From: Planococcus donghaensis
GTDB taxonomy: Bacteria > Bacillota > Bacilli > Bacillales_A > Planococcaceae
Reading direction: 5' to 3'
NCBI RefSeq assembly: GCF_001687665.2
Contig: NZ_CP016543.2
Coordinates: forward strand, 2,666,001-2,730,000
Length of the DNA: 64,000 nt
The position numbers were made by a program, and so were the translations under genes. This document shows, piece by piece, positions 1 through 64,000 of the stretch (position 1 is the first letter of the stretch; every line of letters begins with the position of its first letter). The notes under the pieces are model-generated. The model did no database searches, was not told where the DNA came from, and was given only the letters and a program-made list of their open reading frames with translations.

Positions 1-82
1 GCGTTTTTCTCTCGCACCGCGCGTATTTCCACTGCTCCGCGCGTATTTCCACTGCTCCGCGCGTATTTCCACTGCTCCGCGC
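1..82. repeat. Tandem 20-bp repeat, window-edge array
   Basis: Three identical 20-bp units beginning GCGTATTTCCACTG lie at 21-40, 41-60 and 61-80, preceded by a degenerate unit at 1-20; the array probably continues left of the window. It sits just past the terminator of icmF. The unit junction reads TCCGCGCGTATTTC, which resembles TCCGACAGTATTTC of the 21-bp arrays elsewhere in this window, so it may be a variant of that family; this link is tentative. Confidence 0.9.
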
Positions 83-83
83 A

Positions 84-127
84 AAAAAGATGGAACCTTT
101 GTCGAACGACAAAGGTTCCATCTTTTT
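84..127 (-). terminator. Intrinsic terminator of the icmF operon
   Basis: A perfect 20-bp stem (84-103 with 108-127) closes a GAAC loop and is flanked by A and T runs, so it can work in both directions. It begins 14 bp past the icmF stop codon. Confidence 0.9.
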
Positions 128-140
128 ATCTAGCTTCTAC

Positions 141-3100
141 TTACATATTTCGTCTATACTGCCCGCCTACTTCGTATAAAGCTGTCGTGATTTGGCCGAG
201 ACTTGCGACTTTTACGGTTTCCATCAATTCTTCGAAGATGTTTCCGCCTGTTTTTGCTACTTGCTTCAAGCGGTTTAATGCTTCCGTTGAATCGTTGCGT
301 TCTTGGAATGCGCGCAAGTTGCTGATTTGTGTTTCTTTTTCTTCTGTTGTGGCGCGGGCGATTTCCATTGCGTTAATGTCGTCGTCCGATTGCGGATTCG
401 GATTCAAGTACGTGTTGACTCCGATAATCGGCAATTCACCTGTGTGTTTTTTCATTTCGTAGTGCATCGACTCTTCTTGGATTTTGCCGCGCTGGTACTG
501 TGTTTCCATTGCGCCTAAGACGCCTCCGCGGTCGTTGATGCGGTCAAATTCTGTTAGCACCGCTTCTTCTACCAATTGTGTCATTTCTTCAATGATAAAC
601 GCACCTTGTAACGGGTTCTCGTTTTTCGAAAGACCGTGTTCTTTAGTGATGATCATTTGAATGGCCATTGCGCGACGCACAGATTCTTCTGTCGGCGTTG
701 TGATGGCCTCATCGTAAGCGTTTGTGTGCAACGAGTTACAGTTGTCTTGCAACGCCATTAATGCTTGAAGCGTTGTGCGAATATCGTTAAAATCAATTTC
801 CTGTGCGTGCAAGCTACGTCCTGAAGTTTGTACATGGTATTTCAATTTTTGGCTACGTTCGTTCGCGCCGTATTTATCGCGCATCACGACTGCCCAAATG
901 CGACGTGCTACACGTCCGATAACGGTATACTCCGGATCGAGTCCGTTCGAGAAGAAGAACGACAAGTTCGGCGCAAAGTCATCAATGTGCATGCCGCGGC
1001 TTAAGTAATATTCCACGTACGTAAATCCGTTCGACAACGTAAACGCCAATTGTGAAATCGGATTCGCGCCTGCTTCTGCAATGTGGTAGCCAGAAATCGA
1101 TACCGAATAGTAGTTACGTACTTTGTGGTCGATAAAGTATTGCTGAATATCGCCCATCATGCGAAGTGCAAATTCAGTCGAGAAGATACACGTATTTTGT
1201 CCTTGGTCTTCTTTTAAAATATCCGCTTGTACAGTTCCGCGAACCACTTGCAGTGTGCCTTCACGAACTTCTGTGAATTCTTCTACTGTTAACGTGCGGC
1301 CTAATTTTTCTTCATTAATTTTTACTTGCTGATCAATTGCCGTGTTCATGAACATCGCCAAAATAATCGGCGCAGGGCCGTTAATGGTCATCGATACTGA
1401 AGTTGTTGGTGCGCAAAGGTCAAACCCTGCATACAATTTCTTCATATCATCCAATGTACAGATCGATACGCCAGACTCGCCGACTTTCCCGTAAATATCC
1501 GGGCGGTGATCCGGGTCTTCCCCGTAAAGCGTTACCGAGTCAAATGCTGTTGAGAGACGTTTTGCATCGTCGTCTTTTGATAAGTAATGGAAGCGACGGT
1601 TTGTGCGTTCAGGCGTACCTTCACCCGCAAACTGACGCTTTGGATCTTCTCCTGCACGCTTGAACGGGAATACTCCTGCCGTATAAGGGAATGAACCTGG
1701 CGCGTTTTCTAAATAAACCCATGACAAAATTTCGCCGTAATCAACGAATTTCGGCAAGACAACACGTGGCACTTTAATGCCGGACAAGCTTTCTGTACGT
1801 AAAATTGTGCGGATTTCTTTGTCACGTACCGTTGTGACAAATTCGTCACCCGCATACATTTCTTTTAAGGCATCCCAGTTATTTAGTATACGTTTTGATT
1901 CGGCTGTTAATTCATCACGAACGCCTTCTGCAAGCGACTCGAGTGACGCGACTAACGCATCATCTGGCGCTTTTTCTTTAACTGCTTCAATCGCGCCTTC
2001 TAATTGGAACAAACGACGCGCGAACGCTGCTTGTTCTTTTGTTTTCGCGTGATAGCCACGAACCGTATCGGTTAACTCGCGTAAATAATAGCGACGTTCG
2101 TTTGGAATAATGAGGTTTTCTTTTTGGGTTTTAACGAATTTATCGTAATCTGTCTCCCAATCCGTCCCACATTTTTCGTTTACTTTGCCGACTAGTGCCG
2201 CGAACAATGAGTTTGTGCCTTTATCGTTAAACTGACTCGCAATAGTACCGTAAACTGGCATATCATCTAGCTCTTTATCCCACAGTAAACGGCTACGCTG
2301 ATATTGTTTTTGTACTTGACGAAGCGCATCTTGTGAACCGCTACGTTCGAATTTATTGATGCAAATTAAATCTGCGTAATCGATCATATCGATTTTTTCA
2401 AGCTGGGACGGCGCGCCAAATTCACTTGTCATGACATACATCGAGACATCAGAGAAGTTCGCAATTTCTGCATCGCCTTGTCCAATTCCGCTTGTTTCTA
2501 CAACAATCAAGTCAAAATCAGCCGATTTCACAACATCTAATACGTCACCAATTGCGCCTGACAATTCAGAACGCGAACCACGTGTCGCAAGACTTCTCAT
2601 GAATACGCGCTTGTTGAAAATCGCGTTCATGCGAATACGGTCACCTAGCAGTGCGCCGCCTGTTTTTTGTTTTGTTGGATCGATTGATAAAATCGCGATT
2701 TTTTTGTCTGGAAGTTCTGATAAGAAACGACGAATCAATTCATCTGTTAATGAACTTTTACCAGCTCCGCCTGTTCCTGTAATCCCGAGAATCGGCGTAT
2801 TTTTCGTTTTTGCTCGAACCGTTTCTAGTAACTTCGTTGTATCTGTATCACGTGTGTGCGCTTCTTCTGCCGCTGTAATAGCGTTTGCTAATACAACTGG
2901 CTCTTCGGTTGATAAGTTGTCGAAAGACTGATTTTCTTTAACTGTGGAGAAATCACATTCTTCCACAATTTCCGTAATCATGCCTTGTAACCCTTTTTTA
3001 CGACCATCTTCTGGTGAGAAAATACCCGCGATACCATATGCTTCAAGTTCTTTAATTTCACGAGGTAAAATAACGCCTCCGCCTCCGCCATAAATGCGGA

Positions 3101-3392
3101 TATGCGAAGCGCCTTTTTCCTTTAGTAAATCGTGCATATACTTGAAGTATTCCATGTGACCGCCTTGGTAAGAAGAAATACAAATTCCTTGAACATCTTC
3201 TTGGATTGCAGCATTGACCACTTCTTCAACCGACCGGTTATGTCCTAAGTGAATCACTTCGGCACCGCTTGCTTGTAAAATACGGCGCATGATGTTGATC
3301 GACGCGTCGTGCCCGTCAAACAAGCTGGAAGCTGTGACAAAACGGATATGGTTTTTCGGCTGATAGGTTTTCGTTTCTTCAATAATTGCCAT
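141..3392 (-). CDS. icmF: Fused isobutyryl-CoA mutase IcmF (B12-dependent)
   Basis: 1083 aa. IcmF interconverts isobutyryl-CoA and n-butyryl-CoA using adenosylcobalamin and carries its own G-protein chaperone. Domains in order: N-terminal B12-binding domain (about 15-145) with DGHD at 26-29, where His28 is the expected cobalt ligand, and a glycine run at 102-106; GTPase domain with Walker [10 protein letters not shown] near 206-214; linker; C-terminal mutase barrel holding the CoA-binding segment with [10 protein letters not shown]. The length matches the fused family rather than separate small and large subunits. The start overlaps the tetR stop by one base (TAATG), so the two are translationally coupled. 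Last gene of the mmg-like operon. It needs the cofactor supplied by the B12 salvage operon 7.5 kb away. Identification is firm; substrate preference within the family (isobutyryl, isovaleryl or pivalyl) cannot be read from sequence here. Confidence 0.95.
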
Positions 3393-4039
3393 TATGATTT
3401 AGCCTCCTGTATTGAGATGTTTTCCCCTGCCATCCCCTGCAAAAGAAATTTAGTTTGTATATCGATAAATTCCTGAATGGTGAAATCGTCTAATGCCCAG
3501 CGTCTGAAAGCCCACATTTGCCCTTGAACGAATAAATGATGAGCCGCCATGACCACTTCTTTTGGCGTCATTTGAATTTCTTCATTATCGACGCATTGGG
3601 TTAGTAGCCGTTCAAAAATCGCTACCATTTGGAGTTCTTTGTTTAAGACATAATTTAATGCGTCTTTTGGCAAAGATTTGGATTCCTGGTACATGACGAC
3701 AAATTCATCCTGCATTTCGTCGATTAATGTGTAATAATGTTCGATTGCGGCTACTAAAACACTAATCGATCCTTTTTCAATATCCAACCGATCAAGGCGA
3801 CTGTGCACTTCGTCGTAAATCGAGTCACAAACGAGATACAGTACATCTTCTTTTGTCCGAATGTATTCATATAACGTTCCGATGCTAAAGCCTGCTGCTT
3901 TTGCAATTTCTCGCGTTGTCGTCCGGTGAAAGCCTTTTTCTTTAAATAGCGTGACAGCGCCGCGAATCATTTGTTCACGGCGCTTTTCTATTAAGCTTTC
4001 ATCTTTAACGGAAGACTCAATCTCACGCTTTTTGTTCAT
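3392..4039 (-). CDS. TetR-family regulator of the acyl-CoA operon
   Basis: 215 aa. N-terminal TetR helix-turn-helix at about residues 25-70, with [20 protein letters not shown] as the recognition region; the rest is a helical ligand-binding domain typical of FadR/YsiA-like acyl-CoA sensors. It lies inside the operon, 15 bp after the acyl-CoA dehydrogenase and overlapping icmF by one base, so it probably controls this operon in response to an acyl-CoA. The inverted repeat at 8505-8522 upstream of mmgA is the best candidate operator. Family assignment is firm; ligand and target are inferred from position. Confidence 0.88.
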
Positions 4040-4054
4040 AAGGCAACCCTCCGC

Positions 4055-5194
4055 TTATTTCGTGACCATCCGGGAAATAACTAGACGCTGAACTTCTTGT
4101 GTACCTTCATAAATTTGTGTGATTTTCGCATCGCGCATATAGCGTTCAACTGGATAATCTTTTGTATAACCGTAACCACCAAATACTTGAACCGCTTCAA
4201 CAGTCACTTTCATAGCCGTATCACCAGCCATCAATTTCGCCATTGCGGACTCTTTGCTGTATGACAATTTGTTCGACTCAAGCCATGCAGCTTGGTATGT
4301 CAACAAACGAGAAGCTTCGATTGAAGTCGCCATATCTGCCAATTTGAACGAAACGCCTTGGTTTGCAACAATTGGCTTACCGAATTGCTCGCGCTCTTTT
4401 GCGTAATCGATTGAAGCGTCAAGTGCACCTTGTGCAATTCCGACTGCTTGCGCTGCGATTCCGTTACGACCACCATCAAGTGTTTGCATCGCAATTTTGA
4501 ATCCTTGTCCTAGTTCGCCTAAAACGTTTTCTTTTGGTACGCGGCAGTTATCGAAAATGATTTCTGTTGTCGGGCTTGAACGAATTCCTAGCTTGCGTTC
4601 TTTTTTACCAACCGAGAAACCTTCAAAGTCTTTTTCAATGATAAATGCTGTTGTGCCTTTATGTTTTGATTCTGGATCTGTTACTGCAAATACGATGTAA
4701 ATGTCTGCAATGCCACCGTTTGTGATAAATATTTTCGACCCGTTTAACACGTAATGGTCGCCATCTTCTTTAGCCGAAGTGCGCATCGCACCTGCGTCAG
4801 ATCCTGAAGCTGGTTCTGTTAACCCGTATGCCCCAATTTTTGTTCCTTCAGCCATCGGACGAAGGTATTTTTGTTTTTGTTCTTCTGTTCCGAATGTGTA
4901 TACTGGCCATCCAGCTAGTGAAGTATGTGCGGATAATGTAACGCCCGTTGATGCGCACACACGTGATAATTCTTCAACTGCGATGCAGTATGCCAAATAA
5001 TCCGAACCGATTCCGCCGTACTCTTCTGGCCATGGAATTCCTGTTAAGCCAAGTTCAGCCATTTTATCGAAAATTTCACGATCAAAGCGTTCTTCTTCGT
5101 CACGTTCTTCTGCTGTTGGAGCTACTTCTTTATTTGCGAAATCTCTTACCATTTTGCGGATCATTTGGTGTTCTTCAGATAGTTGAAAATTCAT
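4055..5194 (-). CDS. Acyl-CoA dehydrogenase (short/branched chain type)
   Basis: 379 aa, full length for the FAD-dependent family. It oxidises acyl-CoA to trans-2-enoyl-CoA and passes electrons to ETF. Visible family marks are [13 protein letters not shown] (FAD and substrate binding), the [14 protein letters not shown] block and IYEGT near the C-terminus, whose Glu is the catalytic base. It is one of two paralogues in tandem, 16 bp after the other, in the mmg-like operon. With IcmF in the same operon one copy may act on butyryl-CoA and the other on isobutyryl-CoA or another branched acyl-CoA; which does what is not decidable from sequence. Confidence 0.93.
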
Positions 5195-5210
5195 TTTTAT
5201 ATTCCTCCAA

Positions 5211-6347
5211 TTATTTGGTTAGTTGCTTGCTAATAACGATGCGTTGAATTTCACTCGTGCCTTCGTAAATTTCCGTTACTTTTGCGTCACGGAACAGGCG
5301 CTCAACTGGATAGTCTTTTGTATAACCGTAACCGCCGAACACTTGAATGGCTTCAATAGTTACGTCCATTGCTGTTTTTGAAGCGAAAAGTTTCGCCATT
5401 GAAGCTTCTTTGTTACAGTCTTTTCCTTTTGAATACAAATCAGCTGCGTTATAAACGAGCAATTTTGACGCTTCTACTTGCGTTGCCATATCTGCTAGTT
5501 TAAAGCCCACACCTTGTTGCTGAGCAATCGGTTTACCGAATTGCTCACGTTCTTTCGCATAAGCCACTGCGTATTCATAAGCCGCTTCAGCGATGCCCAA
5601 TGCTTGTGCCGCGATACCAATACGTCCAACATTCAAATTCGCCATTGCGATGCTGAATCCTTTATTTTCTTCGCCTAATAGGTTTTCAGCCGGTACGCGC
5701 ATGTTTTCGAATGTTAACTGAACGGTTTTCGAACCATGAAGACCCATTTTCTTTTCGTTTTTGCCGATGATCAAGCCCGGTGTGTCTTTTTCAACAATAA
5801 AAGCTGAAATTCCACGAGAACCAGCTGCTGGTTTTGTGGAAGCAAAGACGATATACGTATCAGCTGCTCCGCCGTTCGTGATAAAAACTTTAGAACCGTT
5901 TATGACGTAGTCCTCACCGTCTAGAACTGCTTTTGTTTTCAAGCTTCCTGCGTCAGACCCGGCAGCTGGTTCTGTTAAACAAAAAGCGCCTAAGTATTCG
6001 CCACTAGCTAGTTTCGGTACATATTTTTCGATTTGTTGCTGTGTTCCGAAATTGAGAATTGGGTTTGTTCCGACAGACGTATGAACAGACAAGATCACTC
6101 CGATTACACCGCTAGCTTTCGATAATTCATGAATCGCTGTGATATAAGAAGTGAAATCCATTTCCGAACCGCCGTATTTTTCAGGAGCGGTAATCCCCAT
6201 CAATCCAAGTTCGCCCATTTTCTTTAAAATAGCTGTTGGAAATTCGTCGTTTTCCATATTTTCGATAAAAGGCGTAATTTCTTCTTTTGCGAAATCTCGC
6301 ACCATGTTGCGCATCATAAGTTGTTCATCTGTAAAGTGCAAATCCAT
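5211..6347 (-). CDS. mmgC: Acyl-CoA dehydrogenase (MmgC-like)
   Basis: 378 aa, paralogue of the gene at 4055-5194. It has the same landmarks: [13 protein letters not shown], the block [14 protein letters not shown] and the catalytic Glu in IYEGT. It sits 17 bp downstream of the 3-hydroxybutyryl-CoA dehydrogenase gene, the position mmgC has after mmgB in B. subtilis, so the symbol rests on synteny. Expected role: oxidation of a short-chain acyl-CoA (for example butyryl-CoA made by IcmF) to the enoyl-CoA, with electrons going to ETF and then probably to FadF, encoded nearby. Confidence 0.92.
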
Positions 6348-6364
6348 TTCGGTTCCTCCTAATA

Positions 6365-7216
6365 TTATGAGTAGTTATAGAAACCGCGTCCGGTCTTCTT
6401 ACCTAGCCATCCCGCTTTTACGTATTGACGTAATAATGGGCTCGGACGATATTTACTGTCGCCAAATCCTTCATGCAATACTTCCATGATATAAAGACAC
6501 GTATCTAGTCCTATAAAATCAGCCAGTTCTAGTGGTCCCATCGGATGATTCATGCCCATTTTCATGATGTCGTCAATTGCTTCTTTTGTTGCGACTCCTT
6601 CTTGAAGCGTGAAAATCGCTTCGTTGATCATTGGCATTAAAATTCGGTTTGAAACAAATCCTGGGAAATCATTTACTTCTACTGGTGTTTTCGACAGTTG
6701 CACCGTCATTTCTTCTACTTTTTTGTACACTTCATCTGAAGTTGCCAAGCCGCGGATAATTTCCACTAATTTCATAACAGGTACTGGATTCATGAAGTGC
6801 ATGCCGATTACTTGTTCAGGACGATTTGTCACCGCTGCGATTTCTGTAATTGGTAGCGATGATGTGTTTGTTGCTAAAATTGCGTGCTTTGGAGTTACTT
6901 CGTCCAATGTTTTAAAAATGCTATGTTTAATCGCCATATTTTCAACAGCTGCTTCAATCACAATGTCAACGTCATGAGCGTCTTTTAAATCCAATGAAGC
7001 TGTAATGCGGCCAAGTACCGCTGTTTTTTCATCTTCAGTCATACGTCCTTTTTCAACATTGCGTGATAAATTTTTCGTAATTGTAGCAATGCCTTTATCG
7101 TATGCTTCTTGCTTCATATCGTTTAATTTCACATTTAATCCTGCTTGTGCACAAACTTGTGCGATACCAGAACCCATTTGTCCGGCCCCGATTACCATTA
7201 CGTTTTGAATCGACAT
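6365..7216 (-). CDS. mmgB: 3-hydroxybutyryl-CoA dehydrogenase
   Basis: 283 aa, the usual length for the family. It oxidises 3-hydroxybutyryl-CoA to acetoacetyl-CoA with NAD(P). An N-terminal Rossmann fold carries [13 protein letters not shown] at about residues 7-19; [13 protein letters not shown] near 140 holds the catalytic His; the C-terminal dimerisation domain includes [16 protein letters not shown]. Only 2 bp separate it from the upstream thiolase gene. It provides the third step of the butyryl-CoA to acetyl-CoA route of this operon. No enoyl-CoA hydratase is encoded beside it. Confidence 0.95.
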
Positions 7217-7218
7217 TT

Positions 7219-8412
7219 TTATTCTTCCTCCTTAGGAACTCTAATCATGATAGCGTCGCCTTGTCCGCCACCTGAACAGATTGCCGCGATACCAATGCCG
7301 CCTCCGCGACGTTTCAATTCGTAAGCGAGCGTTAAGATAATGCGCGCACCGCTTGCTCCGATTGGATGTCCAAGTGCTACAGATCCACCGTTAACGTTGA
7401 CTTTTTCAGCATCAAGTCCAGCAATTTTCGAGCTTGCTAATGCGACGGCTGCAAACGCTTCGTTAATTTCGAACAAATCAATTTCATCGATTGTTTTGCC
7501 TGTTTTCTTCAATAATTCGTTAATGACGATTCCTGGCGTTTCAGGGAAACGGTGTGGTTCGATTGCCACTTCTGTATGGGATAGAACATGAGCCAATACA
7601 TTTTTGTTTTCTTTTTGTGCGCGTTCTTCACTCATTAAGACAAGTGCCGCTGCCCCGTCATTAATACCAGGTGCATTTCCGGCAGTGATGGTGCCGTCTT
7701 TTCCGAATGCAGGTTTTAGTTTTGCCAACGCTTCAATTGTAGAGTTAGCTCGAGGCGCTTCATCTACATCGACTGTAATTGGATCTCCTTTACGCTGAGG
7801 AATATCGATGGCAACGATTTCTTCAGCAAATAAATCTTTTGCTTTGATCGCACGTTCATGCGAACGAGCTGACCATTTGTCTTGTTCTTCACGAGACAAA
7901 TCAAAATCTTTGGCAGTTGAGTTGCCGTAAGTTCCCATATGAACTTTGTCAGGGTGGAAAGAACAAGACAAGCCATCATGGACCATGCCATCAATAACTT
8001 GTGAATCGCCCATGCGAAGACCCCAACGTGCTTTTGGCAAATAATAAGGTGCGTTAGACATCGATTCCATGCCGCCTGCTACGATTACTTCTTCATCCCC
8101 TAAGCGAATCAATTGATCTGCCAATGTGACACTGCGCATGCCCGATGCACAAACTTTATTGATTGTTTCAGATTTTACGTTATACGGAATTCCCGCTTTT
8201 GTTGCTGCTTGGCGGGATGGAATTTGCCCTTGACCAGCTTGTAAAACGTTCCCCATAATTACTTCTTGAACATCTTCTGGTTGGATATCTGCGCGGTTCA
8301 TTGCAGCTTTGATCGCTTCTGCTCCAAGGTCACTTGCTGATAACGTGCTCAAGTTTCCGCCGAATTTCCCAAATGCTGTGCGTGCTCCGTCAATAATCAC
8401 TGTTTTTGCCAT
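7219..8412 (-). CDS. mmgA: Acetyl-CoA acetyltransferase (thiolase)
   Basis: 397 aa. It cleaves acetoacetyl-CoA with CoA to two acetyl-CoA, or runs in reverse. Thiolase landmarks: nucleophilic Cys in KVCASGMRS near residue 88, [10 protein letters not shown] with the catalytic His, and the C-terminal second Cys in CSGGGQGD. First gene of the operon, with a good SD (GGGAGG) before ATG. The upstream region holds a perfect cre site at 8442-8455 and a TetR-type inverted repeat at 8505-8522, so catabolite repression by CcpA and control by the operon's own TetR protein are likely. The order mmgA-mmgB-acd matches the B. subtilis mother-cell operon, but icmF replaces the methylcitrate genes. Confidence 0.95.
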
Positions 8413-8441
8413 GATGATTTTCCTCCCTTAATATGCTTCAT

Positions 8442-8455
8442 TGTAAACGGTTTCA
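8442..8455. promoter_or_regulatory. CcpA cre site before mmgA
   Basis: TGTAAACGGTTTCA fits the cre consensus TGWAANCGNTNWCA at every position. It lies 30 bp upstream of the mmgA start codon. CcpA control of the mmg operon is known in B. subtilis; here it is inferred from the site. Confidence 0.8.
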
Positions 8456-8504
8456 ATTTCACTAAAAAAATAAAGCGAGTTGCTTTTTTATAAAATTTAT
8501 ATTG

Positions 8505-8522
8505 ACTGAACGCTCGCTCGGT
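8505..8522. promoter_or_regulatory. Probable TetR-family operator
   Basis: An imperfect inverted repeat, ACTGAACG then CT then CGCTCGGT (6 of 8 bases symmetric). The form is common for TetR-type acyl-CoA regulators. It lies about 90 bp before mmgA in a region with AT-rich promoter-like sequence. The regulator at 3392-4039 is the natural candidate. Confidence 0.55.
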
Positions 8523-8532
8523 TTTTATGCAA

Positions 8533-8567
8533 AAGAAAAGGGAGCATTCGACTCCCTTTCTTTTTTT
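8533..8567 (-). terminator. Terminator after fadF
   Basis: Stem AAAGGGAG / CTCCCTTT (8537-8544 with 8552-8559), loop of 7, with T-rich tails on both strands. It ends fadF transcripts and separates them from the mmgA promoter region. Confidence 0.8.
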
Positions 8568-8636
8568 ATACTTATTCTATTATTCTACTTAATTTTCTGT
8601 TATTTAGCAATTATTTTTTGCTAGCCTTGTAGTGAC

Positions 8637-10778
8637 TTATTGAACAATCGCTTCCGGCTCTGGCGCTTCATTTCCGAGAACAGCCATTTCCAATAGTTCA
8701 GCTACGTCGTAAGTTCCAACTTGTTCTTCGACTTCTTTTGCTTTCGTCCCATCCGATAACATCGTCAAGCAGTATGGGCAACCAGAAGAAATCATTGTTG
8801 GGCTTACTTCAAGCGCTTGTTCAGTACGAGCAACGTTAACGCGGTGACCTGCATCTTCTTCCATCCACATCATTCCGCCGCCGGCTCCACAGCACATGCC
8901 GTCTTCACGGTTACGTTTCATTTCCACTAATTCTACGCCTTCGATTGCTTTCAATATTTCGCGTGGTGCGTCGTACACATCGTTATAGCGACCAAGGTAA
9001 CAAGAATCATGGAACGTAATTCGTTCGTTTACTGGGAATTGCGGTTTTAATCGACCATCTTGAACGAGGTCAAACAACATTTCCGTATGATGATACACTT
9101 CTGCTTTAAAACCGAAGTCTGGGTATTCATTTTTGAAAATGTTGTAAGCGTGAGGATCGATTGTAACGATCTTTTTAATCTCTGCTTTTTCAAATTCTTT
9201 AATATTTCCAGTTGCAAGCTCTTGGAATAAGAATTCATTCCCAAGACGACGTGGTGTATCGCCTGAGTTTTTCTCTTTGTTTCCGAGAATCGCGAATTTC
9301 ACGCCGGCTTCATTCATCAATCGAGCAAATGATAAAGCGATTTTTTGTGAACGGCTGTCGAATGATCCCATCGAACCAACCCAGAATAAGAATTCGAATT
9401 CTTCTCCTGCTTTGTTCATTTCTTTTACAGTTGGAATATGAATATCTGGACGTGCATCTCTCCAGTTTTCTTTTTCTTTACGATTCAGACCCCATGGATT
9501 TCCTTGACGTTCGATGTTTGTCATCGCACGCTGTGCGTCGGGATCCATTTTTCCTTCTGTCATTACAAGGTAACGGCGAAGGTCGATAATTTTGTCTACG
9601 TGCTCGTTCATAACCGGACATTGGTCTTCACAGTTACGGCAAGTGGTACATGCCCAAATTTCTTCTTCTGTGATCACGTCTCCGATTAAGCTCGGGCTAT
9701 AAAGCTCATCGATTGTAATGCCTTCAGCGCCAGCAGCCATTGCCAACTGATTTCCTTGTGTATTGTTAAATGCCATTGCCGGCACCCACGGTTTTTTCTG
9801 CGTCATGACTGCACCTGTATTTGTTAGGTTGTCACGAAGTTTTGTAATCAAATCCATTGGTGACAGCATTTTCCCTGTTCCAGTCGCCGGACACATATTC
9901 GTACAGCGGCCACATTCTACGCAAGCGTAGAAATCAATCATTTGGCTTTGTGAGAAATCCGTGATTTTCCCAACACCAAATGACGGCATTGCATCTGGAT
10001 CGTCTTCGTCTTCATCTTCCATCTCTTCAAAGTTGATTGGTTTTAAACGACCAACATGATCAACTCTGTGGAACCATGTGTTAACGGGTCCGAAAATTAA
10101 GTGAGCGTGTTTCGATTGTGGTACATACACTAAAAATGTGAGTAGGAATAGTAAATGCGCCCACCACATCACGTAGAAAATTGTAACGGTTGCAGCTTCC
10201 GGTAACCAAGCAAATGCGCTAGCTACTAAAGAAGCCACTGGCTCAGTCCAAGCAGTTTCATGCCCGTGCCAGTTCATGTTCATGCCGTTACCGATCAATA
10301 CTGTCACCATTAAACCACCAATGAAAATAAGAACAAGCCCTGATTTCCATCCGCGTTTCAAACGAACCAGCTTTTCAATATAACGTCTGTAGAACGCCCA
10401 AATCACTGCTACCAAAATCGTTAATGTCACGATTTCTTGGAAGAACGTGAATGCCGGATAAAGAGGTCCTAGTGGTAAATGTGAATCAGGAGATAAGCCT
10501 TTAATAATAAAATCAATGGCACTCGCCTGCACTAACAAGAAGCCATAAAAGAACATAACGTGAATCGTTCCACTCTTCTTATCTTTCAATAACTTTTTCT
10601 GACCAAACACGTTGACCATGACTTTACGCAAACGCTCATTGAAGTTTTCTTCAAACTCGACTTTTTTACCGAGTTGGATAAAATCATATCTCGACTTCAA
10701 TAAATAGATGAAGAGATAGATAGCGTAAGCGGTTACAGCTATGAATAAAATCCAGTTTGCAATTAACAATGGCTCCAT
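8637..10778 (-). CDS. fadF: Membrane Fe-S oxidoreductase FadF (ETF:menaquinone route)
   Basis: 713 aa. The ATG at 10778 is chosen because AAGGGGG lies 8 bp before it; an open frame runs 16 codons further upstream without an SD. The N-terminal part has about six membrane segments (up to about 220) of heme-b/HdrE-like type. Two 4Fe-4S clusters follow: CVECGRCTNMCP at 286-297 and CTTCRNCEDQCP at 377-388. C-terminal cysteine-rich domains contain CCGAGGGM and SGCPYC, as in HdrD/GlpC-type proteins. In B. subtilis the homologue ywjF is a FadR-regulated beta-oxidation gene. It probably oxidises ETF and reduces menaquinone, serving the two acyl-CoA dehydrogenases nearby. The operator in its promoter supports that link. 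Confidence 0.88.
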   Translation of the reverse strand: MEPLLIANWILFIAVTAYAIYLFIYLLKSRYDFIQLGKKVEFEENFNERLRKVMVNVFGQKKLLKDKKSGTIHVMFFYGFLLVQASAIDFIIKGLSPDSHLPLGPLYPAFTFFQEIVTLTILVAVIWAFYRRYIEKLVRLKRGWKSGLVLIFIGGLMVTVLIGNGMNMNWHGHETAWTEPVASLVASAFAWLPEAATVTIFYVMWWAHLLFLLTFLVYVPQSKHAHLIFGPVNTWFHRVDHVGRLKPINFEEMEDEDEDDPDAMPSFGVGKITDFSQSQMIDFYACVECGRCTNMCPATGTGKMLSPMDLITKLRDNLTNTGAVMTQKKPWVPAMAFNNTQGNQLAMAAGAEGITIDELYSPSLIGDVITEEEIWACTTCRNCEDQCPVMNEHVDKIIDLRRYLVMTEGKMDPDAQRAMTNIERQGNPWGLNRKEKENWRDARPDIHIPTVKEMNKAGEEFEFLFWVGSMGSFDSRSQKIALSFARLMNEAGVKFAILGNKEKNSGDTPRRLGNEFLFQELATGNIKEFEKAEIKKIVTIDPHAYNIFKNEYPDFGFKAEVYHHTEMLFDLVQDGRLKPQFPVNERITFHDSCYLGRYNDVYDAPREILKAIEGVELVEMKRNREDGMCCGAGGGMMWMEEDAGHRVNVARTEQALEVSPTMISSGCPYCLTMLSDGTKAKEVEEQVGTYDVAELLEMAVLGNEAPEPEAIVQ

Positions 10779-10866
10779 CGCGATATCCCCCTTGTGTTGT
10801 GTATATTCAAAAAATAACTTACTCAAAGTTTACGTGAATGACTACAACTTGTCGATACTATGTTCT

Positions 10867-10896
10867 ATATTAAAATATGAATGAGCATTCAGTCAA
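10867..10896 (-). promoter_or_regulatory. fadF promoter
   Basis: Minus-strand -35 TTGACT (10891-10896) and -10 TAATAT (10867-10872) with 18 bp between them. The spacer is filled by the FadR-type operator, an arrangement that would block RNA polymerase when bound. Confidence 0.65.
10878..10891. promoter_or_regulatory. FadR-type operator before fadF
   Basis: TGAATGAGCATTCA: two perfect 6-bp half-sites with a 2-bp centre, close to the B. subtilis FadR consensus (TGAATGAATANTCATTCA). It sits between the -35 and -10 of the fadF promoter. Confidence 0.75.
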
Positions 10897-10953
10897 CCTA
10901 AATATATAAGAGTTTTCAAATTCTTTTTTATAATAAAAGCGATGGATTAAATA

Positions 10954-10982
10954 AAGCCGTATCCTGTAATAGGATACGGCTT
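10954..10982 (-). terminator. Terminator of the B12 salvage operon
   Basis: A perfect 12-bp stem (10954-10965 with 10971-10982), 5-base loop, followed on the minus strand by a short T-rich tail. It lies immediately after the cblS stop codon. Confidence 0.8.
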
Positions 10983-10987
10983 AGATT

Positions 10988-11665
10988 TTATACAAATTGG
11001 ATGGAATACATATGCTCCCCAAAATACCGCCTTGCTTGTTCCAGGTTGTCGTGTTGCACACCAACTAAAACACAACTAGCAGGTCCGCTAGATTTTTTTG
11101 AATCTACTGAAGTTAAAATTTTCACCGGTCGCTTCATTAGCAATTCGAATTCTTTCGATATGCCTTTTGAGCCAACCGGCCAAATTCGTTCTACTAAAGA
11201 TGTATCGAGCGCTTTTTTAAGTAGTGCCAGATTGGCCGTTTGATGCACATGAGTCAAGACTTCTTGGCCAACTAGCGGGACGCCGTAAACAAACCAATCT
11301 AAAGAGTCGACTGACATGTACTTTCGCAATTCCTTGCCGATCATCGTCACTGCGATACCCGATTGCACTGTAGGCATATTGGTTTCAGTACTCCCAGAAA
11401 TAGCTGGAAGCACTAATTGCGCTTCTACGAAAAGTTCGGTTACCCCTTCGACATAGGCCTCCCAACTCGAAGCTCCACTAAAATTGTGAATGAGTACTGC
11501 TTGCGGTTCGCTGCCTGCTGCCCATTGTTCGAGCAAGGCGACACGTGCCGCAAATTTTGCTGTAACGGTGTCAGAAACTTGTACCACATCTTGTTCTTTT
11601 CTACCGATTGCTGCCGAGTTATCGGAAGTGATGACAAGCCCATCTATTAATAACTCATGTCGCAT
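10988..11665 (-). CDS. cblS: Probable alpha-ribazole kinase CblS
   Basis: 225 aa. The ATG at 11665 is preceded by GGAGGTTCGGGGC, so the GTG start five codons upstream, which lies in the SD itself, is rejected. CblS proteins phosphorylate alpha-ribazole to alpha-ribazole-5'-phosphate, the nucleotide loop precursor used by CobS; they replace CobT in some Firmicutes. The protein resembles the AIR-synthase (PurM-like) fold: an N-terminal LLIDGLVITSDNSAAIG segment and a C-terminal glycine/alanine-rich region. Its gene overlaps cblT by 11 bp and closes a B12 operon that lacks cobT. The assignment comes from family resemblance and this pairing; no enzyme motif is decisive. Confidence 0.72.
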   Translation of the reverse strand: MRHELLIDGLVITSDNSAAIGRKEQDVVQVSDTVTAKFAARVALLEQWAAGSEPQAVLIHNFSGASSWEAYVEGVTELFVEAQLVLPAISGSTETNMPTVQSGIAVTMIGKELRKYMSVDSLDWFVYGVPLVGQEVLTHVHQTANLALLKKALDTSLVERIWPVGSKGISKEFELLMKRPVKILTSVDSKKSSGPASCVLVGVQHDNLEQARRYFGEHMYSIQFV

Positions 11666-12137
11666 GCCCCGAACCTCCACTAGCCTTTACTACATACGGC
11701 AGTAAGAGCGCGGCTACTGCGGCATTGATCAAGGAAGCTATTAATAGTGCGGGGACAGCCGCATAAAAAAATGCGGGCGACAATAAAAAGTAAAACGGGA
11801 TAGCCGCTACCACACCGTTACCAATGATAAATGCTAGCCATTTCAGCCAATGTTTACCTGCATGATGCAGTTTTGCAAACAACCATACGACTGCCCACAT
11901 TTCGATTGCGATTATTACGTGAAAGGGGCCGAGTGGCATGCCACCGAACAATGCGGAAATCAAATGCCCGAACGCCGCTATAGTCCCAACAAGTGGCGCT
12001 GAAAAAAAAAGTACCGCTACTAGCGCTGGTGTTGCATCAAGTGCAATAGACGCTATGCCGAGCGGAATTTTAATCATGCCCCCTATTGCGGACAAGCTGA
12101 TAAATAAAGCCGCAAGTGCTAATTTTTTCGTAGTCAT
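11655..12137 (-). CDS. cblT: Alpha-ribazole transporter CblT (ECF S-component type)
   Basis: 160 aa with about five membrane segments. The N-terminus is typical of ECF S-components (TTKKLALAALFISLSAIGG). CblT imports alpha-ribazole for lower-ligand salvage in Listeria and Geobacillus. It is encoded immediately upstream of cblS with an 11-bp overlap, and 2 bp after the adenosyltransferase. Being S-component-like it should need a shared energising module (EcfAAT) encoded elsewhere. The assignment as CblT rather than another S-component rests on the partner gene and the operon. Confidence 0.75.
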   Translation of the reverse strand: MTTKKLALAALFISLSAIGGMIKIPLGIASIALDATPALVAVLFFSAPLVGTIAAFGHLISALFGGMPLGPFHVIIAIEMWAVVWLFAKLHHAGKHWLKWLAFIIGNGVVAAIPFYFLLSPAFFYAAVPALLIASLINAAVAALLLPYVVKASGGSGHAT

Positions 12138-12138
12138 C

Positions 12139-12729
12139 TTACTCTACCGATTTCTTACTGCGTCCGCCGTTCTTAAATACTTTGGCACTACGCACATATT
12201 CGTTATCTGGCACATTAGCACGTGAATTGACGACACGTGACGCTGCGAATAAATAATCCGACAACCGATTTAAATATCGCTGTACCACTGGAGGAAAGTC
12301 CTCTCCAGACTTCAGCAACGTAACTGTTTGTCTTTCAGCACGACGCGTAATTGTGCGCGCGATGTGAAGCGTTGCAGCAGCCGGAGTTCCTCCTGGCAAA
12401 ATAAAACGTTCGAGAAGTGGTGGTTCTTCCATCAATTCATCAATGCGTTTTTCTAGAACTTCTACTGGTTCTTCCGTCATTTTATAATTTGGCTCTTTTC
12501 GAACATCTGCCAAATCGCCACCGCAATCAAATAATTCATTTTGAATCGCTTCTAAATCTTCCAACAGATCCGCATAAGTTTCAGGTGCCAATTCAGTCAT
12601 CGCTTTGCCGATAAATGAATTAACTTCATCAATCGTTCCGTATGCTTCAACGCGCGGTGCATCTTTATCAGTACGCGCTCCGATTAAACTTGTTTGTCCT
12701 TTATCCCCGGTTTTCGTGTAAATTTTCAT
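12139..12729 (-). CDS. pduO: PduO-type corrinoid adenosyltransferase
   Basis: 196 aa. It transfers the adenosyl group of ATP to cob(I)alamin or cob(I)inamide, giving the active coenzyme. The N-terminus MKIYTKTGDKGQTSL is the family signature for ATP binding; VEAYGTIDEVNS and the C-terminal block with RAERQTVTLL, NRLSDYLFAASR are also standard. The C-terminal tail is lysine/arginine rich. It overlaps the upstream cobU-like gene by 29 bp. It makes the adenosylcobalamin that IcmF uses. Confidence 0.93.
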   Translation of the reverse strand: MKIYTKTGDKGQTSLIGARTDKDAPRVEAYGTIDEVNSFIGKAMTELAPETYADLLEDLEAIQNELFDCGGDLADVRKEPNYKMTEEPVEVLEKRIDELMEEPPLLERFILPGGTPAAATLHIARTITRRAERQTVTLLKSGEDFPPVVQRYLNRLSDYLFAASRVVNSRANVPDNEYVRSAKVFKNGGRSKKSVE

Positions 12730-13132
12730 TTTGATCCGCCCCTTTTATCGTTTGTGGAATACCGTACCAAATCCGTGTAATTTGTTGTGCTTCTGAAAAT
12801 AAAAATTGATACATTCGGCCAACAAGGTCGCGCGTTTCACGCTCGATCCGTTCTGTTGGTACAATGCCTCGGTTTAAATCTGTTAACACCCAGATTTGTT
12901 TTGATTGACTAGAGCTTAGCGTTTTTTTGACTTGCTCTATTATTTGCGGTTCTGTTAAACCTTGTTCGAGTTCATCTTTTACCCAACGCTCCACTCCAGC
13001 AATTACCGTCACGGAATCATTACGTATCAATGGTGGCATCATACCTTCATGCCAAGATGCTTCTTCATTTTGTATCAAGTTTTTCACATATTGTCGTTTG
13101 CCGTTAAAGGCTCCACCGAAAACGATGTGCAT
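12701..13132 (-). CDS. CobU-like protein, short paralogue
   Basis: 143 aa, shorter than normal CobU (about 180). A variant P-loop FGGAFNGKRQY lies at the N-terminus. The C-terminal half keeps the CobU guanylyltransferase signature that its partner at 15870 lacks: WVLTDLNRGIVPTERI, then RDLVGRMYQFL and a GIPQTIKG end. The middle part with the HR..R block of CobU is missing. SD GAGGAG is 8 bp from the ATG. It overlaps the phosphatase gene by 49 bp and pduO by 29 bp. Possible roles are the nucleotidyl-transfer half of the CobU reaction or regulation of it. It could also be a decayed copy, though the tight overlaps argue for use. Confidence 0.7.
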   Translation of the reverse strand: MHIVFGGAFNGKRQYVKNLIQNEEASWHEGMMPPLIRNDSVTVIAGVERWVKDELEQGLTEPQIIEQVKKTLSSSQSKQIWVLTDLNRGIVPTERIERETRDLVGRMYQFLFSEAQQITRIWYGIPQTIKGADQNENLHENRG

Positions 13133-13668
13133 AATGCTCGCTCCTCAAACGCTTGGCGACTTTGCCATGTTAACTTATGGCAACCTCCGTGTAGCGCAAT
13201 TTGATCTTGAAATCTCTCACCTAAAGCTTGCGCGATTAAGTAACGAATCGGTCCCCCGTGTAGAACTAACGTAACTTCGTTGCCATTTGGTATTTTTCGC
13301 ATACCTCGTTCAACCCGCTCCGCCATGTCTTTTAAACTTTCACCACCAGGCGGACTGATGTTCCACGGATCATCTATCCAGTCGCGATAATGTTGAATAT
13401 TGTTTAACTGTTCATAGGTTTTCATTTCCCATTGTCCAAAATGACATTCCCGTAACTCTCTGTTTGCTCGGTATATGGCATTTGGAAACAACACAGCTGC
13501 CGTTTCTCGACATCTCTTTAAATCACTGCCCATAACTTCTTTCTTCTGCAAATCAGGTTTAGCGTCAAATGGCAAAACCGATTCATCGGTCCAGCCAATA
13601 TAACGTTTTTGCTCGTTTCCTCGTGTTGGAGCATGGCGAATTAAACGAAGAACAAAAAAGTCATCCAT
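13084..13668 (-). CDS. cobC: Histidine phosphatase, probable alpha-ribazole phosphatase
   Basis: 194 aa. It belongs to the phosphoglycerate-mutase-like superfamily: RLIRHAPTRGN at residues 8-18 carries the catalytic His (RHG-type motif), ECHFGQWEMKTYEQL follows, and LVLHGGPIRYL near 150 gives the second His. In a B12 operon such enzymes remove the 5'-phosphate of alpha-ribazole phosphate or adenosylcobalamin phosphate. It lies between cobS and the short cobU-like gene, overlapping both (28 and 49 bp). The specific substrate is inferred from the operon. Confidence 0.85.
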   Translation of the reverse strand: MDDFFVLRLIRHAPTRGNEQKRYIGWTDESVLPFDAKPDLQKKEVMGSDLKRCRETAAVLFPNAIYRANRELRECHFGQWEMKTYEQLNNIQHYRDWIDDPWNISPPGGESLKDMAERVERGMRKIPNGNEVTLVLHGGPIRYLIAQALGERFQDQIALHGGCHKLTWQSRQAFEERALCTSFSVEPLTANDNM

Positions 13669-14411
13669 ACTAAAATCTCCACTCCTTCCACATATGCACC
13701 TAACAAATCACCTGTGACACCGCCAAAATTGCGTAAGCACCAAATGCGGTATAGCCACGAAACAAGAATCACAACAACTACAATTAACAGCGCATTTCCA
13801 TTGCCCATACTTGCAATCAAGAGCGCTACATTCACTACAGTTGCGATAATTGCAAGTAGTCGCAGCTTTTTATGATTGGTTCGTTGCTGAAAAAAAGCTG
13901 CTACCCCATCAGGCTTGGCTGGCTTTGTAGTACTGAATAAGCCCAATAAGCCAATTCGTGAAAACACAGGAACTAACAAAATCCATAAAAACGACACTTC
14001 GTTAATGATTTCTGCAACAAGGATAATTTTGCCCACAATGGCCACTACTAACACCATCGCACCAAAAGCTCCAATTCGCGGGTCTCCCATAATCGCCAAC
14101 CGCTTGTCCCGATCTTGGTAAGAAAAATAGGCATCTCCCGTATCTGCCAAACCGTCCATATGCAATCCACCGGTCATCACCATCCCAATCAACACCACGA
14201 TAAAGCCGAGCAGTAAAGAGCTAATATCTGTTGCATCACGCAGCAACCAGACAGTGCTAGCCAAAACACTGCCGAACAACAAACCTAATAGAGGGAGCAT
14301 GGCATACATAGTCGTAATGTATTCTTTCTCCATCGGCAATTGTTTTTTAACAGGAATGACTGAGAAAAATTGAAGCGCCAATAAAAATCCGGTTTTTAAT
14401 TGCCGAGTCAT
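13641..14411 (-). CDS. cobS: Adenosylcobinamide-GDP ribazoletransferase (cobalamin synthase)
   Basis: 256 aa, polytopic membrane protein with about six segments. CobS joins adenosylcobinamide-GDP with alpha-ribazole (phosphate) to make adenosylcobalamin (phosphate). Family marks: LLALQFFSVIPV at the N-terminus and the metal-binding GGLHMDGLADTGDAYFS block near residue 81. The gene overlaps cobQ by 4 bp and the phosphatase by 28 bp. It acts in the membrane at the last step, fed by CblT/CblS on the nucleotide side and CobU on the corrinoid side. Confidence 0.95.
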   Translation of the reverse strand: MTRQLKTGFLLALQFFSVIPVKKQLPMEKEYITTMYAMLPLLGLLFGSVLASTVWLLRDATDISSLLLGFIVVLIGMVMTGGLHMDGLADTGDAYFSYQDRDKRLAIMGDPRIGAFGAMVLVVAIVGKIILVAEIINEVSFLWILLVPVFSRIGLLGLFSTTKPAKPDGVAAFFQQRTNHKKLRLLAIIATVVNVALLIASMGNGNALLIVVVVILVSWLYRIWCLRNFGGVTGDLLGAYVEGVEILVWMTFLFFV

Positions 14412-15865
14412 GGTGTTGCCCCCATTATTTCTGTGACTTTCTGCCAGTCTATATGGTTTTTAACATGTTTGGCCCAGCGATTAAAAGGATCTTCCGATTT
14501 TTCATGTACTTGAATCGGTAAGTTTTTCTGTTTGCGAATCGGTGTTAAAAATGCAGTTCTACAGCTCCGATCGCGGAAAAAACCATGTAAATGCGTTCCA
14601 ATCATGCGGTCACGATAATACCCTTCAACTGACTCTCCATAATCAACTAGCGAATGTTCGATTCCTGTGACTCGACCATGATGAATTTCATAGCCGCTCA
14701 CTTCGACTTCTAAAGCATCAAATTTCACTATGCCTTTTTGACGTTGAACGGTTTTTTCTTTTTCAAAACTAACGTGCATATTTGGCACCAAGCCAAAACC
14801 CGCTTCAACTTTTACTGCAACACCGTCGTGTCCATATGGATCTGACAAGGTTTCCGCAAACATTTGAAAGCCACCACATAAACCGACAATCCATGTATCT
14901 TTTGCTAATGATTGTAATTTTTCTGCTAACCCCTGCTTTTTCCAATACCGCAAATCCGCAACCGTGCTCTTCGTGCCAGGCACTAGTAAAATATCGGGTT
15001 GTCCGATTTCTTCAACGGTTTTTACCCAACGAACCGATACGTCCGGCTCTGTTAAAAACGGTTCAATATCCGTGAAGTTGGATATGTATGGATGCTCACA
15101 CACCACCAAATCGATTGCACCTTTAATCGTGGATTGTTTTTGTACCGCACCCACTCCAAGTGAATCTTCTTGCTCGATTTCGTGACTGTCCATATAAGGA
15201 ATCACACCAAGAACTGGAATTCCTGTATACGATTCTAAAAACTGCACACCATCTTCAAAAAGTTTGGCGTCCCCTCTGAATTTGTTGATGATCAAGCCTT
15301 TCACTCGTTGTTTTTCTGGGATTAAAGCGAGCGTTCCAACAATTGAGGCAAAGACGCCACCACGTTCAATGTCAGCCACAAGAATTACGGGAACATCTGC
15401 CCGTTTTGCAACTGTCATATTGACCAGTTCGCGGTCGTTTAAATTCATTTCAGCGGGACTTCCCGCTCCTTCAATAACTAAATGCGTGAAATCTTTTGCT
15501 AAATTGGTCAGTGCTTGATCGATTGCTTGTAATCCTTTTTCGTAAAATTGCGCTCGGTAGTCCATGCCGTCCATCGTTTCAAGTTTTTTACCGAACAACA
15601 CCACTTGCGATTTCATGCCGCTTTCAGGTTTTAATAAAATCGGATTCATGTCGACAGTAGCTATCGTCCGAGCTGCTTCTGCTTGCACGCCTTGCGCGCG
15701 ACCAATTTCTTCGCCAAGTATCGTCACATAAGAGTTATTTGACATGTTCTGTGATTTAAAAGGAGCAACTTTCACGCTTTCATCCGAAAGAATTCGGCAA
15801 AAAGCGGTACACAGCATACTTTTGCCGACATCTGAAGAAGTTCCTTGAATCATTATTCCGCGCAT
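14408..15865 (-). CDS. cobQ: Cobyric acid synthase
   Basis: 485 aa. The ATG at 15865 follows AAGGAAGTG and begins MRGIMIQGTSSDVGKS, the standard start; 14 extra in-frame codons upstream overlap cobU and are not used. CobQ amidates side chains b, d, e and g of adenosylcobyrinic acid a,c-diamide with glutamine and ATP. It has an N-terminal dethiobiotin-synthetase-like ATPase domain (P-loop near residues 8-15) and a C-terminal class-I glutamine amidotransferase domain with GLCGGFQMF (Cys nucleophile near 325) and HLHGFF. It is odd in an operon otherwise devoted to salvage of complete corrinoids, see findings. Confidence 0.95.
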   Translation of the reverse strand: MRGIMIQGTSSDVGKSMLCTAFCRILSDESVKVAPFKSQNMSNNSYVTILGEEIGRAQGVQAEAARTIATVDMNPILLKPESGMKSQVVLFGKKLETMDGMDYRAQFYEKGLQAIDQALTNLAKDFTHLVIEGAGSPAEMNLNDRELVNMTVAKRADVPVILVADIERGGVFASIVGTLALIPEKQRVKGLIINKFRGDAKLFEDGVQFLESYTGIPVLGVIPYMDSHEIEQEDSLGVGAVQKQSTIKGAIDLVVCEHPYISNFTDIEPFLTEPDVSVRWVKTVEEIGQPDILLVPGTKSTVADLRYWKKQGLAEKLQSLAKDTWIVGLCGGFQMFAETLSDPYGHDGVAVKVEAGFGLVPNMHVSFEKEKTVQRQKGIVKFDALEVEVSGYEIHHGRVTGIEHSLVDYGESVEGYYRDRMIGTHLHGFFRDRSCRTAFLTPIRKQKNLPIQVHEKSEDPFNRWAKHVKNHIDWQKVTEIMGATP

Positions 15866-15869
15866 GTTT

Positions 15870-16418
15870 TCACTTCCTTCTAAAAGCCAGACCGTTCTCC
15901 ATCTCAATTGCTTGATCCGCTTTCTCCACTAACCAAATGTGAATTTTACCGAGCCATGCTTGGTATCGTTCATCACGCACGAAGTCATCTAACACTTCGT
16001 TTGAAACAATGGTCAATAGTTCAACTGCGTTTAGCATTTGATCGATTGTCTCTTGCAACCTCGTCCATTTCGCTTCCATACATCCGGCTTTATCAACGCA
16101 CATATTACCCGTTTCCCAGCCTTCGTATAGTTCGTTGGCAAGCCAGGTCGTCACACAATCCCACAACACTAAATCATGCGGTTGTAGTTTTTCGATAGCA
16201 TTTTCCATTTTGTGTGCTTGTTCGATTGTGAACCAGTTGTCTTGCAAACGGTCGTCACGGTGGCGTTCAATCCGTTCTTTCATTTCCTCATCGTACGCTT
16301 GTCCACTTGCGATATAAACTTTACGAGTCTCGCCAAATGTGCGGACAATCGTTTCGGCATAAGCACTTTTGCCACTGCGAACGCCGCCGCTAATAAAAAT
16401 CAATTCGCCTCGAGCCAT
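15870..16418 (-). CDS. cobU: Adenosylcobinamide kinase/guanylyltransferase CobU (C-terminus altered)
   Basis: 182 aa. It phosphorylates adenosylcobinamide and then transfers GMP. Intact P-loop FISGGVRSGKSAYAE at 8-22, VYIASGQAYDEEMKERI and the HRDDR block with the guanylylated His, then VLWDCVTTWLANEL. After VSNEV the usual GxGIVP motif is absent and the following RD..G..N segment is poor; the short paralogue at 12701 keeps that region. The kinase half therefore looks intact while the guanylyltransferase end is questionable. It overlaps cobD by 19 bp and ends 4 bp before the cobQ start. Confidence 0.88.
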   Translation of the reverse strand: MARGELIFISGGVRSGKSAYAETIVRTFGETRKVYIASGQAYDEEMKERIERHRDDRLQDNWFTIEQAHKMENAIEKLQPHDLVLWDCVTTWLANELYEGWETGNMCVDKAGCMEAKWTRLQETIDQMLNAVELLTIVSNEVLDDFVRDERYQAWLGKIHIWLVEKADQAIEMENGLAFRRK

Positions 16419-17479
16419 TCGCTAATCGCCTCCCGAAGTTTTTCCATATTGTCAGGTGATTTCATCCCGATTCGGAACCACTGGCCATTCATTCCTTGAA
16501 AAGATTCGGTATGGCGAAGAACAATTCCTTTTTTTAAAAGGTCTGTAAAAAAGGCAGAAGTGTTTTTTGATTCAGGCAGCTTAAAAGACAAAAAGTTCAC
16601 CGCAGAATGGGTAGTCTCGCAGTGATACATGGCTAAAAATTGTTGCATTTTTTCTCGTTCAGCTGTTGCCACTTTGATCACCTTTTCACGATAATCTCGT
16701 TGTTCCAAACAACTTGCGCCGATTGTCGCGGACAACGCATTGACGTTCCAATGCGCCGCTCCTTTTTTTAATCGCTCAATTGTTTTCCTCTGACTAACTA
16801 CATAGCCAAGACGCAGACCCGGAATCGCATACATTTTGGTCATTGACCGAACAATAATGACATTTGGAAACTCGTTTAAAAAAGGGATAAAAGAAGCTTC
16901 CTCACCAATAAAATCGATAAATGCTTCATCAAGTACCAGTTCACAATCGTGTTCGAGACAGGTTTTCGCGATTTGCTGAAGCTTTTTAATATGTATGAAA
17001 ACACCGGTCGGATTATGCGGATTGCATATATAAAGCGCTTTGCAGCCGGATATAGTAGTTTGAATGCTTTCAAGTGTTAATATCCAGCCGTTTCCCGGTT
17101 GTAATTGAATCGTCTGAATTTCAACATTTTCTGCTTCTAAAGTTTGACGGTATTCCGAAAATGCCGGTTCAACTAACACAACCTGTTGGTTTCTATACCT
17201 TTTAGCCAGCCAAGTAAACACCTCAGCTGCTCCGTTTCCTGTAGCTACTTGGTCCACATCAACTTGATGAAAATGTGCTGCTGACGTTCGAAACGGTTCA
17301 CCGTCCGGATCTGGATAAGAGCCGATTAACGCGTACATTTCCGACCATTGTTCTTTTAAAAACGCAGGAGGTCCAAATGGATGGACATTTTCACTGAAAT
17401 CTATTAGTTGTTCGGGCGGGCTGATACCCGCTTGTTTATATAAGCGCAGTGGATTGGCTCCATGATTAGGCAATTCCAA
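16400..17479 (-). CDS. cobD: L-threonine-O-3-phosphate decarboxylase
   Basis: 359 aa, PLP-dependent, aminotransferase class I/II fold (histidinol-phosphate aminotransferase-like). It makes (R)-1-amino-2-propanol phosphate, the linker that CbiB attaches to cobyric acid. Marks: HGANPLRLYKQAG at the N-terminus, IDFSENVHPFG, NPHNPTGVF (about 190), DEAFIDF with the PLP-contacting Asp, and RSMTKMYAIPGLRLGY with the Schiff-base Lys. It overlaps cbiB by 14 bp and cobU by 19 bp. HisC is the main alternative for this fold, but the operon and the N-terminus favour CobD. Confidence 0.92.
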   Translation of the reverse strand: MELPNHGANPLRLYKQAGISPPEQLIDFSENVHPFGPPAFLKEQWSEMYALIGSYPDPDGEPFRTSAAHFHQVDVDQVATGNGAAEVFTWLAKRYRNQQVVLVEPAFSEYRQTLEAENVEIQTIQLQPGNGWILTLESIQTTISGCKALYICNPHNPTGVFIHIKKLQQIAKTCLEHDCELVLDEAFIDFIGEEASFIPFLNEFPNVIIVRSMTKMYAIPGLRLGYVVSQRKTIERLKKGAAHWNVNALSATIGASCLEQRDYREKVIKVATAEREKMQQFLAMYHCETTHSAVNFLSFKLPESKNTSAFFTDLLKKGIVLRHTESFQGMNGQWFRIGMKSPDNMEKLREAISEWLEAN

Positions 17480-18419
17480 GTAAGACTCCTCCTAACGCAA
17501 ATAAAATAAAAAATCCAATTGTCACTTTTTTCATCTGTTGAATTGTTTCTTTAATATGATGTGCTTTGAGTTGGTAAACCGGCCTTCCCATGAGCGCACG
17601 GTGAGATTTAACACCCCGGTACCAATTGGTTCCGCCTAATTGAACGCCTAACTGTACAGCCGTTGCCGCTTCTAACCAGCCGCTATTTGGACTTGGATGC
17701 TTAGGGGCATCTTGCAACCAAATTTGAAGACGCTGACGTAATGAGAGTGTTTGGTGGCTTTTTGTCATGATTATAAGTAAAAAGCCTGTTATGCGACTCG
17801 GAATGAAATTCAAGACATCGTCCGCTTTTGCCGAAGCAAATCCAAATTCCTTAAATTCATCATTTTTGTAACCTACCATTGAATCCAGTGTATTCACCGC
17901 TTTGTAGAGCCATAAACCAGGCGCTCCTAATAAAAACGCCCAAAATAACGGTGCGGTTACGCCATCACTTGTGTTTTCGGAAACCGTTTCGACAACGCCA
18001 CGCGTAATCTCACTTTCATCTAATCCATCTGTATCTCTTCCAACAATCCAGGACAACTTCTCACGTGCCAATTCCATATTTTGATCGATAAGTGGGTGAT
18101 AAACATCCATTGCTGCATCTTTCAAACTTTTTTGCGCCAGTCCTGAAGCGATTAACAACGCTTCTATCGCAATACCAACAACTGGATGAATCGAATAAGC
18201 TAAAAAGACAATGGCATATACAATTATGAATACAGCAACCGCAATGGTTGCAAGAAGCAAAAATCCGTTTTGGAATGCAACATTCCCACGATTCCACCGA
18301 TTGGTTAAGTTTTTTATTGCTCTCCCAATCCAACGAACGGGGTGTGGCCAATTAAGTGGATCTCCAACAATGCGGTCGATAATGATCCCTAAAAAAATCG
18401 CTAAAAGATGTGACATCAT
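17466..18419 (-). CDS. cbiB: Adenosylcobinamide-phosphate synthase CbiB
   Basis: 317 aa membrane protein with four to five hydrophobic segments. It condenses cobyric acid with aminopropanol phosphate. Family marks: IIDRIVGDPLNWPHPVRWIG near the N-terminus, ETVSENTSDGVTAPLFW near 144 and NTLDSMVGYKN. The start ATGATG overlaps the btuD-cbiZ stop by 4 bp. It rebuilds what the CbiZ domain of that fusion takes apart, allowing a new aminopropanol arm and nucleotide loop to be fitted on imported corrinoids. Confidence 0.95.
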   Translation of the reverse strand: MMSHLLAIFLGIIIDRIVGDPLNWPHPVRWIGRAIKNLTNRWNRGNVAFQNGFLLLATIAVAVFIIVYAIVFLAYSIHPVVGIAIEALLIASGLAQKSLKDAAMDVYHPLIDQNMELAREKLSWIVGRDTDGLDESEITRGVVETVSENTSDGVTAPLFWAFLLGAPGLWLYKAVNTLDSMVGYKNDEFKEFGFASAKADDVLNFIPSRITGFLLIIMTKSHQTLSLRQRLQIWLQDAPKHPSPNSGWLEAATAVQLGVQLGGTNWYRGVKSHRALMGRPVYQLKAHHIKETIQQMKKVTIGFFILFALGGVLLGIA

Positions 18420-19882
18420 CCGTTGTCCGCTTTCGCTAACTCATATAATATGAGGGCTTCAATGGTACATTCAAAAACGCCGACTCCGATCAATTTACCA
18501 AGCTCGGTAATGGGTCCTGCATAAGGTAACTTCTTACCTTGTTGCGTCGCCGCTACTAAACAGCTGTCAGTTGATGTACCTGTTGCAATCGTACCTGTGA
18601 GCGGGTCTTTGACTCTTCTTTCTTGAAGCGCTTTCGTTTTCGCTTCGGTCGCTGTAATCATCGCTTGTATAAATGCTTCGTCTGACAAAACACCATTGAC
18701 CATGATCCATGTATTAATCGTACCAACTTGGACGGATCGTTCTACCGCTTTTGACACGTCGACACCATTGCCGACTCCAGCAGTCACGGCAATGACGACG
18801 GAACCAAACGGCCCTTCGTATTCCTTGACGATGGCGTCTTGTGTTTGAACGGCGGTCATCATCCCTACTGTATCCGTAGTTTTCAACCCATTTCCCGCAA
18901 TAAACTCGGTCATTTCTTGAACACTATCATTTACGTTGTAAGCTGCATCTACGTGACGGTTCATAAAATTACGGAACCATCCAGAACCTGCATTCACCAC
19001 AGCTGAAGAAACCGTTTTTAATGGCGTCGGGCTTTGATACAACACCATATCATTTGAAACGACAAAGTCTTCTGCACAGATGCGATGGGTTGCTATTTCA
19101 TTTTTCACTCCTGGCAATAATGTGATTTGCGGTTTTGGCAATTCCGGATGCGGATGGTTGCTAACTCTTGTTTTATAAACCGCCTCAATATCCTGCTCTC
19201 GCACCACTTCATGCGGCTCACCGATGCGAACGATGGTGCCTCGATCGAGCAGCAATAATTGATCACAATACATAGATGCTAAATTTATATCATGGAAAAT
19301 CGATACAATCGTTAAGTTTTTTTCGATCGCTTGTTTTTTTATCGTGTCGAGCAACTCTTTTTGGTGATTGATGTCTAAATGATTTGTTGGTTCATCGAGC
19401 AATAAAATCCCCGCATCTTGCGCTAACGCTTGTGCGACAAAAACACGTTGCTGTTCGCCACCGGACAAACGATCAATTTGTGTTTTTTCATAGTGGCTAA
19501 TGTCCATTAATCGCATAGCTTCTTTCACCGCATGCTCATCTTCTATGGACCAAGATGAAAACCAACCTACTTGGTGAGGGTAACGACCAAGTGATACGGT
19601 TTCCCGAACGGTATGAGCAAAAGAGTGAGCATGAAGTTGAGGCAATACCGCCATTTTTTTCGCTAGTTCTTTTGCCGGAAAATCTGCAATAGACGTCTCT
19701 TCAATTCGAACTTCGCCACTAGTCGCTGGCAACACGCCACTGATTAACTTCATTAACGTTGATTTCCCACTGCCGTTCGGTCCTAAAATACCGAGTATAG
19801 AGCCTTTGTTAACAGTGAAGGATACATTCTCAACGATTTTTTTGTCCCCGTACCCGCCTGTTAGTCTCTTGATTTCAAGCAT
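18416..19882 (-). CDS. Corrinoid ABC importer ATPase fused to CbiZ amidohydrolase
   Basis: 488 aa with two enzymes in one chain. Residues 1-255 are a BtuD-type ABC ATPase: Walker A GPNGSGKST at 34-42, signature LSGGEQQRVFVAQALAQ near 140, Walker B ILLLDEPTNHLD. From about 270 to the end is a CbiZ (adenosylcobinamide amidohydrolase) domain, with VVNAGSGWFRNF and NDSVQEMTEF segments and a C-terminal ALILYELAKA. CbiZ releases aminopropanol from (adenosyl)cobinamide to give cobyric acid. The fusion places remodelling at the inner face of the importer. It is 2 bp from btuC and overlaps cbiB by 4 bp. The fold assignments are firm; coupling between transport and cleavage is an inference. Confidence 0.9.
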   Translation of the reverse strand: MLEIKRLTGGYGDKKIVENVSFTVNKGSILGILGPNGSGKSTLMKLISGVLPATSGEVRIEETSIADFPAKELAKKMAVLPQLHAHSFAHTVRETVSLGRYPHQVGWFSSWSIEDEHAVKEAMRLMDISHYEKTQIDRLSGGEQQRVFVAQALAQDAGILLLDEPTNHLDINHQKELLDTIKKQAIEKNLTIVSIFHDINLASMYCDQLLLLDRGTIVRIGEPHEVVREQDIEAVYKTRVSNHPHPELPKPQITLLPGVKNEIATHRICAEDFVVSNDMVLYQSPTPLKTVSSAVVNAGSGWFRNFMNRHVDAAYNVNDSVQEMTEFIAGNGLKTTDTVGMMTAVQTQDAIVKEYEGPFGSVVIAVTAGVGNGVDVSKAVERSVQVGTINTWIMVNGVLSDEAFIQAMITATEAKTKALQERRVKDPLTGTIATGTSTDSCLVAATQQGKKLPYAGPITELGKLIGVGVFECTIEALILYELAKADNG

Positions 19883-19884
19883 CG

Positions 19885-20886
19885 TTAAACCCCTCCTTTG
19901 CGTTGACGGAAAAAGATAAAGGCAAATACCGGTGCTCCGATAAACGCAGTAATGACACCAATCGGCAATTCTGTCGGGGAAATAATCGTTCTTGATACTA
20001 AATCACAAACGATTAATAAAGCAGCCCCGTTGATAAAAGATAAAGGCAACACATGGCGATGATCTGATCCCCAAAGCAAACGAGTCATATGTGGCACTAC
20101 TAGACCAACAAAACCAATGGTTCCTGAAACGGAAACGGCAGCTCCTGTTAGTACCGAACCACCAATTAAAATTGTCATTTTGCTTTTTTTCACATCGACA
20201 CCAAGATGTTGTGCGCGTTCTTCACCAAACAACATGGCGTTTAACTCACGACGTTTGAGCCACAATACGAATGATCCGATTAATACGAAAGGTAATGCCA
20301 TTCGCACATATGGCCAACCACGCATTGATACGCTTCCGAGTAACCAGCCAATAATTTGTCTCAACTCTTCTCCGGTTAAGGCAATCATCAACGAAATAAT
20401 TGATCCAAGAAAAGAGCTAAATATAATCCCCGTCAAAATCACGGTTTCCATTTTCATCGAGCGGTCCACCAATTTCGCAAAACTGACAACAGCTAGCATC
20501 GTCAGTAATGCGCCGATCATGCTCATAACCGGTAAAGTAAATGGACCTAAAAATGGAATAGAGATACCAAAAAAGAGCGTCATCACAGCGCCGACTGAGG
20601 CACCGGAAGACACTCCCAGGGTGTACGGATCGGCCAATGGATTTTTCAAGAGCCCTTGAAATGCCGCACCAGCAATCGCCAATGCCGCACCAACAAGCCC
20701 TGCTAAAACGACACGTGGCATACGAATATTCCATAAAATATTGGCAGCCGCTTCATCGAACGAAGGATTCCATAGCACCACTGGTGATATGGATACCGTC
20801 CCGACCGTGACACCTAGCAATATCGCTCCCGCTAAAATAAATAGCGAAACGCTATATGCTACTATATTTTTACTCATTGAACACAT
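19885..20886 (-). CDS. btuC: Corrinoid ABC importer permease BtuC
   Basis: 333 aa, FecCD/BtuC family with about ten membrane segments. Marks: NIRMPRVVLAGLVGAALAIAG, QGLLKNPLADPYTLGVSSGA near residue 75 and the C-terminal coupling region GTIGFVGLVVPHMTRLLWG. Two start codons overlap the btuF stop, 20886 (MCSMSK) and 20877 (ATGAGTAA overlap); neither has a strong SD, so coupling to btuF is likely and the exact start is uncertain. It forms the importer with the btuF and btuD-cbiZ products. Confidence 0.93.
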   Translation of the reverse strand: MCSMSKNIVAYSVSLFILAGAILLGVTVGTVSISPVVLWNPSFDEAAANILWNIRMPRVVLAGLVGAALAIAGAAFQGLLKNPLADPYTLGVSSGASVGAVMTLFFGISIPFLGPFTLPVMSMIGALLTMLAVVSFAKLVDRSMKMETVILTGIIFSSFLGSIISLMIALTGEELRQIIGWLLGSVSMRGWPYVRMALPFVLIGSFVLWLKRRELNAMLFGEERAQHLGVDVKKSKMTILIGGSVLTGAAVSVSGTIGFVGLVVPHMTRLLWGSDHRHVLPLSFINGAALLIVCDLVSRTIISPTELPIGVITAFIGAPVFAFIFFRQRKGGV

Positions 20887-21841
20887 CAGGGTATACTGCC
20901 TGAGCCATTTCCATTAGTCCCGCTGTTAAACGTGGGCCAGAACGAGTGAGCATATCTGAATCTAAGCTGTAAACTGCTTCTTCTTTAACTGCTGTTACTT
21001 CTGCAAAACCACCACGAGATTTGATTTGACCTACGGCATCTTCAACATAAGCGCCTTCGGTTGTAATAATCACGTCTGGATTTGCTGCAACAATTGCTTC
21101 TGGGTCCATAATAACCCATCCTTCTAATTCGCCAGCAACATTTTCCGCGTTGATTAGCGTTAACATCTCGTCCATAAATGTCCCGCTACCAGTTGTGTAA
21201 ATATCCGGCTGACTACCGACTTCTAAAAAAACCGTTTTTGGTTCTTCGATTGTTGCTGCCAATTCTTCAATCGATGCTACTTGAGCTTCCATTTCCGAGA
21301 CAATATTTTCCGCTCGTTCCATGCTACCTGTCGCTTCTCCGATTGTTGTAATTGAATCGTACACTTCCTCAAAGCTCGCTGCGTTTTGAACGACAAACAC
21401 ATCAAGTCCGGCATCACGTAATTGCTGTAGTCCCGCATCGCCCACACCTAATCCTGATTCGTGAGCCAAGACTAAGTCTGGCTGAAGACCAATGATTTTT
21501 TCTACATTAAATTCTTGTCCCCCAATTTTTTCAACGTCAACTGTTGCTTCTGGGTAGTTGTCATAATCCGATACGCCAACGATTTTTTCGCCTAATCCCA
21601 GTTCATATGCAATTTCTGTATTAGAAGGAATCATGGAAACAATCGCTCCAGGCTCTTCGTCAATTACAACTTCATTGCCCGCTGCATCTGTCAGCGTTAC
21701 GGGAAACTCAACATCTCCCACTTCAGTTGGTGGTTCTGCTGGTGTTTCGACGTCCTCTTCAGGTGTCGCGGTTTCTCCGCACCCTGCCATTAAAACTGCT
21801 GCTAATCCTGCTGTTGCTCCAAACTTCCAAATCTTGTTCAT
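20870..21841 (-). CDS. btuF: Corrinoid-binding lipoprotein BtuF
   Basis: 323 aa. The start at 21841 is chosen because CAGGGGGAT lies 7 bp before it and because a lipoprotein signal peptide follows directly (GLAAVLMAGCGE, Cys near residue 21). A longer in-frame ORF reaches back into the riboswitch and is not real. After an acidic, Pro-rich linker comes a class-III (PBP2) binding domain with TDAAGNEVVIDEEPGAIVS and IVGVSDYDNYPE segments. It hands cobalamin or cobinamide to BtuC. First gene of the salvage operon, under a cobalamin riboswitch. Confidence 0.93.
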   Translation of the reverse strand: MNKIWKFGATAGLAAVLMAGCGETATPEEDVETPAEPPTEVGDVEFPVTLTDAAGNEVVIDEEPGAIVSMIPSNTEIAYELGLGEKIVGVSDYDNYPEATVDVEKIGGQEFNVEKIIGLQPDLVLAHESGLGVGDAGLQQLRDAGLDVFVVQNAASFEEVYDSITTIGEATGSMERAENIVSEMEAQVASIEELAATIEEPKTVFLEVGSQPDIYTTGSGTFMDEMLTLINAENVAGELEGWVIMDPEAIVAANPDVIITTEGAYVEDAVGQIKSRGGFAEVTAVKEEAVYSLDSDMLTRSGPRLTAGLMEMAQAVYPDVFNE

Positions 21842-21930
21842 CTTTAAAATCCCCCTGGTTGGTAGTGTTATTTTTGTCAGCAATCGCTGCAGGCGGAAGC
21901 TGTTTTGTGGATTACTAAAAACCGATACAA

Positions 21931-21963
21931 AACAAAATCCCCCGCAAAGTTCTGCGAGGGATT
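21931..21963 (-). terminator. Riboswitch expression-platform terminator
   Basis: On the minus strand an 11-bp stem (21953-21963 with 21936-21946, one mismatch) and a 6-base loop are followed by TTTTGTTTT. It lies between the cobalamin aptamer and btuF, so it is the likely off-switch. Confidence 0.8.
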
Positions 21964-22019
21964 GAAAGGACGCCATAAAAAAGCATGCGCATCCAGCCTT
22001 TCCTCGCAGGCGTATGGGT

Positions 22020-22195
22020 GTGTTGTCATAAAGGCAGGTCTCCTGGCTTGTGATCATTGGTCTTTGCACCTTCCCAAAGCATTGCTTCAGTGGCATATGG
22101 CAATTTCCTCTCACTTACAGTGGCGGGACCGCGCCGGAATCAAACCGGCTTCCCTTTTAACTCATGTTCTTAGACATAAGCACCTTTATGAATCG
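22020..22195 (-). ncRNA. Cobalamin riboswitch
   Basis: Read on the minus strand, the region holds the conserved landmarks of the AdoCbl aptamer: GGTGC near 22183, AAAGGGAAGCCGGT near 22150, GCGGTCCCGCCACTGT near 22120, a second GCCACTG, and the B12 box AAGCCAGGAGACCTGCCTTT at 22030-22049. It precedes the terminator at 21931-21963 and then btuF, so B12 should switch the whole salvage operon off by attenuation. Confidence 0.95.
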
Positions 22196-22219
22196 CTATT
22201 AAGTTCTAATTCTGTTTTC

Positions 22220-22225
22220 ATTATA
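22220..22225 (-). promoter_or_regulatory. -10 box of the B12 operon promoter
   Basis: A perfect TATAAT on the minus strand about 35 bp upstream of the riboswitch. The -35 position falls close to the argS stop codon and is a poor match, so only the -10 is claimed. Confidence 0.5.
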
Positions 22226-22247
22226 CACGTAACTGTTTAGCTTTTGC

Positions 22248-23909
22248 TTACATTTTTTCAGGAGCTTTGACGCCCACTGTTTTTAATGCATTGGCTAACG
22301 TTGTTTTCACAGCTGTGATCAGTGCTAAGCGAGCACTAGTCATTTCGACATTTGATGCATCCAATACTTTGTTGGCATTGTAGAAGCTATGGAAATTTGA
22401 CGCCAACTCTTGAATATACGTTGTAATGCGGTGAGGTGCGCGTTGTTTCGCTGCATCTGCGATGACTTGCGGGAAATCCCCGATTTTTTTCAAGACATCA
22501 ATTTCTTTTTCAGAAGTCAATAAGTTTAAATGTTCTTCTGAAGCCAATAAACCTTGTTCTTCTGCTTGGCGTAAAATCGAGCTAATACGAGCATGCCCAT
22601 ATTGCGAATAATAAACTGGGTTTTCGTTTGACTGTGAAACCGCCAAATCCAAATCAAAGTCCATATGCGAATCGCCTGAACGCATGGCGAAGAAATAACG
22701 CACAGCATCTAATCCAACTAATTCGACAAGTTCACGCATCGTTACAGCTTTTCCTGTACGTTTGCTCATCTTCATTTTTTCGCCGTCTTTATACAATTGC
22801 ACCATTTGAATAATGCTAACTTCAAGGGTATCGCGATCATAACCAAGGGCTTCAATAGCTGCTTTCATACGTGGAATATAGCCGTGGTGATCGGCACCCC
22901 AAACGTTGATCAGCTTCCCAAATCCGCGTTGTAATTTATCTTCATGATAGGCGATATCAGGCATTAAATATGTGTACGAACCGTCATTTTTAATCAATAC
23001 GCGGTCTTTGTCATCACCAAACGTTGTTGAACGGAACCAAGTAGCGCCGTCTTCTTCATAGACATGACCGTTTTCACGAAGTTTAGCCAAAGCCTCATCA
23101 ATTTTACCGTTTTTGTAAAGAGACGATTCTGGATACCAAACATCAAATTCCACACGGAAGTCTGCTAAATCTTGTTGCAGTTTAGCCAATTCCACTTTTA
23201 AACCGTGTTCACGGAACGTTTCAAAACGTTCTTCGTGCGTCATGCTAACAAATTTATCGCCATGTTCTTGAACCAATGCTTCGGCGATATCTTTAATATC
23301 TTGTCCACGGTAGCCGTCTTCTGGCATGCTATCGCCTTTACCTAACGCTTCAAAATAACGCGCTTCGATTGATAATGCCAAATTGTTAATTTGGTTACCG
23401 GCATCGTTAATATAATATTCACGAGATACATCGTATCCAGCAAAATCTAAAATATTGCAAAGCGAATCGCCGACTGACGAGCCGCGCGCATGACCTAAAT
23501 GCAAGTCACCAGTTGGGTTCGCCGAAACAAACTCAACTTGGATGCGTTCATTGCCACCTGCTGATGAACGACCGTAATCTGCTTTTTGCTCCAGTACGGT
23601 TTTGACTACATCCTGCAAATAATCTTTTTTGATCGTAATGTTGATAAATCCTGGTCCAGCAATATCCACTGTTTGAATGTTTGCAGCATCTTTATCAAGA
23701 TTCGCTACAATCGCTTCAGCAATCGCACGAGGTGGCTTTTTCGCCAAACGTGTTAATTGCATCGCAATATTCGTAGCATAGTCTCCATTGGTTTTATCTC
23801 TTGGTGATTCTAATTGTACTTCAACAGCTTCTGTCGTTAATTCTGCTTTTTCGATTGCTTCTGCAAATGCTGTTTTAATGGCACGTTGAACTTGTTCTAC
23901 TGCATTCAT
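22248..23909 (-). CDS. argS: Arginyl-tRNA synthetase
   Basis: 553 aa, class Ia synthetase charging tRNA-Arg. N-terminal Arg-tRNA-synthetase-specific domain (about 1-110), then the HIGH-type motif [10 protein letters not shown] near 134-143, the KMSKS-type motif KMSKRTG near 375 and a C-terminal helical anticodon-binding (DALR) domain ending GVKAPEKM. Length is normal. Its start overlaps the ywiB stop by one base (TAATG), as in B. subtilis where ywiB also precedes argS. Confidence 0.97.
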
Positions 23910-24316
23910 TATTTAGCCTCCATAAATTGTATTTCCATTTCATATTCCCCGACATGATCTAAGCCCAATGACAAATCGTAGCGGACCATAAACCGTGTGT
24001 CGCTGACGAAAATCTCATGCGCTTTGGTCGTCAACATAAACGAACCTTGTTCATTTGTTAAATTGCCGGTTTGTTCTTTATGTAATAAAAAAGGGAGCCG
24101 CATCTGCAAGCCGCCGCTTCTCATAATCACTGCTTCATTTTCTTGAAGTTTTACCGTCGTCCGAATTTCAAGATCGTCTTGCTGTTCAGCATATTGCAAA
24201 TAACGCAGCTGGTTTTTCTCTGTCAATGTTCCATGAGATTCCAACACCATCACTTGTTCTTCCATATCCGGCTGACGGATCGTCGTTATCAGTTTTATTT
24301 CTACTGTCTTTTGCAT
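23909..24316 (-). CDS. ywiB: DUF1934 protein YwiB
   Basis: 135 aa, beta-rich calycin-like DUF1934 family; function unknown. The ATG at 24316 (MQKTVEIKL) is preceded by GGGGAGGCGGAG, while a TTG start seven codons upstream would overlap that SD and is rejected. It contains VMLES-like strands, an alternation of hydrophobic and charged residues and no membrane segment. It is translationally coupled to argS, a conserved pairing in bacilli that has no clear functional explanation. Confidence 0.88.
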
Positions 24317-24457
24317 GTCTCTCCGCCTCCCCGTCAAATAATAACCTTCTCATTATAGCCCGATTCACTCGGCTTTTTCAATACAGCACCCATTGTTTAC
24401 GCCAGTTCTTTTTATCTAAATGCGATGTGAGATGAATTTCGACTAATTTAAAGGAAA

Positions 24458-24482
24458 AGCCGATCCTTTTTTAGGATCGGCT
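24458..24482 (-). terminator. Terminator after the 24511 antiporter gene
   Basis: A perfect 10-bp stem (AGCCGATCCT / AGGATCGGCT), 5-base loop and a minus-strand TTTTCC tail, 28 bp past the antiporter stop. Confidence 0.85.
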
Positions 24483-24510
24483 AATTTCTCATTTCTTCAA
24501 ATTTCCGGTG

Positions 24511-25734
24511 TTATTTTGACTGCAATCCTAATACTTTGATCAACGGTTTGATGGTTAAACCTTGGATAACTAGAGAAAACAAGACGACGGCAAACGTTAA
24601 TATCAAAATCGTTTCACGGCCATCGAAACTTGCCGGAAGACTTAACGCCAAAGCAATGGATAAACTGCCTTTTAGTCCACCCCAATTCAATAAAATTCGC
24701 TCTTTTCGATTTAAATCTTTGGCTGGCATCGTGCTGAAAAATAGCGCAACCACTCTTGCCAGTAAAACGATGATAATGGCTAAAAAGATAGTCCCCCATT
24801 GACCGGAAAAATCGATATTGCGAATTTCCAATCCAACAATTAAGAAAATTAACGAGTTCGCAATAAGTGTGATGACATCCCAAAACGTATTAATCGCGTT
24901 TTCCGTCAACTTAGACATCCCGATTCTAGCGCCGTAATCATTAAAAACAAATCCGCCTGCTACAACGGCGATGATTCCGGATACGTGGATATGTTCTGCG
25001 ATAAAATAACTACCGAAAAACAATAATGCCGATATCGCAATCTCAAAAGGATAGTCGTCATAAAAGCGAATAACTTGTGAAAACAGGTACCCCAGAATGA
25101 CCCCAACCAATATGCCTCCTACTGCAAAACGAAGAAATAGCAAAACGCCACTGCCTAATCCTGCCCAGCCCATATCAATATAGGTCAGCAAATAAACAGA
25201 CGCGATTTGAAAAAGGACGATGGCAATACCATCATTAAAGAGGGACTCACCTTCCATAATCGTTGAAAGTTTTTCTGAAACGCCTGCTGATTTAAAAATG
25301 GATAACACACTGATTGGATCGGTTGCGCTCATCAATGCGGCAAATGTAAAAGCGACTGCTAAAGGAAGACCGAGTAAAAAGTGAGTTGAAAAGCCAATAA
25401 GCACAAACGAGATAAACGTCCCTCCTAAAGCAAGACCGATTACAGTTTCTTTTCGTTTATACAAATGGTGAAAAGGAAGTTTTAACGTAGCATCCCCAAG
25501 CAGAATGGGGAGAAATAAAGAAATGATAATGACCTGGAAAACTTCTGATTGGGTGATAAATTGTTCGGCTTGGTCAATAAAAGGAAATGGAAAACTGGTA
25601 GTACCAAGTAAAAGTCCGACTAAAACCAACGCGATTGTATCTGGCTGCTTTACTTTTCTAGCGATGCCGACAACCGTTATCGCAATGGCTAGTAATACTA
25701 AGACCTGTATAAAGACTTCATCAAATTCATGCAT
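24511..25734 (-). CDS. Na+/H+ antiporter, CPA1 (NhaP) type, short form
   Basis: 407 aa with about 11-12 membrane segments. Transport-core marks: SATDPISVLSIFKSAG near residue 137 (the ATDP-type motif), EGESLFNDGIAIVLF near 160 (acidic ion-binding ND motif), and NWGGLKGSLSIALALSLP near the C-terminus. It ends after the membrane core, without the TrkA domain seen in the second antiporter of this window (58802). Probable role: pH and sodium homeostasis. Monocistronic, with a terminator after it. The ion specificity (Na+, K+ or Li+) is not readable. Confidence 0.88.
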   Translation of the reverse strand: MHEFDEVFIQVLVLLAIAITVVGIARKVKQPDTIALVLVGLLLGTTSFPFPFIDQAEQFITQSEVFQVIIISLFLPILLGDATLKLPFHHLYKRKETVIGLALGGTFISFVLIGFSTHFLLGLPLAVAFTFAALMSATDPISVLSIFKSAGVSEKLSTIMEGESLFNDGIAIVLFQIASVYLLTYIDMGWAGLGSGVLLFLRFAVGGILVGVILGYLFSQVIRFYDDYPFEIAISALLFFGSYFIAEHIHVSGIIAVVAGGFVFNDYGARIGMSKLTENAINTFWDVITLIANSLIFLIVGLEIRNIDFSGQWGTIFLAIIIVLLARVVALFFSTMPAKDLNRKERILLNWGGLKGSLSIALALSLPASFDGRETILILTFAVVLFSLVIQGLTIKPLIKVLGLQSK

Positions 25735-25829
25735 AAGTCACACTCCTTTCCGGATAATTGCTTACTCCAACTATATCTCTTATTGCCCATTACTAAACAC
25801 ATACTTAAAATTCAATTTGCGTAAGACAT

Positions 25830-25854
25830 AAAAAAGCCTCCCATAAAGGAGACT
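25830..25854 (-). terminator. Terminator after the heme monooxygenase gene
   Basis: Minus-strand stem AGTCTCC / GGAGGCT (25848-25854 with 25835-25841, one T-G pair), 6-base loop, then TTTTTT. It is 33 bp past the stop codon at 25887. Confidence 0.85.
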
Positions 25855-25886
25855 GGTTTTAACATTACTTTAGGCAACTGCTTTAT

Positions 25887-26384
25887 TTATTTCGTGTAAC
25901 TGGTTACAAAAGAAGAGCGCGGAAAAATGTTTGGACGTTTATCGATTCCTTCTTCGGTACCGCGTTTCGCGTGCGCATGACCGTATGCTTGAGACTGTTG
26001 CCAGTCTAAGAACGATTGTTTGTCTTCCCATAAAGTCAGGATGACGTAAACATCCGAATCGAGTGGACGCAATACGCGAATTGCAACAAATCCAGGCTCT
26101 TTTTCTACCATGCCTGCTCTATTTTGAAAACGCGATTCAAAAAGCTCTCGACCTTCATCTGTCACGGGAATGTTGTTAAATACCGCATAGTGACCTTCCG
26201 CAAATTCACCCACAGCATTTAATACTTCATACGCTTCAGACGCCTTTAAACCTGGCCCTCCGTCTGTTTCGTAAAGCACTACCGATTCTTCATCGTTTTT
26301 CAATAGAGTCAGCTCGGCATTCGACAAACTTTCTAGTAAGTCTTCCGCTTGATCTTGTGGACCTGTCCATTTATACAATTGCAT
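25887..26384 (-). CDS. hmoB: Heme-degrading monooxygenase, HmoB-like
   Basis: 165 aa. The ATG at 26384 follows GAGGTG; a GTG three codons upstream lies in the SD and is rejected. The C-terminal half (about 65-160) is an antibiotic-biosynthesis-monooxygenase/IsdG-like ferredoxin-fold domain. The Asn, Trp and His expected to bind and activate heme can be matched to FNNIPV, LTLWED and YGHAHAK. The N-terminal half (1-60) is a short extra domain as in B. subtilis HmoB (166 aa), which this protein matches in length. Likely role: iron release from heme, in the cytoplasm. Monocistronic. General ABM-domain protein is the fallback name. Confidence 0.75.
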   Translation of the reverse strand: MQLYKWTGPQDQAEDLLESLSNAELTLLKNDEESVVLYETDGGPGLKASEAYEVLNAVGEFAEGHYAVFNNIPVTDEGRELFESRFQNRAGMVEKEPGFVAIRVLRPLDSDVYVILTLWEDKQSFLDWQQSQAYGHAHAKRGTEEGIDKRPNIFPRSSFVTSYTK

Positions 26385-26470
26385 CGTCAGCACCTCTTTC
26401 AGTTCGCTCGTTTCTTTTATCTTATCGTTTTTAGATGAAAGATTCTAATTTGGGGTTGTGAAAAAAATAA

Positions 26471-26501
26471 AAAGTCGGCCTGGATTTCCCAGGCCGACTT
26501 T
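26471..26501 (-). terminator. Terminator of the speE-speB operon
   Basis: A perfect 13-bp stem (26471-26483 with 26489-26501) and a 5-base loop; the minus strand continues TTTTTATTTTTTT. It lies 270 bp past speB because hairpin elements occupy the gap. Confidence 0.9.
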
Positions 26502-26513
26502 AATGTATTTAAA

Positions 26514-26778
26514 GTGCGCTTACGCTTTTCTTATTGGCTAGCTCTAGCGGCTAGTCCCTCGGGGTCTTAAGTCAGCCCACTACGGAAATCTAGATTTCCT
26601 ACGTGTTCTGCCTTAAGCCTGTCGGGACTGAACAACCGCTTACGCTTTTCTTATTGGCTAGCTCTTGCGGCCAGATTCTAGGGTCGTAAGCCACTCTGGC
26701 TATGCGGCTGGAAAAACGCCGCTTCGCCAGAGCGTCTTACGCCCGTCGAATCTACACGGCCGCTTACGCTTTTCTTAT
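26514..26778 (-). repeat. Two hairpin elements plus a partial head, 3' of speB
   Basis: Read on the minus strand, unit D (26656-26776) and unit C (26536-26655) each start AATAAGAAAAGCGTAAGCG and end GAGCTAGCC; a third head without a body follows (26514-26535), then the terminator. The speB stop codon TAA lies inside the head of unit D. Unit D pairs AGATTC (26748-26753) with GAATCT (26673-26678). Unit C pairs AGTCCC (26624-26629) with GGGACT (26553-26558) and has a 16-bp palindrome at 26584-26599. No coding potential is seen. This fills the 390 bp between speB and hmoB. Confidence 0.85.
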
Positions 26779-27647
26779 TTAACCCAGCCTAAAATCATTT
26801 CGCGCATTAGTTTGCTTGCTGTGTTCGCCGTTTGGTCAGAATGGTCGTAAACGGGTGCTAGTTCCACAAGATCAAAACCAACTACGTTCACGCCTGACGC
26901 TGCGATAGCGTGGATAGATGCTAATAGTTCACGAGACGTGATACCGCCCGCATCAACTGTTCCAGTGCCTGGTGCGTGTGCAGGATCTAATACATCCATA
27001 TCAATCGTGACATAAACATTGCGACCTTCTAGTGTTGGCAATACTTCTTTTAACGGCTCCAGCACTTCAAATTTCGAAATGTGCATGCCGTTTTCTTTTG
27101 CCCAGTCGAATTCTTCTTTCATTCCTGAACGAATACCGAATGAATAAACGTTCTTCGGTCCGATATGATCTGCAATTTTGCGGATTGGTGTCGAATGTGA
27201 GTATTCTTCGCCTTCGTAGTTTTCGCGAAGGTCTGTGTGTGCATCAAAGTGAATGATCGCAAGGTCGTCGTATTTGCTAGCGACTGCTTTCATTACTGGC
27301 AATGACACCAAATGCTCGCCACCCATACCCATAGGAATTTTTTCATCCGCTAAAAGCGTGTGTACATACGTTTCGATTTCCGCTAAGCTTTTTTCCGGAT
27401 TACCGAATGGTAATGGAATATCGCCTGCATCAAAAAACTTAACGTCTCCCAGTTCACGATCAAGGTACGGGCTATATTCTTCTAGTCCAATTGAAACTTC
27501 GCGAATTTTGTTCGGGCCAAAACGAGAACCTGGACGGTAACTAACTGTCCAGTCCATCGGCATGCCGTAAAGAACCGCTTTTGATTCTTCGTAATTCGGG
27601 TGGCTTTTGATAAATACTTTTCCTGAATACGTTTCGTCAAATCTCAT
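26775..27647 (-). CDS. speB: Agmatinase
   Basis: 290 aa, ureohydrolase family with two Mn ions. It hydrolyses agmatine to putrescine and urea. Metal-binding motifs: MGMGGEHLVS near 103, IIHFDAHTDLRENYEGE near 136 and VYVTIDMDVLDPAHAPGTGT near 211. It lies 3 bp downstream of speE, so putrescine made here can be used for spermidine. Arginase and guanidinobutyrase share the fold, but the pairing with speE and the B. subtilis order (speE-speB) support agmatinase. No arginine decarboxylase gene is in the window. Confidence 0.93.
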   Translation of the reverse strand: MRFDETYSGKVFIKSHPNYEESKAVLYGMPMDWTVSYRPGSRFGPNKIREVSIGLEEYSPYLDRELGDVKFFDAGDIPLPFGNPEKSLAEIETYVHTLLADEKIPMGMGGEHLVSLPVMKAVASKYDDLAIIHFDAHTDLRENYEGEEYSHSTPIRKIADHIGPKNVYSFGIRSGMKEEFDWAKENGMHISKFEVLEPLKEVLPTLEGRNVYVTIDMDVLDPAHAPGTGTVDAGGITSRELLASIHAIAASGVNVVGFDLVELAPVYDHSDQTANTASKLMREMILGWVK

Positions 27648-27650
27648 GTG

Positions 27651-28484
27651 TTATTCTCCTGTCAAATCTTTCACGAATTTCGGTAAAACAAACGCAGCGT
27701 TGTGCAACTCTGGCGTGTAATACTTCGTGTCGATTTCATGGAAACGTTCTGCTGGTACTTCTAGTGGGTTGTACTTTTTCGAACCGATTGTGAACGCCCA
27801 TAAACCACTTGGGTATGTTGGGATGTTCGCCAAATACAAGTTTGTGATTGGGAAAATTTCTTTTACATCACTTTGAACTTGTTTGATCAAATCAGCTTTA
27901 AACCATGGGTTGTCTGATTGTGCGACAAAAATTCCGTCTTCTTTTAATGCTTTTGAAATTCCTGCATAAAAGCCTTTTGAGAATAAGTTTACAGCCGGTC
28001 CAACAGGTTCTGTTGAATCTACCATAATTACGTCAAACTCGTTGTCTGATTCTGCAATGTGCATGAAACCGTCGCCAACAATTACTTCCACGCGTGAATC
28101 TTCTAGGCCTGAAGCAATGCTTGGCAAGAATTTTTTCGAGTACTCGATTACTTTTCCATCAATATCGACAAGTGTTGCTTTTTTAACAGACGGGTGCTTT
28201 AAAATTTCACGGATTACGCCGCCATCACCGCCGCCAACGACTAAAACGTTCTCAGGGTTAGGGTGTGTAAACAACGGTACGTGTGCAACCATTTCGTGAT
28301 AAACAAATTCATCTTTTTCAGAAGTCATGACCATGCCATCTAAAAATAGCATATTGCCCCATTCTGCTGTTTCTGCCATTTCAAGATATTGAAAATCTGT
28401 TTGTTCTGTATGAAGAGTTTTATTAATTTTCATCGTAATTCCAAAGTTTTCTGTTTGCTTTTCTGTATACCAAAATCCTGCCAT
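27651..28484 (-). CDS. speE: Spermidine synthase
   Basis: 277 aa. It transfers the aminopropyl group of decarboxylated SAM to putrescine. The N-terminal beta domain (to about 65) carries [18 protein letters not shown]; the Rossmann fold has [16 protein letters not shown] near 86, the acidic [14 protein letters not shown], and the catalytic [10 protein letters not shown] near 151. First gene of the speE-speB operon. It is preceded by a long leader (from about 28771) with a structured segment and an intrinsic terminator, which suggests control by attenuation. Confidence 0.95.
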
Positions 28485-28599
28485 CTATAATCAAACTCCT
28501 TTTCATTCTGAATAAAATCCACTTAAAAAAGTATAAGTGTTTTCAAAAAAAGTGCAATATTTATTTCATACTCTTCTTTACCCGCTCTTCGCCACACTA

Positions 28600-28775
28600 C
28601 ACTAAATATAAAAAGGTTTTCTGCACAGGGAATCTTTTCCCTTCGCAGAAAACCTTTTTATATCCTGATGGTGCGGAGAAAGAGACATGAGGCATTGGGC
28701 TTGGGTTTTATCGCAATGGCTCACGGCACTTGCTCGCTATCAGGTGTCCTAGCTTTCTATTGAAAAGCTGTAGTT
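28600..28775 (-). ncRNA. Structured leader RNA candidate before speE
   Basis: From a likely start near 28771, the minus-strand RNA would form a hairpin AGCTTT...AAAGCT (about 28750-28768). Next comes a nested set of helices: CCTGAT (28739-28744) with ATCAGG (28664-28669), GTGC (28726-28729) with GCAC (28671-28674), and GAGCCATTG (28714-28722) with CAATGCCTC (28689-28697, one mismatch), closing a 16-nt loop. The terminator hairpin at 28611-28658 follows. I could not match it to a riboswitch class from memory. It fills most of the 398 bp between ywhD and speE. Confidence 0.5.
28611..28658 (-). terminator. Terminator/attenuator in the speE leader
   Basis: A perfect 14-bp stem (28611-28624 with 28645-28658) with an inner AGGGAA / TTCCCT hairpin and TTTTTATATTT on the minus strand. 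It lies 127 bp before the speE start, so it must be read through or regulated. It could also end ywhD transcripts. Confidence 0.85.
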
Positions 28776-28777
28776 CT

Positions 28778-28806
28778 AGTGTACTGCCTTTTATAGACAA
28801 CTTCAA
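28778..28806 (-). promoter_or_regulatory. Possible speE promoter
   Basis: Minus-strand -35 TTGAAG (28801-28806) and -10 TACACT (28778-28783) with a 17-bp spacer; each hexamer matches 4 of 6 bases. Confidence 0.4.
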
Positions 28807-28882
28807 CCATCCGGTAGACGCAATTTGAAATGTCACATTCTGTTCAAAAAGCAATTTTTTATTAGAAATGTATCTTTACTTA

Positions 28883-29398
28883 TCATCTACCTAGGTCTTG
28901 ATGAAGTTGCTCTGAGCTGTTGTTCCACATTTCTGCATTATGCGATTCCAAATAGTCGGCCAGCACGCGTTTTGATGGCTCATCCATTTGATCAACAAGA
29001 ATTTTGCGTTTCATCGACTTGTCCATACGGTTAACATGATCGGCCAATATTTTATAGCCTCTGCGTTTTTCACGGTTCACGACCATTTCACACGCTGCAA
29101 CTCCTGCATAATAAGGCCCTATAGGATTAAAATCAATCGTGATCCATACAAGCCAGTAATCTTTGCCGCCTTCTGAATCTTCGCGGTTTGTTGTAAATTT
29201 GATGCCACGTTCAACTTCACTGCGGGCATGCATGGCGCCAATATCGATAAAAGCTTCTTGCTCTTCCACATCAATAAATAATGGAGAAACGTTTTCCAAA
29301 GATAGAGACCCGATGCCGTATCCTTTATGACCGTCCGTCGGATCGTTTTTTATAATAGTAAATCCTACTTTTTGTTTTGGTTTTTCTTCATTCGCCAT
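28883..29398 (-). CDS. ywhD: YwhD family protein, unknown function
   Basis: 171 aa. The ATG at 29398 (MANEEKPKQK) has CGGAGG 9 bp before it; the longer frame upstream has no SD. Cytoplasmic, no signal peptide or membrane segment. The N-terminal half has the conserved GFTIIKNDPTDGHKGYGIGS stretch and a middle WLVWITIDFNP strand pair; the C-terminal half is charged and helical. The family is confined to bacilli and has no established function. It is divergently placed next to ywhB, as in B. subtilis, but the penicillin-binding protein gene (pbpG) that lies between ywhD and speE in B. subtilis is absent here. Confidence 0.85.
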   Translation of the reverse strand: MANEEKPKQKVGFTIIKNDPTDGHKGYGIGSLSLENVSPLFIDVEEQEAFIDIGAMHARSEVERGIKFTTNREDSEGGKDYWLVWITIDFNPIGPYYAGVAACEMVVNREKRRGYKILADHVNRMDKSMKRKILVDQMDEPSKRVLADYLESHNAEMWNNSSEQLHQDLGR

Positions 29399-29460
29399 TG
29401 TCTGAATCCTCCGTTCTGCTATGATGATAGTATTCTTAAGAAAAAGGAGCTGCATCCATT

Positions 29461-29646
29461 ATGCCATACGTCACTGTAAAAATGCTCGAAGGTCGCACAG
29501 AAGATCAAAAACGCGCACTAGTTGAAAAGGTATCTGAAGCTGTTTCTGAAACAACTGGCGCGCCAATCGAGAACGTCACTGTCTTTATCGAAGACATGAA
29601 AAAAAGCGATTACGGCACAAAAGGCAAACTCTTTAGCGATCAATAA
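29461..29646 (+). CDS. ywhB: 4-oxalocrotonate tautomerase-like enzyme
   Basis: 61 aa, the usual length. After removal of Met the N-terminal Pro (PYVTVKMLEGRT) is the catalytic base; Arg12 (numbering with Met) and the hydrophobic VTVFIEDM strand follow the family pattern. It would work as a hexamer. The biological substrate of YwhB in bacilli is unknown; tautomerase and weak dehalogenase or decarboxylase activity have been seen for relatives. Its stop codon TAA merges into the head of a hairpin element. Divergent from ywhD with 62 bp between the starts. Confidence 0.9.
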   Translation: MPYVTVKMLEGRTEDQKRALVEKVSEAVSETTGAPIENVTVFIEDMKKSDYGTKGKLFSDQ

Positions 29647-29910
29647 AGAAAAGTGAAAGTGCCTGTTCAGCTCCGACAGGCATAAGACAGACCGGCAGTG
29701 TGGCGCTCTTTGCCACGCGGCTGGGTTGACTTATGTCCCGAGGAGCTAGGCACTTGCAACTGGATCAAAGAAAAGTGAAAGCAGCCGTATAGATTCGACA
29801 GGCATAAGCCACGCTGGCGAAGCGGCGTTTTTCAGCCGCACAGCTAGCGTGGCTTATGACCCTAGAATCTGGCTGCTGGAGCTAGACAACTAGAAAAGTG
29901 AAAGTGCCTG
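29644..29910 (+). repeat. Two hairpin elements plus a partial head, 3' of ywhB
   Basis: Unit A (29646-29764) and unit B (29767-29889) each begin AAAGAAAAGTGAAAG and end GAGCTAG; a third head alone follows (29891-29910), then a terminator. Stems: unit A AGTGCCT (29658-29664) with AGGCACT (29748-29754) and AGCTCC (29669-29674) with GGAGCT (29742-29747); unit B GCAGCC (29781-29786) with GGCTGC (29871-29876) and AGATTC (29791-29796) with GAATCT (29865-29870). The family is the same as at 26514-26778. The 307 bp between ywhB and ywgA hold nothing else. Confidence 0.85.
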
Positions 29911-29928
29911 TCCCTCATTCAATACCTG

Positions 29929-29955
29929 AAAAACTCCCATAACGGGAGTTTTTTT
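29929..29955. terminator. Bidirectional terminator between ywhB and ywgA
   Basis: Stem AAAAACTCCC / GGGAGTTTTT (29929-29938 with 29944-29953) with a 5-base loop. It abuts the ywgA stop codon and can serve both converging transcripts. Confidence 0.88.
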
Positions 29956-30448
29956 ATGAGCTTAACTCTTCAATAAATGCAAAAGCTTCATCGATTTCTG
30001 CTGTTGTAAAGTTTAACTTCCCTTTAACTACATGCAGCTTATCGATTTGTTCTTGACGATTTAGATGATCAAAATAAAGTAGTGTCGCGGTCAATTCCAA
30101 AAAACGACCACTTTTAGCATTTAATTTTCCTGCAGTGAGAGGGTTATCCAAAATTGATTTCCCCAAAACTTTACGGAATTCTTGGCCTTCTTCCGTTACG
30201 CTATATTTATATTGAACATAAGAACCTTTGTCTTCTAATGTCTCTGACAAAAACCCCATGTCGCATAATTCTTCTACACGAGCAGTTAGTTCTTCTGAAT
30301 ACGGTCCATAAATATGAAACTCATACTTTTCCTGAAAAGGGATGTCTAGTTTCTTCATTATGTAAATCATTTTCTGCAATTTTTTGCGGCCGGTTACACC
30401 TTCCGCTGCGGCAATAAAGTCCACGATTTTTGCGTGTCCCTGGAGCAA
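29954..30448 (-). CDS. ywgA: YwgA family protein
   Basis: 164 aa, cytoplasmic. It begins MLQGHAKIVDFIAAAEGVTG and has winged-helix-like content (KKLQKMIYIMKKLDIPFQEK, FHIYGPYSEELTARVEEL), similar to GepA/Panacea-type antitoxin folds in general layout; that resemblance is only suggestive. Function unknown. It starts directly after ywfO ends (adjacent bases), so the two form an operon as in B. subtilis. Confidence 0.85.
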   Translation of the reverse strand: MLQGHAKIVDFIAAAEGVTGRKKLQKMIYIMKKLDIPFQEKYEFHIYGPYSEELTARVEELCDMGFLSETLEDKGSYVQYKYSVTEEGQEFRKVLGKSILDNPLTAGKLNAKSGRFLELTATLLYFDHLNRQEQIDKLHVVKGKLNFTTAEIDEAFAFIEELSS

Positions 30449-31753
30449 CTATACCCCTCCTTCTCGAAGCATTTCCAAAATCTGCTGCTTGATTGCTGTT
30501 TTCTTGCCATCAATTAATAACTCAGCTGGAAAATACAATTTATAATCTGTTCTGCGTTTCCCCGAAATGGCATCTACAATTTGAGACAAACGTGATAATT
30601 CTTTAATATCCCCGTTTGGCATCAATAAATGAATCGGCAAACGCTCTTCTTCTTCTCCTGGTCGGTAAAAATCATATGGCAAGTCAGACGTAGAGTCATC
30701 GATTAAATAATATTCCGGGTCAATGCCGGCAGACCGGAACAGTTCCGCCAATTCACCTAGCTTTTTGTAATCTTTGCCTGGGTCAAAATCGACATACTGA
30801 AACAGACGTCGATTCACAAAACGGTCGCAAAGATCCGCTAAAATCGGATCGCGTTCAGTCATCCACAATTGGAAATAAGTCATTAAAACACCTTCGTCCA
30901 ATGCCAAATACTCTTTCAATGTAAAGCTCTGATCAAAAAATGACAGGAAATGTGTTGGCGGTTGTTCAAATTTATAACCACTTGCACTTAACTCTTTTGC
31001 CCGTTGAAGAATTTTTCGCAAAATAACTTCGGCGCTGCGAGCAACCGGATGAAAATACACTTGCCAATACATTTGGTAACGGCTCATGATGTAATCTTCT
31101 ACCGCATGCATCCCGCTCGACTTGATAACAACTTGGTCATCTAGTGGGCGCATTACGCGAAGAATTCGCTCCATATCAAAATGGCCATAAGAAACCCCTG
31201 TATAATAAGCATCTCGCTGAAGGTAATCCATGCGATCCGCATCTATTTGACTGGAAATCAAGGAAACGACTTGTTTATTTGAATAGGTTTTTGCAATCAC
31301 TTCTGCCACTTTTGTTGGAAAATCTGTAGACACTTTTTGAAGAATTTCATTAACTTCCGTATCTCCAAGTAAAATTTTCCGCGTGTATTCTTCGTGATCA
31401 AGTGCAAAAACTTTTTCAAATGAGTGCGAGAACGGCCCATGTCCCAAATCATGCAAAAGTGCTGCACATAATACGACAAGACGTTCGCTTTCATCCCATT
31501 CCGGACGACCATGAAAAATATCATCCGAAATGCGGCGTACAATTTCGTACACACCAAGTGAGTGATTAAACCGGCTATGTTCCGCGCCGTGGAATACTAA
31601 ATAAGAGGTGCCCAATTGCTTAATTCGGCGCAAACGCTGAACTTCACGCGAATTGATCAAATCCCAAATCACTTGGTCGCGCACATGGATATATCGGTGA
31701 ACCGGATCTTTAAAAACTTTTTCTTCAGCTAATTTTTGTGTTGCGTAGCTCAC
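30449..31753 (-). CDS. ywfO: HD-domain phosphohydrolase YwfO
   Basis: 434 aa. N-terminal HD domain: HSRFNHSLGVYEIVRRI near 58, then LCAALLHDLGHGPFSHSFE near 92 with the HD metal pair, and IDADRMDYLQRDAYYTG near 160. This is the dNTP triphosphohydrolase-like family; the B. subtilis homologue and Enterococcus EF1143 act on nucleoside triphosphates. The C-terminal part (about 220-434) is helical with an acidic-residue-rich end. Likely role: nucleotide pool control in the cytoplasm. Operon with ywgA. Confidence 0.88.
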   Translation of the reverse strand: MSYATQKLAEEKVFKDPVHRYIHVRDQVIWDLINSREVQRLRRIKQLGTSYLVFHGAEHSRFNHSLGVYEIVRRISDDIFHGRPEWDESERLVVLCAALLHDLGHGPFSHSFEKVFALDHEEYTRKILLGDTEVNEILQKVSTDFPTKVAEVIAKTYSNKQVVSLISSQIDADRMDYLQRDAYYTGVSYGHFDMERILRVMRPLDDQVVIKSSGMHAVEDYIMSRYQMYWQVYFHPVARSAEVILRKILQRAKELSASGYKFEQPPTHFLSFFDQSFTLKEYLALDEGVLMTYFQLWMTERDPILADLCDRFVNRRLFQYVDFDPGKDYKKLGELAELFRSAGIDPEYYLIDDSTSDLPYDFYRPGEEEERLPIHLLMPNGDIKELSRLSQIVDAISGKRRTDYKLYFPAELLIDGKKTAIKQQILEMLREGGV

Positions 31754-31806
31754 TTGCGCACCTCCGTTTTTTCATGTACCAGCTATTCTACACTAGGGTC
31801 TCGCTT

Positions 31807-32628
31807 CTATTCAAGGGAACGTTCGAGCATTTTTTGGTTGCGTTCGACAACGCGATTTAAATAAAATCCGTATAACTCTGTCTCATCGGGCTGCAACGAC
31901 ATGGGTGTCGGTCCCCCCATTAAATCATGAAGATCGATTACCACTTCTTGAACTGTAATTTTTCTTCCCAATAACTCACTGAGCGATGCCATCGTTTCAG
32001 GTTTTATTTCTGGGTAAGTGAATTTGGTTTCTTCGTTTTGTAGTCCCGCATTGTAAAAGTCTCGAATAATTTCAGCGCGTTGTGCTCCACTGCCTTCGAC
32101 ACATAAATACACTTGCACGGCGATACCGCGGCGAATTCGGCGCTGTGAAATACCTGCGAATTTCTGACCGTTAATGCTGAGGTCATAAGAACCTGGGCAA
32201 TACGAGCCGACAATTTCGTACGCTTCTATCGTAGCTTCCGGGAAAAGTTCGCGCACCAACTCAAGCATTAAGTCATAACCCGCTGAGATATCGATGGCGT
32301 TGTCTTTTTCCGACAAGACGAGCGAGATGTTTAAAACACCGGCATCCAGCACCACTGCTAATCCTCCAGAATTTCGAACAATTGGTGTGAAACCATGGTC
32401 TTTTAACACATCCATGCCTTTTTCAATATGCGGTAAGCGATGATCTTGGATTCCTAACACTACTGTATCGTCATGTACCCATGTTCGAATGGTTGGTGCG
32501 CTTTTTCCTGACCCCACCAATTCGCACAATGTGTCGTCTGCGGCAAATGATTCAAGCGCAGAGCGACTTTTTGCGCTTAGCGACTGATCCCAAAAACGCC
32601 AAGCTGTTTCTTCAAAAAATAACGGCAT
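31807..32628 (-). CDS. lipL: Octanoyl-[GcvH]:protein N-octanoyltransferase
   Basis: 273 aa. The ATG at 32628 ([10 protein letters not shown]) has GGAG 8 bp upstream; the GTG two codons earlier is too close to the SD. LipL moves octanoyl groups from GcvH to the E2 subunits of 2-oxoacid dehydrogenases in the bacillus-type lipoylation pathway. Visible: BPL/LplA-LipB fold with [18 protein letters not shown], the nucleophilic Cys in [10 protein letters not shown] near 151, and [12 protein letters not shown]. Monocistronic. LipM, its paralogue, is the alternative, but the position next to ywfO matches ywfL (lipL) of B. subtilis. Confidence 0.9.
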
Positions 32629-32803
32629 GCCCACTTCTCCTCTTTCTACAATTCCTTATCTTCAGTCTACCCTTTTCACCATGCGCTGAAAAGCCGTGTG
32701 CGCTATGTCGAATTCGTGACAGGCGTTAGTTTTAAAGGAAGTTCGATGCTTGTTGTGCTAAACTGAAAAATGAGAGATTGATATTAAAAGGAGTGTTTGA
32801 ATA

Positions 32804-33553
32804 ATGAATGAAGCAGCAATTACATTAGACGGCTGGTACGTTCTCCATGATTTCCGCTCAATGGACTGGGTTTCGTGGAAAATGCTAACGGACGAAGAGC
32901 GCCAATTCGCGATTGACGAATTCCAAGCATTTATGGACAAAATCAACCAAGCCGATGAAAATAAAACCGGCGCACATGCCTTGTATTCAATTGTTGGCCA
33001 AAAAGCCGACTTGATGCTCATGATGTTGCGTGAAACAATGGACGAATTAAACGAACTTGAAACAGAATACAACAAGTTAACATTGATCGCTTATACCGTT
33101 CCTACGTATTCATACGTTTCAGTAGTTGAACTTTCCAACTACTTGGCTGGCAAATCAGATGAAGATCCTTACCAAAATCCGCATGTGCGTGCACGTTTAT
33201 ACCCAGAACTTCAACGTTCGCAGTATATTTGCTTCTATCCAATGGACAAGCGTCGCGATGGCGATGACAACTGGTACATGTTGCCAATGGACACGCGCAA
33301 GGAACTGATGTTATCTCATGGTAAAATTGGCCGCGGTTATGCTGGCAAAGTAAAACAGATTATTTCTGGATCTGTTGGCTTTGACGATTACGAATGGGGC
33401 GTTACATTGTTCGCAGATGATGTTCTTCAATTTAAAAAATTGATTTACGAAATGCGTTTTGATGAAGTGAGCGCGCGTTACGCAGAATTCGGTTCATTTT
33501 ATGTAGGCACACGCCTAGATGCTGAACGTACGGTTAAATTTTTAGAAGTTTAA
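32804..33553 (+). CDS. hemQ: Coproheme decarboxylase HemQ
   Basis: 249 aa, chlorite-dismutase family, cytoplasmic. It decarboxylates coproheme III to heme b in the Gram-positive coproporphyrin-dependent pathway. Marks: [13 protein letters not shown] at the N-terminus, [15 protein letters not shown] near 62, [12 protein letters not shown] near 104 with the catalytic Tyr region, and [17 protein letters not shown] near 166, which holds the heme-ligand His. AAAGGAGTG precedes the ATG. It is transcribed alone and ends in a terminator at 33562. B. subtilis has it in the same neighbourhood (ywfI). Confidence 0.95.
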
Positions 33554-33561
33554 ATGATTAA

Positions 33562-33586
33562 AGTCGCCTTCTGGGCGGCTTTTTTG
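33562..33586 (+). terminator. hemQ terminator
   Basis: Stem AGTCGCC / GGCGGCT (33562-33568 with 33574-33580, one T-G pair), 5-base loop, followed by TTTTTT. Confidence 0.88.
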
Positions 33587-33615
33587 TTTGATTTTCGGGT
33601 TGATTCTTCCTTTTT

Positions 33616-33709
33616 TTGGATATACTGTCGAGATATGATGAAATACTGTCGGATTCCGCTTGAATACTGTCCAAATTAAGTGGAATACTGTCCAAATCTG
33701 AAAAATACT
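33616..33709 (-). repeat. 21-bp phased repeat cassette 2a (five units)
   Basis: ATACTGTC begins its CTGTC at 33625, 33646, 33667, 33688 and 33708, spacings 21, 21, 21 and 20. Read on the minus strand the units run GGACAGTAT, GATTTGGACAGTATT, AATTTGGACAGTATT, ATCCGACAGTATT and ATCTCGACAGTAT, the same order as in the cassettes at 46215 and 57924. Confidence 0.92.
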
Positions 33710-33765
33710 GTCCAATCCAGAAATAAGAGAATTTCCGCAGTCTCACAGCATGATTTTCCAGTTAT

Positions 33766-33890
33766 TTGGATATACTGTCCGATTGGAATAAAATACTGTC
33801 CGATTGGAATAAAATACTGTCCGATTTGCAACAAATACTGTCGGAATCCAATAAAATACTGTCCAAATCACACTATTTACTGTCCAAACG
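33766..33890 (-). repeat. 21-bp phased repeat cassette 2b (six units)
   Basis: CTGTC positions 33775, 33796, 33817, 33838, 33859 and 33880: five spacings of exactly 21 bp. It is separated from cassette 2a by 56 bp of unique sequence, and both are preceded by TTTGGATATACTGTC. With 2a it fills the gap between the converging genes hemQ and ywdK; no other content is seen there. Confidence 0.92.
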
Positions 33891-33892
33891 CT

Positions 33893-33923
33893 AAAAAAGG
33901 CAACCCGCACAATGCGGATTGCC
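33893..33923 (-). terminator. ywdK terminator
   Basis: Stem GGCAACCCGCA / TGCGGATTGCC (33899-33909 with 33913-33923, one mismatch on DNA, G-U in RNA) with TTTTTT on the minus strand. It abuts the last repeat unit. Confidence 0.88.
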
Positions 33924-33938
33924 TCTCCTCTTACCTAT

Positions 33939-34316
33939 TTACAAAGCTTTCACTGCGGCAATTATAATCATTACCCATGCAGTGATAAACGCGACGCCAC
34001 CAATCGGGGTAATCGCACCAAGAATACTAATCCCTGTTAAGCTTAATACATACAAGCTACCTGAGAAAATGATAATTCCAGCAAGCATCAAATAACCTGC
34101 CCAGTTTAATGAACCAAGCGAACCGAGTAGTGATGAGCTCATTAAGATTGCAACGACCATCAATCCAATCGAGTGGAACATTTGATATTGCACAGCGGTT
34201 TGCCATGTATCTAAATATTTGTCTGCGACGCGGCCTTCTAAGAGATGCGCTCCGAATGCGCCAAACGCGACAGACAATAGAGCATTAACCGCTCCCGCAA
34301 TTAAAAAAAACTTCAT
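33939..34316 (-). CDS. ywdK: DUF423 small membrane protein
   Basis: 125 aa with four membrane segments. The N-terminus FLIAGAVNALLSVAFGAFGA and the HLLEGRVADKYLDTWQTAVQ segment are typical of DUF423. The family is widespread and uncharacterised. It is placed between ywdI and hemQ as in the B. subtilis ywd cluster. Its own terminator is at 33893. Only a membrane location can be stated. Confidence 0.88.
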   Translation of the reverse strand: MKFFLIAGAVNALLSVAFGAFGAHLLEGRVADKYLDTWQTAVQYQMFHSIGLMVVAILMSSSLLGSLGSLNWAGYLMLAGIIIFSGSLYVLSLTGISILGAITPIGGVAFITAWVMIIIAAVKAL

Positions 34317-34336
34317 AGTCGATTTCCTCTTTCCAT

Positions 34337-34609
34337 TTAAAATTCAAACAGTGAATCACCGTTTGCGTCTTCTTCTTTCAGCTTTTTACCAGCAGATAGT
34401 GTCTGTGTTTGCGGTTGTGGCTGAGGGGAAGAAAGCGGCACGGCACGTGGTGCTTGGATGTCGTTCCTTGGTTGGTCGTCTTCTAACAATAAATCGCACA
34501 GTGCACGAATGGCAGCAACCGAGTCACGAGCTTTTGCCACATCGCCGCTACGAGCACGTGTTGTGTGTTTGTCAATTTCATTTAAAATTCGCATAGTGTC
34601 GATGGCCAT
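34337..34609 (-). CDS. ywdI: YwdI family protein
   Basis: 90 aa. Short, soluble and charged: an N-terminal helical half (MAIDTMRILNEIDKHTTRAR, then VAAIRALCDLLLE) and a low-complexity Pro/Gln/Ser-rich second half (PQPQPQTQT) ending in an acidic tail. It lies 20 bp upstream of ywdK and downstream of ung, as in B. subtilis. No function is known for the family. Confidence 0.78.
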   Translation of the reverse strand: MAIDTMRILNEIDKHTTRARSGDVAKARDSVAAIRALCDLLLEDDQPRNDIQAPRAVPLSSPQPQPQTQTLSAGKKLKEEDANGDSLFEF

Positions 34610-34669
34610 GATACAGCCCCCTCTCCGTTTTTGATTTCATTTCATTTTAACACGCTACTCTTCTGCAGG

Positions 34670-35353
34670 TCAGTCCAAACAGAAATCGATTGGCGCGTGC
34701 CCGCGGCTTTGTAACAGACTGTTCACTTTTGAATACGGTCGACTGCCAAAAAATCCGCGATGGGCACTGAGCGGGCTTGGGTGAGGCGCTTCAAGTACAT
34801 CGTGTTTCTCCACATCGATTAATCGTTTTTTCGTTTGCGCCGGTTTGCCCCACAATACGAAAATGATAGGCTCGTCGCGCTCAGACAATTTGCGAATCAC
34901 TTCGTCCGTCAGCGTTTCCCACCCTTTATCACGATGAGAGTGCGCTTCGCCCGCTCTCACGGTTAAAACGGTGTTCATCATTAACACGCCTTGATCTGCC
35001 CATTTGGTTAATCGGCCGTCCTTTGGTTGGGCGCAGCCGATATCTTCTTGTAATTCCTTCAACAAATTTCGTAAACTTGGCGGATGCTTTACTCCTGGTA
35101 AAACAGAAAAACTCAGACCATGTGCTTGGTCTGGGCCATGATACGGGTCTTGACCAAGAATTACGACTTTTACATCGTGATAGGCAGTGTGTTCAAAAGC
35201 TGACCAAATGTTTTCCATTGCGGGATAAATCGTTTGTTCCGCGTATTCTTTTTTCAGAAACTCACGCAACTTCACGTAATATGGCTTATCGAATTCTTCA
35301 CCTAGCACGTCTTGCCAGTCGTTATGGAAAATTCGTTTATTCAACTCGCTCAC
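34670..35353 (-). CDS. ung: Uracil-DNA glycosylase
   Basis: 227 aa, family-1 UDG. It removes uracil from DNA, starting base-excision repair. Motifs: VVILGQDPYHGPDQAHGLSF near 60 (water-activating Asp in GQDPYH), and HPSPLSAHRGFFGSRPYSK near 188 (catalytic His and the minor-groove loop). SD GGAGTGAG lies before the ATG. The start overlaps the end of the DUF4230 gene by 4 bp, so both are probably co-transcribed. Confidence 0.96.
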   Translation of the reverse strand: MSELNKRIFHNDWQDVLGEEFDKPYYVKLREFLKKEYAEQTIYPAMENIWSAFEHTAYHDVKVVILGQDPYHGPDQAHGLSFSVLPGVKHPPSLRNLLKELQEDIGCAQPKDGRLTKWADQGVLMMNTVLTVRAGEAHSHRDKGWETLTDEVIRKLSERDEPIIFVLWGKPAQTKKRLIDVEKHDVLEAPHPSPLSAHRGFFGSRPYSKVNSLLQSRGHAPIDFCLD

Positions 35354-36069
35354 TCCTTAAATTTCACAGTTACATCGTAGTCAACTAAGCCAAACATTTC
35401 TTGCACGGAACGTACCGCATTGGTTTCTGCAGTTTGAAGCACTCCTTGACCTTCTGTTTCTTCAAGCATCATTTTCTTCGCTTCATCGGCCAAATCAAAT
35501 GCTTCAGAAATGTCCGTTCCGCTACGGAACAACCCTTCATAGGAATACACTTCGACTTGGTCCATAAACAATTCCGGCCCCCCTAAAAATTCCGCTGGCG
35601 GCAATGTTAATGTTGCTGTTTTGGTTTCCTCATCTACCACAATATCCCCTTCAGACACTTTGGAAAAATCAATTCCTGCACGAACCGACCCTGGAATGAC
35701 CACCAATAATTGACGTTTCGTTCCTGGCAAATCAAGTCCGATTTCTTTACCAAATAACGCATTGTCTTCGCGTTCAATAATCACCTTGGAAAATGCTTCA
35801 GCTGTCGACAATTCATTGAGTTCTTGAATTTGCTCTAAAAAAACACCTTTGCTTTCAGTAGCGGTACTGCCTTGGATCATCCAAAAAGTGCCGAGTGGCA
35901 AAGCTACTAGTAGGAGCAATAAAACGGCAATTAAAACTAGAAAAGTATTCCGCCATACTCCCATCAATAATTTAACGCTTTTCCAGAAGCCGGATTCTTT
36001 TGTTTCTCCTTGCTCTTTCATTTCTTCTAACAAACGTTCGATTTCCGTCAATTTTGGATCTTTCGCCAT
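35350..36069 (-). CDS. DUF4230 membrane-anchored protein
   Basis: 239 aa. A charged cytoplasmic N-terminus (1-38) is followed by one membrane segment (about 42-66, LVLIAVLLLLLVALPLGTFW). The extracellular domain (about 80-239) has the DUF4230 pattern: KVIIEREDNALFGKEIGLDL, LLVVIPGSVRAGIDFSKV and a C-terminal helical region ending in DYDVTVKF. Function unknown. Its stop overlaps the ung start. The gene upstream (36140) is divergent with 70 bp between starts. Confidence 0.8.
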   Translation of the reverse strand: MAKDPKLTEIERLLEEMKEQGETKESGFWKSVKLLMGVWRNTFLVLIAVLLLLLVALPLGTFWMIQGSTATESKGVFLEQIQELNELSTAEAFSKVIIEREDNALFGKEIGLDLPGTKRQLLVVIPGSVRAGIDFSKVSEGDIVVDEETKTATLTLPPAEFLGGPELFMDQVEVYSYEGLFRSGTDISEAFDLADEAKKMMLEETEGQGVLQTAETNAVRSVQEMFGLVDYDVTVKFKE

Positions 36070-36139
36070 TATTTCCCCTACTTTCCTATATTTTATTCAG
36101 CTCGGCTTCATGGTACGATTACTTAAAGGAGCGATGATG

Positions 36140-36394
36140 ATGGCCGATTGGCGTGGAAAAATTACGAGCGTTTCAAAAACTAAAGGTACTACAGCTCCAG
36201 AAAGCGCAAAACGCGCTGGACTCGGCTGTCTCGGTATAATCATTGCAGTTGTTTCCATTCTAACATTACTCATTACAATTGGCCTTTTCAAAAGCGGCTT
36301 TGTTTTAATGGGCAGTTTCGCAACGTTATTTTTACTTATTAGTATGGCCACCACTGTCTTACTTCTTGTGCCTCGTAAGCACAATCCGTTGTAA
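36140..36394 (+). CDS. Small membrane protein, unknown
   Basis: 84 aa from the third of three consecutive ATG codons (36134, 36137 and 36140), chosen because GGAG at 36128 is 8 bp before it. About 28 polar residues at the N-terminus are followed by two hydrophobic segments (GLGCLGIIIAVVSILTLLIT and GSFATLFLLISMATTVLLLV) and a basic end, RKHNPL. No family was recognised. It is divergent from the DUF4230 gene and 58 bp upstream of pdxK in the same direction. A good SD and membrane-like composition argue that it is real. Confidence 0.65.
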   Translation: MADWRGKITSVSKTKGTTAPESAKRAGLGCLGIIIAVVSILTLLITIGLFKSGFVLMGSFATLFLLISMATTVLLLVPRKHNPL

Positions 36395-36452
36395 ATGCTC
36401 GAATATTTGTTAAAATAGTGGCAAAGACAATCTCATTAGAGGAGCTAACCCA

Positions 36453-37286
36453 ATGACACTCAAAAAAACATTAACAATCGCTGGATCAGATACTTCTGGC
36501 GGTGCAGGTATACAAGCAGACTTAAAAACGTTCCAAGAACACGGAACTTATGGCATGAACGCGTTAACGGTAATTGTTACGATGGATCCTGAAAACGGCT
36601 GGAGCCATGGCATTCACCCGATTGCATTAGACACATTAGATGCTCAGTTAAATACAGCCTTTTCGACAGGCATTGACGCTTTGAAAACAGGCATGTTGCC
36701 AACTGTCGATATTATCGAAATGGCCGGCAAAGCAATTGCTGCTTCTGGCATCAAAGATGTTGTCATCGACCCCGTTATGGCATGTAAAGGTGAAAACGAA
36801 GTGTTATTCCCTGAAAATGTAGATGCGATGATCAAGCATTTACTGCCGAACGCGAAAGTTGTAACACCAAACTTAGTCGAAGCAGGTCAATTATCAGGTC
36901 AAGGCGCATTGCAAACCGTTGAAGATATGCAAGCGGCGGCTGAAAAAATTCATGCCCATGGTGTAGAGTTTGTCGTCATCAAAGGCGGTAAGCAGTTGAA
37001 GCACGAGAAAGCTGCTGATTTACTGTTCGATGGCGAAGCACATTATTTGTTGACTTCGGATAAAACAGATACAACTTATAACCACGGTGCAGGCTGTACG
37101 TTTGCTGCTGCGATCACTGCTAACTTAGCAAATGGTCAATCGGTTAAAGACGCGGTACTGAATGCGAAAACTTTTGTCTCTACAGCGATTCAACACGGCT
37201 GGAAATTAAATGGGTATGTAGGTCCGGTTATGCACGGTGCTGCATCGAAATTTACAAAAGCTGAAGTTGAAGTTACTAAACTATAA
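36453..37286 (+). CDS. pdxK: Pyridoxal/hydroxymethylpyrimidine kinase (ThiD-like)
   Basis: 277 aa, ribokinase fold. It phosphorylates pyridoxal/pyridoxine or HMP(-P). N-terminal TIAGSDTSGGAGIQADLKTF and GMNALTVIVTM are typical of the ThiD group. The anion-hole region reads YNHGAGCTFAAAITANLANG, with the Cys that marks the B. subtilis PdxK (ywdB) subgroup. Location next to ung/ywd genes matches ywdB, so PdxK is preferred over true ThiD. AGAGGAG precedes ATG at 10 bp. Transcribed alone, ending in a strong terminator at 37291. Confidence 0.88.
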   Translation: MTLKKTLTIAGSDTSGGAGIQADLKTFQEHGTYGMNALTVIVTMDPENGWSHGIHPIALDTLDAQLNTAFSTGIDALKTGMLPTVDIIEMAGKAIAASGIKDVVIDPVMACKGENEVLFPENVDAMIKHLLPNAKVVTPNLVEAGQLSGQGALQTVEDMQAAAEKIHAHGVEFVVIKGGKQLKHEKAADLLFDGEAHYLLTSDKTDTTYNHGAGCTFAAAITANLANGQSVKDAVLNAKTFVSTAIQHGWKLNGYVGPVMHGAASKFTKAEVEVTKL

Positions 37287-37290
37287 AATA

Positions 37291-37338
37291 AAAACGACCA
37301 CAGGAACCCATTTCACTTCTTCCTGTGGTCGTTTTTTT
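37291..37338 (+). terminator. pdxK terminator
   Basis: A perfect 16-bp stem (37291-37306 with 37320-37335), 13-base loop and seven T residues. Confidence 0.93.
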
Positions 37339-37440
37339 ATGGGAAATTTCCTAGAGCAGTTAATGATTAGAGCAACCTAATCGCATTCTCTTGCGCATTT
37401 CCTTATACTGATAGAATACCGATTTTATAGGAGGAACATC

Positions 37441-37791
37441 ATGGAATTAGTTGAAGTAAAAAAATTACAAGTCCAGCTGGATGCATTTGCAGGCAAAGAT
37501 GTTTTTCTTCATTTGGAAACGACAAATGGCTCTTATGCATCACATTTTAACGAAGGTTTTTTCAACGCCGGTGCATTTATCCGCAACGTTGTGATCAATT
37601 ACGAACTTGGAAAAGTTGTTGGGGACAGCCCGCATCGTGTCGGCCTGAAATTGCCACACGGCTGGGTTTATGCGCAAGGCATCACTCATTATGAGTTAGA
37701 TGACCAAGGTCGACTATTGCTAGCAGGACACGACGGAACTGGAAAACTAGCGGTGGCGCTCGAAATTAGCGAAACACCGTTTAGTTATTAA
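37441..37791 (+). CDS. yojF: DUF1806 protein YojF
   Basis: 116 aa, DUF1806 family, beta-rich and soluble. It starts MELVEVKKLQVQLDAFAGKD after a GGAGG SD and contains HFNEGFFNAGAFIRN and VGLKLPHGWVYAQG strands. It lies 15 bp before bshB2, the same pair as yojF-yojG in B. subtilis. Its fixed pairing with the bacillithiol deacetylase suggests a related role; none has been proven. Nothing unusual in length. Confidence 0.88.
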   Translation: MELVEVKKLQVQLDAFAGKDVFLHLETTNGSYASHFNEGFFNAGAFIRNVVINYELGKVVGDSPHRVGLKLPHGWVYAQGITHYELDDQGRLLLAGHDGTGKLAVALEISETPFSY

Positions 37792-37806
37792 AGGAGGAAA
37801 ATAATA

Positions 37807-38496
37807 ATGACAATTCAACAAGAACGTCATGTGCTGGTCATCTTTCCTCATCCTGACGATGAAGCGTTTGGGGTTTCCGGAACGATCACCACATACATTC
37901 AACAAGGCACTCCCGTAACATATGCCTGCTTAACTCTCGGCGAGATGGGACGTAATCTTGGCAATCCGCCATTTGCTACAAGAGAATCATTACCCGCAGT
38001 CCGTAAAAAAGAACTTCTAGCTTCTGCAGAGGCGATGGGATTAACGGATCTTCGGATGATGGGATTGCGTGATAAAACTATTGAATTTGAAGACGATGAA
38101 AAAATGGTCCGTATGATGACAGATTTAATCGAAGAATTAAACCCGTCGAAAATCATTACGTTCTATCCTGGCTTTGCCGTTCACCCTGATCACGAGGCGA
38201 CTGCCCGTGCAGTTGTTCGCGCAGTGCGTCGAATGAAAGATCGTCCCACTCTTCATGGAGTGGCTTTTGCTAACGACACACTTGAAAAACTCGGCAACCC
38301 CGATGTTGTTTACAATATTAGTGACGTTCGCACACAAAAAATGAATTCGATGAAAGCTCACATTTCTCAAACTGCCTGGATGCTTGAAGAAATGGAACAT
38401 AAACTTCAACAAGGTGACACTGAAACCGAAAACTGGTTAATGCAAGAACGTTTTTATAATTATCGCTGGAACGAAGATTTTGAAAAGTCCTTTTAA
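37807..38496 (+). CDS. bshB2: Bacillithiol biosynthesis deacetylase BshB2
   Basis: 229 aa, LmbE/PIG-L family zinc deacetylase. It removes the acetyl group from GlcNAc-malate in bacillithiol synthesis, or deacetylates conjugates. Zinc motif FPHPDDEAFGVSGTI near residue 12-26 and the third ligand in HPDHEATARAV near 121. AAAGGAGG precedes ATG. The yojF-bshB2 pair ends with the terminator at 38501. BshB1 and Bca amidase share the fold; the yojF neighbour indicates BshB2. Confidence 0.92.
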   Translation: MTIQQERHVLVIFPHPDDEAFGVSGTITTYIQQGTPVTYACLTLGEMGRNLGNPPFATRESLPAVRKKELLASAEAMGLTDLRMMGLRDKTIEFEDDEKMVRMMTDLIEELNPSKIITFYPGFAVHPDHEATARAVVRAVRRMKDRPTLHGVAFANDTLEKLGNPDVVYNISDVRTQKMNSMKAHISQTAWMLEEMEHKLQQGDTETENWLMQERFYNYRWNEDFEKSF

Positions 38497-38500
38497 AATG

Positions 38501-38535
38501 ACCCCTCAACTTTTTTTAAGTTGGGGGTGTTTTTT
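38501..38535 (+). terminator. bshB2 terminator
   Basis: Stem CCCTCAACTT / AAGTTGGGGG (38503-38512 with 38518-38527), followed by TGTTTTTTATT. Confidence 0.88.
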
Positions 38536-38649
38536 ATTGTCGTTTTCAGATAATATAAACATTGGCGATAAAGCGTTTTCACGGGGAAAAGCGCTGTATA
38601 ATCAGTTATTATCGCGTGTAATCATGCATAGAGAAAAGGGGAATTAGTT

Positions 38650-40002
38650 ATGAAAAAGTATTCAACTTCAACATGGTTATTGTTCTTGATTCCTTCTTTA
38701 CTCGGAATCCTATTGTTCTTGGTACCAATCCCAACTGAAGACGGTTGGTTGGTAACGATTGCAGTGCTCGCTAACCTCATGGCCGGAGCTATCGAATCCA
38801 TCGTACCGTGGATTGTAATGGGTATTTTAATCGTGGCCGCGCTAGGTTCATTGTTCTTTGTCACGAAAAAAGTTAACGAAACCGAATATGTTTCATTTTT
38901 AGACAAGCTCTTTAACGTCAATCTTTTCTGGACTTTTGTACGCGTTCTTGGTGCGATTTTCTCGATTATGGTCTTATTCCAAATCGGTCCAGAGCCTGTA
39001 TGGAACGAATATACTGGTGGCCTTCTTCTTTCAGGAAGCGGATTGCTATCTTTCCTTTTCACCATTTTCTTTTTTGCCGGACTTTTCCTTCCACTACTAA
39101 TGAACTTTGGATTGCTTGAGTTTTTCGGAACGATGATGGTCAAAATTATGCGTCCACTTTTCCGTCTGCCTGGCCGTTCATCTATTGATGCTTTAGCTTC
39201 GTGGGTTGGAGATGGCACAATTGGTGTACTCCTTACAAGTAAACAATACGAAGCCAATAAGTACACGCAACGTGAAGCAGCCATTATTGGAACTACTTTC
39301 TCAGTTGTTTCAATCACATTTGCGATTGTTGTTATTCAAGAAATCGGTCTTGGAACATACTTCCTTCCGTATTACGCAACTGTTATTTTAGCAGGCGTAA
39401 TCTTGGCATTAATCATGCCACGTATTTATCCTTTAACAAACAAGCCAACCACTTTCATGGATGGCACGCCACAGGAATCTCAAACAGAAGATGTTCCAAA
39501 AGGCTATAACGTTGCAACGCACGGACTTGAAAAAGCATTGTCAAAAGCTGATAACAACCGCTCACTTAGCGGATTCTTTAAAGACGGTTTTAAAAATGTT
39601 TTAGATATGTGGATCGGGGTTGCACCAGTTGTTATGGCCTTTGGTACAATTGCATTGATTCTTGCCGAGTACACTTCCGTATTTACTGTACTTGGTATGC
39701 CGTTTGTCCCTTATTTAAACTTACTAGGGGTTCCTGAAGCGGCTGCAGCGGCTGAATTGATGGTCGTTGGTTTTGCGGATATGTTCTTACCCGCGATTCT
39801 TGGTGCAGGCATTGAGTCTGAACTGACTCGCTTCGTTGTTGCCACAATGTCCGTTACACAATTGATTTACATGTCTGAAGTCGGTGGATTATTGCTTGGA
39901 TCTAAAATCCCTGTAAACATTTTAGATTTAGTTGTGATTTTCATACTTCGTACAGTAATAGCGTTACCGATCGTTGTCGGTGTTGCACATTTACTGTTCT
40001 AA
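38650..40002 (+). CDS. YjiH family nucleoside-recognition membrane protein
   Basis: 450 aa with about ten membrane segments. The N-terminus has WLLFLIPSLLGILLFLVPIP; the middle carries FGLLEFFGTMMVKIMRPLF and WVGDGTIGVLLTSKQYEANK, Gate-domain features of the YjiH/Spore-maturation-like group; a soluble loop lies at about 265-310. A Gate domain occurs in nucleoside and peptide carriers; the actual substrate of YjiH is unknown. AAAAGGGG is 10 bp before the start. It stands alone, between bshB2 and the convergent tdh, with a terminator at 40008. Confidence 0.85.
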   Translation: MKKYSTSTWLLFLIPSLLGILLFLVPIPTEDGWLVTIAVLANLMAGAIESIVPWIVMGILIVAALGSLFFVTKKVNETEYVSFLDKLFNVNLFWTFVRVLGAIFSIMVLFQIGPEPVWNEYTGGLLLSGSGLLSFLFTIFFFAGLFLPLLMNFGLLEFFGTMMVKIMRPLFRLPGRSSIDALASWVGDGTIGVLLTSKQYEANKYTQREAAIIGTTFSVVSITFAIVVIQEIGLGTYFLPYYATVILAGVILALIMPRIYPLTNKPTTFMDGTPQESQTEDVPKGYNVATHGLEKALSKADNNRSLSGFFKDGFKNVLDMWIGVAPVVMAFGTIALILAEYTSVFTVLGMPFVPYLNLLGVPEAAAAAELMVVGFADMFLPAILGAGIESELTRFVVATMSVTQLIYMSEVGGLLLGSKIPVNILDLVVIFILRTVIALPIVVGVAHLLF

Positions 40003-40007
40003 TTTAC

Positions 40008-40044
40008 AAAAAATGCCCTCCGCAAATTGCGGAGGGCATTTTTT
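40008..40044. terminator. Bidirectional terminator between the YjiH gene and tdh
   Basis: A near-perfect hairpin, AAAAAATGCCCTCCGC (40008-40023) with GCGGAGGGCATTTTTT (40029-40044) and a 5-base loop. Confidence 0.93.
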
Positions 40045-40056
40045 AATTAGGTTTTG

Positions 40057-41001
40057 TTACACTAGTTGAAGCTTTTTTTTTAATTTTTCGAGCATATCGA
40101 AAGTCATTGCATCTAAGTCGTACGCAGTTTTAAAGCCCCATTCTGCTTTAGCAGCAGATGCATCGATACTATCTGGCCAGCTATTCGCAATTTCCTGTCT
40201 CACCGGATCAACTGCATAGGACATCTTGAAATCTGGAATATGCTTTTGAATAGACGCTGCGATTTCTTCAGGGGTGAAACTCATTGCCGTAACATTAAAG
40301 GCATTGCGATGAATTAATCGATCTGAATCTGCTTCCATTAAGTCAACGATGGCTTGCAAGGCATCTGGCATATACATCATATCCATAGCTGTACCTTCTG
40401 CAATATAAGACGTGTAGCTGCCTTTTTCAATTGCTTGGTAATAAATATCGACTGCATAATCAGTTGTGCCGCCACCTGGTTGTGCTACGTTTGAAATCAA
40501 TCCTGGGAAACGAACGCCGCGTGTATCAACACCAAATTTGGTGTAATAATAATCACATAACAATTCCCCAGCAACTTTATTGACGCCATACATGGTTGTT
40601 GGACGCTGCAACGTATCTTGTGGCGTGTTTTTTTTAGGTGTTGAAGGACCGAATGCCCCAATAGAACTAGGCGTGAAAAATTGCATACCAAGTTTACGAG
40701 ATGCTTCTAGTGCATTTACAAGACCACCCATATTTAGATTCCAAGCAAGCAAAGGCTTTTCTTCAGCAGTTGCCGACAATAACGCAGCCATATGAATCAT
40801 GGTATCTGCTTTAAAGTCTTCTGCTAAATCATGCATTCTTTGTGCATCCGTAACATCTAAAATTTCAAAAGGTCCTGATTGATCATCAGATTGACGAATA
40901 TCCGTGGCCAATACGTTTTCGTTGCCATAAATACCGCGTAATTTCCCGACAAGCTCTGACCCTATTTGTCCTAAAGCACCTGTAACCATAATTCGTTCCA
41001 T
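40057..41001 (-). CDS. tdh: L-threonine 3-dehydrogenase, extended-SDR type
   Basis: 314 aa. The ATG at 41001 has AAAAGGAG 8 bp before it; the GTG three codons upstream is too near the SD. It is an extended SDR/epimerase-like protein with [14 protein letters not shown] at the N-terminus, the catalytic [11 protein letters not shown] near 144 and VRFPGLIS. This variant oxidises threonine to 2-amino-3-ketobutyrate with NAD in several bacteria. The kbl gene at 46383, which uses that product, supports threonine dehydrogenase over UDP-sugar epimerase. The pair is split by 5 kb here. Confidence 0.82.
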
Positions 41002-41236
41002 TTCCAACACTCCTTTTCCACAAAAACATTTGTCCGTCCTAAAAACACAAAAAATACGTTATAAACCTTGTTAATCTAACCTTTAACATAAATTGATTAT
41101 AAGTTGTTCTCTTTAAAAACACAAATATTTTCTTTGGAATAAGAGCTTAAATTAGCAGTGGCCTTAGTTCCGAAGCCAATAACTACAGGTGTACATTGCC
41201 TTATTTAAAAAAAATTTATTTTTCTGTTTATGTAGT

Positions 41237-41265
41237 TTGAGACTTCAAGAAATGCGTGCTATAAT
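41237..41265 (+). promoter_or_regulatory. Promoter of the amino-acid ABC importer
   Basis: -35 TTGAGA (41237-41242) and a perfect -10 TATAAT (41260-41265) with a 17-bp spacer. A leader of about 185 nt follows, with a small TTAGCA/TGCTAA hairpin near 41275-41300 and a T run. Nothing else is recognised in the 455 bp between tdh and this operon. Confidence 0.8.
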
Positions 41266-41456
41266 AAATCAGCTTTAGCATTCCTAGCGCTTTGCTAAGT
41301 AAACGCCATTTTTTTTTACTCATAAAACCAACTAAACAAGTAGGTAATGTAAACTATTAAGTTTAATTGGTCGATTTACTTTTCGGCAAAAAAGGGTATA
41401 GAGCTACAAAAAGGCAGAAGGAAAGACAAAACATTAAAAGAAATGAGGAGATTTTC

Positions 41457-42266
41457 ATGAAGAAAATTAGTTTAGCGTTTTTATTATTCGTAGCAATGTT
41501 GGTGTTAGCTGCTTGTGGTGAGTCTGAAGAAACAGACACTTCTAAAGAGGAAACAGGTGGATCAGATCTATTATCTACTGTGCAAGAAGAAGGAACTTTA
41601 GTTATTGGAACAGAAGGTACTTACCCACCGTTTACTTTCCACGATGCTTCAGGCGAATTAACAGGATTTGATGTGGAAATTGCACGTGAAGTTGCAGATC
41701 GTCTTGGTGTTGAAGCTGAGTTTCTTGAAACGCAATGGGATGCTATGTTTGCTGGACTTGATGCTGGTCGTTTTGATATGGTAGCCAATCAAGTCGGGAT
41801 TAATCCTGAGCGTCAAGAAAGCTATGAATTTTCTTCTCCTTATATCACATCTACTGCTGTTTTAGTGGTTGCTGAAGACAATACAGACATTAAAAGCTTT
41901 GAAGATTTAGAAGGTAAACTTTCAGCACAGTCGTTAACAAGTAACTATGCGGAAACGGCTACTTCTTTCGGCGCAGAATTAGAAGGTGTTGAAGGATTTA
42001 ACCAAGCAATCGAATTGTTGAACTCAGGTCGTGTCGATGCAACAGTCAACGATAATTTAACGGTTTTAGATTTCATGACACAACGTCCAGATGCTAAAGT
42101 AAAAGTAGTAGATAAATCAGAAGAAGCTGCACAAAGTGGATTACTGTTTAGAAAAGACAGTGGCGCAATTGTGGATGAAGTCAGCAAAGCTTTAGCTGAT
42201 ATGATCGAAGACGGCACATACGATGAAATTTCAGAAAAATGGTTTGGTGAAAATGTACTTGAATAG
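41457..42266 (+). CDS. Amino-acid ABC transporter, binding lipoprotein
   Basis: 269 aa. The ATG at 41457 has GAGGAG 7 bp before it, and a lipoprotein signal follows directly ([12 protein letters not shown], Cys near residue 19); a longer frame upstream has no SD. It is a family-3 (polar amino acid) binding protein: [34 protein letters not shown] and [20 protein letters not shown]. It resembles the cystine-binding TcyA group, but the ligand is not certain from sequence. First gene of a three-gene importer operon. Confidence 0.9.
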
Positions 42267-42954
42267 TATTTTCTCAGACCCGGTCAGAATGGAACGGCTT
42301 GTGGATATTGCGCAATCCTCATTTCTTCCTTTGATCGAAGCAACGCTGCAATTCACTTTGCCACTATCCATTATTTCGTTTATTCTTGGATTGGCATTAG
42401 CGATTTTGACAGCATTAGCTAGAATTTCGACGGTTAAAATTTTTCAAATTATCGCTCGCGTTTATGTATCGATTATTCGAGGTACTCCTCTACTGGTTCA
42501 ATTGTTTATTCTTTTTTATGGACTGCCAACACTCGGCATTACGATTGATCCATTTCCAGCAGCTGTGATCGGATTTTCATTAAACGTCGGAGCTTATGCT
42601 TCTGAAGTTATTCGAGCAGCCATCTTGTCGATACCGAAAGGTCAATGGGAAGCAGCCGGCACAATCGGCATGTCCTATACGCAGTCATTACGACGCGTGA
42701 TTTTGCCGCAAGCCTCACGTGTTTCGCTTCCCCCTTTGTCAAACACGTTTATCAGCTTAGTAAAAGATACATCGCTTGCTTCGCTTATTCTCGTGACCGA
42801 AATGTTCCGAGTCGCTCAGCAAATTGCCGCAACGAATTACGAATTTTTGTTATTATACGGACAAGCAGCCTTGCTTTACTGGGTCATCTGTTTTGCCTTG
42901 TCCTTGGTTCAAGGCAGGCTGGAAAATCGTTTTGACCGGTATATTTCTAGATAA
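42253..42954 (+). CDS. Amino-acid ABC transporter, permease
   Basis: 233 aa from the ATG at 42253 ([10 protein letters not shown]), overlapping the binding-protein gene by 14 bp; a longer frame to 42223 is unlikely. His/Glu/Gln/Arg/opine-type permease with five membrane segments, the [20 protein letters not shown] segment and the cytoplasmic [20 protein letters not shown] coupling loop. No strong SD is present, so translation is probably coupled. It works with the genes on either side. Confidence 0.92.
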
Positions 42955-42990
42955 TAAAAGCAGTTTACTGATTGCAGTAAGGAGTCCACT

Positions 42991-43737
42991 ATGATTTCAA
43001 TAAAAAATTTGCATAAAAAGTTCGGCAATCTCGAAGTATTAAAAGGCATTGATACAGAAGTTCAAAAAGGACAAGCGATTGTTGTCATTGGTCCATCAGG
43101 TTCTGGGAAAACAACCTTTCTTCGGTGTCTCAATACATTAGAGACCCCAACTTCTGGTTCGGTTACAATTGACGAACAAACAGTTGATTTTTCTAAGCCG
43201 TTGTCGAAAAAGCAAATTATGGCTTTTCGCAAACAATCAGCGATGGTGTTTCAGCATTATAATTTATTTCCTCACATGACCGCTCTTGAAAATGTGATGG
43301 AAGGCCCCATCATTGTGCAAAAACAAGACAAAAAACGAGCAAAACAAAAAGCGGAGCAATTGCTAACAAAAGTTGGGCTCGGCGAAAAGATGAACGATTA
43401 TCCGTTTCAACTAAGCGGTGGTCAGCAGCAACGCGTCGGCATCGCTCGCGCTTTGGCACTTGAACCAAAAGTGATGTTATTCGATGAGCCAACCTCAGCC
43501 CTCGATCCCGAGTTAGTCGGAGAAGTATTACAAGTAATGAAAGAGCTTGCTGCTGAAGGTATGACGATGGTCGTAGTGACGCACGAAATGCGCTTTGCTA
43601 AAGGTGTCGCTGATGAAGTATTGTTTATGGACGAAGGTCGCATTATCGAACGCGGCAAACCAGAAGACATTTTCAATCACCCGAAAGAAGAACGCACTCA
43701 ACGGTTCTTGAGTTTGATACAAGAAACAGAAGTTTAA
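42991..43737 (+). CDS. Amino-acid ABC transporter, ATPase
   Basis: 248 aa, GlnQ/TcyC-type ABC ATPase. Walker [10 protein letters not shown] near 34-42, Q-loop [13 protein letters not shown], signature [16 protein letters not shown] near 136 and Walker [23 protein letters not shown] precedes ATG by about 8 bp. Third gene of the importer operon. Directly after its stop codon is a remnant of the hairpin-element head, then a terminator at 43794. Confidence 0.94.
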
Positions 43738-43765
43738 GGGAAAGTGAAGCAGCCGTCTAACGACT
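43735..43765 (+). repeat. Hairpin-element head remnant after the ABC ATPase gene
   Basis: TAAGGGAAAGTGAAGCAGCCGT, overlapping the stop codon, resembles the head of unit B at 29767 (AAGTGAAAGCAGCCGT). Only the head is present; the hairpin body is missing and a terminator follows 30 bp later. Confidence 0.5.
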
Positions 43766-43793
43766 TCTGAGTTTTTCATAGTAGTTTCCACTC

Positions 43794-43832
43794 AAAAAAC
43801 CTCGCATCCTTTTTAGGAATGCGAGGTTTTTT
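43794..43832. terminator. Bidirectional terminator between the importer operon and the epimerase gene
   Basis: A perfect 14-bp stem (43794-43807 with 43819-43832), with T runs on both strands, between converging genes. Confidence 0.93.
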
Positions 43833-43838
43833 CAATTT

Positions 43839-44951
43839 CTATTTAATAACACATGATTTCTCTGTCAGTTTGTCTAGTTGTGCTTGGTCTACTTCGATAC
43901 CTAATCCCGGTTTGCCTGATAATAAAACATATGGATGTTCGTACTTTAAATCACCAATTTCTTCGCTGAATAAAAGCGGCCCAGTCAATTCGGTGCTTTC
44001 GATATTAATGCGGGACATAGCTACATGATAACCTGCTGCTGAACCGACAGACGATTCAACCATAGAACCGATCTGGCACAACATGCCAGCCGCTTCAGCT
44101 GCTTTCGCCATTTGAATGGCATGAAAAATACCGGCGCATTTCATAAGTTTGATGTTAAGTACGTCAGCTGCTTCTAAACGAATAATCTCAAGTAAATCTT
44201 CCATTGATTGAATGCTTTCGTCCGCCATAATCGGAACAGCAGTTTTTGAGCGAATTTCCGCTAAGCCACGAATATCTCCCATGCGAATTGGTTGTTCGAT
44301 CCAAGTGATGTTGGCTCCTTCGAGCTGCTTAATCGCTGCAACGGCAATACCTGGTGATTTCCATCCTTGGTTAACATCAACGCGAATCGGCATATCTTTT
44401 CCTACTGCTTCGCGGACAGCTAAAATTCGGTCTACATCTTCTTGTGCCTGTCCTTTTCCAACTTTAAGTTTTAACGATGCATAACCCATTTCAACCGCTT
44501 TTTTTGCTTTTTCCGCCATAATCTCAGGCGCTTCAATGCTCAACACTTTCGGATAATCCAAGTGAGCCGTTGCTTGTCCACCAATCAAATTGTAAACGGG
44601 TTGTCCAACTGCTTTCCCCATCAAGTCATAACAAGCAATGTCGACCGCTGCTTTAGATGCTGGATTTCGTGACATTAACGCATTCATTTTTGAATGAATA
44701 GCTTCAATATCAAAAGGACTCATCCCGATAATTGCCGGCAAAAATTGTTCTTTTAAAATTTCATAGGCAGCAGTGAAATATTCTCCTGTGACATGCTCAT
44801 CAGGCACTGCCTCTCCATACCCAACAAGCCCAGTATCCGTTTCCAACGCGATAATTAAAGCAGGCATATCTGGATAAGTCGCGTAAGAAATGATGAACGG
44901 TTCGTTGAGTGGAAATCTCACAGCGTGCAAAGTTGCTTTAGTGATTTTCAT
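43839..44951 (-). CDS. Dipeptide epimerase (enolase superfamily)
   Basis: 370 aa, muconate-lactonising/mandelate-racemase subgroup. N-terminal capping domain (to about 130) and a barrel with the catalytic Lys pair region LKLKVGKG near 162, metal ligands in RVDVNQGW, WIEQP and MADESI (Asp, Glu, Asp), and the opposite Lys in LNIKLMKCAG near 264. Members such as YkfB epimerise L-Ala-D/L-Glu in murein peptide recycling; other members act on other dipeptides. It is divergent from an M20 amidohydrolase with under 100 bp between the starts, and convergent with an amino-acid importer, which suggests peptide or amino-acid scavenging. Confidence 0.83.
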   Translation of the reverse strand: MKITKATLHAVRFPLNEPFIISYATYPDMPALIIALETDTGLVGYGEAVPDEHVTGEYFTAAYEILKEQFLPAIIGMSPFDIEAIHSKMNALMSRNPASKAAVDIACYDLMGKAVGQPVYNLIGGQATAHLDYPKVLSIEAPEIMAEKAKKAVEMGYASLKLKVGKGQAQEDVDRILAVREAVGKDMPIRVDVNQGWKSPGIAVAAIKQLEGANITWIEQPIRMGDIRGLAEIRSKTAVPIMADESIQSMEDLLEIIRLEAADVLNIKLMKCAGIFHAIQMAKAAEAAGMLCQIGSMVESSVGSAAGYHVAMSRINIESTELTGPLLFSEEIGDLKYEHPYVLLSGKPGLGIEVDQAQLDKLTEKSCVIK

Positions 44952-45048
44952 TTGAGTGCCTCCAATGGATTTATCTTATTGTATACTTATACTATAGTGA
45001 ATTTTTAGACAGATTGGTAACTTAATTTCATCCTAAGGAGTTTTGTAT

Positions 45049-46254
45049 ATGACCCGAACAAAGCAGCTTGATTTATTGTTTGAAGAGATGATTGAGATCA
45101 GAAGATATTTACATATGAATCCTGAACTATCACATCAAGAAATTGCGACTCCTGCTTTTATTGCAGACCGCTTGGAAGAAATGGGTGTGGAAGTTCGGCG
45201 CGATGTAGGTGGACGTGGTGTGGTAGGAACGATACGTGGCGGCAAACCCGGCAAAACGATTGCATTTCGCGCTGATTTTGATGCCTTGCCGATTGATGAC
45301 CAAAAAGAAGTTGTTTATAAATCGACTGTTCCAGGTGTTATGCATGCGTGTGGACATGACGGTCATACAGCAGCGTTGCTTGGCTTTGCGAAAGCGATGG
45401 TCGCTATGCAAGATGACTTGCCAGGAACGATTGTGCTGATTCACCAGTTTGGCGAGGAAGTATCGCCTGGTGGTGCACAGGCCATGATTGCCGATGGTTG
45501 TTTAAATGGTGTAGATGAAGTGTATGGCGCGCATTTGCAGAGCACGATGGACATAGGTAGCGTTTATTTACGCGACGGATTTTTACAAGCTTCTGAAGAT
45601 GTCGTTAAAATTGTTGTGCACGGTTCAGGAACCCATGGGGCCGAACCGCATCACGGCGTTGATCCGATTTTAGCAGCGAGCCACATTATGGTAGCTTTGC
45701 AATCGATCGTCAGCCGGAATGCAAATCCGTTAAAAGAACTTGTTGTAACGATCGGTAAGTTTCATGCAGGAGATGCGGATAACGTTATTTCGAGTAAAGC
45801 AGTGCTCGAAGGAACCATTCGTGTATTCGATCCTGAAATTCGAAAATTAGCGAGTCAGCGGCTGCGGACAATTGTGGAAAATGTGGCAATTGCCTTGGGA
45901 GCTACTGCAGAAGTTAGCATCGAAGCGGGATACGACTCGCTTTGGAATCACCCAGCCGAAACGAACATTGTTCGAGCAGCTGCAGCGAGCGTGTTAGGCG
46001 CAGATCATGTTGTGGAAATCGATCCGGTGATGCCAGTTGAAGATTTTACGTATTATACGCAAGCTAAGCCTGGTGCTTACTTTTTTGTAGGTGCGAAAAT
46101 GGAAAATGATTCATTAGTTTATCCACATCACCATGAAAACTTTGATTTTAATGAGCATGCCATGTTGATAACAGCAAAAGTGTTTGCGGAGATTTATTTT
46201 AAAGCGCAAGAATCTGCCGTGGACAGTATTTCTGGTGATTTGGACAGTATTTGA
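45049..46254 (+). CDS. M20 family amidohydrolase
   Basis: 401 aa. The ATG at 45049 has AAGGAG 8 bp upstream. M20D (IAA-amino-acid/N-acyl amino acid hydrolase-like) with metal ligands in HACGHDGHTAALL near 97-109 (Cys and His), GEEVSPGGAQ near 133, and a C-terminal HHHENFDFNE. It probably releases amino acids from N-acyl or peptide conjugates. The last ten residues, DSISGDLDSI, are encoded by the first one and a half units of the 21-bp repeat cassette at 46215, so the original C-terminus was replaced or extended by the repeat. It is divergent from the dipeptide epimerase. Confidence 0.88.
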   Translation: MTRTKQLDLLFEEMIEIRRYLHMNPELSHQEIATPAFIADRLEEMGVEVRRDVGGRGVVGTIRGGKPGKTIAFRADFDALPIDDQKEVVYKSTVPGVMHACGHDGHTAALLGFAKAMVAMQDDLPGTIVLIHQFGEEVSPGGAQAMIADGCLNGVDEVYGAHLQSTMDIGSVYLRDGFLQASEDVVKIVVHGSGTHGAEPHHGVDPILAASHIMVALQSIVSRNANPLKELVVTIGKFHAGDADNVISSKAVLEGTIRVFDPEIRKLASQRLRTIVENVAIALGATAEVSIEAGYDSLWNHPAETNIVRAAAASVLGADHVVEIDPVMPVEDFTYYTQAKPGAYFFVGAKMENDSLVYPHHHENFDFNEHAMLITAKVFAEIYFKAQESAVDSISGDLDSI

Positions 46255-46312
46255 GAAATTCGGACAGTATTCTACACAAATCGGACAGTATTTCGTCCAA
46301 TCTCGACAGTAT
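46215..46312 (+). repeat. 21-bp phased repeat cassette 3 (five units)
   Basis: GACAG positions 46222, 46243, 46263, 46284 and 46305 (spacings 21, 20, 21, 21). Units: GTGGACAGTATTT, GATTTGGACAGTATTTG, AATTCGGACAGTATTC, AATCGGACAGTATTT and ATCTCGACAGTAT. It overlaps the 3' end of the M20 coding region and lies in a convergent gap before kbl. Confidence 0.92.
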
Positions 46313-46332
46313 CGCCTTTATTTGGAAATAAA

Positions 46333-46371
46333 AACAAGCCAAGCGGCATGATAGTGACCGCTTGGCTTGTT
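46333..46371. terminator. Bidirectional terminator between the M20 gene and kbl
   Basis: A perfect 14-bp stem (46333-46346 with 46358-46371) with an 11-base loop, flanked by A and T runs. Confidence 0.92.
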
Positions 46372-46382
46372 TTTTTGTTTTA

Positions 46383-47573
46383 TTAGTTGATAACGCCTAA
46401 TTCTTTACCGACTTTTTCGTAAGTCGCGATGGCTTCATCTAACATTTCTTTCGTGTGAGCCGCTGTTGGCATGTTGCGTACGCGGCCAGTGCCTTTTGGA
46501 ACCGTTGGGAAGACGATTGATTTTGCATATACGCCTTCTTCAAACAAACGTTTCGAGAATTCTTGTGTCAGCTTCTCATCGCCGATGATGCAAGGTGTGA
46601 TTGGCGTTTCTGAATGACCAATGTCAAAGCCTAAAGCGTCTAGACCTTTTTTCAAGTAGTCGCCATTGTCCCATAACTTGTCATGCAATTCTGTTGAATC
46701 AATAATCATTTGAACAGCTGCTGTAATCGCTGCAACGTCTCCCGGAGTTACCGCTGTTGAGAATAAGAATGGACGTGAACGAACTTTCAACCAGTCGATC
46801 AAGTTTTTCTTGCCGGCTACATAACCGCCAACAACCCCGACTGCTTTAGACAACGTGCCCATTTGCATATCGATTTCTTTTTCAAGACCGAAATGTTTTA
46901 CAGTTCCTTTCCCTTTCCCTGTTACGCCTGATCCGTGTGCATCATCCACATACGTAATCAAGTCAAACTCTTTTGCGATTTCAACGATTTCTGGAAGTTT
47001 GGCAATATCGCCATCCATCGAGAAGACGCCATCTGTAATGACCATTACTTTATTGTAAAGTCCTGATTCTGTTGCTTCTTTTGCTTTCATGCGAAGATCT
47101 TCCATGTCCGAATGTTTAAAAGCGATAATTTTCGCTTTTGACAAGCGGCAGCCATCAATGATTGATGCATGATTTAACTGATCCGAAAGAATCGCGTCGT
47201 TTTTATCCATTACCGCTGAAATGGCGGCCATGTTGCAGTTAAAACCTGATTGGTAAGATAATGCCGCTTCTGTTCCTTTAAATTCCGCAAGCTTTTCTTC
47301 TAACTTCACGTGTAAGTCAAGTGTACCGTTAATTGTACGAACGGCACCTGCTCCAACACCGTATTGATCGATTGCGTCTTTCGCAATTTGTTTCAAGTCT
47401 GCGTTTGTTGCTAGACCTAAATAGTTATTTGAAGAAAGGTTGATTAAGTCTTTGCCGCGCACTTTGATGATCGCGCCGTTTGGTCCTTCCACTGGGTCGA
47501 TTTCGTTATAAAGACCTTGCTCTTTTAATTCTGTTAAGTTTTCATCTAAAAATGCATCTAATTTTTTTGACAA
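46383..47573 (-). CDS. kbl: Glycine C-acetyltransferase (2-amino-3-ketobutyrate CoA ligase)
   Basis: 396 aa, PLP-dependent alpha-oxoamine synthase. It cleaves 2-amino-3-ketobutyrate with CoA to glycine and acetyl-CoA, the second step of threonine breakdown. Marks: [38 protein letters not shown] near 210 (PLP-contacting Asp-His) and [17 protein letters not shown] with the Schiff-base Lys near 242. The tdh gene at 40057 makes its substrate. 8-amino-7-oxononanoate synthase (BioF) has the same fold; the tdh neighbour favours Kbl. Confidence 0.9.
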
Positions 47574-47639
47574 TGTCCTCTTCCTTTCAAAACAAAATTC
47601 TGTCTCTATCTTACCATACGGCCATTTTTTCCAAAAGAA

Positions 47640-47661
47640 AAAGCGGACCGAGGTCCGCTTT
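47640..47661 (-). terminator. Terminator of the metalloprotease gene
   Basis: Stem AAAGCGGACC / GGTCCGCTTT with a 2-base centre, followed on the minus strand by TTCTTTT. It abuts the gene's stop codon. Confidence 0.85.
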
Positions 47662-47665
47662 CGAC

Positions 47666-49753
47666 TTATTTTTCTGCTTTTGGATTTTTTGTTTTGTACT
47701 GCACTTCATATGTGAATTCTTTCGCTTCTCGTTGCCCTTCTTCTGCAGCATATGATGTAATCATTTTCACATTGCCTTCGCGCAGAACTTGTTGTAAATC
47801 GAGTGCTTGTTTATCTGTCACGTTATATGGATCTACATGGAAAACACGTTCTTTGCCATTTTTCTTTGTTTGGATAAATGTTGTTGTAAAGTTTACGTAC
47901 TCTCCTTTTAATTGGCCCAGTGATTGGAACGGATCTGTTGATGTGCCATCCGCTGAGAAATTGCCTAGTTGAATATCTTTCAGGAACCAGCCTGTCTCAT
48001 TATAACCCCAGTCCGTTAAGTTACGGAATGAAACTAAAACATCTTGCCCTGCATATGTTGATAAATCAAAGGTTTCAGTTGTCCAATCACCATTCGTGCC
48101 TGTAAATCCAGGAACGTTTTCTTTGATGGTCGGGTAACCTTCTTCAACTACGTCACTGCGTGTGTTTTCATTTTCAAGAGAAGTCCACGTATCGCCATTG
48201 TCTGTTGATACTTGAACCATCCCGTAATCCCACTGTTCTTCAATATCGTAGAAGTGATCAAACGTTAATGTTGCGTTAGTATCAGGAACCGTGGCACCAA
48301 AGATTAATGCTTGATCTGCTTCATCACCATTATTAGCATGCAAGACTTGTTCTCCAGAACCTTTAGGATCTGCTATTGTTTTCCACTGCAATGGCAGGAA
48401 GTCAACGCCGTCAAATTCTAATCCACGAACGTCTTTGCCAAAGTTAAACTCTTTAAAGTCCCCACCCCATGCCGGAACGCCTTCTTTTTCAAACGTTTTT
48501 GCTTTTTCAAAGTCTACTGTCTTTCCTCTTACTGCTCCCTCTTTGCCGACTGGTAGTTCTCTCAAGTTAATGCTATCAAAGTTGTAATCGCTGCTGACAT
48601 TTGAATTATCTAATGTCAAAGCTGTCATAAAGTTTTGATACACTTCCGTAAATGTTTTGCCGGTAGCGTTATCTCTCAATACTTTTTCAACACTAACGAT
48701 TCCTTGGCTGGTACCGTCTGTTGCCAATTCACGAACAAACTCTTTGCCGAACTTATCGTACATATAAAGCATAAACAAGTAGACTTGACCATAGTCTGCA
48801 ATTGTTTCTGGTCCTGTTGCCGCTGTACCGTGCTCATCCCAATTTACTAGTGAATTTTCTGGGTGATCTAAATAAAAATTGATTGATCCTTCCCCGTGAC
48901 CATAACCGCCAAGGTATTCAGAGAAAGTCGACATGCCTTCATTTAGCCAACTTTCTTCTGCACCGTCATTATCCGCTTGGATTAAATGTTGCAACTCATG
49001 AATCGTTGTCCCGAAGAACGTGCTTTCTAAACGTGTGTCCCACGAATTTGTATCGATTGTAACAATGTTGCGATCGATGTAGTTTTCAATGGTTTGCCAA
49101 AAGAAGCCGGCAACGAAAAATGGATAACTTGGATTATCCCAACCTTCATCTTGCACATTGTCAACAAGCATAATAATTTTGTCAGAACCCTCGTAATAAT
49201 CATCAGGCAGACCAACCAGACCAGGAAGTGGCGAATTTGATCCGTCCAGTGACTCAGGTGTCCCAAAAAACTCAGTTGCTGTCGGATAAATATTGCTGTC
49301 GAATTCGTCGCGCAGTTTATCTACTTGTGCTTGTGTAACGACGTCAGCCGGTTTTGGATTGTTTGGACCGTATGACAAGTCATTCGCTACCCAAATTTCT
49401 ACATTGTCCCCAATACTTCTAAGTGTGAAATCTTTAAAAGATAAGTTGCGATTCAAAAACTTTTTCGTGCCGCCATCGTATGTAAATGTACCATCGGCCT
49501 CGGCATCTGCTTCTCCGTTTCCTACTTCATCGGCTTGCGCTTTTATCTTTTTCTCCGCTTCTTTTTGGAAGTCGGCATCTTGTGACAGTTTATTCAGGTT
49601 GCCATCAATATCAATTCGTTCTCCGTACCTTTCGCTGTTCCAATCATTTATGGATGGTACGGTCTCGCTTGGTGCCGCTATTGCTGCTGGTGCCATTAAA
49701 GATAAGGTTAAAGCACTAGCTGATAAAATTGATACCCATTTGCTGTTTTTCAT
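47666..49753 (-). CDS. Secreted zinc metalloprotease, hyicolysin/immune-inhibitor-A-like
   Basis: 695 aa. A signal peptide (about 1-26) ends in AIAAPSE. Catalytic domain: [11 protein letters not shown] near 258-268 (HExxH-type zinc motif with the catalytic Glu), then [17 protein letters not shown], whose Glu is the likely third ligand. This layout is that of M30 hyicolysin-type enzymes. From about 430 there is a MAM/jelly-roll-like module as in immune inhibitor A proteins ([39 protein letters not shown]). The C-terminus is basic, without a wall-sorting signal, so free secretion is expected. Likely role: extracellular protein breakdown. Monocistronic. M6 versus M30 placement cannot be settled by eye. 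Confidence 0.82.
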
Positions 49754-49796
49754 TGTGGTTCCCCTCTCTAAATGTCAGAATATTATTACTATTGAA

Positions 49797-49805
49797 ATCA
49801 TAACA
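49797..49805 (-). promoter_or_regulatory. Extended -10 of the metalloprotease promoter
   Basis: TGTTATGAT on the minus strand (TG plus TATGAT, -10 at 49797-49802), 44 bp before the start codon. No good -35 lies 17 bp upstream. Confidence 0.45.
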
Positions 49806-49840
49806 TGAGAGTTTAACCAGAAAAATGGGAAGTAAGATAT

Positions 49841-49857
49841 ATTTCGTGTAACGAAAT
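49841..49857. promoter_or_regulatory. Perfect palindrome upstream of the metalloprotease promoter
   Basis: ATTTCGT, GTA, ACGAAAT: 7-bp half-sites with a 3-bp centre, about 40 bp upstream of the -10. It is in place for an activator or repressor; no regulator was matched. Confidence 0.5.
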
Positions 49858-49927
49858 TACTTATAGTGTAATTACATTTTTATCCATATGATTGTTTTTA
49901 ATAGTTTAAATTTATTAAAAAAATAAA

Positions 49928-49948
49928 AAACCGCCACTTCGGCGGTTT
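49928..49948 (-). terminator. Terminator of the yrrT-mccB operon
   Basis: Stem AAACCGCC / GGCGGTTT, 5-base loop, with TTTTTTATTTTTT on the minus strand. It lies 5 bp past the mccB stop. Confidence 0.92.
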
Positions 49949-49952
49949 CAAC

Positions 49953-52018
<2,066 letters not shown>

Positions 52019-52029
52019 CGATATTCTCC

Positions 52030-52503
52030 TTAGTTTGCTGTTTCCGCGAATACTTGAGTCCATTGATCTTTTTTCGCTAACATTTCACGTGCCAACTCTT
52101 TCGCGCCCTCTAAGCTATGACTCGCAGCCCAACCGCATTGCACTTCATTACACGCTGGCACTTCGTCCGCTTCGATGACGTCTTTTAATGTATTTTCTAA
52201 AATACGTAGGATTTCATCGTAATCATCAAGATTTATAACAGACAAGTAAAATCCTGTTTGGCACCCCATTGGCCCGATATCGACAATATCATCTGAATGA
52301 TTGCGACTATGTTCAGCCATCATGTGTTCAAGAGAATGAAGACCTGGCATGTCCATATGCTCTTTGTTTGGTTGCTTGAATCGGATATCGTATTTGCGGA
52401 TAGTATCGCCTTTAACTCCTGTTTTTTCTCCCGCTAAACGGACATACGGTGCTGCCACTTTTGTGTGATCTAAGTTAAAGCTTTCAACATTCATTTTTTT
52501 CAT
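52030..52503 (-). CDS. luxS: S-ribosylhomocysteine lyase LuxS
   Basis: 157 aa, the usual length. It splits S-ribosylhomocysteine into homocysteine and DPD, the AI-2 precursor. Metal site [14 protein letters not shown] near 57 (HxxEH) and the catalytic Cys in [11 protein letters not shown] near 83; the third ligand is in the C-terminal [17 protein letters not shown] region. AAGGAG is 8 bp before the ATG. It stands between yrrT and mccA, where B. subtilis has mtnN instead. It acts as the homocysteine source of the operon. Confidence 0.96.
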
Positions 52504-52515
52504 CTCTATCGCTCC

Positions 52516-53151
52516 TTATATTTTAGTTGCTTCTATCAAAAAGACGTAGTTGTTCATCTTCGACAAGTTTACGGTAAACCCTGCTTTTATGATTAACTCT
52601 TTTAATTTCGGAATCGTCGTATAGTATTCGCGGTTCAAATCTTCCACTAAATTAAAATGTCCTCTTGCTTGTTCAAAAGCAATCATTTCTTGTTTGCTTT
52701 GTTCTGTATCAAACACGGTATCCGCAAAAATCACTTTACCGCCAGATGGCAATTTTTCGGCGTAAATTTGAAACGCACGCGCTTTTTCTGCATCGGTTAG
52801 ATGATGAAACGCATATGAACTTACAAAACTTTGCGCCGAAATTGGTGTTTCAAATTCCAAAAAATCTCCGTCTATGACTGTTAAATTCGGCATTTTTTGT
52901 GCAGTGACTTGTCGCATTGCTTGATTTGGTTCGATACCAACTACTTGGAAACCCTGTTCTAGTAGTTTTTCAGCTAGATTGCCAGTACCCACGCCAAATT
53001 CGATCACAGGCCCAATCGCTGCCTCTGCTACTGCTTGTAAGATTTCATTATATTTTAAGAAAACGTCTCTATACTCTTCATCATTGCCATTCACTGATTC
53101 ATCATAGGTGTGGACCCACTCATCAAATATCTCTACAAATTCACGCCCCAT
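52516..53151 (-). CDS. yrrT: SAM-dependent methyltransferase YrrT
   Basis: 211 aa, class-I methyltransferase fold. SAM motif I reads PVIEFGVGTGNLAEKLL near 50; motif II is VIDGDFLEF. It begins MGREFVEIFDEWVHTYDESV, as YrrT proteins do, after GAGGAGG at 8 bp. Substrate unknown. First gene of the operon with luxS, mccA and mccB. In B. subtilis yrrT heads the CymR-controlled yrrT-mtnN-mccA-mccB operon. It may produce the SAH that the operon then recycles. Confidence 0.88.
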   Translation of the reverse strand: MGREFVEIFDEWVHTYDESVNGNDEEYRDVFLKYNEILQAVAEAAIGPVIEFGVGTGNLAEKLLEQGFQVVGIEPNQAMRQVTAQKMPNLTVIDGDFLEFETPISAQSFVSSYAFHHLTDAEKARAFQIYAEKLPSGGKVIFADTVFDTEQSKQEMIAFEQARGHFNLVEDLNREYYTTIPKLKELIIKAGFTVNLSKMNNYVFLIEATKI

Positions 53152-53267
53152 AAAAATGCCTCCTCAGGTTTTTTATACAAAACCAATAGACTTACTAGGT
53201 TTTATTAAATCATATTGCTTTAAAGGTTTCAAGTATTGTGGGATAAGTTCCCCTTTTTCCCACAAAA

Positions 53268-53293
53268 AAAGCCAGGCATCTATGCCTAGCTTT
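53268..53293 (-). terminator. Terminator of the YczE-like gene
   Basis: Stem AAAGC, AGGCAT with ATGCCT, GCTTT (one C/A mismatch), 2-base loop, and seven T residues on the minus strand. Confidence 0.88.
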
Positions 53294-53297
53294 ACTT

Positions 53298-53939
53298 TTA
53301 AACTTTGAGAACGTGGGGCTGGTTTTCTTTATCGCCTATTAAAATTACGAGCAGTTTTTCAAATTGAGGTAACGACTGCTGAACGATTCGGCCAGTCAAC
53401 AATGCCACAGCGATCGTCCCAATTCCAACTGGTCCTCCGAGTAACCAACCGAGCAATGCGACGCCTACTTCAATCCCTGCACGAACCACACTTATACTCA
53501 ATCCCGTTTTATGAACGAGCAACATCATCAAGCTATCTCGCGGTCCCGCACCGATTTTGGGCGATACATACAGACCTACACCATACCCTGAAATGACAAT
53601 ACCCGCTGATAGGATTATTATTTGCCCAACTAACGTGTGAATGTCTGGAATTAAAAAATTAAAAATATCGATAAAGACCCCAACCAATAACATGTTTAAA
53701 AAAGTGCCGACTTGCGGAATTTGCCGCGTAAAGAAAGCTGTAATCGCAATGATCGTGAACCCAGCAATAACTGACCACGTACCAATCGTCAGTCCGAAAT
53801 TCAGATACAAACCAACATGCAAAACATCCCATGGACCAATGCCTAGTTTGCTCCCTTTAATCGTCATCGTAAACCCAAGAGCAAGAACGATCAATCCAAC
53901 AATAAAAAACAACCAGCGATAAAATAACGAACGCTTCAT
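53298..53939 (-). CDS. YczE/YitT-type membrane protein
   Basis: 213 aa with five membrane segments. Family marks: LGFTMTIKGSKLGIGPWDVL near 19-38, GPRDSLMMLLVHKTGLSISV near 132 and WLLGGPVGIGTIAVALLTG near 166. YczE affects surfactin production in B. subtilis by an unknown mechanism; the general role of the family is not established. The C-terminal tail is charged and cytoplasmic. Monocistronic, with its terminator directly after the stop. Confidence 0.85.
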   Translation of the reverse strand: MKRSLFYRWLFFIVGLIVLALGFTMTIKGSKLGIGPWDVLHVGLYLNFGLTIGTWSVIAGFTIIAITAFFTRQIPQVGTFLNMLLVGVFIDIFNFLIPDIHTLVGQIIILSAGIVISGYGVGLYVSPKIGAGPRDSLMMLLVHKTGLSISVVRAGIEVGVALLGWLLGGPVGIGTIAVALLTGRIVQQSLPQFEKLLVILIGDKENQPHVLKV

Positions 53940-53973
53940 TCAAATCCTTCTTTCTATATGTTGATATGAAAAA

Positions 53974-54001
53974 TCCATCCATTCACGAAAGAATGGATGG
54001 A
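53974..54001 (-). terminator. ybaK terminator
   Basis: A perfect 11-bp stem (TCCATCCATTC / GAATGGATGGA), 6-base loop and TTTTTC on the minus strand. Confidence 0.88.
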
Positions 54002-54005
54002 GGCT

Positions 54006-54497
54006 TTATTGAATTGATGTGGTCAACTCAGCAAAATAACCTTTTGTTACAGACACAAGTTCCGTTGGGGACAATTTTAGTTGCATGCCGATTTTACCCG
54101 CAGAAACGATCAGCTGAGACAATTGCTCTGCTTCTGTAGAAACAAATGTTGGAAATGGTTTTTTCATTCCGACAGGTGAACAACCGCCACGGACATAACC
54201 TGTTAAAGACAAAATATCTTTTACAGGAATCATATCGATTTTCTTTTCACCGGCGGCTTTTGCTGCTTTTTTTAAGTCTAGTTCTTCTGCAACAGGAATC
54301 ACGAAGACATAGATTTGTTTTGATACACCTGATGCGACAAGTGTTTTATAGACAAGTTCTGGTGAATAACCGATTTTGTCAGCTACAGAGACACCATCTA
54401 CTTTGCCATCTTCTACTGAATAATGGAGTAGCTCATACGGAATTTTTTCCTTGTCGAGCATACGAGCCGCGTTCGTTTTTGCGATTTTTTTTGCCAT
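54006..54497 (-). CDS. ybaK: Cys-tRNA(Pro)/Cys-tRNA(Cys) deacylase YbaK
   Basis: 163 aa, YbaK/EbsC trans-editing family. It hydrolyses tRNA-Pro mischarged with cysteine. Family marks: [54 protein letters not shown] middle with the conserved Lys, [20 protein letters not shown] near 100 and GQ-less C-terminus [17 protein letters not shown]. Cytoplasmic. Monocistronic, upstream of topB on the same strand order with 64 bp between them. Confidence 0.9.
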
Positions 54498-54561
54498 GAC
54501 ATCTTCCCCTTGCTTTGAAAAGATTCGTTAGTCACAGCATACCATTATCTGTAAAGGGATT

Positions 54562-56721
54562 CTATTCGCTTTGACCTAGTAATTTTTTTAATGCCTCGGC
54601 CATTGCTGTATTTTGCGGTGCTTCGTCTTGTTGCTTCAAGTATTTATTGACGTCTTTTTTATTGGCTTTGGATTGGCCAGACTTTTTACGTTTTTCAAAT
54701 GCTGACAGTTTTTCACGGTGACCGCATTTGCAAACAAAAATTTTGCCGTCTCCTTCACCTTGCAATTCCAACTTTTTATGGCAATTTGGACAGCGCGCAT
54801 TGGTTTGCATTGCTACTTGCTTTTTATAACCACATTCACGGTCCTGGCAGACATTCATCTTGCCACGCTTGCCGTTGACTTCAAGAAGCGGTTTGCCGCA
54901 GTCGGGGCACATTTTGCCGGTGATGTTATCGTGTTTAAACTTCTTATCGCTCTTTTTAATATCGGAAACCGATTTTTCAGCGAATGCGATCATTTCTGTA
55001 ATAAACTGTTCTTTTTTCAATTGGCCTTTCGCAATTTTCGTTAACTGCTGCTCCCAATCGGCCGTAAGTTTTGGTGATTTCAAGTCTTCTGGAACGAGTT
55101 CAAGCAATTGACGACCTTTTGACGTAATCGTTAAGTCTTTGCCTTTTTTCTCGATCAAGAACGTATTGAATAATTTATCGATAACGTCAGCTCGTGTGGC
55201 AACTGTTCCCAGTCCACCAGCTTCACCTAGTGTTTGAATGACTTCTTTTGTTTCACCGCTCATAAACTGTGCTGGATTCTCCATAGCACCCAGCAGCGTT
55301 CCTTCATTGAAAAACGCAGGTGGCTTGGTTTTGCCGTCTGTTAATGCAATGCCTTTAAGCGTCAGCTTTTGATCTTTTTCAAAAGCTGGCAACGTCGTGT
55401 CGTTGTCATCGCCTTCGTCTTTGTAAATGCGTTTCCAACCTTCGTTGCGAACGGTATTGCCTCTCGCTTGGAATATTTCTCCGCCAGCCGTTAACTTGAC
55501 CGTCGTTTGGTCAAATTCGTATTGCGGATAAAATACCGCGAGGAAACGTTTAACAATCATGTCGTATAATTTATGCTCTTTGTCCGATAAATCGTGTAAA
55601 GGCGGCGTTTCTTCTGTCGGGATAATCGCGTGGTGATCGGAAACTTTCGCATCATCGATTACGCCTTTTTGCGGTGCTACTGGGTTTTTCAAAATCATCG
55701 AAGCTGCACTACGGTATGGTCCCATTTGTACGGCTTTGATGCGGTCTTTTAACGTATCCCGCATATCGCTCGTTAAATGCTTCGAATCAGTACGCGGGTA
55801 TGTCACGATTTTATAGCGCTCGTACAAGTTTTGTAGCGTATTCAGCGTTTCTTTTGCTGACCAGCTATAGCGCTTGTATGCTTCTTTTTGCAGTTCCGTC
55901 AAATCGAATAAAGGCGGTGCAGGCTGACGTTTCGGCGTAATCTTAATATCCGTTACAGTACCTTCATGCGTGTTTTCGAGTTTAGCGAACAGCTTATCGA
56001 TATTTTCTTTATCGAATGATTGTGTCGAGTTGCCATCTGTCCATGTAAATGTCGCTTGGTCGGTAATGGCTTGCATGCCGTAATACGCTTTCGGCTGGAA
56101 ATTGCGAATTTGTTTTTCCCGTTCGGCAATCATGGCGAGCGTCGGCGTTTGCACGCGTCCTGTTGATAGTTGCGCGTTGTATTTGACCGTTAGCGCGCGT
56201 GTAGCATTAATGCCGACAACCCAATCCGCTTCTGCACGTGCTACGGCTGCTGCATATAAATTTTCGTAAGCGCGACCGTCTTTTAAGTTATTAAACCCGT
56301 CCTTGATGGCTTTGTCGGTAACCGACGAAATCCATAAACGCTTTACCGGTTTACGTGTATTGGTTTTTTCTAAAATCCACCGTGCGACAAGTTCGCCTTC
56401 GCGGCCAGCGTCTGTTGCGATGATGATATCTTTGACATCGCCTCGCTGCAATTGCGATTTTACCGCATTGAATTGTTTCATCGATTGTTTGATTGGCACT
56501 AATTTGAATGGTTTTGGAATGATTGGCAACGTGTCCATTTTCCATTCTTTAAAGTCATTATTGTATTGCTCTGGCTGCGCATGCGTCACTAAATGGCCAA
56601 GTGCCCACGTGACGATATACTGCTTGCCTTCTAAATAGCCGTTTCCTTTTTGGTCACATCCTAATACACGCGCAATGTCACGCGCAACGGATGGCTTTTC
56701 TGCTAAAACGATTGATTTCAT
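54562..56721 (-). CDS. topB: DNA topoisomerase III
   Basis: 719 aa, type IA topoisomerase. N-terminal TOPRIM domain (SIVLAEKPSVARDIARVLG, with IIATDAGREGELVARWIL near 100), catalytic Tyr in KIVTYPRTDSKHL near 310, and NATRALTVKYNAQLSTGRVQ near 173. The C-terminal end carries two zinc ribbons, CPDCGKPLLEV...C..C near 601 and CPNCHKKLEL...C.C near 640, and a Lys-rich tail. Function: decatenation and relaxation of negatively supercoiled DNA. It is transcribed from a short upstream region that it shares with cassette 4 and the NERD gene. Confidence 0.96.
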   Translation of the reverse strand: MKSIVLAEKPSVARDIARVLGCDQKGNGYLEGKQYIVTWALGHLVTHAQPEQYNNDFKEWKMDTLPIIPKPFKLVPIKQSMKQFNAVKSQLQRGDVKDIIIATDAGREGELVARWILEKTNTRKPVKRLWISSVTDKAIKDGFNNLKDGRAYENLYAAAVARAEADWVVGINATRALTVKYNAQLSTGRVQTPTLAMIAEREKQIRNFQPKAYYGMQAITDQATFTWTDGNSTQSFDKENIDKLFAKLENTHEGTVTDIKITPKRQPAPPLFDLTELQKEAYKRYSWSAKETLNTLQNLYERYKIVTYPRTDSKHLTSDMRDTLKDRIKAVQMGPYRSAASMILKNPVAPQKGVIDDAKVSDHHAIIPTEETPPLHDLSDKEHKLYDMIVKRFLAVFYPQYEFDQTTVKLTAGGEIFQARGNTVRNEGWKRIYKDEGDDNDTTLPAFEKDQKLTLKGIALTDGKTKPPAFFNEGTLLGAMENPAQFMSGETKEVIQTLGEAGGLGTVATRADVIDKLFNTFLIEKKGKDLTITSKGRQLLELVPEDLKSPKLTADWEQQLTKIAKGQLKKEQFITEMIAFAEKSVSDIKKSDKKFKHDNITGKMCPDCGKPLLEVNGKRGKMNVCQDRECGYKKQVAMQTNARCPNCHKKLELQGEGDGKIFVCKCGHREKLSAFEKRKKSGQSKANKKDVNKYLKQQDEAPQNTAMAEALKKLLGQSE

Positions 56722-56750
56722 TTATATTCACCCTCATTTCTACTGTGGTT

Positions 56751-56759
56751 ATTGTAACA
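56751..56759 (-). promoter_or_regulatory. Extended -10 of the topB promoter
   Basis: TGTTACAAT on the minus strand (-10 TACAAT at 56751-56756), 30 bp before the topB start. The -35 is poor. Confidence 0.5.
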
Positions 56760-56792
56760 TTTTCTGTTGGGACTGGCTTTTGAGAGGTGTTT

Positions 56793-56893
56793 TGAGCGTT
56801 CCGACAGTATTTTGGTGATTTGGACAGTATTTGACGGAATTCGGACAGTATTCTAGCTAATTTGGACAGTATTTCACCCAATCCCGACAGTAC
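56793..56893 (+). repeat. 21-bp phased repeat cassette 4 (five units)
   Basis: Units in order: TTCCGACAGTATTTTGG, GATTTGGACAGTATTTG, AATTCGGACAGTATTC, AATTTGGACAGTATTTC and AATCCCGACAGTA. It lies in the divergent gap between topB and the NERD gene. Its first 60 bp differ by only a few bases from the start of cassette 5 on the other side of the NERD gene. Confidence 0.92.
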
Positions 56894-56975
56894 TTCCATT
56901 AACTTCAAATTCCTCTTGCACCTGACGCACATTCTAGCTATATTTAAAGTAATTTCACATAAAGGAGAGGATCGA

Positions 56976-57923
56976 TTGATCATTAAAACACGCAACAAGC
57001 CTCCGGAAATTTTCCAACTCGAAAGTTTGCTTCAACGAATGCCCACCGTCCATCCCCAATATCCCCACTGGACTGAAAAACTTCGTCGCATCACCGCCGG
57101 TTACCACGGCGAATTGCGCGTCGACTCTTTTTGGCACGAAATCGACCTCTCGTTACCGCATTATTTTATCCACGACTTGTTCATCCAAAAAGAGAAGTCT
57201 TCCCATCAAATCGATAGCGTCCTCGTTACCAGTCGTTTTGTATTGGCATTAGAAATCAAAAGCATTTCCGGCTTGCTCCATTTTGATCCTGCTTTAAGGC
57301 AATTTTCCCGAACCAACAAAGACGGCAGCATCGATGGCATGAACAATCCCGACGATCAATTGCGCCGCCATGAAAAGTGGTTGGAGCAGTTTTTATTCAA
57401 GCAATGCATCCAGCTGCCAGTACTCGGTGCCATCGTTTTCACGTACCCATCATCTGTGGTCCAATCTCGCGCAGGCAACCGCATCATAATTCAGTCATCC
57501 GGATTGCCGCATCTCATGGAGCAATTGTTGATTCGTCACCCACGCGATGTCTTATCTAAGAAAAAAACTGAAGCACTGGCGCAAAACCTACTTATACTTC
57601 ATTCAATAAAACCATTTACGTCACTTGGACTTACGGATTCACTTTCGTCTGGCGTGATATGTCCTAGCTGTCCGTACTGCTTGCTGCATTATCGCGGTGG
57701 AAAATGGCGTTGCACCGTTTGCCAGCACGTTGATCCTCTCGCGCATCTTGATGCGCTCAGGCAATACCGCAGTTTGGTCAAAACGACGATCAACAATCGA
57801 GAGTTCCGCGACTTTACAGGAATCTCTTCTCCGTCGATCGCTTCCAAGCTATTAGCGAGTACAAAAATGCCTTATCACGGCAGTTTTAAAGATCGACATT
57901 ATGTGATTCCAGAGACGTTTTAG
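56976..57923 (+). CDS. NERD-domain protein with zinc ribbon and helical C-terminus
   Basis: 315 aa from a TTG at 56976 with AAAGGAGAGG 5 bp before it; an upstream ATG (56862) lies inside the repeat cassette and is not used. The NERD (nuclease-related) domain spans about 40-150: RVDSFWHEIDLSLPHYFIHD, QIDSVLVTSRFVLALEIKS holds the D-x10-ExK nuclease-type residues. A zinc-ribbon-like CPSCPYCLLHYRGGKWRC..C lies near 228-246, followed by a helical region. NERD proteins are thought to act on DNA; the role here is unknown. The gene is flanked on both sides by 21-bp repeat cassettes. Confidence 0.85.
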   Translation: MIIKTRNKPPEIFQLESLLQRMPTVHPQYPHWTEKLRRITAGYHGELRVDSFWHEIDLSLPHYFIHDLFIQKEKSSHQIDSVLVTSRFVLALEIKSISGLLHFDPALRQFSRTNKDGSIDGMNNPDDQLRRHEKWLEQFLFKQCIQLPVLGAIVFTYPSSVVQSRAGNRIIIQSSGLPHLMEQLLIRHPRDVLSKKKTEALAQNLLILHSIKPFTSLGLTDSLSSGVICPSCPYCLLHYRGGKWRCTVCQHVDPLAHLDALRQYRSLVKTTINNREFRDFTGISSPSIASKLLASTKMPYHGSFKDRHYVIPETF

Positions 57924-58020
57924 CGCTCCGACAGTATTTTGGCGATTTGGACAGTATTTGCCGGAATTCGGACAGTATTTCACCCAATTCCGACAGTATT
58001 TCACCTCATCTCGACAGTAA
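57924..58020 (+). repeat. 21-bp phased repeat cassette 5 (five units)
   Basis: It begins at the base after the NERD stop codon. GACAG positions 57930, 57950, 57971, 57992 and 58013 (spacings 20, 21, 21, 21). Units: CTCCGACAGTATTTTGG, GATTTGGACAGTATTTG, AATTCGGACAGTATTTC, AATTCCGACAGTATTTC and ATCTCGACAGTA. Confidence 0.93.
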
Positions 58021-58073
58021 GTCCTATTTATGGAATAAAACCCACATCCATTTCAAATAAAAGCCAAAAAGAA

Positions 58074-58099
58074 GAAACCTCCCACAACCGGGAGGTTTC
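58074..58099. terminator. Bidirectional terminator before the FMN reductase stop
   Basis: Stem GAAACCTCCC / GGGAGGTTTC with a 6-base loop, between the converging NERD and FMN reductase genes. Confidence 0.9.
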
Positions 58100-58112
58100 T
58101 TTCACTACTTAA

Positions 58113-58676
58113 TCAATGATTATCTAATGTTTCTTTCGACAAATGCTTGCTCATTTCAGCGTATTGCACGAAAACACGCGCCAATTCGCGTAAGCGGTTG
58201 TGAACATCTTCGCTTACAATCGTATTAGTTTCGTCAAAATGACTCGTATGTGTGTACACATAGTTTGGCGTTACGAGACAACGGAAGTAATCAAGAATCG
58301 GTTTCAACTGATTTTCGATGACTAAGTGATGCTGATACGTTCCACCATTTGCCACAATCGATACTGGTTTGTAACGCATCGTGCGTGGATGAAGCATATC
58401 AAATGTATTTTTTAACACGCCAGGAATTGATCCTTGGAAAATCGGTGTTGCAATGATGTAGCCATCTGCTTCTTCAAAGCGTCGAACGATTTCTTGCATG
58501 CTGTCATTGTATTCACCAAGCGGTCGCCCATCAACAAACTGATGGTCATAATCAGCTAGCTTCAACAATTTCAATTCAATTTCCGGGTTTGTCTCATTAA
58601 TATAAACTTGGATTTGTTCTAAAATGGCACCGGTTTTTCTGCCGATGATCGTGCCGTCTACTAATAAAACTTTCAT
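58113..58676 (-). CDS. NAD(P)H-dependent FMN reductase
   Basis: 187 aa, flavodoxin-like fold of the NADPH-dependent FMN reductase family (SsuE/azobenzene reductase type). It starts KVLLVDGTIIGRKTGAILEQ, carries GYIIATPIFQGSIPGVLKNT near 95 (FMN-binding loop), and MRYKPVSIVANGGTYQHH. Probable role: supply of reduced flavin or quinone/azo reduction. Cytoplasmic, monocistronic. The real electron acceptor cannot be read from sequence. Confidence 0.85.
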   Translation of the reverse strand: MKVLLVDGTIIGRKTGAILEQIQVYINETNPEIELKLLKLADYDHQFVDGRPLGEYNDSMQEIVRRFEEADGYIIATPIFQGSIPGVLKNTFDMLHPRTMRYKPVSIVANGGTYQHHLVIENQLKPILDYFRCLVTPNYVYTHTSHFDETNTIVSEDVHNRLRELARVFVQYAEMSKHLSKETLDNH

Positions 58677-58801
58677 ACTCTCTTGTCCTCCTCAAAATAC
58701 GTTCTTGCTATTAACTGCATTATTACAAGCAGCGTGTTTGTCTTCATCATAACAAACCCTGTTTAACAATACGTACCAAAATTACTTTTGAGAGAAAGAT
58801 T

Positions 58802-60625
58802 TCATTCTTTAGTCTGAGAGCCGTTTTTCGAGCGTTTGCTTTCTAGACGTTGCTGAGTCCGTTCAGATTCAGGAGACGCTGCAGTAAAGCTGACGATGGT
58901 ATCTCCAGCTTTTGGCTCGAGTTTGTTGTTTTCTGCAAAAAACTCAATTCTCCCTTGCGCAAAGTGAACAAATAACGGAATGGTATCTTCCGTCCATTTT
59001 GCTTTGAAATCTTCGTAGCTAAATTGTTCAGTGAGCTGAGTTTTCCGCATCGTGTAGCCTTCTTCTGCTTTCCACTCTAGTTCATGAATATTCCACATTT
59101 CGCCGAACAAAGTTCGTCCGCTTAACGAAGAATGAAAATCTCCGGGATCTCCTTCGTGAATCGCAGTTTGATAAAGGTTTGCACGTCCCATTTCAGGAAC
59201 AAAGTTATTGACGACAAGGGCGTTATACGAATCGGTACCAGTCGCGACAACCATCGTTTCATATGGTGTTAAGTCTACTTCGTAATCTGTATGCTCAGAT
59301 AAAATATCTCCCGCATATGTTTTTAATCCATTTTGACGGGCTCCTTGTAATCGTCCCCAAGAAGAATCGATGATTAAGACACCCTTGTCAAATTCTGTTA
59401 AAACTTTCCCGAGTTTTGTTGCAAATCGGCTTGCCCCAATAATGATGACCCCTGGATCTTCAGCTGCTACAAGACCGAGTTTCTTACCTACCCATCCAAT
59501 GGTGAAGCCATGAACGACTACGGTAGAAAACACGAGGGCAAATGTTAAGGCTGTCAGCAGTTCTGCATCTTCAAATCCTGCTTCAAGCAAGACCCCTGCA
59601 AAATAACCTGAAACGGTTAATGCCACAATCCCACGTGGTGCTATCCAACTAACTAAGGTTTTTTCTTGTATCGTCAAATCTGTACCGATGGTAGAGAGCC
59701 AAATCGATAAGGGACGCACAATAAACAACATCGCCAATACGAATGAAATGATCTCCCAATTAAAAATCCCGATTAATACATCAAGATTTAAAGAAGCCGT
59801 CAACATAACGAAAATACTCGAAATTAGCAAAACCGAAATGTTTTCTTTGAAATGGCGCATGTCATTAATCGAAGCGATTTTCATGTTCGCCATGACCATA
59901 CCCATAGCTGTTACGGCTAATAAGCCTGTTTCGTGCATGACAATATCGGAGATAACAAAAATTAGCAAAACGACACCAAAAACCATTGGTGCTTTTAGAA
60001 ATTCAGGCACTTGTCCCTTTTCGAACATCATCCCCATCAAAATTCCTGCTCCTGCACCAAGAGCTACAGCAAACAAAGAAGCTAAGAAGAACAAGCCAAA
60101 TGCAGCGGCCGTTACATCTCCGATGGCAAAAAGAACAAATTGGAAGGCAAACAATGCAAGCAATGCACCAAATGGGTCGACTACAATGCCTTCCCATTTC
60201 AAAATAGCGGCTGGACGTGATTTTAATTTTGCCTGACGCAGCATTGGCAAAATCACGGTCGGTCCCGTTACAATAAACAAACCACCAATAACAAAGGCAA
60301 CACCTAGCGATAATCCAGCAATGTAATGTGCCGCAAACGAACCGGTAATCCACGCAATAAATGCACCAAAAGTGACGATTCGTAAAATTGGTTTTCCAAA
60401 CGTGCGGATTTCCTTAAAGTTCAAATTTAAACTACCTTCAAATAAAATGATGGCAACTGCCAATGAAATAAAAGGATTAAATAATTCGCCGAAGCTGTCA
60501 GCGGGATGGATCACTTCAAAAATCGGACCGACAAGAAGTCCGGCAATCGACATTAGAACAATGGCTGGCAGCTGAAGGCGCCAGGCAATCCATTGGGAGA
60601 GTACTCCTAGAAAAATTATTAGCAT
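58802..60625 (-). CDS. Na+(K+)/H+ antiporter with C-terminal TrkA domain
   Basis: 607 aa from ATG 60625. CPA1-type core (1-385) with about 12 membrane segments, VTGPTVILPMLRQAKL near 125 and KWEGIVVDPFGALLALFAFQ near 144. A TrkA-N/RCK-type domain follows (about 390-515, starting PGVIIIGASRFATKLGKVL), then a regulatory end (to 607). Likely cation/proton exchange gated by nucleotide. The start is uncertain: no SD fits ATG 60625, while AAAGGAAGTG at 60657-60666 points to an ATC codon at 60649 in the same frame, just after an in-frame TGA. See findings. Confidence 0.88.
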   Translation of the reverse strand: MLIIFLGVLSQWIAWRLQLPAIVLMSIAGLLVGPIFEVIHPADSFGELFNPFISLAVAIILFEGSLNLNFKEIRTFGKPILRIVTFGAFIAWITGSFAAHYIAGLSLGVAFVIGGLFIVTGPTVILPMLRQAKLKSRPAAILKWEGIVVDPFGALLALFAFQFVLFAIGDVTAAAFGLFFLASLFAVALGAGAGILMGMMFEKGQVPEFLKAPMVFGVVLLIFVISDIVMHETGLLAVTAMGMVMANMKIASINDMRHFKENISVLLISSIFVMLTASLNLDVLIGIFNWEIISFVLAMLFIVRPLSIWLSTIGTDLTIQEKTLVSWIAPRGIVALTVSGYFAGVLLEAGFEDAELLTALTFALVFSTVVVHGFTIGWVGKKLGLVAAEDPGVIIIGASRFATKLGKVLTEFDKGVLIIDSSWGRLQGARQNGLKTYAGDILSEHTDYEVDLTPYETMVVATGTDSYNALVVNNFVPEMGRANLYQTAIHEGDPGDFHSSLSGRTLFGEMWNIHELEWKAEEGYTMRKTQLTEQFSYEDFKAKWTEDTIPLFVHFAQGRIEFFAENNKLEPKAGDTIVSFTAASPESERTQQRLESKRSKNGSQTKE

Positions 60626-60743
60626 TAAGTCGAACAGTAAGCTGTCGATAGCGCATCACTTCCTTTAGTTTCTTTTATGGAATTATACAGGTATTATATA
60701 CTGAATGAAAATCGTAAAGCATTCAATTTTTACGTTATTGTGT

Positions 60744-60752
60744 TACAATGAT
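60744..60752 (+). promoter_or_regulatory. -10 of the SE1832-type/ABC-F promoter
   Basis: TACAAT at 60744-60749, preceded by TGT so that it reads as an extended -10 (TGTTACAAT), 24 bp before the GTG start. The -35 is weak. Confidence 0.5.
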
Positions 60753-60772
60753 AGAAAAATAAGGGTGATTTT

Positions 60773-60955
60773 GTGAACAAACAAGAATTGGAGTATGCGA
60801 TTGCTGAACTGAAGATGGATTACGTGCGCCATCAAGGTGATATCGAGAAGCTAGAAACGACTGGACACGCCGGTATGGTGGAGAAAGCCGAATTGCGTTT
60901 GGAAAAAATGGAACTACAACTTGCGGAACTAAACAAAAAACTCGCGGATCTGTAA
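60773..60955 (+). CDS. Small coiled-coil protein, SE1832 family
   Basis: 60 aa from a GTG start with AAGGGTGA upstream. Almost wholly helical with heptad spacing (ELEYAIAELKMDYVRHQGDI, KAELRLEKMELQLAELNKKL), highly charged, no membrane segment. It matches small SE1832-type proteins of staphylococci and planococci in size and pattern; function unknown. It lies 37 bp before the ABC-F gene in the same direction, probably one transcript. A short CCGCGG-type hairpin with a T run (60954-60970) may lie between them. Confidence 0.78.
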   Translation: MNKQELEYAIAELKMDYVRHQGDIEKLETTGHAGMVEKAELRLEKMELQLAELNKKLADL

Positions 60956-60992
60956 CCGCGGTTTTTTTTATGATAATGGAGGAATTTATTAA

Positions 60993-62558
60993 ATGAGTTT
61001 ATTAACAGTAGAAAATTTAAGTCACACTTTCGGGGATCGGACACTTTTTAACGATGTCTCGTTCCGTTTAGTCGAAGGGGAACATGTTGGATTAGTTGGA
61101 GCTAACGGTGTCGGAAAATCGACGATGATGAATATTATCACAGGCAAAATCATTCACGATGATGGACGCGTAGAATGGCAGCCACGGACACATTATGGTT
61201 ATTTAGATCAGCACACGCAGCTGCAGCCAGGACGCACCATCCGCGAGACTCTTCAAGATGCCTTCTTACCACTATATAAAAAAGAAGCCGAATTGAATGA
61301 TATCGCAATGCAAATGGGCGATGCAGATCCTGATCGCTTGGAAGAATTACTAGAGCAAATGGCTGAAGCACAAGATGCTTTAGACGCTGGAGATTTTTAC
61401 ACATTAGACGGCAAAGTTGAAGAAATTGCGCGCGGCTTAGGTCTTGATGCAATTGGACTTGAACGTAATGTAGAAGCTCTTTCGGGTGGACAACGTACGA
61501 AGCTCTTACTAGCGAAGTTACTTTTGGAAAAACCAAAAGTTTTACTACTAGATGAGCCGACCAACTATCTTGATGAAGAGCATATTCAATGGCTCGTCAA
61601 TTACTTGAAAAACTATCCACACGCGTTCTTATTGATTTCGCATGATACAGAATTTATGAGCAGTGTCACTGACGTTATTTTCCACTTGGAATTTTCACGT
61701 CTCACACGCTATACAGCAACGTATGAAAAATTCATCGAACTTGCTGAATTGAGCAAAAAGCAACATTTAGAAGCTTATGAAAAACAAGAAGACATGATTA
61801 AAAAAACTGAAACGTTTATCGCGAAAAACAAAGCGCGTGCTTCTACTACTGGCCGTGCTAAGTCTCGCCAAAAACAATTAGACCGTATGGATCGCATTGA
61901 AAAACCGGAAATTGCAGCAAAACCGCAATTTGCTTTTAAAGAAACACGTAGCCCGAGCCGTTATGTTGTAGAAGCAGAAGCTCTTTCAATTGGTTACGAC
62001 AAGCCTCTTTTACCTCCATTAACGTTTATGATTGAACGTGGTGAAAAAATTGCGCTTGTGGGCATGAACGGTGTTGGTAAATCGACACTTCTTAAAACCA
62101 TGCTTGGCAAAATCAAACCACTAGATGGCGATGTTCTTCGCGGAGAATATTTGACGCCTAGCTATTTCGAACAAGAAGTAAAAGCACCAACGCATACACC
62201 ACTTGATGAAATTTGGTCCGCTTACCCGAGTATGGACCAAGGACAAGTTCGCGGAGCACTGGCTCGCACAGGGTTGAAAAACGAGCATATTTCTCGTCCA
62301 ATGACACACTTAAGTGGTGGCGAACAAGCGAAAGTTCGTCTTTGCAAATTGATGATGGAAGAAAGCAATTGGTTGATTTTTGATGAGCCGACAAACCACT
62401 TGGACATCAATGCAAAAGCTGAACTTAAACGCGCAATGCAAGCTTACAAAGGTACCATTGTTTTAGTAAGTCACGAACCTGATTTTTACGAAGGACTGGC
62501 AACAAAAGTCTGGAATGTAGAAGAATGGATTGCAGCTGGAAAGCCAGAAGAAGCTTAA
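60993..62558 (+). CDS. yfmM: ABC-F family ATPase (YfmM-like)
   Basis: 521 aa with two ABC domains and no membrane part. First domain: Walker A GANGVGKSTMMNI near 36-48, signature LSGGQRTKLLLAKLLL near 160, Walker B VLLLDEPTNYLDEEH. The linker (about 240-315) holds a charged P-site/tRNA-interaction helix (KKQHLEAYEKQEDMIKKTE, NKARASTTGRAKSRQKQLDR). Second domain: GMNGVGKSTLLK near 352, LSGGEQAKVRLCKLMM, WLIFDEPTNHLDINA. ABC-F proteins act on ribosomes; YfmM-type members are thought to help translation, with no proven antibiotic resistance here. GGAGG is 10 bp before ATG. Confidence 0.92.
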   Translation: MSLLTVENLSHTFGDRTLFNDVSFRLVEGEHVGLVGANGVGKSTMMNIITGKIIHDDGRVEWQPRTHYGYLDQHTQLQPGRTIRETLQDAFLPLYKKEAELNDIAMQMGDADPDRLEELLEQMAEAQDALDAGDFYTLDGKVEEIARGLGLDAIGLERNVEALSGGQRTKLLLAKLLLEKPKVLLLDEPTNYLDEEHIQWLVNYLKNYPHAFLLISHDTEFMSSVTDVIFHLEFSRLTRYTATYEKFIELAELSKKQHLEAYEKQEDMIKKTETFIAKNKARASTTGRAKSRQKQLDRMDRIEKPEIAAKPQFAFKETRSPSRYVVEAEALSIGYDKPLLPPLTFMIERGEKIALVGMNGVGKSTLLKTMLGKIKPLDGDVLRGEYLTPSYFEQEVKAPTHTPLDEIWSAYPSMDQGQVRGALARTGLKNEHISRPMTHLSGGEQAKVRLCKLMMEESNWLIFDEPTNHLDINAKAELKRAMQAYKGTIVLVSHEPDFYEGLATKVWNVEEWIAAGKPEEA

Positions 62559-62562
62559 AAGC

Positions 62563-62616
62563 AAAAAAGGGCTATTCCCGAAGGTCATGAAAATGACGTT
62601 CGGGAATAGCCCTTTC
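62563..62616. terminator. Bidirectional terminator between the ABC-F and PLD genes
   Basis: A 17-bp stem (62566-62582 with 62599-62615) capped by a second GTCAT/ATGAC hairpin, with A and T flanks, between converging genes. Confidence 0.92.
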
Positions 62617-62621
62617 TCTTT

Positions 62622-64000
62622 TTAGTATGTCGTCAATTTGAATAGTTTTTGGAAGCCATAAATTCCGCGCTGCCAAAATGTGAAGTCATCTTGGTATTCT
62701 TCCACATCTAATGTGTAAAGCGCATCTTCATTATTCCACAGTCGATCAAAATAAGTCGTCATCTCTCCCGTCAATTCACTATCGTTCGGAGCTAAAATAC
62801 GAATCGTACTTTCCATATTGTAATCATTAAATGCTCGTTCTGTATAGTTCGTGGATCCACCCATAATCACCGTTTCATCTGATGTTTGAATCGTGATTGA
62901 TTTGGTGTGGAACTGTCCAACGATTGCGTTATACCAACGAACCTGAATACGATTTTCTGACTCTGCTAACATCTCATGAACGACTGGACGATTCGGTAAT
63001 CCCGTTTTCTCCGTACCAAACGCGTTTTCATTGGCATCAAGTATTAGGCGAACCTCTACTCCACGATTGGCTGCATCCGTCAAAGCACGAACAACACTGC
63101 TTTCTGCAATATAGAACATCGCAAGATGAATGGAATCCCCTTCTGCTGTTTTTTCAATATCGGAAAGCAACGCGTCTAACACTTTGCGCTCTGTTAAGTA
63201 TTGCACTTGATAGTCGCCTTGTTGCTTTGCAACGTCAATTCTGGGAAAATCCGGTCCATCCGAATAGCGAGATACCGCTTCTTCTGCTTCAAGAATATCA
63301 TTGATCACAGGGCCACTCACTTTAAATGCCATATTGCCATGCAAACCGCTAGCATCGTGAGGATTGGCCGAACTGATGATGGCTTCTTTTTCGGTAATGA
63401 CTACTTTTCGGTGATTGGCTTTTATGTTCATCATTTTAAGATACGAAGACAAAGTTAAATCAGGTGCATCACTCGACATGCCATTTGGTATCCACCCTTT
63501 ACCTCCTGCATCAAACCACTGGAAAATCACTCGATAAAGACCAGAGTAAAGAGGTGTAGAATCACGCAACTTGTCCAAATCGGTAATGATTATCTCGATG
63601 CCTGCTTCTTCTAATGTATCTAAAAACTGACTTTCATAAGAGCCATAACCAATATTTATTGGGTCTGTAATAAAGTAAATCGGCATATTTGGATTTTCTG
63701 CTTTTTTGTCGAGCAAATGACTTGTCAACATTTCTGCTACCGCAGGAAAATCCGTATCCAAATCATTGTAGTTATCAAAAAGAAAAAGATCAATGACGAT
63801 AAATTCTTCAGCTTGGTCGATCATGTCATAAATTTCATTGAATATCCGCAATTCACTTTCAGTTTCTGTACCTTCTTTGTCTTGTGCATAAGACAGATCG
63901 TAAATCATGTCTACTTGTTCAACGTTATGAAGGTCACCTTTACTTGAAACCCCTTCAGGCAAAGGCTTAAAGGTTTGCCAAACGATAACTAAGATATAAA
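62622..64000 (-). CDS. Phospholipase-D-like protein, 5' end beyond the window
   Basis: At least 459 codons; the frame stays open to position 64000, and the residues before the TTG at 63962 read YILVIVWQTFKP, which looks like the end of an N-terminal membrane anchor, so the true start is outside. It has two PLD domains. The first motif is NHRKVVITEKEAIISSAN and the second FHTKSITIQTSDETVIMGGS: both keep HxK but the Asp of HKD is Glu in the first and Gln in the second. PLD family proteins include cardiolipin synthases and nucleases; this one is probably a surface-anchored lipid or phosphodiester enzyme, substrate unknown. Confidence 0.8.
   Translation of the reverse strand, partial: YILVIVWQTFKPLPEGVSSKGDLHNVEQVDMIYDLSYAQDKEGTETESELRIFNEIYDMIDQAEEFIVIDLFLFDNYNDLDTDFPAVAEMLTSHLLDKKAENPNMPIYFITDPINIGYGSYESQFLDTLEEAGIEIIITDLDKLRDSTPLYSGLYRVIFQWFDAGGKGWIPNGMSSDAPDLTLSSYLKMMNIKANHRKVVITEKEAIISSANPHDASGLHGNMAFKVSGPVINDILEAEEAVSRYSDGPDFPRIDVAKQQGDYQVQYLTERKVLDALLSDIEKTAEGDSIHLAMFYIAESSVVRALTDAANRGVEVRLILDANENAFGTEKTGLPNRPVVHEMLAESENRIQVRWYNAIVGQFHTKSITIQTSDETVIMGGSTNYTERAFNDYNMESTIRILAPNDSELTGEMTTYFDRLWNNEDALYTLDVEEYQDDFTFWQRGIYGFQKLFKLTTY

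Follow-up and report, generated by a model that had tools for sequence, protein, structure and literature searches.

Helically phased intergenic repeat arrays in Planococcus as possible landing pads for a DNA-binding protein

The genome of Planococcus donghaensis (G000, hereafter the own genome) was found to carry 23 arrays of 4–6 units each at 19 loci (regions around pair matches), in which a conserved word recurs every 20 or 21 bp. These arrays are probably read as DNA by a trans-acting protein, because the units keep helical phase, the core is conserved, the core type is nearly global within a genome, and RNA explanations fit poorly. Insulation or a transcriptional roadblock is the leading candidate for their role because of a bias toward gaps between converging genes; this assignment is tentative and stands somewhat below an even chance.

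Results

The window is the whole 64,000-nucleotide stretch that was analysed (contig NZ_CP016543.2, positions 2,666,001 to 2,730,000). A sequence-only reading of it had described a motif recurring at 20–21 bp in cassettes at five sites, and all five were recovered as arrays by script. GGACAGTATT with at most 1 mismatch gave 23 matches against 2.6 expected, a number reached in 0/100 shuffles. On the minus strand, the array at 33621..33713 has 5 units with core GACAGTATT (spacings 20, 21, 21, 21), and that at 33771..33885 has 6 units, a first unit GGACAGTAAAT, the end TATATCCAAATAACTGGAAAA and the five successive spacings of exactly 21 bp that had been reported. On the plus strand, 5 units each were found at 46221..46313 (spacings 21, 20, 21, 21), at 56802..56894 (20, 21, 21, 21), in the divergent gap between genes for topoisomerase III and a NERD-domain protein, and at 57929..58021 (20, 21, 21, 21), which begins 5 bp past the NERD ORF and is a near copy of the 56802 array. 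The repeat-word scan added a phased array of another word, CGCGCGTATTTCCACTGCTC, in perfect 20-bp tandem copies at 18..82 (plus strand), possibly a young (newborn) member of the same class as the GACAGTATT arrays; a hairpin with a T run adjoins it. An M20 peptidase ORF (45043–46254) crosses unit 1 and stops in unit 2 of the 46221 array, which encodes the last residues of the protein.

Counted across the own genome at phased spacing, as had been proposed, the motif gave 69 core pairs and the backward-read pattern 0. Unit-to-unit spacing was 21 bp in 72/89 steps and 20 bp in 17/89 (mean 20.8), with a final step of 21 bp in 22 of the 23 arrays. Alignment of 112 units gave a conserved 15-bp block, A-W-T-Y-S-GACAGTATTT, plus about 6 free bases (unit logo AWTYSGACAGTATTT). 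Arrays close at their 3′ end with a distinctive sequence, T-C-C at +9 to +11 followed by a run of A/T and then TGG, and the CC said to lie at a fixed distance past the last unit is there (91% of 23 ends have C at +10, 95% at +11). The first unit is of the GGACAGTAAAT/CGACAGTAAAT type in 4/23 arrays. Unit order is conserved between distinct loci: spacers of the same index were 0.517 alike versus 0.454 for different indices, and 0/500 within-array permutations reached 0.517. The stronger claim of fixed unit identities stood for position 2, preceded by ATTTG in 12/18 five-unit arrays, but not for the last unit, preceded by ATCTC in only 5/18. No array or phased repeat was found on the 14-kb second contig.

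Folding of the 23 arrays as RNA gave mean z values of −0.5 and −0.7, with a single array below −4 (L119 16588; −4.1 and −4.6). The only match in an Rfam search of the window was a cobalamin riboswitch (RF00174; 22016–22202, minus strand), and no Rfam match to the window arrays was obtained. An RNA element was disfavoured on these fold values and on the lack of strand bias. About 6 of the 23 arrays, as judged by eye, directly follow an intact terminator and therefore do not replace one.

Between similar flanks, 18 ortholog array pairs were identified with G007, of which 8 differ by whole units, and 14 with G008, of which 2 do. In pairs of equal unit number, core differences between the own genome and G007 amounted to 16/441 (3.6%) and spacer differences to 118/495 (23.8%; 49 units, 10 arrays); for G008 the values were 14/531 (2.6%) and 116/561 (20.7%; 59 units, 12 arrays), the core rates being slightly low because no more than 2 core mismatches were accepted when arrays were called. 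Since the core is kept while the surrounding letters change, a protein probably reads the word.

The suggestion that the block of about 100 bp is the copied unit proved partly right, since in tandem copies (L117) and in one ectopic copy the duplicated sequence extends beyond the array. The ectopic copy, the L113 array, is present in G000, G007 and G008, and the same gap is arrayless in G027, G045, G010, G044 and G018. Its spacers are 0.82 alike to those of the L111 array, and in G007 the insert includes sequence matching the region beyond the L111 array (the end of an alcohol-dehydrogenase-like gene). Comparison of the target site, made for one empty site, showed a larger segment with a like terminator on each side; because the insert is wider than the array and so bounded, it was probably copied by segmental duplication rather than as a discrete element. 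Gene cassette exchange was rejected for the 3.13–3.15 Mb cluster, where gene content varies between species and the own genome keeps a weak TctB match; decay there is our guess. A phage origin was also set aside: the array pattern matches 1 viral contig, in a near-perfect repeat that may be coding; five further patterns match 4 viral contigs, in near-perfect tandems or GC-rich repeats; and phage records give only short, chance-like matches (E 0.1).

Cores fall into C, A and T types. The base at +2 is C in 97/100 own, 80/85 G007 and 71/76 G008 units, and A in 45/49 G002 and 51/52 G016 units, 3 of the 4 non-A units in G002 forming one separate C array; this near-uniformity indicates that core type is set nearly genome-wide. 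The G002 and G016 arrays carry GAAAGTATT in nearly every unit at loci shared with the own genome, and blastn aligned 16/18 regions around their A-type arrays or the HemQ gap to own array loci, leaving L226 and L231 with no match listed among the targets (own array loci and the window). Neighbouring arrays sharing one gap, each of a single type, were seen as A+C (L035, L083, L085, L102), T+C (L036) and A+C+T (L048), with one odd unit each in L085 and L048. Purity is not universal: L068 and L103 contain TCTT arrays, and several C arrays have a single deviant unit, often the first. Spacers of orthologous A and C arrays (15 pairs with the own genome, paired by a loose flank test, so that some pairs may be wrong) were 0.387 alike versus 0.377 for non-orthologous arrays (p 0.38), and the same comparison for G007 and G008 also gave background identity (p 0.18 and 0.16), so that a core switch in place is indistinguishable from replacement. 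The stretch past the last core was somewhat more alike in A/C ortholog pairs (0.58 vs 0.49). Judged by its flanks, the pair of near-identical arrays bracketing the NERD gene (window 56802–58021) also exists in G007, and G002 and G016 have it with the A core; G008, G010 and G027 show a similar pair separated by about 1.1 kb (flanks compared for G008).

C pairs were found in 29/46 genus genomes, A pairs in 19/46 and either type in 30/46; in 215 family members outside the genus, no C pairs were found. Where a match was obtained, HemQ from the other genomes of the genus is 89–99% identical to own HemQ. With this identity as a proxy, not a tree, either pair type was present in 0/13 genomes at 91% or less and in 29/31 at 93% or more; of two genomes without a HemQ match, one has arrays. 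When 84,980 species genomes were scanned for core triples, 77 stretches came back, all from Planococcus or Planomicrobium apart from one member each of Bacillus (Bacillus sp. HF117), Oceanobacillus and Sutcliffiella and a Bacteroidales tandem (L057), which is unrelated and was set aside as a different, near-perfect repeat. The HF117 arrays (L038, L071) are long, with up to about 20 units at 20–21 bp and GGACAGTAT and GGATAGTAT alternating or mixed, and thus combine C and T, unlike the nearly pure Planococcus arrays.

Most cassettes had been placed between converging genes. In the window this is so for 4/5 arrays, the array at 56802–56894 lying in a divergent gap. Over the own genome, the window, G017 and G024 (27/29 listed arrays classed), 9/22 gaps with arrays converge versus 28/351 without (p 6.9e-5), which supports the enrichment; divergent gaps make up 2/22 and 82/351, respectively (p 0.19). 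The 68 named loci yielded 85 arrays, of which 3 lay within called genes and 9 resisted classification; 32/73 classified arrays lie between converging genes versus 16/200 other gaps of at least 100 bp. Genes were called with a simple codon-usage script that misses some, such as the NERD gene. Array orientation relative to co-directional genes showed no significant bias (19 vs 11 and 7 vs 14). The record of the own genome opens with DnaA- and DnaN-like ORFs, recognised by eye, and the proposed bias relative to the origin was not robust (KS p 0.03 with all 19 loci and 0.24 with neighbours merged into 14). The convergent bias could instead reflect promoter avoidance or tolerance of a neutral site. 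A regulon was rejected, as most of the flanking genes scanned serve metabolism or housekeeping and have no relation to one another; isolated regulators (GntR, Rrf2, GlpP-like) adjoin own arrays.

The sequence-only reading had claimed one motif family; the GACAGTATT family is present, but many word families were found. Stretches of 20 kb (own genome 400 kb; G017, G024 and G018 200 kb each; four other-genus genomes 160 kb) and the window were scanned for any 7-base word chained at least 3 times, with every period from 11 to 60 bp allowed. Periods of 20, 21 or 42 bp were found for 31/33 intergenic chained repeats (own 6/7, window 5/5, G017 14/14, G024 4/4, G018 0/1, other genera 2/2), in stretches set at round coordinates yet not blind: the finding itself had prompted the choice of the window, L206 of G024 contains the HemQ locus, L249 of the own genome is a known array region, and G017, G024, G250 and G260 were chosen as genomes with earlier matches. 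The 11 genic clusters had periods from 11 to 48, with one at 21 and one at 42. The words were GACAGTA, CGCACCT, TACATGA, CGCGCGT, TATGATC (reverse TGATCAT), TACGCAC, GCAAACA, CCGCACA, TATACGA, AGTTGGG, ACCAAAG and TAGAGCG, about a dozen different words of which some may be related to each other. A similar scan of loci mostly fetched for the motif gave almost only periods of 19–22, and none in shuffled loci. Triples of GKTGCGG at 20–22 bp were present in 28/261 family genomes (21 belonging to the genus), some as perfect tandems. At L199 17960–18090 (G024), TATGAGCGC and TATGATCAC alternate, giving a 42-bp period.

Discussion

The arrays are phased, keep their core and their loci, have a core type that is set nearly genome-wide, and are biased toward convergent gaps. 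The earlier proposal that a protein sits on one helix face at each two-turn site is, as a reading of sequence, well supported by the phasing, the kept core, the near-global core type and the little RNA structure. From these observations we infer that the array would be a cis-acting landing pad and its reader a sequence-specific DNA-binding protein made by the cell. One protomer or dimer would read the asymmetric 15-bp site in each 21 bp, about five would bind cooperatively side by side on one face, and TNTCCAWWWAWNTGG would form the special array end. The sister cores GGAAAGTATT and GGATAGTATT may be read by homologous proteins of altered specificity, and other words in the same 20–21 bp frame by further proteins. 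A bound array might then separate transcription units by serving as an insulator or a roadblock. Taken as a whole, with a cooperative protein, changeable specificity and roadblock or insulator function, this statement comes close to an even chance and falls just short of it.

Should a protein indeed recognise the arrays, bacteria would possess a system of dispersed sites in helical phase whose address words can change, something between iterons, centromeres and insulators. In that case, genomes of the C type, the A type or both should encode the matching version, or both versions, of the reader, and because core type is nearly all-or-none, comparison and pull-down offer ways to look for it. 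The family seen most often among 86 flanking proteins occurred in 5, and no DNA-binding regulator was among the 25 of 153 families listed. The NERD gene was considered as the binder and set aside, the domain search having given a NERD domain only. More speculative, and rather doubtful, is a multi-channel chromosome code in Planococcaceae, in which a family of paralogous DNA-binding proteins would share one fixed two-turn docking frame while their core specificity changes quickly. Every paralogue would have its own set of intergenic arrays, and these would arise, switch core and disappear across the whole genome, serving as insulators or as points of contact between transcription units.

The bound arrays might instead be centromere-like or chromosome-organising sites that tether, condense or segregate the chromosome without acting on transcription. 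Phased head-to-tail sites suit a protein filament, as in ParR- and Rep-type complexes, and the arrays are dispersed, strand-indifferent and at shared loci, and in the own genome chromosomal, with none found on the 14-kb contig; a robust origin or terminus bias is absent, several word families per genome fit one organiser poorly, and we consider this reading unlikely. Equally unlikely are degenerate selfish repeats that spread by transposition or amplification and are merely tolerated in promoter-free gaps. Such repeats would account for the unit order common to different loci, for the perfect or near-perfect tandem arrays, and for the ectopic copy at L113 and the tandem copies in L117; they are at odds with a core kept across species while spacers are free and with a near genome-wide core type, and the ectopic copy probably arrived within a larger segment, not as a discrete element.

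Two readings in terms of mobile elements are highly improbable. Ends of TnsB/Tn552-type transposons hold several phased transposase sites within about 100–120 bp, in inverted pairs around the transposase, and the arrays likewise place several phased sites in a short span, so that they might be transposase-bound ends of a Tn7/Tn552/Mu-like element or miniature derivatives. The transposase search covered Mu-transpos_C (PF09299), which is present in three array-bearing genomes (G026, G031, G037); it is absent from 39/46 genus genomes, including the array-rich G000, G007, G008, G010, G027 and G045, and present in the array-free G028, G035, G036 and G042. Moreover, no inverted array pairs around a transposase were seen, the loci are old and shared, and no discrete insertion was apparent at the one empty site compared. 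Plasmid iterons of the RepA/RepE/pi type are asymmetric direct sites about 21–22 bp (two helical turns) apart, several per array and cooperatively bound, and the arrays resemble them as direct repeats about two turns apart; they could thus be decoys or replication sites for plasmid Rep proteins. Iterons usually adjoin the rep gene on their replicon, whereas the arrays occupy 19 chromosomal loci, and the own 14-kb contig is without a phased repeat. Rep3_N (PF01051), the initiator domain searched for, is present in array-bearing G002, G003, G008, G010, G016, G017, G020, G027, G034, G039 and G045, but absent from array-rich G000, G007, G009, G012, G021, G029 and G044 and present in array-free G001, G042 and G043; blastn, which is insensitive to changed spacers, gave no plasmid match to one array.

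No description of such phased arrays was found in titles and abstracts of open-licence literature. CRISPR arrays have repeats of about 23–47 bp, unique spacers and cas genes; here a 15-bp block is followed by about 6 free bases, and no cas domain was among the 25 of 153 families listed for the 86 flanking proteins. BOX elements of Streptococcus pneumoniae are likewise modular, dispersed and intergenic, with a start, variable middle units and an end, but they consist of longer units believed to form RNA structures, whereas the Planococcus arrays fold little. STAR elements of Staphylococcus have a 14-bp T(G/A/T)TGTTG(G/T)GGCCC(C/A) motif with at least 40 bp between copies, in tandems of about 50 nt, at loci stable within S. 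aureus and not shared between species (PMC3532100). They share with the arrays dispersed intergenic direct repeats in Bacillales, a short conserved motif, variable spacers, a copy number that grows and shrinks, a distinct last spacer and a function unknown in STAR too (PMC3532100). The arrays differ from STAR in their logo, their fixed phase of 20 or 21 bp unit-to-unit, loci common to several species and many words. The TAACTGA direct repeats resemble the arrays in forming many short intergenic sets whose binder is not known in either case (PMC4679880). They are heptamers that in one genome lie mostly just upstream of start codons (PMC4679880), whereas the Planococcus arrays are 21-bp phased and lie rather between converging genes.
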